Shown piece after piece: positions 1 to 40,216 of a stretch of DNA of 40,216 bases (positions within the stretch are counted from its first letter, which is position 1; the number at the start of each line of letters is the position of its first letter). The position numbers and the translations under genes are program-made. The notes beneath the pieces are model-generated. The model searched no databases and had not been told where the DNA came from. It saw only the letters and a program-made list of their open reading frames with translations. The stretch covers positions 1-40,216 of the forward strand of contig JARBTT010000006.1 in assembly GCA_029240055.1 (NCBI GenBank), given 5' to 3'. The stretch comes from Anaerosinus sp. (GTDB taxonomy: Bacteria; Bacillota; Negativicutes; JARBTT01).

Positions 1-572
1 CGAAAGAATATCATGTCGATGGAATTGATTTGCCAAATGCGGTAATCGTGCCAGATGGTAAGTTAACATTTGAGGTTACTTTACCTTATGGTATCAAATA
101 TAATGTTCCAACGAATACGGTGGTACATATCTATATTGACGATCGACTATATAGTAAGTCTACTGTTCGTTTCAAAGTACGGGTCTACGAACAAGTAGCA
201 GTTGTCGGACAAACATTGCCAGTCAAGCATATAGTGACTAGAGACGATTTGCATTTAGAAAAGTTAGATACGAGTAAGCTTAGTCCGGGGTATATAACGA
301 ATATTGATACAGTCCTTGGCTTGGAAACAAGACGAATCTTGCAAAATGGAACGCCACTGAATACCTATATGCTAGAGAAACCAATCATTATCAAACAATT
401 GGCGATGATCAATATCATATCAAATGTGAACGGGATTGTGGTAAAAACATCAGGCCAAGCGTTGCAAGATGGTAGAGAAGGTAATGTGATTCGTGTGAAA
501 AATGTAAGTTCCAATAAAGTTGTTGCTGGAAAAGTGATAGATGGGTCTACAGTTGAGGTTTCAACTCGCTAA
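1..572 (+). CDS. flgA: FlgA, flagellar P-ring assembly chaperone (5' partial)
   Basis: The reading frame is open from base 3 to the TAA at 570-572, so the gene begins upstream of the window; 189 codons are visible. FlgA is a periplasmic chaperone that helps FlgI form the P ring around the flagellar rod. The C-terminal half carries the SAF-like beta-clip typical of FlgA: a segment beginning VVGQTLPVKHIVTRDDL, then LQNGTPLNTYMLEKP, and an ending with GNVIRVKNVSSNKVVAGKV before a final valine-rich strand. A TTG at 30 is only an internal leucine, because no ribosome site precedes it and the frame stays open before it. The order flgA-flgH-flgI-flgJ that follows supports the call. The signal peptide and N-terminal domain lie outside the window. 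Confidence 0.9.
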   Translation, partial: KEYHVDGIDLPNAVIVPDGKLTFEVTLPYGIKYNVPTNTVVHIYIDDRLYSKSTVRFKVRVYEQVAVVGQTLPVKHIVTRDDLHLEKLDTSKLSPGYITNIDTVLGLETRRILQNGTPLNTYMLEKPIIIKQLAMINIISNVNGIVVKTSGQALQDGREGNVIRVKNVSSNKVVAGKVIDGSTVEVSTR

Positions 573-587
573 AGGTAGGTGTGTTTT

Positions 588-1184
588 GTGATTAAATTTA
601 ATAAACTATTGATCGTGATGTTACTATTCGCTGGTTTTATGATGAGTATCGTGCCAAGTGCAAATGCAACGTCTTTGTGGTCAGAAGATAATGCTTCTAT
701 GGGGCTTTTTGCGGATCGAAAAGCAAGAGCTGTTGGGGATTCGCTTACGATTGTTATTAATGAAAGCTCTTCGGCTAGTCGTACTGCTACGGGTAGTAAT
801 TCTAAATCTGGTAGCAATACCTTATCAGCAGGTACGGGGATTTTTGATTTTTTAGCGGCTGCTAGTGCCAAGGGATCAGATAGTTTTAAATCTGATGGAA
901 GTTTGAGCAATAAGAATAATGTCAGTGGTAAAATTACTGTTCAAGTGGTGGAAGTTAAACCAAATGGTAATATGGTTATATCTGGAACACAAACCATTGT
1001 GCAAAATACAGATACACATAAAATAACCCTGACTGGTGTCGTCCGCAAGGATGATATAACAGTAGACAACACAGTAACGTCATCCCAAGTTGCTGATGCG
1101 CAACTTAGATTTGATGGTAAAGGTCCACTGAATTCAAAACAACGTCAAGGGATTCTAACTCAAATATTTAATATTTTATTTTAG
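588..1184 (+). CDS. flgH: FlgH, flagellar L-ring protein without a lipobox
   Basis: FlgH forms the L ring, the outer-membrane bushing of the flagellar basal body. The 198-aa product has the family pattern: SLWSEDNASMGLFADRKARAVGD, the switch to a strand-rich core containing DSLTIVINESSSASR, then GNMVISGTQTIVQN and a C-terminal LNSKQRQGILTQIFNILF. I chose GTG 588 because GGTAGGTG (573-580) sits about 7 bases upstream; GTG 579 would overlap that site. The signal peptide (about residues 1-27) ends SANA|TSLW with no cysteine, whereas FlgH of classical Gram-negatives is a lipoprotein with an L-x-G-C lipobox. The gene starts 15 bases after flgA and ends 13 bases before flgI, in one operon. Confidence 0.93.
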   Translation: MIKFNKLLIVMLLFAGFMMSIVPSANATSLWSEDNASMGLFADRKARAVGDSLTIVINESSSASRTATGSNSKSGSNTLSAGTGIFDFLAAASAKGSDSFKSDGSLSNKNNVSGKITVQVVEVKPNGNMVISGTQTIVQNTDTHKITLTGVVRKDDITVDNTVTSSQVADAQLRFDGKGPLNSKQRQGILTQIFNILF

Positions 1185-1197
1185 TGGAGGCTTAAGT

Positions 1198-2313
1198 ATG
1201 CGTAAACTTATTGCGACAATGACCTTTATGATGGTGTTTTGTTCGCTGATTACATCAGCCTTCGCGGCATCGAGTACGGTGAGTACGAGAATAAAGGATA
1301 TTGCCAAAGTTCAAGGAGTAAGATCCAATCAGTTGGTTGGTTATGGTTTAGTAGTTGGACTTGCTGGTACTGGTGACTCCAATAAAACGCTAGAAACATT
1401 ACAATCTGTTAGTAATATGCTGAAAGAATTTGGTGTATCTATTACAACCGCACAACTGAAAACGAAAAATGTTGCGGCGGTTATGGTTACAGCGCAGCTT
1501 CCACCGTTTGTCAGAGAGGGTGATACGATTGATATCACTGTTTCTTCCATGGGGGATGCAAAAAGTATTGAAGGTGGTACACTTTTACAAACACCGCTCA
1601 AAGCAGCAAATGGTCAAGTATATGCGGTAGGGCAAGGCTCAGTTTCGACAGGTGGTTTTTCTGCTGGTGGCGGTGGCGGCGGAGTGAAAAAGAATTTCCC
1701 AACCGTAGGCATTACGCCTAATGGAGCCATTGTGGAACATAGTGTTGAAGATAACTTAGGCACAGGCGGAACGGTTTCTCTGTCGCTTAGCAACCCAGAT
1801 TTTACTACAGCAACAAGAATTAGTGAAGCAATTAATGCTCGCTATGGTGCGATATCTAGGGCTAGTAACCCAGGCAGGATAGACATTACGTTGCCTTTTA
1901 TGTACCAAAATAAGGTAAATGATTTTGTTGCTGAAATTGAGAATTTGTACGTTACTCCAGATAATATTGCCAAGGTCGTTGTGAATGAAAGGACCGGCAC
2001 AATTGTTATCGGTGGAAATGTCTCAGTGGATGAAGTTGCAATTGCACAGGGTGGCTTAAGTATTAATATCACAAAAAATACCGATGTCAGCCAACCGGCA
2101 CCTTTTTCATTAGGGGAAACGATTACAACAAAAAATACTGATGTTACGGTAACAGAAGATAAAGCACACACGATTGTGCTTCCAGCTACAGCCAATGTAA
2201 GTGATATTGTTGGAGCATTAAATGCTGTCGGAGCAACACCACGTGATATTATTTCAATATTACAAGCGATTAAAGCATCCGGCGCGCTTCATGCAGACTT
2301 AGAAATTATCTAA
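1198..2313 (+). CDS. flgI: FlgI, flagellar P-ring protein
   Basis: FlgI subunits build the P ring in the peptidoglycan layer. The product is 371 aa, the normal family size. A signal peptide covers about residues 1-23 (ends SAFA|AS). Family landmarks follow in order: RIKDIAKVQGVRSNQLVGYGLVVGL, TLQSVSNMLKEFGV, KNVAAVMVTAQLPPF, the DTIDITVSSMGDAKSIEGGTLL block, the glycine-rich segment GGFSAGGGGGGVKKNFPT, and the C-terminal SILQAIKASGALHADLEII. ATG 1198 is preceded by GTGGAGG at 1183-1189. Presence of P- and L-ring genes means the flagellum crosses an outer membrane, which a monoderm Firmicute would not need. Confidence 0.97.
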   Translation: MRKLIATMTFMMVFCSLITSAFAASSTVSTRIKDIAKVQGVRSNQLVGYGLVVGLAGTGDSNKTLETLQSVSNMLKEFGVSITTAQLKTKNVAAVMVTAQLPPFVREGDTIDITVSSMGDAKSIEGGTLLQTPLKAANGQVYAVGQGSVSTGGFSAGGGGGGVKKNFPTVGITPNGAIVEHSVEDNLGTGGTVSLSLSNPDFTTATRISEAINARYGAISRASNPGRIDITLPFMYQNKVNDFVAEIENLYVTPDNIAKVVVNERTGTIVIGGNVSVDEVAIAQGGLSINITKNTDVSQPAPFSLGETITTKNTDVTVTEDKAHTIVLPATANVSDIVGALNAVGATPRDIISILQAIKASGALHADLEII

Positions 2314-2330
2314 ATGTAGGTGAAAATGAT

Positions 2331-2699
2331 ATGCAAATTGATGGTATTTCTTCAGATAGTATCATAAGTCAATATTCTGCGGCAAAAAATAGTGCCGATG
2401 GAACCTTTTCCAAGGAATTGGAGCAAGCGACTAAGACGGGAAAGGTTGCAAATACAGCAAAAGATGATGCAAAATTAAAAGCAACCTGTAAAGATTTTGA
2501 ATCGATGTTTTTGAATTATATGTATACTCAAATGCGTGAGACAGTACCTGAAAATACTTTATATGGATCATCAAGTGGCGAAAAAATCATGCAATCGATG
2601 CTCGATACAGAGTTAACGAAAAACATGGCAAATGCAGGCGGTATTGGAATTGCCAATATGATTTATAAACAATTGTCTATGAGTAACAAGAAGTCATGA
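2331..2699 (+). CDS. flgJ: FlgJ N-terminal-type rod-binding protein
   Basis: This 122-aa protein matches only the rod-binding half of FlgJ, the scaffold that caps the growing flagellar rod. The diagnostic block is DFESMFLNYMYTQMRETVP (about residues 54-72), then EKIMQSMLDTELTKNMANAGGIGIANMIYKQL near the C terminus. The peptidoglycan hydrolase domain found in E. coli FlgJ is absent; single-domain FlgJ is common outside the gamma- and beta-proteobacteria, so this is not a truncation. No signal peptide is seen, as expected for a protein exported by the flagellar type III apparatus. ATG 2331 follows GTAGGTG by 8 bases, and the gene starts 17 bases after flgI. It is the last gene before a terminator. 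Confidence 0.9.
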   Translation: MQIDGISSDSIISQYSAAKNSADGTFSKELEQATKTGKVANTAKDDAKLKATCKDFESMFLNYMYTQMRETVPENTLYGSSSGEKIMQSMLDTELTKNMANAGGIGIANMIYKQLSMSNKKS

Positions 2700-2706
2700 A
2701 ATAATT

Positions 2707-2732
2707 GCCAGGCTCAGCGTAGCCTGGCTTTT
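2707..2732 (+). terminator. Rho-independent terminator after flgJ
   Basis: A perfect 8-bp stem (GCCAGGCT 2707-2714 with AGCCTGGC 2721-2728) and a 6-base loop are followed by TTTT. It closes the flagellar operon. Confidence 0.85.
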
Positions 2733-2773
2733 ATCTATTGTAATTATATTGAATAACAGGAAGTGTAGATTTT

Positions 2774-4180
2774 ATGAATTTCTTCAGTAAACGCATCGTT
2801 GCGTTTGTCATTATGTTATTATTAATTTCGCAAATTGCTTTTGCAGCGAGTTTGCAAAGTAATATTACAGGAATACGTTTTAGTCAAAAAGCCGAAGCTG
2901 TTAGGATCGTTTTTGATATCGATGCTGTGCCGACATATAATGTAAGTACGACCAATAATGGCGTAAGTATCATCATCGATATGCCAAATACAGTAAATAA
3001 TACTTCGTTAGAAAACTTAGCAATAAATGATGATTTGGTTCAAAGTGTTACTTTTGCTGCGATTAACAAAGATACCTTGCGCACGACGATTACTTTAAGT
3101 CGTAATGCCGGTTATAAGGTAAATAAATTAGCAAGCCCCAATCGATTCTATATCGATATTATTAAAAATTCTGATCAAAAAATAGTAGATGAAGTTGCGC
3201 CTGGAATAAAACATATTACTTTAGTGCGAAGCAATGAAAAAGGAATGCTTACAGCAAATTTTTTAGATATTGATGGTACAGCAAATTTTCAGCTTCGCCC
3301 TGTCCTCGCCAATGATGTCATTGCTGGCCGTGAGTCTTTGAGTTCAATGGCACTACATAATAATGCTTTAGCGGCGATCAATGCTTCTTATTTTGCTCCG
3401 AGTGGAGAGATTCTTGGTTTAACGAAGATTGATAATACCATTGTTAGTACAACATATTTGGCGCGTGGTGCTTTTGGTATTCAGACGAATGGCAAACCGA
3501 TGATTGGGCAGGTAGACTATTCTGGTGTTGTTACTTTAGCAAATGGGATGTCCATACCAATATCGGGAGTAAATTGTGAACGCGGTGAGGATAATTTAGT
3601 TCTATATAATTCTTACTTTGATAGCAGTACAAAAACCAATGAGTACGGCATAGAATATGTTGTTAAAAATGGTACAGTGATAGCGATCAATCAAAATGAC
3701 TCACCGTTAGATGCAGGCACGATTGTCGTATCGGCGCATGGTACGAGCAAGGATAAATTAGCAAATGTAAAAATTGGCGATAAACTTAAGATTAACGAAA
3801 ATTTGGGCCAAAATTGGAATCAAGTGCCACAGATCATGGGAGTTGGCCCACTGTTATTAAAAAATAATAGTGTATATTTAACTACCAAAGAAGAAGAATT
3901 TGGACCAGACGTTGCCAGTGGTAGAGCGCCACGTACTGCTGTTGGGATTACCAAAGATAGTCATGTTATTTTAGCGGTCGTGGATGGTAGACAAACCAAT
4001 AGTATTGGGTGTACTTTGTCAGAGATGGCAGTACTTATGCAAGAAATGGGTGCAGTAGATGCAGTCAACTTTGACGGCGGCGGGTCAAGTGAAATGGTTA
4101 TTAAAAATGAAGTTGCAAATAGACCATCAGATGGTAGTGAACGTAAGGTTGGCGCCGCATTGGTAGTTTTATCAAAATAG
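2774..4180 (+). CDS. Secreted AMIN-domain phosphodiester glycosidase (NAGPA family)
   Basis: The 468-aa product has a signal peptide (about 1-25, ending AFAA). Next comes an AMIN-like beta domain (about 28-125) with SNITGIRFSQKAEAVRIVF and VSIIIDMPNTVNN. The C-terminal phosphodiester glycosidase (NAGPA/DUF2233) domain spans about 165-468. Its landmarks are AAINASYF (203-207 core), a GRAPRTAVGI strand and VNFDGGGSSEM (N432-S439 core), the usual active-site region. AMIN domains bind peptidoglycan or polysaccharide, and NAGPA-type enzymes remove sugars attached through phosphodiesters. A role in trimming envelope polymers is therefore likely, but the substrate is not visible. ATG 2774 follows AGGAAGTG. 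It stands between the flagellar terminator and a new promoter, so it may be its own unit. Confidence 0.85.
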   Translation: MNFFSKRIVAFVIMLLLISQIAFAASLQSNITGIRFSQKAEAVRIVFDIDAVPTYNVSTTNNGVSIIIDMPNTVNNTSLENLAINDDLVQSVTFAAINKDTLRTTITLSRNAGYKVNKLASPNRFYIDIIKNSDQKIVDEVAPGIKHITLVRSNEKGMLTANFLDIDGTANFQLRPVLANDVIAGRESLSSMALHNNALAAINASYFAPSGEILGLTKIDNTIVSTTYLARGAFGIQTNGKPMIGQVDYSGVVTLANGMSIPISGVNCERGEDNLVLYNSYFDSSTKTNEYGIEYVVKNGTVIAINQNDSPLDAGTIVVSAHGTSKDKLANVKIGDKLKINENLGQNWNQVPQIMGVGPLLLKNNSVYLTTKEEEFGPDVASGRAPRTAVGITKDSHVILAVVDGRQTNSIGCTLSEMAVLMQEMGAVDAVNFDGGGSSEMVIKNEVANRPSDGSERKVGAALVVLSK

Positions 4181-4191
4181 TAATCAGGTAT

Positions 4192-4219
4192 TTGCTATTT
4201 AGTTGCAATCGGTTATAAT
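4192..4219 (+). promoter_or_regulatory. Candidate sigma-A promoter upstream of the lipoyl-like gene
   Basis: TTGCTA (4192-4197) and a perfect TATAAT (4214-4219) are separated by 16 bases. It would start transcription near 4226, about 30 bases before the start of the 99-aa gene. The -35 box is imperfect. Confidence 0.5.
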
Positions 4220-4256
4220 TGAGGTAGAATATGATGAAAGTAAGGGGGTAGTTTTA

Positions 4257-4556
4257 ATGCTCCATAAAAAAGCGTTAATCATCCTAGTGGTATTACTACT
4301 AACAGTTACTGGTGTTTGGACGGTAACAGCCAGTTCTTTAATAGAGCAACATTCTGTGTTGTCGGGCACGGTGGTATCAACTGTAGCAGTTGGGACAAGT
4401 GTTAATGAAGGTGCAGAACTTGTGAGAGTAACAACAATTGCTGGTTCAGCTACAGCCGCTAGGGCAACGACGGCAGGGGTTGTGAAAGAAGTGACAGTCC
4501 AAAGGGGAAGTAGAATAAATAGTGGTGATGTTGTCGCTCGTATTGAGGCGCAATAG
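4257..4556 (+). CDS. Small membrane-anchored or secreted lipoyl-hairpin-like protein
   Basis: The product is 99 aa. ATG 4257 is chosen because AAGGGGGT (4242-4249) lies 7 bases before it; an in-frame TTG at 4203 falls inside the candidate promoter. Residues 5-27 form one hydrophobic segment (signal peptide or anchor). The rest is a small all-beta domain with two halves: GTSVNEGAELVRV and, after a turn, GVVKEVTVQRGSRINSGDVVARIE. That is the pattern of biotinyl/lipoyl and HlyD-type hairpin domains, but the lysine normally modified in carrier proteins is not evident, so this is probably a structural or binding fold. It ends 7 bases before the S55 protein gene. Function unknown. Confidence 0.7.
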   Translation: MLHKKALIILVVLLLTVTGVWTVTASSLIEQHSVLSGTVVSTVAVGTSVNEGAELVRVTTIAGSATAARATTAGVVKEVTVQRGSRINSGDVVARIEAQ

Positions 4557-4563
4557 AGAGAGG

Positions 4564-6390
4564 ATGAATTTTTTGTTGCAATGGCTAAAAAGAAGTTTGC
4601 TTATGCTTCTAGTAGTTTTATTACTACCAATGAGCAAGGTAAGTGCAACACCGGAGATTATGACAACAGATCAACTGCAACCCGGGATGCAAGGTATTGC
4701 TAAAACTGTCATTCAAGGAACCACCATTGACACTTTTGATATTGAAATCTTAGGTGTGGTGAAAGAAGGAATCGATAGTGATGGCAGAATTTTAGCAAAA
4801 GCATCTGGCTCAGTGATTGATAAAACTGGTGGAGTATTGCAAGGAATGAGTGGCAGCCCAGTTTATATTGATGGCAAGCTTGTCGGGGCAGTATCTGGCG
4901 GCTGGAAAGACATTGATAGCAGAACATGTATTATTACACCGATTGCCGATATGTTAAAACTATGGGATATGCCAGATTTGAAGAAAGATCAAAAAATTAA
5001 GCAAGTAGATCTGAAAGCAGTACTAAAAGCAGATCAACAAGCAGCAGATAAAACTAAAGAAGTAGATACAACTAAAGAGGTAGGAAAAGAGCTTGCTACA
5101 CCGTTGATGGCAGCAGGGTTTAGCGATGCGGCATTTAATATGCTAACAGAAAAATTGCAACCATTTAATATGGTGCCGTATGCGTCAAGTGGTGTGAACG
5201 GCGATTTTGCGCCAGTTACCATTGAACCTGGGAGTTCGATTGGCGCTCAATTGGTTCGCGGTGATTTTAGTTTAGCGGCAATTGGCACAGTAACAGCGGT
5301 GGAGGATGGAAAAGTATTAGCGTTTGGACATCCTTTCTTACGCAAAGGTAATGTGAATTACTTTATGACCGATGCAAATATTATCAGTACTGCCAGTGGT
5401 TTAAATACTGGGTTTAAAATTGGTGTTCCTGGTAATGCTGTCGGAGTTATTAATCAAGATAGAACCGCGGCGATTGCGGGTTCTCTTGGTAGATATCCAA
5501 GTGTGATTCCGCTTCAGGTTAATGTAACAGACAAACAATTTAATACGACCAAAAGCTATTCAATGCAGATAGCTTATGATGAACAATTAGCTGCAACTTT
5601 AGCAGCGACAATGGTTTATAATAGTATTGATCAGACAATAGATCGTACTGGTGAAGGTACGGCAAAAGTGAGTTTTGAGATCATGTCAAATGCTGCTCCA
5701 GGTGGTATTTTAAAACGTGATAATATGTATTATAATCCGCAAGATGTTGGTAAATTAGCGATTGCAGAAGTTTTCCAAGCTCTGGATATCTTGTGTGGCA
5801 ATAACCAAAATGAAACCGATATTGTTAGTGTAAAAGTAAATGTCGATATTGACCAAACAAGAAAAACTGCTTCGATTATCGAAGCAATTCCCGAAAAAAC
5901 CAGTGTGAAAGCTGGCGAAAAGGTAAATATTGCAGTAAAAATAAAACCATATCGGGAAAATGAAGTAATCCTTAAAGTTCCCTATACAGTACCGAAGCAG
6001 CAAGCCGCAGGTATGGCAGTGTTGGAAGTGCGCGGTGGTGGATTAATTTCTGTAGCACAATTATTAATGCAACAACAAGGTTTTGATCTTAGTGCACAGG
6101 AGGACAAGACGAAAACATTGGATATGATCATCAAAGAATTTTTAGATACCAATAAAAATAATGAAATCATCATTGATCAAATGGTTTCACCTGTTGATAT
6201 GACAAACCAAACAGCACCGCAAAAAGCACCAGTAGTCAAAAAAACTACTAAAGGTAACAAAGAATCTAAAGAAAATAATAAAACGGTAAAAAACAAACCA
6301 GAGGAAGAACCAAACAATACAAAATTTGCTACGGATTATATTATTGATAACGTTGTACAAACGTCAATTAATGTTGAACCAGTAAAATAA
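4564..6390 (+). CDS. Secreted SpoIVB-type (peptidase S55) domain protein
   Basis: The product is 608 aa from ATG 4564; TTG 4573 or 4576 fit the GAGAGAGG site (4556-4563) better and cannot be excluded. A signal peptide covers about residues 4-28. The family hallmarks are LQPGMQGIAKTVIQGT, VLQGMSGSPVYIDGKLVGAV (predicted nucleophile Ser98) and VLAFGHPFL (predicted His256), followed by a long beta-rich part and a lysine-rich, probably disordered tail (about 550-590). SpoIVB itself activates sporulation sigma-K processing; long relatives occur in many phyla outside sporulation with unknown targets. In this protein the serine motif precedes the histidine motif, the reverse of SpoIVB. It probably acts in the periplasm. 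Neighbours suggest envelope maintenance rather than sporulation. Confidence 0.82.
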   Translation: MNFLLQWLKRSLLMLLVVLLLPMSKVSATPEIMTTDQLQPGMQGIAKTVIQGTTIDTFDIEILGVVKEGIDSDGRILAKASGSVIDKTGGVLQGMSGSPVYIDGKLVGAVSGGWKDIDSRTCIITPIADMLKLWDMPDLKKDQKIKQVDLKAVLKADQQAADKTKEVDTTKEVGKELATPLMAAGFSDAAFNMLTEKLQPFNMVPYASSGVNGDFAPVTIEPGSSIGAQLVRGDFSLAAIGTVTAVEDGKVLAFGHPFLRKGNVNYFMTDANIISTASGLNTGFKIGVPGNAVGVINQDRTAAIAGSLGRYPSVIPLQVNVTDKQFNTTKSYSMQIAYDEQLAATLAATMVYNSIDQTIDRTGEGTAKVSFEIMSNAAPGGILKRDNMYYNPQDVGKLAIAEVFQALDILCGNNQNETDIVSVKVNVDIDQTRKTASIIEAIPEKTSVKAGEKVNIAVKIKPYRENEVILKVPYTVPKQQAAGMAVLEVRGGGLISVAQLLMQQQGFDLSAQEDKTKTLDMIIKEFLDTNKNNEIIIDQMVSPVDMTNQTAPQKAPVVKKTTKGNKESKENNKTVKNKPEEEPNNTKFATDYIIDNVVQTSINVEPVK

Positions 6391-6393
6391 GAG

Positions 6394-6427
6394 GAAACAG
6401 CTATTACAAAATTGTGATAGCTGTTTC
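6394..6427 (+). terminator. Hairpin terminator after the S55 gene
   Basis: GAAACAGCTATTACAA (6394-6409) pairs with TTGTGATAGCTGTTTC (6412-6427) with one G-U pair. The U tail is weak (TTCTTGGTTT). Its core resembles the hairpins at 10777 and 23009. Confidence 0.7.
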
Positions 6428-6561
6428 TTGGTTTAAAACAAATAAAACTAGTGAAAATTGCAGGGAATTGACGAAAAGTATTGAATATAATTCTAAAAAA
6501 TAGTAAACTAATATGTACTATTGTATATCTTAGTATTTATATATATGGGGGAGAAAATGCA

Positions 6562-7335
6562 ATGATGGTTGGTTACCTGGAAAAAATCGGCCGTAGTGTA
6601 CTAAGTTTTTTTGAAAACTTCGGTGCAGTGATGATGCTTATTTATGAAACAATTTGCCAATTAAAACATCCGCCTAATATAAAACACATCATCGTGCAAA
6701 TGTCACATTTAGGTGTTGATTCATTACCGATTGTAACACTTACCATTCTATTTACAGGGATGGTTATTACCTTGCAAACGGCGCATGAATTTATCAAATA
6801 TGGTGCGCAATCTACGGTTGGTGGCATTGTGGCAATCTCTATGGCACGTGAGCTTGCTCCAGTCTTAACTGGGGTTGTGGCTGCTGGGCGTGTTGGTGCT
6901 GCTATTACAGCAGAAATTAGCACGATGAAAGTAACAGAACAAATTGATGCTTTAAAGGTTATGGCAACCAATCCAGTTGGTTATTTGGTCGTACCAAGGC
7001 TAATTGCTTGTATGATTACGTTGCCGTTACTGGTCGTATTTGCCGATGTTATTGGTACTTTTGGTGGTTATTTGGTTGCTACTTTTTATTCTGGGATTAA
7101 CTCGGTAACCTATATGCAGTCAATAAATAATTTTATGGTCGTGCATGACGTTACTGGTGGGGTAATAAAATCAGTCTTTTTTGGGGCAATTATTGCAATT
7201 ATTGGGTGCTATCAAGGATTGAATGCACGAAATGGAGCAGTTGGAGTAGGGAAAGCGACAACAGGATCGGTAGTTAGTTCGATTATTATTATTTTTATTT
7301 TAAATTGTTTTCTATCCTTGATTTTGTATCGCTAG
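6562..7335 (+). CDS. mlaE: MlaE, ABC permease for inter-membrane phospholipid transport
   Basis: MlaE is the inner-membrane permease that binds MlaF ATPase and the MlaD MCE ring to move phospholipids between membranes. ATG 6562 (or the adjacent ATG 6565) follows GGGGGAG (6547-6553) by 8 bases, giving 257 aa, the usual length; an in-frame TTG at 6481 is too far upstream. The MlaE/YrbE signature is clear: HLGVDSLPIVTLTILFTGMV, then ARELAPVLTGVVAAGRVGAAITAEI, then EQIDALKVMATNPVGYLVVPR, and four or five hydrophobic helices. A possible promoter (TTGAAT 6481, TAAACT 6504, spacing 17) is weak. mlaF begins 12 bases downstream. Confidence 0.96.
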   Translation: MMVGYLEKIGRSVLSFFENFGAVMMLIYETICQLKHPPNIKHIIVQMSHLGVDSLPIVTLTILFTGMVITLQTAHEFIKYGAQSTVGGIVAISMARELAPVLTGVVAAGRVGAAITAEISTMKVTEQIDALKVMATNPVGYLVVPRLIACMITLPLLVVFADVIGTFGGYLVATFYSGINSVTYMQSINNFMVVHDVTGGVIKSVFFGAIIAIIGCYQGLNARNGAVGVGKATTGSVVSSIIIIFILNCFLSLILYR

Positions 7336-7347
7336 AGGTGTGTTGGT

Positions 7348-8097
7348 GTGATTAAATTAGTAAATGTACATATGGAGTTCAAAAAAGAAAAAATACTTAA
7401 AAATATTAATTTAGAGGTCAAAAAGGGTGAAGTACTTGCCATTATCGGTGCAAGTGGCTCAGGTAAGAGCACGTTATTACGGTTGATGATTGGGTTGCTT
7501 CGCCCGACGAGTGGTCAAATTTGGGTAGCTGGGACTGAAATATCAAAATTACGTGAAGACCAGTTAGATAAAATTAGACTTCAAATGGGAATGGTATTTC
7601 AATATTCGGCATTGTTTGATTCGATGAGCGTTGGTGACAATGTAGCATTTGGCCTTCGTGAACATACCAAACTTAGTGAGTCTGAAATAAATAAAAAAGT
7701 CCAAGAAAAATTAAAATTAGTTGATTTAGAAGGCTATGAACATCGTCTACCTAATGAGTTGTCAGGAGGTATGAAAAAACGGATAAGCTTAGCAAGGGCA
7801 ATCGCCTTTGAACCAGATATTGTTTTGTATGACGAGCCAAGTGCTGGACTCGATCCTATTATGACAGCGAAGATTGATAGTTTGATTGTAAGCCTGCAAA
7901 AAGTATTAGGGGTTACCTCGGTCGTGGTAACGCACCATATGGAAAGTGCGTTTGCGATTGCTGATCGTATTGCCATGATTCATGAGGGAGAAATTACTCA
8001 GATTGGCAATGTTGAGGATATCAAAAATTCTAGTAATCCAGTTGTGCAAGATTTTATTAATGGCTCCAAAGGTATGACAAAGGAGGTTCATAGATGA
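7348..8097 (+). CDS. mlaF: MlaF, ABC ATPase of the Mla system
   Basis: This 249-aa cytoplasmic ATPase drives MlaE-MlaD. Walker A is GASGSGKST (34-42), the Q loop lies near VFQYSALFDSMSV, the signature is LSGGMKKR (138-145) and Walker B is DIVLYDEPSAGLDP (157-170), followed by the switch histidine in VVTHHM. The LSGGMKKR form with M in place of Q, and the FDSMSVGDNVAFGL segment, are characteristic of MlaF rather than other importers. GTG 7348 is preceded by AGAGGTG (7334-7340). The stop overlaps the mlaD start by four bases (ATGA, 8094-8097), so the two are probably translationally coupled. Confidence 0.96.
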   Translation: MIKLVNVHMEFKKEKILKNINLEVKKGEVLAIIGASGSGKSTLLRLMIGLLRPTSGQIWVAGTEISKLREDQLDKIRLQMGMVFQYSALFDSMSVGDNVAFGLREHTKLSESEINKKVQEKLKLVDLEGYEHRLPNELSGGMKKRISLARAIAFEPDIVLYDEPSAGLDPIMTAKIDSLIVSLQKVLGVTSVVVTHHMESAFAIADRIAMIHEGEITQIGNVEDIKNSSNPVVQDFINGSKGMTKEVHR

Positions 8098-9365
8098 CAA
8101 CAGAAGCTAAAGTAGGCGCATTTACAATCTTGGGATTGGCGCTGTTAACCTATATCATCGTTCATCTTGGTGGAATTGGCGTTGGTGATAAAGGCTATCC
8201 TGTTGATGTTCTATTTAATGAAGTCAATGGATTGAAACCTGGTAATCTTGTTCGTTATGCTGGTGTAGATATTGGCAAAGTAGATGACGTTCATGCAGAG
8301 CCCGATGGAGCTAAAGTCAGACTTCTAATTAATTCTGGGGCTAAAATTCCCGATACTGCAATTGTTGGGATTGGTGCAGATGGATTAATGGGAGAAAAAT
8401 ATATCAGTATATCTCCAGGTGCTGAAACAAAGGGATTTTTAAAACCTGGCGATGCTATTACTGGAAAAGATCAGCAAGGCCTAGATCGCTTATTGGTGAC
8501 AGCGGATAGTGTACTGCTGGACATTCAAAAATTAGTGCAATCATTAAATACAGTCTTTGGTGATGAACGTGTACAAAATGCACTGATTGATTCTGCTGTG
8601 AGTGTAAAAGAACTTACTGAGAATTTAAATCGAATGAGCGCTGTCATGGCACGGATGGCAGTTAATAATGAACAAGATGTAAAGGCGATGGTGACGAATC
8701 TGAAATTTATGTCGGGTAGTATGATGAACGCTGCTGGTCGTGTTGACCATATGCTTGCTACAGTAGATAACAATGGCCAAACGGCGACGGATTTGCGAGA
8801 AGCGATTGCCAATCTGAATGCTACCAGTAAACGCGTAGAAAATATGGCCGTTTCAATTGAAGGATTTGTGACTGATCCAGAAACAGCAGAAAATCTAAAA
8901 ACTACGCTTCGTAATGCACGCGGCGTTAGTGAAAAGGCCAATCGTATGATGAACCAGGTGTCGAATATCAAAGCAGAAACCAGCGTAGAAACACTCTATA
9001 GTGCAGGTTCAAAGGATTATAAGACCAATGCTGATATCAAAATCCATACTTCACCGAATGACTTTGTTTTATTGGGAGTGAATGATATCGGTGAAGGAAA
9101 TAAAACAAATGTACAAATTGGTTCTGGTAGTGATAAATTTGCAAGTAGGGTTGGGCTTATTGATAGTAAAGCTGGCGTCGGTTTGGATGCAAAAATAAAC
9201 AATGAATTTCGCATGTCAGTCGATGCTTACGATCCAAATGATTTAAGAGTAAAACTTAGAGCGCAATATGAAGTTGCTCCAGAAACTTTTATTGTGGGAG
9301 AAACCGATAGTATCAATAAAAGTGAGGGGCGAGAGTCTTTTGTAGGCATGCGTCATTCATTTTAA
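8094..9365 (+). CDS. mlaD: MlaD-type MCE protein with long helical region and beta-rich tail
   Basis: The product is 423 aa, more than twice E. coli MlaD (183 aa). It has an N-terminal membrane helix (about 8-28) and one MCE domain (about 35-112, with VDVLFNEVNGLKPGNLVRYAG and GADGLMGEKYISISPG). A long heptad-like helical region follows (about 130-295). The last 125 residues consist of alternating beta strands ending in a terminal phenylalanine (VGMRHSF), as in outer-membrane barrels. From memory, published work on Veillonella parvula describes such an MlaD that spans the envelope and carries its own outer-membrane beta-barrel, without MlaA, MlaB or MlaC. This protein fits that design. It should carry phospholipid directly between membranes with MlaE and MlaF. 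ATG 8094 overlaps the mlaF stop. Confidence 0.93.
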   Translation: MTTEAKVGAFTILGLALLTYIIVHLGGIGVGDKGYPVDVLFNEVNGLKPGNLVRYAGVDIGKVDDVHAEPDGAKVRLLINSGAKIPDTAIVGIGADGLMGEKYISISPGAETKGFLKPGDAITGKDQQGLDRLLVTADSVLLDIQKLVQSLNTVFGDERVQNALIDSAVSVKELTENLNRMSAVMARMAVNNEQDVKAMVTNLKFMSGSMMNAAGRVDHMLATVDNNGQTATDLREAIANLNATSKRVENMAVSIEGFVTDPETAENLKTTLRNARGVSEKANRMMNQVSNIKAETSVETLYSAGSKDYKTNADIKIHTSPNDFVLLGVNDIGEGNKTNVQIGSGSDKFASRVGLIDSKAGVGLDAKINNEFRMSVDAYDPNDLRVKLRAQYEVAPETFIVGETDSINKSEGRESFVGMRHSF

Positions 9366-9378
9366 AAATGGATTGTTC

Positions 9379-9407
9379 TTGACACTAAATTTGATAAATA
9401 ATATAAT
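9379..9407 (+). promoter_or_regulatory. Perfect consensus sigma-A promoter for tolC
   Basis: TTGACA (9379-9384), a 17-base spacer and TATAAT (9402-9407) match the housekeeping consensus exactly. Transcription would begin near 9414, leaving a leader of about 50 bases before tolC. It begins 14 bases after the mlaD stop, so tolC can be made at a high level independently of mla. Confidence 0.85.
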
Positions 9408-9463
9408 AAAGTGTGGTTTTTGACTGCATAGTCAAAACTCTAAAATTAGGAGGAAAATTAGAA

Positions 9464-10759
9464 ATGATAAAATATAATTTTAATAAACAGTTAACAGCGA
9501 TGGTGTTGGGTGCTTTACTAAGTTTCACCAGTGCAACCGTTTTTGCAAATGCTGTAGATTTGACATTAGAAGAAAGTATTGACCTTGCATTAACGAATAA
9601 TCAAAGTATTAAAATCTCTGGTGCGGCTCAGGAAGGCGCAAAATGGGATTTAGCAACAGCCAAAGGTAAGAAAAATTTCTCGATTGATCTTACACATAAA
9701 GACGGTAGAGGTGAAAGCTTTAGTTCTTCGAAAAACAAATTTGTAACAAGTAATGCTTTTTCGAATGCGGTAACGGCTACGTTGCCTATTTATACGGGTG
9801 GTGCATTAGAAAGTACGATCAACAAAGCGAAAATTAATACAGAAGTTAGTGATTTAACGTTTGAGAACACAAAGCAACAAGTAAAATTGGATGTAACTAC
9901 TGGCTATTTTAATATTTTACAATGTGCTGATGTTGTAAAGGTAAGCGAAGAATCCGTAAATAGTTTAAAAGGCCATTTACAAAATGTACAAGCACAATAT
10001 GCTGTTGGTACGGTAGCAAAGTCAGATGTACTTCGTTCTGAAGTAGAAGTGGCAGATGCAGAACAAATACTAATTAAAGCAAAAAATAGCTATGATTTAG
10101 CAGTATCTACCTTTAATAATGTGGTTGGGTTGTCACTAGACACTACGGTGAATATTAAGGATGAATTAAAGTATGAAAAATATGAAATATCTTTGGCAGA
10201 TAGTATTGATTATGCCTTAGCAAATCGTCCAGATGGAATTGCAGCGCAAAAATCAATTGATATGGCCAAAGAAGGCGTAAATATTCAAAAAGCTGGTCAA
10301 AAACCGCAGGTTGATCTTGCTTTGAGCAAGAACTGGGCTGATGACAAATTTGCTGGCACTGATAATAATGGCTGGGCTGTTGGCTTAACGACAACATGGA
10401 ATGTTTTCGATAGTAATGTAACACATTCTGAGGTTAAAAGTTCAGAAGCAGCTTTATTAAAAACTGTGGAAACGGCAAAACAAACAAAAGATTCGATTCA
10501 ATTAGATGTACGCAAAGCATATCTAAATATGACAGAAGCTGAAAAACGAATTCAGACGAGTAAAGTAGCTGTCGATAAAGCGCAAGAAGATTTCAAAATT
10601 GCACAAGTACGTTATAGTGCTGGTGTAGGTACCAATATTGATGTAATTGATGCGCAAGTTTCATTAACAACAGCACAAAATAACTACATCGCAGCATTGT
10701 ATGACTATAACACGGGTAAAGCAACGTTAGATAAAGCAATGGGCGTTGCCGTAAAATAA
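9464..10759 (+). CDS. tolC: TolC-family outer-membrane efflux protein
   Basis: TolC proteins form the outer-membrane channel and periplasmic tunnel used by efflux pumps and type I secretion. ATG 9464 follows TAGGAGGA (9447-9454); upstream in-frame GTG 9413 lies at the transcription start. The 431-aa product has a signal peptide (about 1-28, ending VFANA) and two outer-membrane efflux repeats (about 30-220 and 230-431). Repeat hallmarks are LTLEESIDLALTNNQSIK, TLPIYTGGALESTINKAK, YAVGTVAKSDVLRSEVEVADA and the second-repeat copy YSAGVGTNIDVIDAQVSLTTAQNNY. No adaptor (HlyD/MacA) or RND pump gene adjoins it, so it is probably a shared channel. It is followed by a hairpin terminator. Confidence 0.95.
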   Translation: MIKYNFNKQLTAMVLGALLSFTSATVFANAVDLTLEESIDLALTNNQSIKISGAAQEGAKWDLATAKGKKNFSIDLTHKDGRGESFSSSKNKFVTSNAFSNAVTATLPIYTGGALESTINKAKINTEVSDLTFENTKQQVKLDVTTGYFNILQCADVVKVSEESVNSLKGHLQNVQAQYAVGTVAKSDVLRSEVEVADAEQILIKAKNSYDLAVSTFNNVVGLSLDTTVNIKDELKYEKYEISLADSIDYALANRPDGIAAQKSIDMAKEGVNIQKAGQKPQVDLALSKNWADDKFAGTDNNGWAVGLTTTWNVFDSNVTHSEVKSSEAALLKTVETAKQTKDSIQLDVRKAYLNMTEAEKRIQTSKVAVDKAQEDFKIAQVRYSAGVGTNIDVIDAQVSLTTAQNNYIAALYDYNTGKATLDKAMGVAVK

Positions 10760-10776
10760 TTTCTTCATGAAGCGGG

Positions 10777-10806
10777 GCTGTTACAAGGTTTTGTGACAGC
10801 TTCGTT
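10777..10806 (+). terminator. Hairpin terminator after tolC
   Basis: GCTGTTACAA (10777-10786) pairs with TTGTGACAGC (10791-10800) across a GGTT loop with one G-U pair, followed by TTCGTTTTATTT. It separates tolC from tamB. Confidence 0.75.
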
Positions 10807-10954
10807 TTATTTCCAAGTAGATTTCAAAGAATGCTCGTTTAAACTAGTATTAATTCAGTATCAATGGTAAATTTTTATTACAGGAAGTATGAATGCCGAC
10901 GTCGAAATATGTAAGATATATGGTTACGGGTATTTTGACTTGGAGGATAGATTT

Positions 10955-13900
10955 ATGTGGCGTAAAGCATTGATTATAATTACATTAGCACTGATTATGA
11001 TTGCTGGAATTAGCTTATTGTGGATAAAAAGTCAATCTTTTATGACGACAACAGCGGGAGTTCTATCATCTGAAATCACGAATATTTTAAATACGGATGT
11101 AAAAGTGGATTCTATACAGATAAAATCACCAACAGAAATCTCAGCAGATGGAATTACGATTTATACTAAGAATGGTGAAGTTTTAGCAACTGCAAAAAGT
11201 GTAGAAGTTGCTTTTAGCCTACTTGATATCATACGAGATAAATCTGTCATTCAGGCGATTGATAAAGTGATAGTAAATGATTCCGAAGTCAATATAGTCC
11301 AGCAAAAAGATGGCAAATGGAACTATATGGATCTTTTATCAGGTGAACAAAATGCTTCCAATGAATTTAAAGGAAAAGTAGAACTCAAAAATGCAACAGC
11401 AAATCTCAGTGCTGAAGGAAAAGAGGCAACGTTAGAAGATATTAATGGTACACTAGATTTTGTTAGTCAACCTTCCATTGCTTTAAATATTTCATTAAAG
11501 CACAAAGGCGGTAGTTTAGTAACTTCGGGAACTTTAGGCGGTGAGCACCAAGCACTTAGTATTAAAGCGGAAGATTTTAATTTAGAAAATTATTTAGAGT
11601 TTCTACCAGAAAATATGGCGATTAAAGTACTAAAAGGCAATTTGAAGAAATTCGATGTTACTATGTTAAAAGTAAATGGTGAGTATGAATTTAATGGTGA
11701 AACAATTGTTACGGGCGTTAGTGTAGAGGCGCAAGGTACAATCATTGATAAAATTGACGGTTTAATCCTTTTTAATGAGAAAGAAATCCGTGTATTTAGT
11801 CGCGGTAAGATAGCTGAGCAGCCAATTGTACTGCGAGGTACAACCAATTTAGATGTTGTGGAACCTGTGTTAAATTTACAGGTGAGCTCCAAAGGTTTTG
11901 ATGCAAGTAAGGTTTTAGCTAGTTTTCCACTGAAAGGCGCAATCGCTTTTAAAGCAAATATTACCGGTAAAATGAGTGAGCCAATCATTAATGGTGAGTT
12001 TAATGTTGCAGAAGGAACTTTATATGATTACGACATTCATAATGTAAAAGCACAATTAAAATTCGTTAACAATATGGTGTTTGTTGATCATTTTTCGGCT
12101 TCTATTCTGGGCGGAATTGTTGATGCTCATGGTCAAATCAATACGCTTACTGAAGAATATAACTTACAAGCAAAGGCCGACAATATTTCTTTAACAAGTT
12201 TAGGTGATTATATTCCACAAATTTCAGGTAATGCAAAAGCTGATGTAGCTATTGTCGGAAAAGGTTTAGATTTAAATCATATGACTGCTGTTTATGGCAA
12301 TGCGGGTATTGTCAACGGGACTTATCAAGGGATTGCTTTTGCAAATATGGATACTAGCTTTTACAAGCAAGGTGAAGATATTACGGTTGACTATTTAACA
12401 ATTGCATTACCACAAGGAAAAATTACTGCCGATGGATCGATCAGTGGCAATCAATTGGCTATTAATTTTTATGGTTCTGCAGTTGGACTTGAGCAATTAG
12501 CAAGTATAGATCAAAATCTCATTTTAAGTGGATTTGCTGATTTTTCTGGTCAAGTAACGGGAACTATTAACCAGCCACAAGTGAAAAGTAATTTTTCCGC
12601 GATAGACGGCAGTGCCTTCTATCAACCATTTAAAGTTGCGCAAGGTAGTTTAACTGCAGATAAAAATCAAGTAAATATTGAAAAACTTGATTTGTTAGAT
12701 GGCGTCTCAAAGCATGAAATAAATGGTACTGTTGGTTTGACAGCCGATAAATCACTCAATATAAAAATTTCATCAAGACAGGCAAGAGCTGAAAATATTG
12801 TGAAATTATTATTACCGGGTGAAGCTCTGACGGGTAATGTTGACAACGATGTTGTACTTACGGGGACGCTGGATAATATCAATGCTGATGGGCAAATTAG
12901 CTTCAATCAAGGCAGTTTTAGAGGAATATTATTAACAAAGGCACAAGGTAAGTATCAACGAAAAAATGGGCAAACCGAAATAAAAGATTTTTCTGTTAGT
13001 TCACCTAGTCTAAATGTGAAATTAAAGGGTGTTTTAACAGCAAATGAAGATCTTGATTTTGATATTGTTGCTGACGATATTGATGTCCAAAAACTTCGTT
13101 TACAACTACCATATCCGGTATCTGGTCAAGCAAAATTTATTGGTAAATTACAAGGAAATGTAGATGCACCAAAATTTAATGGACAATTAACGGCCAATAG
13201 TGTCGTTTTCAATGGCCAGAATTTGGAGAAAGTAGACGGCAAAATAAATTATGGCAATGATGTCGTTGATCTTACCTCGTTTAGTTTTAATCAAGAGAGA
13301 AGCAGCTTTAGTTTATCGGCAAATGCAAATATTAAGACAAAACAAATACAAGGTAATTTAGATGTAAAAGATGGTCAATTAGCCTCCATTTTAAAGATTT
13401 TAAATGTTGATCAAAATTGGATTGATGGGACACTCAATGGTAATATTCATTTAGAAGGTACAGCAGACAATCCTAAAGTACGTTTATTGGGTAATTTAAA
13501 AGAGGGGTCGCTTAAAAAATATAAATTAGATAATGTAGATTTAGATGTGTCCTTAGATGATAAAGTAGTTACAATTACTCGGTTTAATGCTGTGCAAGGC
13601 AACGGGAGATTAGTTGCACAAGGTAAGATGGATTTAGCTGGGGAACTTGATGTTGAAGTCGCTGGTCAAAATATTGAAGCTGGTTTATTGACAAATTTAG
13701 CAGATCTTGATGTTGACACTAAAGGAGTTCTAAATTTTGGGTCGCAAATAACCGGCACGATTGACAATCCAAAGGCAGATATCTCAATAGATATTCAAGG
13801 TGGCGGTGTAGGCACGGCAACCTTTGATTCACTCTATGGTATGTTTATATTGCAAGACGGTATTATTAATGTGCAACAAATACTTTTAAATAAGGGCCAG

Positions 13901-15241
13901 TATAAAGCGAGTGCTTACGGTATTGTTCCTTTGGCAGCAATTGTCAAGGGTGAAAGAGAACATGCTGACGTAAAAAACCAAATGGATTTAAAAGTATCGT
14001 TAGATCAAGCAGATCTTAGCATCTTGCCACTTTTAACCAAACAAGTTGATTGGGCAATTGGTCCGACTAAAGGTGGTATTACAATTGGTGGTACGCTTGA
14101 TAAACCACTCCTTAATGGCGCAGTAACTGTTACAAATGGGGCTGTTAAATTTAAACAATTAGCAAAGCCTGTCCAAAAAATGGCGCTTGATATTGAATTT
14201 TTAAATGATAAAATAGATTTGAAAACATTCGAAGGTGTAATGGGAAATGGTTCTTATAAAATTTCGGGAACTAGTCTCATCACAGCCCAAGGACTTGTGG
14301 ATTATAATTTTGCGCTGAATTTAGATAAACTTGATATTGTAAATAAATACTATACAGGTCCTTTGGAAGGTATGTTCACCCTGATTGATGATAAAGGAGT
14401 ACCGAAGATTGCAGGAAATTTGAATTTTGAAAATTGCACTGTGGATATTCCAACAATTCCTGCTAGTGAAACAGAGATGCCACATATACGACTAGATGTA
14501 GATGTGAATGTTGGTAAAAAAGTTCGTTTATATAATTCTTTCCTATATGATATTTGGATAGAAGGGCATGCTAATTTTACTGGTAGCACACTACACCCAC
14601 GGACTTCTGGAGAAATTCATTCTACACGTGGTACGATTAGTTACTTGAAGACACCGTTTAAAGTTAGAGAGGCAAATGCCTACTTTAATCAAGTTGGATC
14701 TTTGTTCCCGAGTCTTCATGTAGAGGCAGATACAAAATTAGAAAAAACGAAAGTCTATTTGAATGTTAATGGACCAGTAGAGACAATGAACTTTAAGTTA
14801 ACATCTGATCCGGAGATGAATGAACAAGAAATTTTATCATTATTGACTTTAAGGAGTCATTATAACAGCAAAGATAATAATGATTCTTCTATGGGGCGCG
14901 ACGAACTTACATCAATGCTTAATATTGGTTTGCAAATGAGCTTTTTAAGTGAAATAGAGAGTATGCTTCGTCAAGCAATTGGTGTAGATGAATTTAATGT
15001 AGTTCGGGATACTCTTTCAGCAAGTAGTGCTAACAATAATGGCTCAAGTCGTGAAGTATATAATGTTGAAATTGGTAAATATATCAATGATAAAACAATG
15101 TTAACATATACAGCAGGGGTAGATTATCAAGCGTATAAATTGGGTATTCGTTACGACTTCAATAATAGATTGAGTTTGAACGGGGATGTTGACCAAAATC
15201 ATAATACTACGATTGGGCTTGAAGCTAGAATTAAGTTTTAA
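10955..15241 (+). CDS. tamB: TamB-family inter-membrane bridge protein
   Basis: TamB and related AsmA-like proteins form a long periplasmic beta-taco with a hydrophobic groove that carries phospholipids toward the outer membrane. The 1428-aa product has an N-terminal anchor helix (about 5-25, IITLALIMIAGISLLW) and then hundreds of residues of repeating short strands (DNPKV, GTLDN, LDGNI-like repeats). The conserved DUF490/TamB C-terminal domain follows (about 1030-1428), with IRLDVDVNVGKKVRLYNSF, HPRTSGEIHSTRGTISYL, NEQEILSLLTL and the terminal strand ending EARIKF. ATG 10955 is chosen because TTGGAGG (10940-10946) precedes it by 8 bases; an upstream in-frame ATG at 10889 lacks this support. 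No TamA is present, so BamA at 16663 is the likely barrel partner. The sigma factor gene begins 15 bases after the stop. Confidence 0.93.
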   Translation: MWRKALIIITLALIMIAGISLLWIKSQSFMTTTAGVLSSEITNILNTDVKVDSIQIKSPTEISADGITIYTKNGEVLATAKSVEVAFSLLDIIRDKSVIQAIDKVIVNDSEVNIVQQKDGKWNYMDLLSGEQNASNEFKGKVELKNATANLSAEGKEATLEDINGTLDFVSQPSIALNISLKHKGGSLVTSGTLGGEHQALSIKAEDFNLENYLEFLPENMAIKVLKGNLKKFDVTMLKVNGEYEFNGETIVTGVSVEAQGTIIDKIDGLILFNEKEIRVFSRGKIAEQPIVLRGTTNLDVVEPVLNLQVSSKGFDASKVLASFPLKGAIAFKANITGKMSEPIINGEFNVAEGTLYDYDIHNVKAQLKFVNNMVFVDHFSASILGGIVDAHGQINTLTEEYNLQAKADNISLTSLGDYIPQISGNAKADVAIVGKGLDLNHMTAVYGNAGIVNGTYQGIAFANMDTSFYKQGEDITVDYLTIALPQGKITADGSISGNQLAINFYGSAVGLEQLASIDQNLILSGFADFSGQVTGTINQPQVKSNFSAIDGSAFYQPFKVAQGSLTADKNQVNIEKLDLLDGVSKHEINGTVGLTADKSLNIKISSRQARAENIVKLLLPGEALTGNVDNDVVLTGTLDNINADGQISFNQGSFRGILLTKAQGKYQRKNGQTEIKDFSVSSPSLNVKLKGVLTANEDLDFDIVADDIDVQKLRLQLPYPVSGQAKFIGKLQGNVDAPKFNGQLTANSVVFNGQNLEKVDGKINYGNDVVDLTSFSFNQERSSFSLSANANIKTKQIQGNLDVKDGQLASILKILNVDQNWIDGTLNGNIHLEGTADNPKVRLLGNLKEGSLKKYKLDNVDLDVSLDDKVVTITRFNAVQGNGRLVAQGKMDLAGELDVEVAGQNIEAGLLTNLADLDVDTKGVLNFGSQITGTIDNPKADISIDIQGGGVGTATFDSLYGMFILQDGIINVQQILLNKGQYKASAYGIVPLAAIVKGEREHADVKNQMDLKVSLDQADLSILPLLTKQVDWAIGPTKGGITIGGTLDKPLLNGAVTVTNGAVKFKQLAKPVQKMALDIEFLNDKIDLKTFEGVMGNGSYKISGTSLITAQGLVDYNFALNLDKLDIVNKYYTGPLEGMFTLIDDKGVPKIAGNLNFENCTVDIPTIPASETEMPHIRLDVDVNVGKKVRLYNSFLYDIWIEGHANFTGSTLHPRTSGEIHSTRGTISYLKTPFKVREANAYFNQVGSLFPSLHVEADTKLEKTKVYLNVNGPVETMNFKLTSDPEMNEQEILSLLTLRSHYNSKDNNDSSMGRDELTSMLNIGLQMSFLSEIESMLRQAIGVDEFNVVRDTLSASSANNNGSSREVYNVEIGKYINDKTMLTYTAGVDYQAYKLGIRYDFNNRLSLNGDVDQNHNTTIGLEARIKF

Positions 15242-15256
15242 TTGGGGTTGATACAA

Positions 15257-15895
15257 ATGGAACTTAGTGAATATTTAAAAGAACTAAAAAAAATAAAAAT
15301 GTTAAATATAGAAGAAGAAACTAAGCTTTGGCGAGAGTATAAAATAAATCAAGATATTAAAGCCCGACAAGTTTTAATTGAAAGTTATCAACCTCTTGTA
15401 TTTAAAGCTGTTATGCAATTAAAAGTAAACGATAATGTCATGGATATTGTGCAAGAAGGAACGGTTGGTTTGATTGAAGCCGTAGAAAATTATAACCATG
15501 AGCGTAGTGTGGCGTTTAGTCTATATGCACTGCACCGTATTCGTGGGCGGATGCTTAACTTCCTACAAAAGGAAGGAGGTGCTGAGTTGACTTATATTGA
15601 CAGACCAATGTATAATGGGGACAATGTCACGACTTTAGGTGAAAATATTATCGATTTGGCACCAACAGTGTCAAATCAGGTCGAACAAAGCTTTTTAGTG
15701 GATCAATTAAATCATGCAATACAAAGGTTGCCGGAAAAGGAGCAACTAGTTTTGCAAAGTGTGTATATGAAAGATCAAGATGTAAAAGAAGTTGCAGAAA
15801 GTTTAGATCTCAGTACCACGCATATCTATCGCTTGCAGAAACGAGGGATTAAGAGGATTCGTGGAATGTTATCAAATCTGATGAAACATTGGTAG
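15257..15895 (+). CDS. Sigma-70 family RNA polymerase sigma factor
   Basis: The 212-aa product has sigma region 2 (about 20-105, with SYQPLVFKAVMQL, MDIVQEGTVGLIEAVENYNHE and FSLYALHRIRGRML). A shortened region 3 follows (about 106-150), then region 4 (about 155-207, LPEKEQLVLQSVYMKDQDVKEVAESL then STTHIYRLQKRGIKRI). Region 1 is missing, so it is an alternative rather than a housekeeping sigma. The region 2.4 pattern resembles the FliA/SigF group more than ECF factors. ATG 15257 follows GGGG (15244-15247) by 9 bases; TTG 15242 is in frame but overlaps the tamB stop. No anti-sigma gene is obvious, though the next gene encodes a single-pass membrane protein. Its regulon cannot be read from the window. 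Confidence 0.88.
   Translation: MELSEYLKELKKIKMLNIEEETKLWREYKINQDIKARQVLIESYQPLVFKAVMQLKVNDNVMDIVQEGTVGLIEAVENYNHERSVAFSLYALHRIRGRMLNFLQKEGGAELTYIDRPMYNGDNVTTLGENIIDLAPTVSNQVEQSFLVDQLNHAIQRLPEKEQLVLQSVYMKDQDVKEVAESLDLSTTHIYRLQKRGIKRIRGMLSNLMKHW
15571..15589 (+). promoter_or_regulatory. Strong internal Shine-Dalgarno with in-frame TTG
   Basis: GGAAGGAGGT (15571-15580) inside the sigma gene is followed 6 bases later by an in-frame TTG (15587-15589). It could start a product of about 102 aa containing only regions 3 and 4, or simply cause a ribosome pause between domains. Confidence 0.3.
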
Positions 15896-16061
15896 ATGCT
15901 TTTTAAATGATGGAAAACAGTCAAGTTACGGTGAATTTGTAAGGATATTGAATAAAAATAAGTGTTTTTGACGAATTAAAGCTAAAAACAACTAGTTTTA
16001 ATATTAACTTTGTATTGGATTATATATATGTTTGTATGATTGACATTAGGGGTGTGATCTA

Positions 16062-16640
16062 ATGGTGGAGTTAAAGGATCGAATGTCAAAACATGTCAAG
16101 GCGGCAAAAGCATGGCTTGGCAGGGCTGAGCAATCCTTTGATAAAGAGCAAAATATTAGAGGTGAGCTTGATTTGATGTTAGCGCAAGCGGAATTAAAGC
16201 GAGCGCAAGAATCAAGAGTAGAAAATAAGAAACAGTATAATAAATATCGACTAATTCACAGTATTCTTGCAGCTTGCATTGCTGGGCTAGTTGTAGTTGT
16301 TGGTTTTAGTGGATGGGAATTTTTAAATGGGAAACCAGCAATAAATACATTTAGTCATGTTAATAAAGTGGAACAAGTAAATAATGAGATTTTAGATAAA
16401 AATCAAAACATGTCAATAAATGATATGGATAAGCCAATGCAAATGGTGGAAAAAAAAGTAGATGTTCCAATCGCAGCTAGTAAAGTGACTAAAGTAAATC
16501 AAGAAAGTGAAACTAAGTCAAAAATTGAAGAAAAACCAAGTACAGCTTCAACGGTTAAAGAAGATGTAGTAAATTTACCGCCAGCACAAATGCAAAATTT
16601 GATGCGAGCTGCAGGTAAGTCACTACGTGGACAGGAATAG
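16062..16640 (+). CDS. Unknown single-pass membrane protein
   Basis: I do not recognise this 192-aa protein. Residues 1-62 are highly charged and helical (ELDLMLAQAELKRAQESR), probably cytoplasmic. Residues 64-85 form one membrane helix (LIHSILAACIAGLVVVVGF). Residues 90-192 are a polar, low-complexity lysine- and glutamate-rich tail, probably periplasmic, ending LPPAQMQNLMRAAGKSLRG. ATG 16062 follows AGGGGTG (16048-16054) by 7 bases. It is 166 bases downstream of the sigma gene and 22 bases upstream of bamA, so it is likely cotranscribed with bamA. A membrane-bound regulator of the neighbouring sigma factor is possible from position and topology alone; no anti-sigma motif is seen. Confidence 0.75.
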   Translation: MVELKDRMSKHVKAAKAWLGRAEQSFDKEQNIRGELDLMLAQAELKRAQESRVENKKQYNKYRLIHSILAACIAGLVVVVGFSGWEFLNGKPAINTFSHVNKVEQVNNEILDKNQNMSINDMDKPMQMVEKKVDVPIAASKVTKVNQESETKSKIEEKPSTASTVKEDVVNLPPAQMQNLMRAAGKSLRGQE

Positions 16641-16662
16641 AGTAGAAATAGGAGGATAATGC

Positions 16663-18477
16663 ATGAATATTAATAAAAATTATAAAGCAATTTTATGTGC
16701 CTTAATGCTTACGACTAGTTTAGTAACAGTTACTACTCCCGTATCTGCGGAAGAGGTAAATGACGTTGAAGCACCAGCTGATGTAGTGGCATCTCCTGAT
16801 GCTGCAAAAACAGCTGAAGCTACAAATCCAGTGAGTGCTTATGTCAGCAAACCAATCATGAATATTAGTGTTGCTGGTAATAAAATTACGAAACAAGATG
16901 ATATTTTAGCGGTAACTAAGACCAAAGCTGGCGATTCCTTAACAGAAGCTGCAATTAAGCAGGATTTACAATCTATTTATGAAATGGGAAACTTTTTTGA
17001 TATTATTGTAAATTTTCAAGAAATTCCAGAAGGTGTAAACGTAGTTTATACTGTAATTGAAAATCCAATTCTCAAAGATATCGTCGTAAAAGGGAATACA
17101 AAAGTTGATACGAACAAAATTTTAGAGATGCTTACCATAAAAAAAGGTGAAATATTAAATACAAAGACATTAAATGCCAATGCACGTAGTATTGAAGCGT
17201 ATTACCATGATAAAGGATTTATCTTTACAAAAGTAAGCGATGTTGCAATGTCAAATGATGGCGTCTTAACGTTGTCTGTTAATGAAGGTGTATTAGAAGG
17301 TTTTCAAGTAAAGGGCAATACGAAAACAAAAGATTATGTTGTTACACGTGAAATGCGCTTAAAACCAGGCGAAGCTTTTAATGTAAAAGCTGCGCGTCGC
17401 AGTATGCAAAGAGTTTACAATTTAGGGTATTTTGAAGACGTTAATATGAAATTAAATCCTGGTCGCGAACCAAATGCTGTTGTTTTAGAAACTGATGTTG
17501 TAGAAAAACGTACAGGATCATTTTCTGTTGGTGCGGGGTATAGTAGTTCTGATGGCTTAATAGGTATTTTTGAAATTGGTGATACTAATTTTAGAGGTAC
17601 GGGAGATGCGATAAAAATTCATTTTGAATTTGGTGGCGATGCCGATACCTATGATAGTTATCAATTTAGCTATACAAAACCATGGTTAGATAGTAAACAA
17701 ACTTCGGCAACTTTTCGTGTATATGATATGACGCATGAATATGATAATAACGATAGAGATGGCCATTTGATAGAAACGTATGATAAAAAATACAAAGGAT
17801 ATGAACTTTCTTTTGGGCGTCCAGTCAGTGAATATTCAACCAACTATATTACGTTTAAAGATCGTAAAGATGAATATATTAAGCATGTTGATGGTACTAC
17901 GAATTATGGTGATGGGACGCATGCGCAATATTTAAAAGACAATTTTGGTGATACGCGTAGTGTAATTCTTGCACATACGACGGATACGAGAGATAACATC
18001 TACAATCCAACCGAAGGTGCAAAAGTTACAGTTAGTGGTGAATTTGCTGGCATTGCTGGTGGCGATTTCGACTATAATAAATATTCTTTTGAAGATCATC
18101 ATTATTTTAAGGTTGGTCGTAATCATGTGATTGCAACTAGGGCAACAGTAGGGTATGCGACTGGCTCAATGCCAGAGGCTGCATTATTTGATGCAGGTGG
18201 ACAAACTACGTTACGTGGTTATAAAGACGATCAGTTCCAAGGTAAAAATTTATTGCTAGGTTCTGTAGAATATCGTTTCCCAATTGTCAACAAAGTACAG
18301 GGAGCATTATTTACTGATTTTGGTAACGCTTGGGATGGTAATTATAGTGTTTCTGGCCTTCATACTAGTATTGGGGTTGGAATTCAAATGGAAACACCGA
18401 TTGGACCAATTCGCCTTGATTATGGTAAAGGTGAAGATGGTGGTAGAACACACTTTAGCTTTGGTGGTAGCTTCTAG
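16663..18477 (+). CDS. bamA: BamA, outer-membrane beta-barrel assembly protein with three POTRA domains
   Basis: BamA inserts beta-barrel proteins into the outer membrane. The 604-aa product has a signal peptide (about 1-29, PVSA|EE), a linker rich in Ala and Pro (30-64), POTRA1 (66-133), POTRA2 (136-207), POTRA3 (211-281) and an Omp85 barrel (285-604). Each of the last two POTRA domains opens with a VKGNTK strand. The barrel holds the loop-6 motif LRGY (517-520), and the protein ends with a barrel-type strand and terminal Phe (SFGGSF). E. coli BamA has five POTRA domains, so the periplasmic arm here is shorter. GGAGG (16651-16655) precedes ATG 16663. No BamB-E genes adjoin it; Skp-like chaperones follow. 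Confidence 0.96.
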   Translation: MNINKNYKAILCALMLTTSLVTVTTPVSAEEVNDVEAPADVVASPDAAKTAEATNPVSAYVSKPIMNISVAGNKITKQDDILAVTKTKAGDSLTEAAIKQDLQSIYEMGNFFDIIVNFQEIPEGVNVVYTVIENPILKDIVVKGNTKVDTNKILEMLTIKKGEILNTKTLNANARSIEAYYHDKGFIFTKVSDVAMSNDGVLTLSVNEGVLEGFQVKGNTKTKDYVVTREMRLKPGEAFNVKAARRSMQRVYNLGYFEDVNMKLNPGREPNAVVLETDVVEKRTGSFSVGAGYSSSDGLIGIFEIGDTNFRGTGDAIKIHFEFGGDADTYDSYQFSYTKPWLDSKQTSATFRVYDMTHEYDNNDRDGHLIETYDKKYKGYELSFGRPVSEYSTNYITFKDRKDEYIKHVDGTTNYGDGTHAQYLKDNFGDTRSVILAHTTDTRDNIYNPTEGAKVTVSGEFAGIAGGDFDYNKYSFEDHHYFKVGRNHVIATRATVGYATGSMPEAALFDAGGQTTLRGYKDDQFQGKNLLLGSVEYRFPIVNKVQGALFTDFGNAWDGNYSVSGLHTSIGVGIQMETPIGPIRLDYGKGEDGGRTHFSFGGSF

Positions 18478-18487
18478 AAATTTTTTA

Positions 18488-18517
18488 AAACCAGGCAGCG
18501 GTTTGCCTGGTTTCTCT
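18488..18517 (+). terminator. Hairpin between bamA and the downstream unknown gene
   Basis: AAACCAGGCA (18488-18497) pairs perfectly with TGCCTGGTTT (18504-18513) over a 6-base loop, followed by CTCTT. The U tail is weak, so readthrough into the next gene, which shows no clear promoter, is plausible. Confidence 0.7.
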
Positions 18518-18554
18518 TATAAACATTTGCAAGTTCGTATTGAGGTGAACGATC

Positions 18555-19838
18555 ATACGTAAATTTAGTTTGATAATAACTTTTTTTCTACTGGTAGTGT
18601 TTTCACCAAGTATTGTAAGTGCTGCTGCAAATGATACAATAGAGAACATACAAGTGAGTGTGCAAACGGATAGCGGACAGATGATACCAGATAAAATAGT
18701 TAAGAGAATGCAGGCGAGTATTTATACGATTGGTGATAATGTTTTAAGTGGTCATCTTGTAGGCGATGTTGAGTTAAAAAAAGATAAGTATGAAAGTTTG
18801 ATCCACGAGGTTTTGGATCGGATTTTAATTGGTTATTCTATAAAATCTGTAATGATTGAACCACAAGCTAGTACCTCTATTGTTGTAGTTATTTCGCCAT
18901 GGCCAGATATTATCAATAAAGTTAATGTTGATGTTGTGGTGAACGAAGTTTCACCAGAGGTAAAAAATCTTATTTTAGCTGATCTGGCTGAAATTGATCA
19001 AGTGTTTAATACCGTTTTAGTCGGTTTGCCGATTGATGCGGTAGATTGGGCAAGGAGTATCATAAAAATATCACTTACAGATTTTTTATCAGTACAATTA
19101 CCAGAATATGATGCAAGCTTTGAAGTTGTTCCTAGCAATGTAACTACGTTGAAATTAAATTTGTATCCCAAAGGAAATATTATTCATGATGTAAATTTAT
19201 CTTTACACTCAGAATCAATTCCTAATATATTATTATTAAATTTTAGACCTTATATTCAAAAACAATCAGAAAAACTTATTGGGTTACCGGTAGAATTCGT
19301 TAAAAGACATCAGGCTTATTTTGTTAATGAACTTACGGACGTTTTGAGCCATGATAAAAATCTTAAAAATTTTGGTGTGACAACGAATATAAAAATGCAG
19401 GTAGCAAACAATACTGATATCATGATTAGTGCAGAAACGAATAAATATCGAATTTCATTGGAAGGATATTTAGATATCGGGCGAAAAGAAGATAATACCT
19501 CGCTAAAAGTTCACGCTGGTAAGATGATTTCAGAACAGGATGAAGTTTTTGTTGAGGCAGATTTTTTACCTCATAAAGTGCAGTGGAATCTATTACCGGG
19601 AATATCACATGATTTAACACCGCAAACAAGAATTGGTTTTAAGTATGATACGAATGAAAAGGCAACGGTTCTATGGGCAAAGCAACAAGTTGCAGAAAAA
19701 TGGTTGCTACGTTTTGAACATACGTCAAGCCGTGAATTTAATGAATTCGCTGTGCGCTATAAGTTGCATGATTTTGTTGGTGTGGAGTATGTCATAGATG
19801 ATAATGATAGCTGGCTAAGAATGGTTGGATATTTTTAA
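18555..19838 (+). CDS. Unknown secreted beta-rich protein next to BamA, probable non-AUG start
   Basis: I do not recognise the family. The frame opens after a TGA at 18546-18548. GAGGTGA (18542-18548) is the only good ribosome site; 7 bases after GAGGTG comes ATA 18555 (ATC 18552 is also possible), reading as a normal signal peptide with basic residues, (M)RKFSLIITFFLLVVF...SIVSA. The first conventional start, TTG 18570, lies 22 bases from that site and would drop both basic residues. The 427-aa product then shows two or three mixed alpha/beta units of about 75 residues reminiscent of POTRA domains (about 25-270). A strand-rich C-terminal part of about 140 residues ends in Phe (WLRMVGYF), like a small outer-membrane barrel. 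Position between bamA and the Skp genes suggests a role in barrel assembly; that is inference. Confidence 0.72.
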   Translation: MRKFSLIITFFLLVVFSPSIVSAAANDTIENIQVSVQTDSGQMIPDKIVKRMQASIYTIGDNVLSGHLVGDVELKKDKYESLIHEVLDRILIGYSIKSVMIEPQASTSIVVVISPWPDIINKVNVDVVVNEVSPEVKNLILADLAEIDQVFNTVLVGLPIDAVDWARSIIKISLTDFLSVQLPEYDASFEVVPSNVTTLKLNLYPKGNIIHDVNLSLHSESIPNILLLNFRPYIQKQSEKLIGLPVEFVKRHQAYFVNELTDVLSHDKNLKNFGVTTNIKMQVANNTDIMISAETNKYRISLEGYLDIGRKEDNTSLKVHAGKMISEQDEVFVEADFLPHKVQWNLLPGISHDLTPQTRIGFKYDTNEKATVLWAKQQVAEKWLLRFEHTSSREFNEFAVRYKLHDFVGVEYVIDDNDSWLRMVGYF

Positions 19839-19844
19839 ACTTTC

Positions 19845-19873
19845 TTGAATAACAAGATGGAGTTTGTTATAAT
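19845..19873 (+). promoter_or_regulatory. Sigma-A promoter with extended -10 for the Skp cluster
   Basis: TTGAAT (19845-19850), a 17-base spacer and TGTTATAAT (TG extension 19865-19866, TATAAT 19868-19873) precede the first Skp gene. The start site would be near 19880, giving a leader of about 77 bases with a small hairpin (19927-19939) just before the ribosome site. Confidence 0.75.
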
Positions 19874-19956
19874 GAATAATGTCTTGCTAATAAAATAAGT
19901 CAAGGCAAAATGAGTTGAGATTTTAATGCCGGATAGGCAAAAAGGAGAATATTTAA

Positions 19957-20427
19957 ATGATAAAATTTGAAAAAAAACAAATCAAAGTTATTAGTGTAGC
20001 GATTGTACTTGCATTTGTATTTAGTGTAGTTGCTATTGGGGTATCTCAATCAGGTAAAGGCTTTGCTAGTGCAGCTGGATCTTCTTCTAATGTTGGAGTT
20101 GTAAATCAACAGATGATTGTTTCTCAACACCCAGATATGGCGGCAGCAAAAGAAGCAATGCAAAAAGAAGTAGAACAAGCAAAAGCAGATTTCGAGTCTA
20201 AATCCGCTAATATGAATGACCAAGATAAACAAGCATATTATCAACAATTGCAACAACGTTTAGCAAGCAAAGAAAAAGAGTTGATTTCTCCTATTATGGA
20301 TAAAGTAGAAGCTACGATTAAAAGTGTCGCAGATGCAAAAGGATTATCTGTTGTTCTTGATAAAAGCAATGTAGTTTACGGTGGACAAGATATTACTGAC
20401 GAAGTTGTAAAAAAGCTTTCTAAATAA
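19957..20427 (+). CDS. Skp/OmpH-family periplasmic chaperone, paralog 1
   Basis: OmpH/Skp chaperones hold unfolded outer-membrane proteins in the periplasm. This 156-aa paralog has an N-terminal hydrophobic segment (about 11-30), either a signal peptide with a site near FASA|AG or an anchor. The OmpH fold follows: a first strand VGVVNQQMIVSQHPD, two helical arms (about 62-115, QAKADFESKSANMNDQDKQA onward) and the returning strand GLSVVLDKSNVVYGGQDITDEVVKKL. Length matches E. coli Skp (about 160). AAAAGGAG (19940-19946) precedes ATG 19957. It is the first of three tandem relatives, and a hairpin separates it from the second. Confidence 0.9.
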   Translation: MIKFEKKQIKVISVAIVLAFVFSVVAIGVSQSGKGFASAAGSSSNVGVVNQQMIVSQHPDMAAAKEAMQKEVEQAKADFESKSANMNDQDKQAYYQQLQQRLASKEKELISPIMDKVEATIKSVADAKGLSVVLDKSNVVYGGQDITDEVVKKLSK

Positions 20428-20463
20428 AATTGGTAGCGTAATTAAAAATACTGAATTTAGCAT

Positions 20464-20499
20464 GTACCGAGCAAGGGCAACCGCGCTCGGTACTTTATT
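20464..20499 (+). terminator. Intercistronic hairpin between Skp paralogs 1 and 2
   Basis: GTACCGAGC (20464-20472) pairs perfectly with GCTCGGTAC (20485-20493) over a 12-base loop, followed by TTTATTA. The tail is poor, so it may be a partial terminator or a 3'-end stabiliser for the first Skp message. Confidence 0.55.
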
Positions 20500-20514
20500 A
20501 GAAAGGGTGGTTTC

Positions 20515-21477
20515 ATGGCGAGTCGAAAAATTTTGATTGCTAGTATCCTTGTTTTAGCTGTTATCGCATTTGCTGGATATTTATTCAAGGCTACAGTTGG
20601 TGACTCAAAAAACCCTAAAGGTTCGACAGCTGTAGCTACCCAAACAGATATTGGTATTATCGATATGAATAAGGCATTAAAAGCACATCCGAAATATCAA
20701 GACTTAGTGCGATTAAAAAAAGAATTGAATTCATTGACTGCCCAAAATGAAGCAGCACAAAACTTTACAATTGACAATCAGGCACCATTGGTAAATCAAG
20801 GTTCGCTTGATGATGCAATGCAGCAAAAACAAAATGAAAAATTAATTGCGAAACACGCTGAAATCAGTGAAAGATTAAAAAGGAAAAATAAAGAACTGAC
20901 AGATCAATTTGGAAAAGAATTTGAAGCTGAAGTAGCGACGATTAATACGTATTATCAACCGATCCTTTTCGATTTGAAATTGAAGGCGGAAACGGCTAAT
21001 ATTACTGAGGAAGCAAGAAAAGAACTAAATAACAAACGAATGAATTTAGAGAGTGAGCGCAACCAGAAAATAGCGCAAAAACAGCAAGAATTTAACAATA
21101 AGCTGAATACTATCATGCAAGATGAAACTAAAAAGGGTGAAATAGAGCTTGCTGAAGAGCGTAAGCAGATAGAAGAAGAAGCAAAGACAGAAAGAAATGT
21201 GAAGCAAGAAGAAATAGATACTCGTAATAACCAGGCGATGACCAATCAGAATGAAGCTATTAAATTAGATATCAATCAGGTAACAAAAGGTAAAGAAACT
21301 ATTATTTATAAAGAGCAAGAAATTGCTGTATTAGAAGAAAGTATGAACAATGATATTGCTAGTAAAGTTGCGAAAATAGCAATTGAAAAAAATTTAGCAA
21401 CTGTATTAGCGGTTGTTCAGGTTAATGTCAATGCAATAGACATTACGGATCTTGTTATTGCTGAGTTTAAGAAGTAA
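20515..21477 (+). CDS. Enlarged Skp/OmpH-like protein, membrane anchored, paralog 2
   Basis: The 320-aa product is twice the length of a normal Skp. It starts with a hydrophobic segment (about 6-24, ILIASILVLAVIAFAGYLF) with no clear cleavage site, so it is probably inner-membrane anchored. It keeps the OmpH-type strand TDIGIIDMNKALKAHPKYQDL (about 43-63) and the closing strand NLATVLAVVQVNVNAIDITDLVIAEF at the C terminus. Between them lie about 220 residues of charged, Gln- and Glu-rich coiled coil (KGEIELAEERKQIEEEAK and similar). The arms of the jellyfish-shaped chaperone would thus be much longer. AAAGGGTGG (20502-20510) precedes ATG 20515. Function is inferred from its fold and neighbours. 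Confidence 0.8.
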   Translation: MASRKILIASILVLAVIAFAGYLFKATVGDSKNPKGSTAVATQTDIGIIDMNKALKAHPKYQDLVRLKKELNSLTAQNEAAQNFTIDNQAPLVNQGSLDDAMQQKQNEKLIAKHAEISERLKRKNKELTDQFGKEFEAEVATINTYYQPILFDLKLKAETANITEEARKELNNKRMNLESERNQKIAQKQQEFNNKLNTIMQDETKKGEIELAEERKQIEEEAKTERNVKQEEIDTRNNQAMTNQNEAIKLDINQVTKGKETIIYKEQEIAVLEESMNNDIASKVAKIAIEKNLATVLAVVQVNVNAIDITDLVIAEFKK

Positions 21478-21533
21478 TGGAAAAGTGTATAATAGAAATG
21501 AAACTATTTAATTTTTTAAGGGAGGCTTCGTAA

Positions 21534-21953
21534 GTGAAATTACAAGCAAAGCGTATGGTAACACTGCTTATGGTAGTAGTGATGTCAGTAATGGTGTCAG
21601 GCTGCTTTAACGCGCAAAAAACAGGGGTTGTTGATGTACAAAGAGTAATGAAGGATAGTGCTAAGGTACAACAGTTCCAAGAGCAATTAAATACAAGTGG
21701 TAAAGATTTAACTCAAAAACTCGAACAAGAAAAAGGAACGCTATCAGCTGAGCAGTTTCAAAAACGTCAGCAAGAAGTATATGCCGATTTTGTAAAACAA
21801 AAACAAGACTTAGAAAATCAAATGGATACTTTAATCAATCAGGCATTGGCAGATATCGCGAAAGAGAAAGGTCTATCCGTTGTATTATATAAAAATAATG
21901 TAGCACAGGGTGGCATAGATGTAACGGATGATGTCATTCAAAAGTTGCAGTAG
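21534..21953 (+). CDS. Skp/OmpH-family lipoprotein, paralog 3
   Basis: The 139-aa product has a lipoprotein signal: hydrophobic segment then VMVSGC with the lipidated Cys24. The OmpH fold follows, with TGVVDVQRVMKDSAKVQQF, two helical arms rich in Gln and Lys (about 45-105), and the closing strand GLSVVLYKNNVAQGGIDVTDDVIQKL. The end closely parallels that of paralog 1, supporting origin by duplication. GTG 21534 follows GGGAGG (21521-21526). A perfect TATAAT at 21488-21493 lies upstream but has no -35 box at the right distance. The stop is 18 bases before lpxD, linking barrel chaperones to lipid A genes. Confidence 0.88.
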   Translation: MKLQAKRMVTLLMVVVMSVMVSGCFNAQKTGVVDVQRVMKDSAKVQQFQEQLNTSGKDLTQKLEQEKGTLSAEQFQKRQQEVYADFVKQKQDLENQMDTLINQALADIAKEKGLSVVLYKNNVAQGGIDVTDDVIQKLQ

Positions 21954-21971
21954 TATTGGGAGGACGATGTC

Positions 21972-22994
21972 TTGAAAATGACATTACAAGAAATTGCCAA
22001 GTTAGTAGATGGCAATATATTGGGCAAGGCAGAAATTACAATCACAGGTGTGACAAATCTTGATAATGCAACGGCAAGTGATATTTCCTTTGCAGTAGAA
22101 CCTCATATTTCACAAGGTGAGACCTGTAATGCGGGTGCGGTCATTATTCCAGACAATGTTGAACAATACGGCAAGCCAGCAATTCGTGTAGCTAATCCGA
22201 GAGCCGCATTTACTAAGTTATTAGAACTATTTACACCACCACTGAAAATCAAACGTGAAGTCCATAGCACAGTGGTGATTGGTGAAAATGTTACGATTGG
22301 TAACAATGTTGCGATTATGCCTTATGTTGTGATTGCCGATGATGCGATCGTTGGTGATAACGTTATTTTATATCCACACACTTATGTGGGACAAAATGCC
22401 ACGATTGCTGAAGATAGTGTGATCTATCCTAATGTAACAATACGTGAATATTGCAGAGTTGGTAAACGTGTGATTATTCATAGTGGCACAGTGATTGGTA
22501 GTGATGGATTCGGTTTTATTACCGAGCAAGGTAAGCATAGCAAAGTTCCCCAAGTTGGTAATGTAGTATTAGAGGATGATGTTGAAATTGGAGCAAATGT
22601 TGGCATTGATCGTGCAACAACTGGCTCAACGATTATCAAGCAAGGAACAAAAGTAGATAACCTTGTGCATCTTGCACACAATGTAGTCATTGGTGAAAAT
22701 GGCTTGATTTGCTCGCAGACAGGGATTGCTGGCAGTACAAAAGTTGGTAATAATGTTACGTTTGCTGGGCAATGTGGCTCAGTTGGTCATATCAATATTG
22801 GCGATAATTGCGTATTTGTTGCAAGGTCAGCTCCGATTGGTAATGTGCCGGCAGGGTCTTATTATGGTGGTTTTCCAGCACGTCCTCATAAAGAGTGGTT
22901 GCGTAATGAAGCGGCAGCAAACAAAGCCGTAGAACTTGTCAAAAAAGTTCGCGACCTTGAAAAGCGGTTAGCCCAATTAGAAAATAAAAACTAA
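21972..22994 (+). CDS. lpxD: LpxD, UDP-3-O-acylglucosamine N-acyltransferase
   Basis: LpxD adds the N-linked hydroxyacyl chain in the third step of lipid A synthesis, using acyl-ACP in the cytoplasm. The 340-aa product equals the E. coli length. It has the N-terminal uridine-binding domain (about 1-100, with NPRAAFTKLLELF), the left-handed beta-helix of hexapeptide repeats (about 105-300) and a C-terminal helix (about 310-340). The catalytic histidine is His236 in HLAHNVVIG; GSDGFGF and YYGGFPARPHKEWLR are also family marks. TTG 21972 fits GGGAGGA (21958-21964) at 7 bases; ATG 21978 is the alternative. It follows Skp paralog 3 by 18 bases. Confidence 0.97.
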   Translation: MKMTLQEIAKLVDGNILGKAEITITGVTNLDNATASDISFAVEPHISQGETCNAGAVIIPDNVEQYGKPAIRVANPRAAFTKLLELFTPPLKIKREVHSTVVIGENVTIGNNVAIMPYVVIADDAIVGDNVILYPHTYVGQNATIAEDSVIYPNVTIREYCRVGKRVIIHSGTVIGSDGFGFITEQGKHSKVPQVGNVVLEDDVEIGANVGIDRATTGSTIIKQGTKVDNLVHLAHNVVIGENGLICSQTGIAGSTKVGNNVTFAGQCGSVGHINIGDNCVFVARSAPIGNVPAGSYYGGFPARPHKEWLRNEAAANKAVELVKKVRDLEKRLAQLENKN

Positions 22995-23008
22995 GGTTTA
23001 TGAATTGA

Positions 23009-23036
23009 GGCTGTTGCAATCTGTAACAGCCTTTTT
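23009..23036 (+). terminator. Terminator after lpxD
   Basis: GGCTGTTGCA (23009-23018) pairs with TGTAACAGCC (23022-23031) with one G-U pair, followed by TTTTT. Confidence 0.8.
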
Positions 23037-23072
23037 ACTGAAGAAATATGGGATTTTGAAAGGGTTTTATTT

Positions 23073-23690
23073 ATGAAAAAATTATTGCTAAGTACAGCAA
23101 TCTTACTATCCTTAACGAATATGACGTATGCAGCTTCTTCAACTACCGGAACCACAGGGATGATTAATACACCTACGGCGGATGTTCTTCGTGAGGGACA
23201 AGTTTCATTGGGATATTACAATCTCCATGAAGGTAAAACTGCGAGTATTGGTTTTAGTGCAACAAAAAATTTAGAAGTTAGTGTAGCTCGTACAGATTTT
23301 GATTTTTCCGATAAAGCAACTTATGTAAACGCTAAATACGCGATAGCCGCAGAAGGGGTATTGACACCGGGGATTGCTATTGGGGTAGAAGATATTGCTA
23401 ATAAAAGAGATCGTACAGCCTACGCGGTTGTAAGCAAAGGACTGCCACTTGGCTTTAGAGCACATGTCGGCGTTGGGAATGGTAGATATGATGGCATGTT
23501 TTGTTCCCTAGAAAAAAATATCACGCCACTGGGGATCAAAGGGGTATTTCCTGATACGACATTGATTGTTGAAAATGACGGACACGATATCAATTATGGG
23601 GTGCGTATGTCAATCGTACCAGGATTAAAAGTAAATGCTGGTTGGCGCGATAAGGAAACGTATGTTGGCGTAACGTATAATTTATATTAA
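23073..23690 (+). CDS. Small YjbH-like outer-membrane beta-barrel protein
   Basis: The 205-aa product has a signal peptide (about 1-20, TYAA|SS) and then GTTGMINTPTADVLREGQVSLGYY. This is the opening motif of YjbH and related outer-membrane proteins (TG-x-INTPTA). The rest alternates short strands and turns (IGFSATKNLEVSVART, PGIAIGVEDIANK, AYAVVSKGLPLGFRAHVG) and ends VGVTYNLY with a terminal aromatic. Its size would suit a barrel of about 8-10 strands, much smaller than YjbH itself (about 700 aa). AAGGG (23059-23063) precedes ATG 23073. It lies between lpxD and an LpxL-type acyltransferase that starts 10 bases later. Role unknown; YjbH is linked to exopolysaccharide production, which may or may not apply. 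Confidence 0.72.
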   Translation: MKKLLLSTAILLSLTNMTYAASSTTGTTGMINTPTADVLREGQVSLGYYNLHEGKTASIGFSATKNLEVSVARTDFDFSDKATYVNAKYAIAAEGVLTPGIAIGVEDIANKRDRTAYAVVSKGLPLGFRAHVGVGNGRYDGMFCSLEKNITPLGIKGVFPDTTLIVENDGHDINYGVRMSIVPGLKVNAGWRDKETYVGVTYNLY

Positions 23691-23700
23691 TAAGGGGATT

Positions 23701-24570
23701 ATGGCTGGAGTTGATTCGATGACTTATTTATTGATTAAATTGTTTAGTAAGATTGTTTGCCTGTTACCGTTCAAAATGCAGCAGATGCTTGGAAAGTTTA
23801 TTGGTCACGTTACATGGGGGATTGTGCCTGGAAAACGTAAATTGATGGCAATAGAAAATATTGTTTTAGCATTAGGGGTTGAAGAGTTAGAAGCAAGGCA
23901 GATTGCCAAGCATAGTTGGACTCGTTTTGGTAAAATGCTGATTGAAGTCATGGTATTTCCGAAGCTCAAAAAAGATATCAATTGCTATGTGAAGATTGAA
24001 GGTAGAGAAAATATTGACAAAGCACTTGATTATGGGAAAGGCATAGTGCTTCCAACCGCCCACAGTGGTAATTGGGAACTGATGGGCGGGGCACTGGCAT
24101 TAAATGGCTACCCCATTGTCGGTGTTGCCCAAAAACAAGCCAATGGTGATATGGATCGATTGATTAATGAATATCGGGCTTTAGTTGGTATCCATGTCAC
24201 TTATAAAAATGGCGTGCGCGAAATGATTAAAATGTTAGGTCAGGGTAGTGTGATTGCGCTTTTAATGGATCAAGATGCGGGACGTGATGGTATAGAATTG
24301 GAGTTTTTCGGCAGGAAAGCTTCTTGCCCACAAGGACCAGCTTTCTTGGCTCGAATTAATAATGCTCCACTTCTGCCAACCTTTATTACCGAAAATAGTG
24401 ATGGAACACATACGATCACCATCAAAGAGCCATTTTTTGTCACGAAAACAGAAAATAAGCAAGAGGATATTAAGAAAACGACGGAAAAGTTAACACGAAT
24501 GATTGAAGAGCATATCAGAAAACACCCAATAGAATGGTTTTGGATGCATAATAGATGGAAGCAACGATAA
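23701..24570 (+). CDS. LpxL/HtrB-family lipid A late acyltransferase, copy 1
   Basis: These inner-membrane enzymes add the secondary acyl chains to Kdo2-lipid IVA. The 289-aa product has an N-terminal hydrophobic segment (about 8-40) and the acyltransferase motif H-x4-E as HSGNWE (His121, Glu126). It also has LLMDQDAGRDGIELEFFGRKA (the conserved D-x-x-G region) and the closing EWFWMHNRWK. ATG 23701 follows AAGGGG at 4 bases; ATG 23719, preceded by GGAG at 9 bases, is equally likely and would give 283 aa. The gene begins 10 bases after the YjbH-like gene and ends at a strong terminator. Whether it acts as LpxL or LpxM cannot be decided. A second copy is at 39816. Confidence 0.9.
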   Translation: MAGVDSMTYLLIKLFSKIVCLLPFKMQQMLGKFIGHVTWGIVPGKRKLMAIENIVLALGVEELEARQIAKHSWTRFGKMLIEVMVFPKLKKDINCYVKIEGRENIDKALDYGKGIVLPTAHSGNWELMGGALALNGYPIVGVAQKQANGDMDRLINEYRALVGIHVTYKNGVREMIKMLGQGSVIALLMDQDAGRDGIELEFFGRKASCPQGPAFLARINNAPLLPTFITENSDGTHTITIKEPFFVTKTENKQEDIKKTTEKLTRMIEEHIRKHPIEWFWMHNRWKQR

Positions 24571-24600
24571 AAAATCCCCAAATGGGGATTTTTTTATTTT
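24571..24600 (+). terminator. Strong terminator after the first acyltransferase
   Basis: AAAATCCCC (24571-24579) pairs with GGGGATTTT (24584-24592) over a 4-base loop, followed by a further run of T. It separates the lpxD-side genes from the ABC pair. Confidence 0.88.
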
Positions 24601-24669
24601 TGCAAAACATAAAGTCAAACGTTATGGAGCAAAATAATGTGAGGTATTCTATGATTGCGGGGTAGAAAA

Positions 24670-26988
24670 ATGAAATTTTTTAAACGCGATATTATATTAC
24701 TTTTACTTGTTAGTATTTTATTGGGGGCGGCTTTTGCCAAAGCAGTTTCGTATGGAGCAAATTTTTACTTTAAAGAAAAATTAGTAAGTTTAGTTGGTGA
24801 TTATGGAGAATACGATCTGATTGTACAAATACGCGAAGACAACAAAGCAGATGGGCAGATGCAATTAGAAAAGATTATCAACGAAAGTTTAGCGGGGGCA
24901 AAGTATAAAGAAGGGCCAGTCATTACGCAAAAAGCTAATTTCTTTGTGGCGTTACCAAGTGAATACAAAAATAAAGCGGTGTATGAAAATTTAGAACGAA
25001 TTTTTTCGAGTATTCCTGGCGGTGTAGGTATTAGCATTGTGACAGAACCAAAGCTAAATATTCGCGGAGTACCATCAGGTGCTGTAGAGATGATTATAGA
25101 CCAATTGCAAGCAATTCCCGGCGTTGACTTTGTGTATCGGAGTGGCTCGAGCATTGGTGTAGTGTTAGCTGGAGCAGAAAAAATTGCTACTATAACAGCA
25201 CAAGTGGAGGCAATTCTTAGTGCGAATAAAATGGTAGAAGTAAGTTTTCCTGCTGGTTTGGAGCCGGAGAATCCGGTGCTGTTGGCAGAAAATATCGTAA
25301 CTGCTTTATATAAAAATTTACAGCCTAAGATTGCAAAATATGTATCAGTAGATAGTAGCAATGATGATATTGCTCATCTGACAAGTACCATGCAAGAGTT
25401 GCGCAAATTTCTAAAAGCATATCAAACAAAAGTTTTTGTAACACCAGGAAAGAATGTGCAATTAGCAAAAGGAAATACTGTAGTATTGCAGGGAGAAGGA
25501 GAGAAAAAAGTAGAAGTTGGTGATGTCCTGCAAAGAAATAATATTGCTGTGTCATTAACCGAAGCAAATGCGAATGGTTCCTATACTGGAGTGATTACGC
25601 AAGGAGACGGAAGCAACTTAAAAAGTAATCTTGTGTATTTGCTTGATAAAGATAAGGTGACAGCTTATGCTGGAACAGCGACGTGGCAAAGTCCTCGAGA
25701 TGAGCTTCTTTATGCGTTATCGCAAACGGAAAAAATAACGAAAGAATTGCCTAGTTTTGCTAAGGAAAGCAATACGGTAAGCAAATTAGCTTTAGATACC
25801 TTGCAAAGTTATAATGAGAATGAAACAAATGTGCAGAGAACCTTAAGCAATATGGATGATGCGGTCATCTCAATTAATAGTGCCACTGAAAAATTGGAAG
25901 CCGTTGATGTACAAGCAATTCAAGATCGCATTGATAGCTCATCAAAGACAATGACAAAGTTGCTAGGAACGCTGCGATTAGTACGTTTGATTAATCCCGA
26001 TGTATCACTAGCCATGGGAACGTTAAAAGAAACACAAGAGAAAATGAATGCCTTCGGAGAATTGCTTAATGGGCTTAATAGTGTCAATGAACAAGCTATT
26101 GCGACAAAAAATATTTTAGCAACAATGGCTGATAATGGAAATAGATTAAATAGCTCATTGCAAGCATTCAATCAAGGAAAAACAAAAGGAAATTTAATTG
26201 ATGCAAATAAAAGATTGACTCAATTGGCAAACACTGATTTTACAAATGTTAGTGAAGCACTCCAAACGTTACAAGTATCCGCCCCCAAATTGAATGATGA
26301 AGAAATGAATAGTTCCATCACCTTAATGGATAAGATGATCAATGGTCAAGTCATACCAAATAAGAGATTGCAGATTATGATAGATCATTCTATCTGGCTA
26401 GAAAATATTAAGCCAATTATTTATGGGGCTGTTGGGCATCAAAACATTGGCATTTTTGATTCAAATATTGGCGTCATCGAACCGAATGTATACTTACAAG
26501 CTTATCAGGTGTTAAACGAAGTACAAGCAGTACTTGCTGGGCTTACCGCATTTGTGGTTACATTGGCTTTATTGGCGTTTGACCATACTGCAGTTATGTC
26601 AGCTTTGCGTAATCAAAGATTAAGTAACCGTGTGCAAAAACAGCAAAAAGGTATGATCCAAGTTAGTAAACAGTTAATAAAAAGTATAGCTTATCGTGAA
26701 AATGTCTATGGAATGGTGGTAGGGGCTATTTTGCTTAGTTTTATATTTTATTTTTCCGGAGCGGGAATCCCTTACGTTAGTTGGTATCTAGTTCCTATTA
26801 TTGGGATGCTTTTTGGCTTATTGATCGCTTTGATTACGGAAAAAATTACACCGGTTTCGGTAGAAGAAATATTTGCTGGAAAATCACTAGGAATGTCTTT
26901 TACTGAAATCATGCGTGAAATTGTCATTCCAAATGGAAGACCAGGGATACTAGAACGCTTAAATCGGCAGAAGCTAAAATTCAAATAA
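24670..26988 (+). CDS. Large ABC-permease-like protein with giant extracytoplasmic domain
   Basis: I do not recognise the family. The 772-aa product has one N-terminal membrane helix (7-26) and about 590 extracytoplasmic residues. Three C-terminal helices follow (about 621-642, 680-700, 705-723), with a basic loop between the first two and a basic C-terminal tail. This is the topology of MacB, FtsX and LolC/E type permeases. The outer part begins with mixed alpha/beta repeats (about 45-250), then a small beta domain around VFVTPGKNVQLAKGNTVVL. A long helical region (about 350-600) follows, with heptad spacing like that of MCE proteins. An ABC ATPase gene follows 20 bases downstream and is the evident partner. 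ATG 24670 follows CGGGGT by 6 bases; TTG 24655 is an alternative. A role moving lipid, lipoprotein or polymer through the envelope is inferred. Confidence 0.75.
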   Translation: MKFFKRDIILLLLVSILLGAAFAKAVSYGANFYFKEKLVSLVGDYGEYDLIVQIREDNKADGQMQLEKIINESLAGAKYKEGPVITQKANFFVALPSEYKNKAVYENLERIFSSIPGGVGISIVTEPKLNIRGVPSGAVEMIIDQLQAIPGVDFVYRSGSSIGVVLAGAEKIATITAQVEAILSANKMVEVSFPAGLEPENPVLLAENIVTALYKNLQPKIAKYVSVDSSNDDIAHLTSTMQELRKFLKAYQTKVFVTPGKNVQLAKGNTVVLQGEGEKKVEVGDVLQRNNIAVSLTEANANGSYTGVITQGDGSNLKSNLVYLLDKDKVTAYAGTATWQSPRDELLYALSQTEKITKELPSFAKESNTVSKLALDTLQSYNENETNVQRTLSNMDDAVISINSATEKLEAVDVQAIQDRIDSSSKTMTKLLGTLRLVRLINPDVSLAMGTLKETQEKMNAFGELLNGLNSVNEQAIATKNILATMADNGNRLNSSLQAFNQGKTKGNLIDANKRLTQLANTDFTNVSEALQTLQVSAPKLNDEEMNSSITLMDKMINGQVIPNKRLQIMIDHSIWLENIKPIIYGAVGHQNIGIFDSNIGVIEPNVYLQAYQVLNEVQAVLAGLTAFVVTLALLAFDHTAVMSALRNQRLSNRVQKQQKGMIQVSKQLIKSIAYRENVYGMVVGAILLSFIFYFSGAGIPYVSWYLVPIIGMLFGLLIALITEKITPVSVEEIFAGKSLGMSFTEIMREIVIPNGRPGILERLNRQKLKFK

Positions 26989-27008
26989 TTTGTATAAAGG
27001 GTGATCAT

Positions 27009-27770
27009 ATGTTTGCAATTTCTAATCTTTCAAAACATTTTGGTGGAGTTCAAGCTGTTGATCATATTAATTTAACGGCAAAGCAAGGTGAGACCGTCGT
27101 TTTAATGGGACCCTCTGGTTGTGGAAAATCGACGACAATTCGCATGATTAATCGCTTAATTGAGCCAGATGAAGGAAGTATCTTCTTTGATTCCATTGAT
27201 GTTACAACGCTGAATGTAACTGAGCTACTTGCTATGCGTAAACGAATCGGTTTTGTTTTTCAGCATTTCAATTTAATAGCGCGGTTGTCTGCGATTGAAA
27301 ATGTGATGCTAGGCTTGGTTATGGGAAATGTGCCAAGGGAAGTGGCTTATGAAAAAGCAAAAATAGCATTAATTAAAGTAGGCTTAGAAAAAGAACTACA
27401 AAAGAAGCCGAATGTACTGTCTGGGGGACAGCAACAACGCGTTGCCATTGCTAGAGCGCTTGTGTTAGAACCAGAACTAATCCTGTGGGATGAACCAACG
27501 GCTTCGCTTGATCCTATGCTAGTTCGAGAGGTTCTCCTTATCATGGAAGAACTTGCAAAATATAGAGCGAGTACAATGCTCGTCGTTACCCATGAATTAT
27601 CGTTTGCTTTAAATGTAGCGGATAAGATCATTTTAATGGATAAAGGAAAGATTGTTGAAACAGGAGCAACCCAAGATATTTTTCTTAATCCGACCTCAAA
27701 TGTAGGACAAAATTATAAAGCATTAATTGAATATCAAATGAATGCTAGTAAGCTTGTTTTGGTAAAATAA
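27009..27770 (+). CDS. ABC transporter ATPase paired with the large permease
   Basis: The 253-aa ATPase has Walker A GPSGCGKST (34-42), Q loop FVFQHFNLIARLSAIENV, signature LSGGQQQR (137-144), Walker B ELILWDEPTASLDP (156-169) and switch His in VVTHELSFA. Its sequence resembles the polar amino acid importer ATPases (GlnQ/ArtP type), including the FQHFNL segment. However, no solute-binding protein or classical permease adjoins it. The only candidate partner is the 772-aa protein ending 20 bases upstream. GTTTGTATAAAGGGTGATC places an AAAGGGTGA site 5-6 bases before ATG 27009. It is followed by an AT-rich gap with the lpxC promoter, so the ABC pair looks like a separate two-gene unit. Confidence 0.88.
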   Translation: MFAISNLSKHFGGVQAVDHINLTAKQGETVVLMGPSGCGKSTTIRMINRLIEPDEGSIFFDSIDVTTLNVTELLAMRKRIGFVFQHFNLIARLSAIENVMLGLVMGNVPREVAYEKAKIALIKVGLEKELQKKPNVLSGGQQQRVAIARALVLEPELILWDEPTASLDPMLVREVLLIMEELAKYRASTMLVVTHELSFALNVADKIILMDKGKIVETGATQDIFLNPTSNVGQNYKALIEYQMNASKLVLVK

Positions 27771-27790
27771 ATAAAATTTTTTTTTTATGC

Positions 27791-27819
27791 TTGCAGGATG
27801 AGCTAATTTTTTGTAGAAT
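27791..27819 (+). promoter_or_regulatory. Sigma-A promoter for lpxC
   Basis: TTGCAG (27791-27796), 17 bases, then TAGAAT (27814-27819). The start site would be near 27826, giving a leader of about 29 bases that holds the lpxC ribosome site AGGAGG. Confidence 0.65.
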
Positions 27820-27854
27820 AAACAAAGGTTATCATGTCAGGAGGATTTTTATTT

Positions 27855-28682
27855 ATGCAGTACCAAACGACAATTGAAAAAGATGTAACCTATACTGGGA
27901 TTGGCTTACATTCGGGCTGTGAGGTTACAATTAGGTTAAAGCCTGCTCCAGTAAATACGGGCATTGTGTTTATTCGTGTTGATTTAGAAGATTCACCACG
28001 GGTTGCTGCGATTTCTGACAATGTAACAGCTACCGTTAGAGCAACAACGATTGAATCAGGAACGGCAAAGGTTTTTACAATAGAACATTTGATGTCAGCT
28101 TTTCATGCGCTACAAATAGATAATTGCTATATTGAAATTGATGCCGTAGAACCACCAGTAACTGATGGTAGTGCTTTGGTTTTCTTTGAGTTAATCCAAA
28201 GTGCTGGTGTTAGAGAGCAAGAAGAAGAAAGTAAGGAAATCGTCATTGATCAAACTTATATTGTAAGACAAGATGATAAGTTTGTAATGATATTACCTTA
28301 CGATGGCTTTAGAGTCAGCTTTACTTCTGTCAATCCAAGTGAGCTGGTTGGGATTCAATATGCAGATTATGAGATTACAGCAGAAATTTTTCATAAAGAA
28401 ATAGCACCGGCTAGAACCATTGCCTATGAACAAGAAATAGAGGCCTTGCAAAAAATGGGCTTGGGGTTAGGTGGAACACCAGAAAACGTCATTGTATATA
28501 ATGATGAAAAATGGTTAACGGAACTTAGATTTGTAGATGAATTGGTACGCCATAAGGTACTCGATATCATTGGTGATATTCGTCTGGTTGGACGGGTACG
28601 CGGACATATCGTCGCTGTAAAATCTAGCCATGCCATTAATACAGAACTTGCGAAGCAAATATCCGCTGGGCTTAGTAAGTAA
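27855..28682 (+). CDS. lpxC: LpxC, UDP-3-O-acyl-GlcNAc deacetylase
   Basis: LpxC is the zinc-dependent committed step of lipid A synthesis. ATG 27855 is chosen since AGGAGG (27839-27844) precedes it by 10 bases; the in-frame ATG 27834 overlaps that site. The 275-aa product (E. coli 305) carries the catalytic pair Glu77-His78 in TIEHLMSAFHAL. The zinc ligands are His233 and Asp237 in RHKVLDIIGD, with the third ligand His78, and the general acid is His259 in SSHAINTELA. The N-terminal IGLHSG motif is also present. Unlike LpxC in some Gram-negatives, it is not fused to FabZ; fabZ is a separate gene 17 bases downstream. Confidence 0.97.
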   Translation: MQYQTTIEKDVTYTGIGLHSGCEVTIRLKPAPVNTGIVFIRVDLEDSPRVAAISDNVTATVRATTIESGTAKVFTIEHLMSAFHALQIDNCYIEIDAVEPPVTDGSALVFFELIQSAGVREQEEESKEIVIDQTYIVRQDDKFVMILPYDGFRVSFTSVNPSELVGIQYADYEITAEIFHKEIAPARTIAYEQEIEALQKMGLGLGGTPENVIVYNDEKWLTELRFVDELVRHKVLDIIGDIRLVGRVRGHIVAVKSSHAINTELAKQISAGLSK

Positions 28683-28699
28683 AAGAGGAGGAATTTATT

Positions 28700-29143
28700 A
28701 TGATTTTATCAGTAACCGATATACAAAAAATATTGCCGCACCGTTCCCCATTTTTATTAGTAGATAGAATTATTGAGTTAGAACCAATGAAACGAGCTGT
28801 TGGTATAAAAAACGTGACAATGACAGAAACTCATTTTCAAGGACACTTTCCTGGCAATCCTATTATGCCAGGTGTATTAATTTTGGAGGCAATGGCGCAA
28901 GTTGGTGGCGTAGCAATGCTTTATCCAGAAGAAAATCGGGGCAAAGTTACGTTCTTTGCTGGTATGGAAAATGTACGGTTTAGAAAACCTGTTGTACCAG
29001 GTGATCAATTGAAAATGGTAGCGGAACTAGTCAAGATCCGTGGTCCGATTGGTAAATTACATTGTGAAGCGTATGTAGAAGGTCAAATGATCGCCCAAGG
29101 TGATTTTACATTTGCGTTAAAAGCACCGGAAAATAATGAGTAA
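28700..29143 (+). CDS. fabZ: FabZ, 3-hydroxyacyl-ACP dehydratase
   Basis: FabZ dehydrates 3-hydroxyacyl-ACP in fatty acid elongation and competes with LpxA and LpxD for the same acyl-ACP. That explains its place between lpxC and lpxA. The 147-aa hotdog-fold product has the N-terminal DIQKILPHRSPFLLVDRI motif, catalytic His49 in GHFPGNPIMPGVLILEAMAQ and Glu63 in the same block, and the FRKPVVPGDQL strand. GAGGAGG (28685-28691) precedes ATG 28700. The gene is followed by a strong hairpin. Confidence 0.97.
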   Translation: MILSVTDIQKILPHRSPFLLVDRIIELEPMKRAVGIKNVTMTETHFQGHFPGNPIMPGVLILEAMAQVGGVAMLYPEENRGKVTFFAGMENVRFRKPVVPGDQLKMVAELVKIRGPIGKLHCEAYVEGQMIAQGDFTFALKAPENNE

Positions 29144-29206
29144 ATCAGCTGTTTTGGTATGAAATATTTAGCTATTATAGTACTTTCCTACTATAATAGC
29201 TGATTT
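29142..29206 (+). promoter_or_regulatory. fabZ-lpxA intergenic hairpin with a competing pairing
   Basis: A perfect 13-bp stem (29170-29182 with 29189-29201, loop CTTTCC) is followed by GATTTT and works as a possible terminator. A second perfect 9-bp pairing, AAATCAGCT (29142-29150) with AGCTGATTT (29198-29206), uses four of the same bases and so excludes the full hairpin. The remaining gap to lpxA (29207-29331) shows no clear promoter. Confidence 0.5.
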
Positions 29207-29331
29207 TGGCGAAATTTGGGTTGTTTATTTTAAACTGACTGTCTGGACTATATATAGGTGTTGGTGAATTAAGGAGAAGTTTACGTGTAGACGTTCATAT
29301 AAATTTAAGAGGAAAAGGAGCTGATATACTT

Positions 29332-30150
29332 ATGAAACCAGAGAAGGTAGTTGTTTTGCGGAATGTACATGAGACGGCAGTTGTACATCCTAGTGCGCGA
29401 CTTGGCAAAGATGTACAAATCGGACCCTATGCAGTTATTGGTGAGAATGTTCTGATTGATGATGGTACAAAGATTGGTGCACATGTTGTTATAGACGGCT
29501 GGACTAGCATAGGTAAAAACTGTGTGATATTCCCAGGCGCATCCATCGGGGCAGAACCACAAGATTTAAAATTTGCTGGTGAAAAGTCCTATGTGTTCAT
29601 TGGAGATAATACTAGAATTCGTGAATGTGCAACTGTAAATAGAGCGACAGGTGAAGGCGAAGAAACACGTATCGGAAATGATTGTTTAATGATGGCATAT
29701 ACACATGTTGCTCACAACTGTATCGTTGGTAATAATGTTATTATGTCCAATGCTGCAACGCTTGCAGGTCATGTTATTGTTGAAGATCGTGCGGTAATTG
29801 GTGGTTTAACGGGAATTCATCAATTTGTAAAAGTTGGTCGTAATGCAATGATTGGTGGGGCTTCGAAAGTTGTACAAGATGTTGTTCCCTATACTATTGT
29901 TGATGGTCATCCAGCAAAAGTGTCTGGTTTAAATAGTGTTGGAATTTCTCGTGCAGGGATTGCGATTGAATCTCGGCGTAATATTAAAAAAGCATATAAA
30001 TTACTTTATCGCTCTAGTCTTAGTTTAACGCAAGCAATTGCATTAATTGAACAAGAAGTTGATTCGTGCAATGAAGTCGAACATCTTTTGCGCTTTTTGC
30101 GTAATGCCGAACGGGGTATTTGTCGCGGACGTAAAGAGACGAGTGAGTAA
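29332..30150 (+). CDS. lpxA: LpxA, UDP-GlcNAc acyltransferase
   Basis: LpxA performs the first step of lipid A synthesis, moving a 3-hydroxyacyl chain from ACP to UDP-GlcNAc. The 272-aa product (E. coli 262) starts its beta-helix with VHPSARLGKDVQIGPYAVIG after a short N-terminal extension. Catalytic His128 lies in THVAHNC, and the block HQFVKVGRNAMIGGASKVVQDVVPYTI is typical. A helical C-terminal domain (about 205-272, GISRAGIAIESRRNIKKAYKLLY) completes it. AAAAGGAG (29313-29320) precedes ATG 29332. lpxI starts 29 bases after the stop. Confidence 0.97.
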   Translation: MKPEKVVVLRNVHETAVVHPSARLGKDVQIGPYAVIGENVLIDDGTKIGAHVVIDGWTSIGKNCVIFPGASIGAEPQDLKFAGEKSYVFIGDNTRIRECATVNRATGEGEETRIGNDCLMMAYTHVAHNCIVGNNVIMSNAATLAGHVIVEDRAVIGGLTGIHQFVKVGRNAMIGGASKVVQDVVPYTIVDGHPAKVSGLNSVGISRAGIAIESRRNIKKAYKLLYRSSLSLTQAIALIEQEVDSCNEVEHLLRFLRNAERGICRGRKETSE

Positions 30151-30179
30151 TGAGCTGAATGCTATTCGGAGGAAAATGT

Positions 30180-30983
30180 ATGGAGAGAATTGGGTTATTG
30201 GCTGGTGTTGGTAAATTGCCTGTAGAATTTGCTCGTGCCGCTAAAGGTATGGGCTTTAATGTTTTTACAGTCGCTTTGGTAGAGTCGGTAGAAAAAGAAT
30301 TAGCGGAACACGTTGAAAAAATAGAAAAAATTGGTGTTGGTCAACTAGATACAATTTTTGAATTTTTAAAGCAAAATAATATTACAAGAGTAACGATGCT
30401 TGGCAAAGTTACCAAAGAATTGATGTTTGATGGTAAAGTAATGCTTGATGATCGCATGAAAAAAATCTTAGCAGCTTTGCCAGATAATAACGATGATACA
30501 TTAATGCTGGCGTTCGTTCGCGAGCTTGCGATAGAAGGCATTGCTGTTTTTGATCAAACCGCATTGATCCGTTCTTTGATCGTAAAAGAGGGTACACTTA
30601 CAGAGCGTGAACCAAATGTAGATGAAAAGGCAGATATGGAATTTGGTTTTAAAATGGCCAAGGCGATTGGCGGTCTTGATATTGGTCAAACAGTTGTCGT
30701 AAAAAATCTAGCAGTGATGGCAGTGGAAGCCATTGAAGGTACGGATGAATGTATTTTACGTGGTGGCAAGTTAGGTCGTGGCGGTGTTGTCGTAGCAAAG
30801 GTTGCAAAACCGAAGCAGGATGTCCGTTTTGATGTACCAGCGGTTGGGATAAAGACCATAGAATCCATGTGTACAGTCGGAGCGAAAGCTTTGGTAATGG
30901 AAGCTGGCAAAACAATTTTAGTAGAAAAGGAAAAAGTCCTTGAAATTGCCAATGAAAACGGAATAACAATTGTCGCTCTGTAA
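30180..30983 (+). CDS. lpxI: LpxI, UDP-2,3-diacylglucosamine pyrophosphatase
   Basis: LpxI (DUF1009) hydrolyses UDP-2,3-diacylglucosamine to lipid X, replacing the LpxH enzyme of gamma- and beta-proteobacteria. The 267-aa product has the N-terminal RIGLLAGVGKLPVEFARAA motif (1-20), the central KVTKELMFDGKVMLDDR, and the C-terminal family block GGVVVAKVAKPKQDVRFD then VPAVGIKTIE, which holds the conserved active-site Asp. ATG 30180 follows GGAGG (30168-30172) by 7 bases; ATG 30159 in the same frame lies upstream of that site and is rejected. A terminator-like hairpin separates it from lpxB. Confidence 0.95.
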   Translation: MERIGLLAGVGKLPVEFARAAKGMGFNVFTVALVESVEKELAEHVEKIEKIGVGQLDTIFEFLKQNNITRVTMLGKVTKELMFDGKVMLDDRMKKILAALPDNNDDTLMLAFVRELAIEGIAVFDQTALIRSLIVKEGTLTEREPNVDEKADMEFGFKMAKAIGGLDIGQTVVVKNLAVMAVEAIEGTDECILRGGKLGRGGVVVAKVAKPKQDVRFDVPAVGIKTIESMCTVGAKALVMEAGKTILVEKEKVLEIANENGITIVAL

Positions 30984-30998
30984 ATACTGATGATAAGA

Positions 30999-31044
30999 GG
31001 CGCGACGGATGCTAAAAATTAATAAAGCGTCCTCGCGTCTTTTT
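30999..31044 (+). terminator. Terminator between lpxI and lpxB
   Basis: GGCGCGACGGATGC (30999-31012) pairs with GCGTCCTCGCGTC (31027-31039) with one bulged C and two G-U pairs, followed by a run of five T. It is unusually GC-rich for this window. No clear promoter follows, so it may attenuate rather than end transcription. Confidence 0.7.
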
Positions 31045-31067
31045 AAAATTGTTACTGGAGGTTCCTT

Positions 31068-32204
31068 ATGTGCAAAATCATGATATCTGTTGGTGAAGCA
31101 TCGGGTGATTTGCATGGTGCAAGTATAGCCGCAGAATTAAAAAAAATAAAACCTAATATTAAACTGTTTGGTATGGGCGGTAAAGCGATGCGTGAAGCCG
31201 GTGTAGAGCTTAGTCATGATTTTGCGGATCTTGATGTCATGGGATTCGTCGAAGTAATAAAAAATTTACCGCGCTTTTTTCGTTTGCGTGATGAGTTAGT
31301 AGAAATCATGAAAAAAGAAAGACCAGATGTATTACTCATTATTGATTATGCTGACTTTAATATGCGTTTGGCAAAATGCGCTAAACAACTGGGTATTCCG
31401 ATACTTTCTTATATTCCACCATCAGCATGGGCTTGGCGAAAAGGCAGAGCGAAATCAATGGCAAAATTGGTTAATAAAATTGCTAGTATTTTTCCTTTTG
31501 AGGCAGAGGTTTATCGTAAGGCAGGTGCAGATGTTAATTTTGTTGGGCATCCCTTGCTTGATATTGTTAAGCCAAGTATGAATAAAGAAGAGGCCTATCA
31601 ATTTTTTGCTGCTAGCCCTGATGAACCTATTATTCTACTATTACCAGGTAGTCGCAAACAAGAAATTACCAGTTTATTGCCGATTATGCTTGAGAGTGCC
31701 GAAAAAATATTGCAAGAAAATCCAAGTTGTCAATTTTTTTTACCAGTAGCATCGACAATTTCCCGGGAAATGTTGCAAAGTATACTAAATAGTTACAAGG
31801 TTAAAGTTCATTTAACTAGTGGAAATATTTACGATTTAATGAATATCGCCGATACTGCAATTGCCGCATCGGGAACAGTTACATTGGAAGCGGCTATTTT
31901 AGGGTTGCCAGTTGTTGTTGTCTATAAAATGTCGGCAATCACTTATTTTATAGGTAGATTGCTAGTGAAAATTCCTCATATCAGCTTGCCCAATATAGTA
32001 ATGGAAGAACGAATGATTCCAGAATTATTGCAAGATGAGGTTACGGCAGAAAAAGTTGCTAAAGAAGCAATGCGCTTACTAAAGACAAATCCTTATGGCC
32101 AAACAGTTCGTACAAAACTGCAATTAATGAAAGAAAAACTTGGTTTATCAGGGGCTGTGAGGCGCGTTGCTGAGGAAGTTTTAATCATGGCAAATAAAAA
32201 ATAG
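31068..32204 (+). CDS. lpxB: LpxB, lipid A disaccharide synthase
   Basis: LpxB joins lipid X to UDP-diacylglucosamine at the inner face of the membrane. The 378-aa GT19 product matches the E. coli length (382). Landmarks are MISVGEASGDLHGASIAAEL (4-23), DLDVMGFVEVIKNLPR, the IDYADFNMRLAK block, YIPPSAWAWRKGR, HPLLD and LLPGSRKQEI for the acceptor and donor sites, and AASGTVTLEAAILGLPVVVVYK. ATG 31068 follows GGAGG (31057-31061). msbA begins 48 bases downstream. Confidence 0.97.
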   Translation: MCKIMISVGEASGDLHGASIAAELKKIKPNIKLFGMGGKAMREAGVELSHDFADLDVMGFVEVIKNLPRFFRLRDELVEIMKKERPDVLLIIDYADFNMRLAKCAKQLGIPILSYIPPSAWAWRKGRAKSMAKLVNKIASIFPFEAEVYRKAGADVNFVGHPLLDIVKPSMNKEEAYQFFAASPDEPIILLLPGSRKQEITSLLPIMLESAEKILQENPSCQFFLPVASTISREMLQSILNSYKVKVHLTSGNIYDLMNIADTAIAASGTVTLEAAILGLPVVVVYKMSAITYFIGRLLVKIPHISLPNIVMEERMIPELLQDEVTAEKVAKEAMRLLKTNPYGQTVRTKLQLMKEKLGLSGAVRRVAEEVLIMANKK

Positions 32205-32252
32205 AAATCTACAATCGGTTTCTCTAAACAGTATGGAATTGGAGGTTATTGA

Positions 32253-33980
32253 TTGAATACTTATAAACGTTTACTTTACTATATGAAACCATATATATCG
32301 AGACTTTGTGTAGCGATTGTATGTATTATTTTTGCAGCATTGGCAAATCTTTATGTACCTTGGGTACTAAAAGATGTGATTGATGGGGTATTAGCACAAA
32401 AAAATATGAGGATGTTAAATACCATTGCTATTGGTATCGTGGTGGTGTTTTTCCTTAGAGGTATTTTCTATTATGGACAAACTTATCTAATGTCATATAT
32501 TGCACAGCGTGTTATTATAGATATTAGAGAAGATTTATATCGCCATTTGCAGAAATTGTCGCTTGCATATTATGAAAAACGTAAGACTGGTACTATTATG
32601 AGTTATATTACCAATGATGTATCGGCTCTGCAGGTTGCCCTTGTTAGCAGTATGGTGGAAATTGTGCAAGAAAGTGCTATTTTACTTGGCTCGCTTGGCA
32701 CTATGTTTTTTCTTCACTGGAAATTGTCATTGCTAACATTGATTACAATGCCGGTTATTGCGCAGGCCATGAAAGTTTTTGGTAAAAAATTAAAAAAAAC
32801 CAGCTTTGTTATGCAAGAACGAATTGCTGATATTACTTCTGTATTACAGGAAACTATTTCTTCTGTACGTGTAGTCAAAACTTTTGTACGGGAAGACTAT
32901 GAAATTGAACGATTCAAGGTACAAAATCAATCTAACTTCCGTGCTCAAATGAAGAATACACAAGTGATGGCGACCTTGACTCCGGTTGTTGAATTTCTAG
33001 CAGCAATTGGGGTTACTTGTATTATTTGGTATGGCGGTGTTGAAGTTGTCAATGGTAGATTGAGTGCTGGAGAGTTAGTTGCGTTCTTAGTATACGCTGT
33101 AAATTTGGCGAACCCCGTCAAAAGGCTTAGCCGTTTATTTGGGGATGTTCAAAAAGCATTAGCAGCAGCAGAAAGAGTATTTGAAGTACTTGATACTGAA
33201 CCGGAAATAAAAGAAAAAGCTAGTGCTATTCAATTACCAACAATTGATGGTAAAGTAAGCTTTAAAAATGTCATATTTGAATATAAACCAAATGAACTGG
33301 CATTAAATAATATTAGTTTAGAAGTAAAAGCAGGCCAAATGATTGCCATTGTTGGTCCAAGTGGTGCAGGAAAAAGTACGATTGCTAACTTGATACCGAG
33401 ATTCTATGATTTAAAATCTGGCAAAATTTTTATTGATGATGTTGATATTACGGACGTAACTTTGGATTCCTTAAGACAGCAAATTGGTATTGTCCCACAA
33501 GAAACCGTATTATTTAATGGATCTATTTATGATAATATTTTATATGGTGATTTAAATGCGAGCAAAGAGCAGGTTATTGCGGCAACGAAAGCTGCCAATG
33601 CCCATGAATTTATTATGGCAATGCCAGAGGGATATGATAGCCAAATTGGTGAACGTGGTGCTAGTCTTTCCGGTGGGCAAAGACAACGGATTGCGATCGC
33701 TAGAGCTATATTAAAAAATCCACGCATTTTGATATTAGATGAAGCAACATCAGCCTTGGATACCGAAAGTGAAAAAATTGTACAAGTTGCATTAGATAAA
33801 TTAATGGTTGGTCGTACTTCTTTTGTGATTGCGCATCGCTTATCAACAGTATTAAATGCAGATTGTATTATTGTTCTGGAAAAAGGGAAAATCGTCGAAC
33901 AAGGTACACATAAAGAGCTACTTCAGTTGAATGGATTATATAGTAGTTTATCTAAAATACAATTTAACAATCATGATTAA
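32253..33980 (+). CDS. msbA: MsbA-type lipid A flippase (ABC exporter)
   Basis: The 575-aa half-transporter has six membrane helices in an exporter-type transmembrane domain (about 1-310) and a nucleotide-binding domain (about 335-575). Walker A is GPSGAGKST (368-376), the signature is LSGGQ (472-476) and Walker B ends ILDEATSALD, with the switch His in AHRLSTV. Length and architecture match E. coli MsbA (582), which flips core-lipid A across the inner membrane. Sequence alone does not separate MsbA from other multidrug-type exporters, but its place between lpxB and waaA-lpxK is decisive. TTG 32253 follows GGAGGTT (32241-32247) by 5 bases, and no better start is seen. Confidence 0.93.
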   Translation: MNTYKRLLYYMKPYISRLCVAIVCIIFAALANLYVPWVLKDVIDGVLAQKNMRMLNTIAIGIVVVFFLRGIFYYGQTYLMSYIAQRVIIDIREDLYRHLQKLSLAYYEKRKTGTIMSYITNDVSALQVALVSSMVEIVQESAILLGSLGTMFFLHWKLSLLTLITMPVIAQAMKVFGKKLKKTSFVMQERIADITSVLQETISSVRVVKTFVREDYEIERFKVQNQSNFRAQMKNTQVMATLTPVVEFLAAIGVTCIIWYGGVEVVNGRLSAGELVAFLVYAVNLANPVKRLSRLFGDVQKALAAAERVFEVLDTEPEIKEKASAIQLPTIDGKVSFKNVIFEYKPNELALNNISLEVKAGQMIAIVGPSGAGKSTIANLIPRFYDLKSGKIFIDDVDITDVTLDSLRQQIGIVPQETVLFNGSIYDNILYGDLNASKEQVIAATKAANAHEFIMAMPEGYDSQIGERGASLSGGQRQRIAIARAILKNPRILILDEATSALDTESEKIVQVALDKLMVGRTSFVIAHRLSTVLNADCIIVLEKGKIVEQGTHKELLQLNGLYSSLSKIQFNNHD

Positions 33981-34019
33981 GGTAGCTTTTTATATTAACG
34001 ATAATTGTGAGGTGCAGGC

Positions 34020-36494
34020 ATGCAGATTATATACAACATAGTGGCGATCATACTGGTAATATTAGCGATACCAGTATTTATGGTACGAGCTATGCGTGAA
34101 AAGGGATTTGTCGAGAGGCTGAGGCAAAGCTTTGGTTTCTTACATAAAGATGCCTTAGAACCAGTAGCAAATAAAGGTTGTATCTGGATACACGCAGCTT
34201 CTGTCGGTGAAATTGTTGCTGCCAGTCCGCTAATCAAGGAATTTCGTTTAGAATTTCCTGAAAAACCGATTTTAGTGTCAGTGGTTACGAATAATGGCTA
34301 TGAAATGGCAAATAGGATCGTCAAAGATGCGGATAGTATTATTTATTTTCCGCTTGATTTGCCATGGCTTAGTAGTGGCGTAGTCAAAAAAGTAATGCCA
34401 AGTGTGTTTTTACCAGTAGAAACAGAGTTATGGCCAAATTTCTTAAAAGCAGCACGCAAATATCATATTCCTGTTATGATGGTAAATGGTAGAATTAGTG
34501 ATAAAAGCGTAAATCGCTACCATCATCTGCGTGGTGTTTTAAAAGATATGATTGGTACTGTGAAAAAGTTTTGTATGCAATCACCCATAGATGCAAAATA
34601 TATTATAAAACTCGGGGCAAATCCTGATTTAGTTACGATAACTGGTAATACGAAATTTGATCAAACTTATACGGATGTAGCGCCAGAAGAAAAACAAAAA
34701 TTGCTTGATGAAATGGGTCTTAATGGTTCAGAAGCGATTTTGCTTGCTGGGAGCACGCATAAAGGCGAAGAAAATTTGATTCTAGAAGCATTTCGTCAGC
34801 TAAAGAAGGAAATCCCTACAGCAAAATTGATTATTGCTCCTCGTGATATTTTACGTGTTGGTGAAATTACCGAAACTGCTAAAATTTTTGGGATGAAAGT
34901 GAAAACACGGACGGCGTTAAATAAAAGCGTAGAAACTGGACATGACGTTGTTCTTTTAGATACGATTGGTGAACTCGGAAAAGTCTATAGTATTGGTGAT
35001 GTTATTTATGTTGGTGGTAGTTTAGTATCACATGGCGGGCATAATATATTAGAACCAGCGGCACATGGCAAAGCGATTATTGTTGGACCCAATATGTTTA
35101 ATTTTAAAGATACCTATGCTTTATTTTCAAACCGTAATGCTTGCATTACGGCTCACGATGCCGCTGAGCTTGGTTCTAATATTTTAAAACTTTTTCGTAA
35201 TCCTGAGTTAAGGCTAAAAATGGAAACAGAAACGCTGGCAATCGTAAAAGAAAACCGAGGGGCTTCAAGAAAAAGTGCAGTACTGCTAAGAGAAATGTTA
35301 GAAACTTATGAACAAAAAAAAGCAAGAAGCCCGAAGAGAACACTACGCCAGATCGAAAACTTTCAGACTTATTTATATAAACTGGTGCATGGTGACGAAA
35401 ATGGTTTTTTTCCTAATATTTTTTTGAGTATTTTGTATGCTTTTTCTTTTGTGTATTGTCAATTGATTGAAATGACGATATCACTATATCGCTCGGGAAT
35501 TTTTAAACAATACAGATTAGATTGTCATGTGATTAGTTTGGGGAATATTACTGTTGGTGGGACAGGAAAAACACCAACGGCACAGCGACTTGCAGCTGCA
35601 ATTCGTGATATGGGGTATCGAGTGGTTATTTTAAACCGTGGTTATCGGGCAAAATGGAAAGGTAAAGTAGGCGTTGTGTCTGATGGTAAGAGAATTTATA
35701 TGTCAGCAGCGGAAGCTGGCGATGAAGCATTTTTACTTGCAAAAAATTTGCCTAAAGTACCAGTACTAATTGGGGCAGATCGGGCAGAGACCGGTAAATA
35801 TGCCGTGGAAAAATTAAATGCCCAAGTTGTTATCTTAGATGATGGGTATCAGCATTGGCGTTTACTCCGAGACTTAGATATCCTGCTAGTAGATGCGATT
35901 AACGTCTTTGGTAATAACTACATGTTACCACGGGGTACGTTACGAGAGCCACTTTCACATTTAAATCGTGCCGATGTTTGTCTATTAACTAAGGTTGACC
36001 AAGCGGATAAAAAAGCTTGTGAAACCATAAAAGAAACGGTAGCTCGGTATAATGACCACGCCCTTGTCGTTGAAAGTATTCATAAACCGCGTTGCTTTAT
36101 TGAAATTGCTGATTGGTATAAGGATACCCCTAGCAAGAGTATTGATGTTAGTACCTTGAAAAATAAGCAAGTAATTGCGGTATCGGCAATTGGAAACCCA
36201 GCATCCTTTGAGCAGACAATTAGCGATATTGGTGCAGTAGTGATCGATAGTGTCCGTTTTCCCGATCATCATGACTATACAATGGCAGAAATGCAAGCTG
36301 TTCTGGACAAAGCAATGGAGCAAGGGGCAGAGGCAATCATTATTACGGATAAAGATGCGGTGAAAATACCAGCAGAAATTATCCATTCCAATCGGCAATT
36401 GCCAGTTTATATTCTAAGCATCGAAATTAGTTTCCAAGCTGGATATGATAACTTTATGAACCTAATCAGCGAAAGCTTGAAAAATAAAAAATAA
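34020..36494 (+). CDS. waaA-lpxK: WaaA-LpxK fusion: Kdo transferase and lipid A 4'-kinase
   Basis: One 824-aa frame holds two enzymes. Residues 1 to about 430 are Kdo transferase WaaA (KdtA): an N-terminal anchor, IHAASVGEIVAASPL with catalytic Glu64, YFPLDLPW, the FLPVETELWPNFL block and GGSLVSHGGHNILEPAAHG. A linker of about 30 residues rich in Lys and Arg follows. Residues about 460-824 are LpxK, with its own membrane-associated helix, GNITVGGTGKTP (Walker A, 513-518), LNRGYRAKWKG, ILDDGYQHW and DKDAVKIP. In E. coli these are separate genes. LpxK phosphorylates the disaccharide before WaaA adds Kdo, so the fusion joins consecutive steps. There is no stop or frameshift at the junction. GAGGTG (34010-34015) precedes ATG 34020. 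Confidence 0.96.
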   Translation: MQIIYNIVAIILVILAIPVFMVRAMREKGFVERLRQSFGFLHKDALEPVANKGCIWIHAASVGEIVAASPLIKEFRLEFPEKPILVSVVTNNGYEMANRIVKDADSIIYFPLDLPWLSSGVVKKVMPSVFLPVETELWPNFLKAARKYHIPVMMVNGRISDKSVNRYHHLRGVLKDMIGTVKKFCMQSPIDAKYIIKLGANPDLVTITGNTKFDQTYTDVAPEEKQKLLDEMGLNGSEAILLAGSTHKGEENLILEAFRQLKKEIPTAKLIIAPRDILRVGEITETAKIFGMKVKTRTALNKSVETGHDVVLLDTIGELGKVYSIGDVIYVGGSLVSHGGHNILEPAAHGKAIIVGPNMFNFKDTYALFSNRNACITAHDAAELGSNILKLFRNPELRLKMETETLAIVKENRGASRKSAVLLREMLETYEQKKARSPKRTLRQIENFQTYLYKLVHGDENGFFPNIFLSILYAFSFVYCQLIEMTISLYRSGIFKQYRLDCHVISLGNITVGGTGKTPTAQRLAAAIRDMGYRVVILNRGYRAKWKGKVGVVSDGKRIYMSAAEAGDEAFLLAKNLPKVPVLIGADRAETGKYAVEKLNAQVVILDDGYQHWRLLRDLDILLVDAINVFGNNYMLPRGTLREPLSHLNRADVCLLTKVDQADKKACETIKETVARYNDHALVVESIHKPRCFIEIADWYKDTPSKSIDVSTLKNKQVIAVSAIGNPASFEQTISDIGAVVIDSVRFPDHHDYTMAEMQAVLDKAMEQGAEAIIITDKDAVKIPAEIIHSNRQLPVYILSIEISFQAGYDNFMNLISESLKNKK

Positions 36495-36535
36495 AAGTGC
36501 AGCTCATTATTTCATCGTGTATAGGAGGAAAATAA

Positions 36536-37273
36536 ATGAAAATTCTATGTGTGATACCAGCGCGTTATTCCTCGACGAGATTGCCAGGCAAGCCTCTAGC
36601 CGATATTGCCGGTAAACCAATGATTCAGCGTGTCTATGAACGTGCACAGCTAGCAACAAAACCAACAGAGGTACTAGTTGCGACTGATCATGAAGCGGTA
36701 TTGAAAGTCGTTGAGAGTTTTAATGGACATGTAATGATGACATCACCAGATCATCCAACCGGAACAGACCGTTTAGCGGAAGTTGCGAGAAAATATACCG
36801 ATATTGACGTTATTATCAATGTGCAAGGCGATGAACCACTCATCGAGCCAAGTATTATTGATGAATTAGCGGAGGCTTTTACTGCAGATAATGAGCTTAA
36901 TATGGCGACGATTATGACACCAATCCAAGAAGAAGAAAAGAATAACCCCAATAATGTTAAAGTAGTCACTGACTTAAATGGCTATGCTTTATACTTCTCA
37001 CGGTCCTTATTGCCATATCCCCGCAATGATAGCAATGTGCCAGTGTACAAACATATTGGTATTTATGCTTATCGTCGTGACTTTTTATTAAAATATGCGG
37101 CAATGCAGCCAACGCCGCTTGAAAGCACAGAATCATTAGAACAACTTCGCGCTTTAGAAAATGGTTATAAAATTAAAGTTTTGAAAACTACGTTTAGTTT
37201 TGTCGGCGTTGATACACAAGAAGATTTAGTTAGAGTCAATGAGATTTACAAAAAACTTGAAGTAAAGAACTAA
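36536..37273 (+). CDS. kdsB: KdsB, CMP-Kdo synthetase
   Basis: KdsB activates Kdo with CTP to make the CMP-Kdo donor used by WaaA. The 245-aa product (E. coli 248) begins MKILCVIPARYSSTRLPGKPL, the nucleotide-binding loop of the family. It then has VATDHEAV, TSPDHPTGTDRLAEVA, NVQGDEPLIEP, and YKHIGIYAYRRDFL with the ESLEQLRALENGYKI block. TATAGGAGG (36519-36527) precedes ATG 36536. It is 41 bases after waaA-lpxK and 41 before kdsA. Confidence 0.97.
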   Translation: MKILCVIPARYSSTRLPGKPLADIAGKPMIQRVYERAQLATKPTEVLVATDHEAVLKVVESFNGHVMMTSPDHPTGTDRLAEVARKYTDIDVIINVQGDEPLIEPSIIDELAEAFTADNELNMATIMTPIQEEEKNNPNNVKVVTDLNGYALYFSRSLLPYPRNDSNVPVYKHIGIYAYRRDFLLKYAAMQPTPLESTESLEQLRALENGYKIKVLKTTFSFVGVDTQEDLVRVNEIYKKLEVKN

Positions 37274-37314
37274 ATCATTTTTGATATTATGATTAATTTA
37301 GAAGAGAGGTAACT

Positions 37315-38139
37315 ATGAATACAATTAATATTAGTAACGTAAAAATTGGTGCAGGACAACCATTAGCATTGCTTGCTGGTCCATGTGTAATTGAAGGCTT
37401 GGAACGGAGTTTGAAAATTGGTCGTGAAATTAAAGCAATTACATCGCGTTTAGGAATTCCTTATATTTTCAAAGCTTCTTTTGATAAAGCAAATCGTTCT
37501 TCGTATGCTGGTTTTCGTGGGCCGGGCTTAGAAGAAGGATTAAAAATATTAAAAATAATTAAAGATGAATTACAAGTACCAGTGGTCAGTGATATTCACT
37601 GTTCAACGCAAATTGAAGAAGCTGCAAAGGTGATTGATTTATTACAAATTCCTGCATTTCTTTGTAGGCAAACTGATTTGTTATATGCGGCAGCTAAGTC
37701 GGGTAAAGCAATCAATGTGAAAAAAGGCCAATTTATGTCGCCTAACGATATGAAAAATGTAATTGATAAACTCCGCGAAGGCGGTAATGAAAATATCATG
37801 CTCACAGAGCGTGGAGCAACCTTTGGTTACAATAATCTTGTGGTCGATATGCGTAGTTTTCCAATTATGCGTTCCTTTGGTTATCCAGTAGTTTTCGACG
37901 CAACGCATAGCGTACAACTTCCTGGCGGTGCAGGCACAAGTTCCGCAGGTAATCGTGAATATGTAGAATATTTAACAAGGGCAGCCGTTGGCGTTGGGGT
38001 AGATGCACTATTTATGGAAGTTCATGATAACCCAGAAGAAGCACTTTGTGATGGACCCAACATGGTATATTTAGATAAACTGGAAGATATTCTAAAAGAT
38101 GCCTTAGCAATTGATAACATCGTGCGCAAACATAAATGA
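37315..38139 (+). CDS. kdsA: KdsA, Kdo-8-phosphate synthase
   Basis: KdsA condenses arabinose 5-phosphate and phosphoenolpyruvate to Kdo 8-phosphate. The 274-aa barrel shows [10 protein letters not shown] (about 21-30), [82 protein letters not shown] and [17 protein letters not shown]. The residue after DMR and the Cys in GPCVIEG differ between metal-dependent and metal-independent classes; the class was not resolved here. AGAGAGG (37302-37308) precedes ATG 37315. Confidence 0.97.
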
Positions 38140-38199
38140 AATTTTGATTCAATTTATCGAAAATAAGATTTCTTAGTGAACGAGAAGAGGGGAAATTTT

Positions 38200-39168
38200 G
38201 TGATTATAGAAAAAGCAGTTGAGGTATTGACGATTGAAGCGGATGCAGTGAAAGCACTCATTCCACGTATCAACGATGAATTTATTCAAGCGATTCATAC
38301 GATTCTTGAGTGCCAGGGTAGAGTCGTAGTAACTGGCATGGGTAAATCAGGCCATATCGGTAAAAAAATGGCGGCTAGTTTTGCTAGTACGGGAACGCCG
38401 TCTTTTTTCATGCATCCAGCTGAAGCATTCCATGGTGATTTAGGGATGGTAACCTGCAATGATGTTGTTATTGCAATTTCTAATAGCGGTGAGAGTTTAG
38501 AAGTAGTCAATATTTTACCGATTATTAAGCGTATTGGTGCTACGATTATTGCGATGAGTGGATGCCGAGAATCAACATTAGGTAAAAATGCGGAAATCTT
38601 TATTGATATCAGTGTAGAAAAAGAAGCCTGCCCACTTGGCCTTGCGCCAACGGCAAGCACTACGGCAACACTAGCAATGGGTGATGCAATGGCCATTGCA
38701 TTATTATCGGAACGCAATTTTACAGCAAAAGATTTTGCTGTGTTCCATCCTGGTGGAGCATTGGGGAGAAAACTACTTTTGACGGTAGAACACGTTATGC
38801 ATTCAGGAGAAGACAATCCTGTAATTGATATTACAAAAACAGCCAAAGAAGCTATTTTTACCATGACTTCGAAAGGGCTTGGGGCAACTTCAGTTATGGA
38901 TGGAAACGGTAAATTGGTTGGTATTATTACCGATGGTGATATTAGACGCAGTTTAGAAAAAGGTCATAAATTTCTTGATGAATCAGCAGAAAAATTAATG
39001 ACGAAGGCACCAAAAACAATTTCAAAAGATAAAATGGCTGCTGAAGCACTTAGTATTATGGAAAAACATAAACCACGCCCGATTACGGTTTTGCCAGTTG
39101 TGGATAAAGAAAATAAGCCGATTGGTATTCTTCATCTTACGGATCTTCTACGTCAAGGAGTGGTTTAA
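38200..39168 (+). CDS. kdsD: KdsD, arabinose-5-phosphate isomerase
   Basis: KdsD converts ribulose 5-phosphate to arabinose 5-phosphate, the substrate of KdsA. GTG 38200 follows GAGGGG (38187-38192) by 7 bases, giving 322 aa; an in-frame GTG at 38176 lies upstream of that site. The SIS sugar-isomerase domain (about 30-165) has GMGKSGHIGKKMAASFASTGTP and SNSGES. The conserved His183 lies in FHPGGALGRKLL, and two CBS domains fill about 195-320 (VGIITDGDIRRSLE, PIGILHLTDLLR). The gene ends TAATG with a one-base overlap with kdsC, so the two are translationally coupled. Confidence 0.95.
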   Translation: MIIEKAVEVLTIEADAVKALIPRINDEFIQAIHTILECQGRVVVTGMGKSGHIGKKMAASFASTGTPSFFMHPAEAFHGDLGMVTCNDVVIAISNSGESLEVVNILPIIKRIGATIIAMSGCRESTLGKNAEIFIDISVEKEACPLGLAPTASTTATLAMGDAMAIALLSERNFTAKDFAVFHPGGALGRKLLLTVEHVMHSGEDNPVIDITKTAKEAIFTMTSKGLGATSVMDGNGKLVGIITDGDIRRSLEKGHKFLDESAEKLMTKAPKTISKDKMAAEALSIMEKHKPRPITVLPVVDKENKPIGILHLTDLLRQGVV

Positions 39169-39716
39169 TGGAATTTGTGGCTAGAGCCAGTAAGATTAAA
39201 TTGATCATTTTTGATGTAGATGGCGTTTTAACGAGCGGAAAACTTTTTTTTAGTGCAAATGGTGAATCCTTTAAAAATTTCGATGTACATGATGGAATGG
39301 GAATTTCTTTACTCCATAATGCGGGGATAAAGACTGCTATTATTACAGGGCGCAAATCAGATATTGTCAATATTCGCAGTCAAGAATTAAAAATTACTGA
39401 TGTTTATCAAGGATCCAATAATAAACTTGATGCTCTTGAAGAATTGCAAAAAAAATACAAGCTGTCTTTAGACGAAATGGCTTATGTCGGTGATGATTTA
39501 CTTGATTTACCTATTCTGTTAAAAGTCGGTTTTGCCTGTACTGTACATAATGCAGTTACAGAAGTAAAAGAAAGAGCGCATTATATCTCTAAAGCCGAAG
39601 GCGGAAATGGTGGCGTGCGTGAAATTGCTGAGTTTATTTTAAAAGCCCAAGGTAAGTGGGAAGACATTCTTTTGTCCTATATTAATCTCAAACCAATTAA
39701 AGGAATTCGGCAATAA
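39168..39716 (+). CDS. kdsC: KdsC, Kdo-8-phosphate phosphatase
   Basis: KdsC removes phosphate from Kdo 8-phosphate. The 182-aa HAD phosphatase of the C0 type has FDVDGVLTSGKL (nucleophile Asp16, acid Asp18), NVHDG-like FDVHDGMGI, TGRKSDIV (motif II Thr), and GDDLLDLPIL (motif III-IV). ATG 39168 overlaps the kdsD stop by one base, and AAGGAG (39155-39160) lies 7 bases before it. A palindromic terminator follows. Confidence 0.95.
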   Translation: MEFVARASKIKLIIFDVDGVLTSGKLFFSANGESFKNFDVHDGMGISLLHNAGIKTAIITGRKSDIVNIRSQELKITDVYQGSNNKLDALEELQKKYKLSLDEMAYVGDDLLDLPILLKVGFACTVHNAVTEVKERAHYISKAEGGNGGVREIAEFILKAQGKWEDILLSYINLKPIKGIRQ

Positions 39717-39748
39717 TGCAATATTATTAAATTTAGTATATAATATAA

Positions 39749-39778
39749 AAATAACCCACTTAATTAAGTGGGTTATTT
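39749..39778 (+). terminator. Perfect palindromic terminator after kdsC
   Basis: A 30-base perfect inverted repeat centred between 39763 and 39764, with core ACCCACTTAATTAAGTGGGT and A and T flanks. It would work in either direction. No promoter is evident between it and the next gene, so readthrough is likely. A TATAAT at 39739 just upstream has no -35 box. Confidence 0.75.
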
Positions 39779-39815
39779 AAAATCATTCGTTTATGATCGA
39801 AAGGGATGGCGATAT

Positions 39816-40216
39816 ATGCAATATAGATTTTTAAAATTTATTAGTTGGGTATTGTGTCTATTGCCACATAGTGTATTACTATGGTTGGGCAAAATTTTAG
39901 GTAGCCTCTATTATCAAATTGCCGCAAAACAGCGTAAGCGGGCAATTGAACAAATGATGAAAAGTTTACAAGTTCCGAAGGAAAAAGCAAGTGAGATTTG
40001 CAGGGATTCGTTTATCAATATAGGTAGAACCTTCTTAGAAATCATGTACATGCCAAAATTAAATCGTCAAAATTTTACAGACTATATGGAAGTTGAACAT
40101 ATTGACAGGTTTAAAAATGCACTAGCAGAAGGCAATGGTGTTGTGATATTAACAGCACATGTTGGCAATTGGGAATGGTTGTCAGCAGCACTTACTTTTT
40201 CCGATATTCCATTAAC
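39816..40216 (+). CDS. LpxL/HtrB-family lipid A late acyltransferase, copy 2 (3' partial)
   Basis: The frame from ATG 39816 stays open to the window end, giving 133 codons; AAAGGGATGG (39800-39809) precedes it. The product has an N-terminal membrane segment (FISWVLCLLPHSVLLWLGK) and the acyltransferase motif H-x4-E as HVGNWE (His115, Glu120) after GNGVVILTA. It also has the family-typical EHIDRFKNALAEGNG. It is clearly related to the enzyme at 23701 but well diverged from it (HVGNWEW against HSGNWEL). The pair probably add the two secondary acyl chains; which is LpxL and which LpxM cannot be told. The gene is cut by the window edge, not by a mutation. Confidence 0.9.
   Translation, partial: MQYRFLKFISWVLCLLPHSVLLWLGKILGSLYYQIAAKQRKRAIEQMMKSLQVPKEKASEICRDSFINIGRTFLEIMYMPKLNRQNFTDYMEVEHIDRFKNALAEGNGVVILTAHVGNWEWLSAALTFSDIPL

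Follow-up and report, generated by a model that had tools for sequence, protein, structure and literature searches.

A predicted POTRA and mini-barrel protein encoded between bamA and skp in Negativicutes: probable non-canonical start and possible link to a sigma factor

Gene X and its neighborhood

What is encoded by the 427-codon open reading frame between bamA and the skp genes of Anaerosinus sp. (Negativicutes), and what could its product do there? For diderm Firmicutes, Antunes et al. 2016 (PMC5007114) report no BamB-E, and they name as candidates three other proteins of the cluster, X not among them. An earlier sequence-only reading of the frame, here called gene X, had taken its product for a secreted orphan protein that mimics a miniature Omp85 and may stand in place of BamB-E.

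The window, that is, the whole stretch of 40,216 nucleotides that was analyzed, carries an outer-membrane biogenesis cluster of mlaD, tolC, tamB, sig, the gene of a one-span membrane protein (the TM protein), bamA and X. These are followed by three skp-like genes, lpxD, the genes of a YjbH-type protein and an LpxL/M-type acyltransferase, lpxC, fabZ and lpxA; names in the cluster that do not come from a family search were assigned by reading the sequence. Coordinates are collected in Table 1. The frame of X is open and begins with a signal peptide, (M)RKFSLIITFFLLVVFSPSIVSA; the start taken in the sequence-only reading turns out to be an AUA codon, and no canonical start fits. The C-terminal residue is Phe. 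The orphan status of the protein was confirmed, since Pfam, NCBIfam and PDB sequence searches with X and 27 family members gave no match. In the family alignment, the TM protein has a cytosolic N-domain and a transmembrane segment, after which come a periplasmic linker rich in Pro and, at the C-terminus, a conserved peptide, MQxLxRxAGKSLRG.

Table 1. Features of the X locus in the window (positions are those of the whole stretch)
Feature	Position	Strand	Basis or remark
sig, sigma-70-type factor gene	15242..15895	+	Pfam Sigma70_r2 and Sigma70_r4 (regions 2 and 4 both matched)
One-span membrane protein (TM protein) gene	16062..16640	+	Alignment of family
bamA	16663..18477	+	Pfam Omp85 and POTRA (three); NCBIfam TIGR03303, 309.5 bits
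Hairpin in bamA-X gap	18488..18513	+	Stem and covariation analysis
Shine-Dalgarno sequence of X, GAGGTG	18542..18547	+	Sequence; duplex with 16S tail, -11.5 kcal/mol
Gene X, whole CDS, 427 codons	18555..19838	+	Open frame from ATA 18555 to TAA 19836-19838
Probable non-canonical start codon of X, ATA	18555..18557	+	ATC at 18552 is the alternative
Signal peptide of X	18555..18623	+	Sequence; corresponding N-termini in relatives
POTRA-like domain 1 of X, mature residues 8-92	18645..18899	+	AlphaFold2 strand and helix order; Foldseek
POTRA-like domain 2 of X, mature residues 99-182	18918..19169	+	AlphaFold2; Foldseek
POTRA-like domain 3 of X, mature residues 189-272	19188..19439	+	AlphaFold2; Foldseek
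Predicted 10-strand transmembrane barrel of X, mature residues 275-403	19446..19832	+	Whole and barrel-only models
skp1 (OmpH), conserved downstream neighbor of X	19957..20427	+	Family match and synteny

Two other proteins of the cluster were noted in passing. Between two skp genes, positions 20515-21477 encode a coiled-coil-like protein of 320 amino acids, about twice the length of Skp, with a conserved position and no Pfam match. Further downstream, an envelope-like protein of 777 amino acids (24655-26988), for which no family scored above the cut-off, adjoins an ABC ATPase gene, and the two are kept together in many clusters.

Distribution and co-inheritance of X

In whole-genome searches, X was found in 277 of the 381 genomes of its class, covering 92 of 102 genera, and in 13 sampled genomes from other classes of the phylum; one other class has X in 9 of 29 genomes. 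A single-sequence search of genome contigs with X gave no relative, and the relatives were recovered by an alignment-based search. X lies between bamA and skp1 in all of the first 20 loci, and 19 of these have tamB, sig and the TM-protein gene upstream of bamA; the remaining locus is on a short contig. Outside the class, 11 of 13 loci show the order tamB - sig - TM protein - bamA - X - skp, and the other two contigs begin at X. This order is likewise seen in 58 of 59 named loci and in 18 of 20 further ones, of which the remaining two are incomplete upstream. Across the sampled loci, X nearly always occupies the bamA-skp interval, and its conservation in the class is far from chance. The sequence-only reading had named absence from other Negativicutes clusters as an outcome that would refute its proposal, and this outcome did not arise.

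X is cleanly missing in at least 8 lineages that keep bamA and mostly also tamB and skp. In these X-negative loci skp1 usually follows bamA directly, a short distance downstream, and wherever tamB is visible it abuts bamA (17 of 17), so that sig and the TM-protein gene are gone from there as well. In 30 X-positive loci, sig is found between tamB and bamA; it is absent from that spot in the 17 X-negative loci with tamB visible. A profile search (E<=1e-16) detected the TM protein in 24 of 25 X-positive genomes, the one exception being a contig that ends there, versus 0 of 23 X-negative genomes. On the BamA tree, well-supported branches force at least 8 gains or losses of X. In 8 of 8 independent pairs, X and the sig/TM-protein pair were gained or lost together (sign test p=0.008). 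The scoring of the TM protein in this test followed its presence or absence alongside X at the locus; L150, an X-negative row, lay outside the genome-wide search.

The published map of Veillonella parvula, in which bamA (Vpar_0527) is followed directly by the skp genes 0528-0530 (PMC5491611), is in line with absence of X there. One genus, coded g52, was considered as a holder of a diverged X; this was rejected, since an HMM scan of six of its loci found none. In four g52 loci (L136, L138, L139 and L141) unrelated genes rather than skp follow bamA, and the cluster is broken up. As a separate observation, sig and the TM-protein gene (15242-16640), kept between tamB and bamA across classes, are a candidate sigma/anti-sigma-like pair for envelope control.

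Predicted fold and relation to Omp85

The AlphaFold2 model of X, built from 74 aligned sequences (mean pLDDT 91.8, pTM 0.76), consists of three POTRA-like units, each in the order beta-alpha-alpha-beta-beta, followed by ten strands that reach the C-terminus. This is the layout that had been read from the sequence, namely repeated alpha/beta units and then about 140 strand-rich residues with a terminal Phe; a fold lacking POTRA or barrel features, named beforehand as the adverse outcome, did not appear. The final strand has the pattern WLRxxG(x)F/L. Among PDB structures, the best Foldseek matches of the whole model were BamA (E=7e-12), TamA and Toc75, with POTRA-only structures next (e.g. 3mc8, E=6e-6). 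Whole-chain TM-scores were low (0.16-0.24), as expected because the chain is flexible and multi-domain, and a Pfam search gave no POTRA sequence match in X.

The barrel modeled alone again has 10 strands (pLDDT 95.1). In Foldseek this model matched designed 10-strand transmembrane barrels (TMB10; TM up to 0.6) as well as OmpA and KdgM, and Omp85 proteins did not rank near the top. In contrast to X, these small barrels of 8-12 strands come without three POTRA domains and have no tie to bamA. Hydrophobicity alternates between inward and outward positions along the barrel strands (permutation p=0.0002), a result that supports amphipathic strands and not membrane insertion alone, since the POTRA strands alternate too. 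Judging from the models, X would be an outer-membrane protein.

As in the Omp85 proteins BamA, TamA and Toc75, periplasmic POTRA domains at the N-terminus precede an outer-membrane barrel at the C-terminus in the predicted structure. The differences are several. The definition of the Omp85 superfamily includes a 16-strand barrel (PMC11116518), whereas both the whole and the barrel-only model of X have 10 strands. The RG(F/Y) barrel-loop motif is absent from X, which has no RG dipeptide at all, while BamA of the window carries LRGY. Pfam and NCBIfam gave no Omp85 match in X, and a profile-profile comparison of X with BamA indicated no homology (probability 0.2%); for this reason we do not claim that X descends from BamA. 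Thus, of the miniature-Omp85 proposal, the architecture of POTRA repeats and barrel is upheld by the models, yet X is not a standard Omp85 protein: its barrel size, the missing motif and the lack of sequence homology set it outside the superfamily. The combination of POTRA units with a 10-strand barrel was met in no described family.

Start codon and the hairpin before it

In the window, an in-frame stop lies just upstream of the start of X, and the first canonical codon, TTG at 18570, has no Shine-Dalgarno sequence (duplex energy +0.5 kcal/mol, against -11.5 kcal/mol for the GAGGTG ahead of ATA). A start at this TTG would cost the signal peptide its charged N-region. X of the window therefore probably starts at ATA 18555, or at ATC 18552, which is equally placed.

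The pattern extends well beyond the window. A strong Shine-Dalgarno sequence ahead of AUU, AUA or AUC (AUH), with no canonical start so equipped, was detected at 33 of 114 X loci; applied to 514 control genes, this test flagged 3 (bamA 0/58, skp1 0/103, lpxD 1/93, sig 1/97, TM protein 1/96, lpxM 0/67). Mapped on the tree under a slightly different rule from this locus count, 33 rows with AUH starts (19 ATT, 8 ATA, 6 ATC) require 9 changes, versus 28.8 when shuffled. The arrangement is seen in about 10 families, and convincing cases belong to the lineage of the window and to Sporomusa/Pelosinus-like families. In Selenomonadaceae and in other classes X starts with ATG, GTG or TTG; a small number of Selenomonadaceae loci gave only weak flags. 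The AUH start is not strictly maintained, as three close relatives of AUH loci (L020, L021 and L028) have canonical starts of X.

Could translation of X instead begin at a downstream TTG or GTG, or at a missed start, the AUH pattern being incidental? The rarity of AUH starts and the presence of TTG 18570 speak for this explanation. We consider it unlikely, however: besides the weakness of that TTG described above, 10 X loci contain no canonical codon whatsoever in the tested stretch, the position of the AUH codon is conserved behind GGAGGTG across families, and in these species an AUH start restores a normal charged N-region of the signal peptide. In the genome of the window, infC is laid out alike: it appears to start from ATT (AGGAGG-N9-ATT), no canonical start being available (locus L185, G000:C32). 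Both infC of E. coli (ATT) and sigR of Streptomyces (GTC) are repressed by IF3 (PMC5472188), and X may be under a similar control by IF3. X would represent a conserved case of non-canonical initiation outside infC, and one that annotation pipelines are likely to mis-start.

The gap between bamA and X folds below -12 kcal/mol in 97% of AUH loci versus 20% of canonical-start loci, a comparison in which the AUH gaps are also longer. The hairpin family has the consensus GAGYCAGG-loop-CCTGRCTC. Of its cells 97.8% are paired, and 6 of 10 pairs show changes on both sides, which exceeds every shuffle. Ten genomes have the 8+8 motif, 8 of them once and 2 of them twice; in the window and its sister genome a diverged version is present. 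Stem and start codon are separable, because some canonical-start relatives (L015, L020, L021 and L028) also carry the stem. An Rfam search with the hairpin gave no family, only sub-threshold microRNA matches. An intrinsic terminator was rejected as the whole explanation, since the terminator scan did not list the hairpin and most copies lack a T-run. A shorter core, CAGGY..RCCTGRC, recurs often in these genomes, several of which show it enriched over control, so a terminator or attenuator role is possible; the hairpin may act as an attenuator or as a processing or stability element. Elsewhere in the window, at 2709-2726, a second palindrome has a CCAGGC..GCCTGG core and CTTTTAT behind it, and so resembles an ordinary terminator.

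Possible functions of X

The reading favored here, to which we give somewhat less than an even chance, is that X, sig and the TM protein form a sensing module of sigma factor, membrane protein and outer-membrane sensor. The co-inheritance of the three genes suggests that their products may form one pathway. X would sit in the outer membrane, with its three periplasmic POTRA-like domains on a narrow 10-strand barrel that is probably an anchor rather than a pore, because the interior is filled with invariant charged residues (inward-facing invariant residues include E307, R363, E365, E388 and R399 in mature numbering). It would act beside BamA and not as a second insertase. The POTRA domains would sense how BamA-dependent assembly is proceeding and relay this to the C-terminal peptide of the TM protein in the periplasm, and the TM protein would in turn hold or release the intracellular sigma factor. 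In Sporomusa/Pelosinus-type lineages, translation from AUU, AUA or AUC behind a strong Shine-Dalgarno sequence and the hairpin would, by analogy with infC and sigR, keep X scarce relative to BamA and sensitive to IF3.

Of this scheme, sequence conservation, synteny, co-inheritance and hairpin covariation are observed, and the fold and the barrel of X are predicted; its place in the outer membrane, its contacts with BamA and the TM protein, control of the sigma factor and sensitivity to IF3 are inferred. Pfam and NCBIfam searches of the TM protein gave no match to an anti-sigma domain, and with no known anti-sigma match it could conceivably be a new anti-sigma type. Transfer can also exchange the genes of one operon en bloc, and co-inheritance would then arise even if no pathway were shared. 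The proposal in its full extent is rather unlikely to hold in every part: an undescribed transenvelope pathway of diderm Firmicutes, in which a POTRA mini-barrel in the outer membrane would sense BamA-dependent assembly, with a one-span protein relaying the signal to a dedicated sigma factor and the dose of the sensor being set in many lineages by an IF3-gated AUU, AUA or AUC start and a conserved mRNA hairpin.

Inheritance of X with sig and the TM protein favors either the sensing module or a conditional accessory of the BAM machinery. As such an accessory, a possible but doubtful role, X would bind BamA through its POTRA domains and help to insert a subset of outer-membrane proteins, and the sigma link would be regulatory only, with the sigma factor driving the substrates or X itself. 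The near-constant place of X beside bamA and skp, the function of POTRA domains as the usual docking units of BamA, and the top Foldseek matches to BamA, TamA and Toc75 agree with this role; it is weakened by the absence of X from many lineages positive for bamA and skp and by an inheritance that follows the sigma/TM pair. The narrower claim that X replaces BamB-E finds no support in that form. X is, like those lipoproteins, a possible partner of BamA, but it has its own barrel and POTRA domains, and no cysteine occurs in its whole sequence, for a lipobox or otherwise, so that it cannot be a lipoprotein like BamB-E. It is also missing from many lineages with an otherwise ordinary bamA locus, and its inheritance follows the sigma/TM pair and not bamA.

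X might be an ordinary small outer-membrane protein with an unrelated role, such as adhesion or a structural link, whose periplasmic part merely resembles POTRA domains. The likeness of the barrel alone to TMB10 and OmpA rather than to Omp85, and the lack of sequence homology with BamA, point that way, but the strict position in an assembly operon across classes and the whole-chain matches led by Omp85 proteins make this improbable. That X is a TamA-like partner of TamB, as its three POTRA domains, the tamB gene in the same operon and the TamA structures with the highest query-normalized TM among the top Foldseek matches (0.22-0.24) might suggest, is very improbable, because tamB persists beside bamA in 17 X-negative loci and the barrel of X has 10 strands, not 16.

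Under the sensing-module reading or the accessory role, X would point to an uncharacterized mechanism by which Firmicutes of Gram-negative type assist or sense the assembly of their outer membrane. X adds a conserved candidate component to the question how, in diderm Firmicutes, this membrane is built and monitored in the absence of BamB-E, a question that bears on the debate whether the Firmicute ancestor had an outer membrane. The putative partners of X are directly testable.

Comparison with known systems

In its probable start, X resembles infC (AUU) and Streptomyces sigR (GTC), all three having a non-canonical codon behind a strong Shine-Dalgarno sequence; X differs in being an envelope gene, and its codon is AUU, AUA or AUC according to lineage. 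In gene content, the locus resembles transenvelope sigma pathways of the RpoE-RseA and FecI-FecR-FecA type, in which a sigma factor, a one-span membrane protein and an outer-membrane barrel protein are encoded together, as they appear to be here. Unlike those systems, the X system has no recognizable anti-sigma domain, and in it a predicted POTRA mini-barrel takes the place of the TonB receptor.
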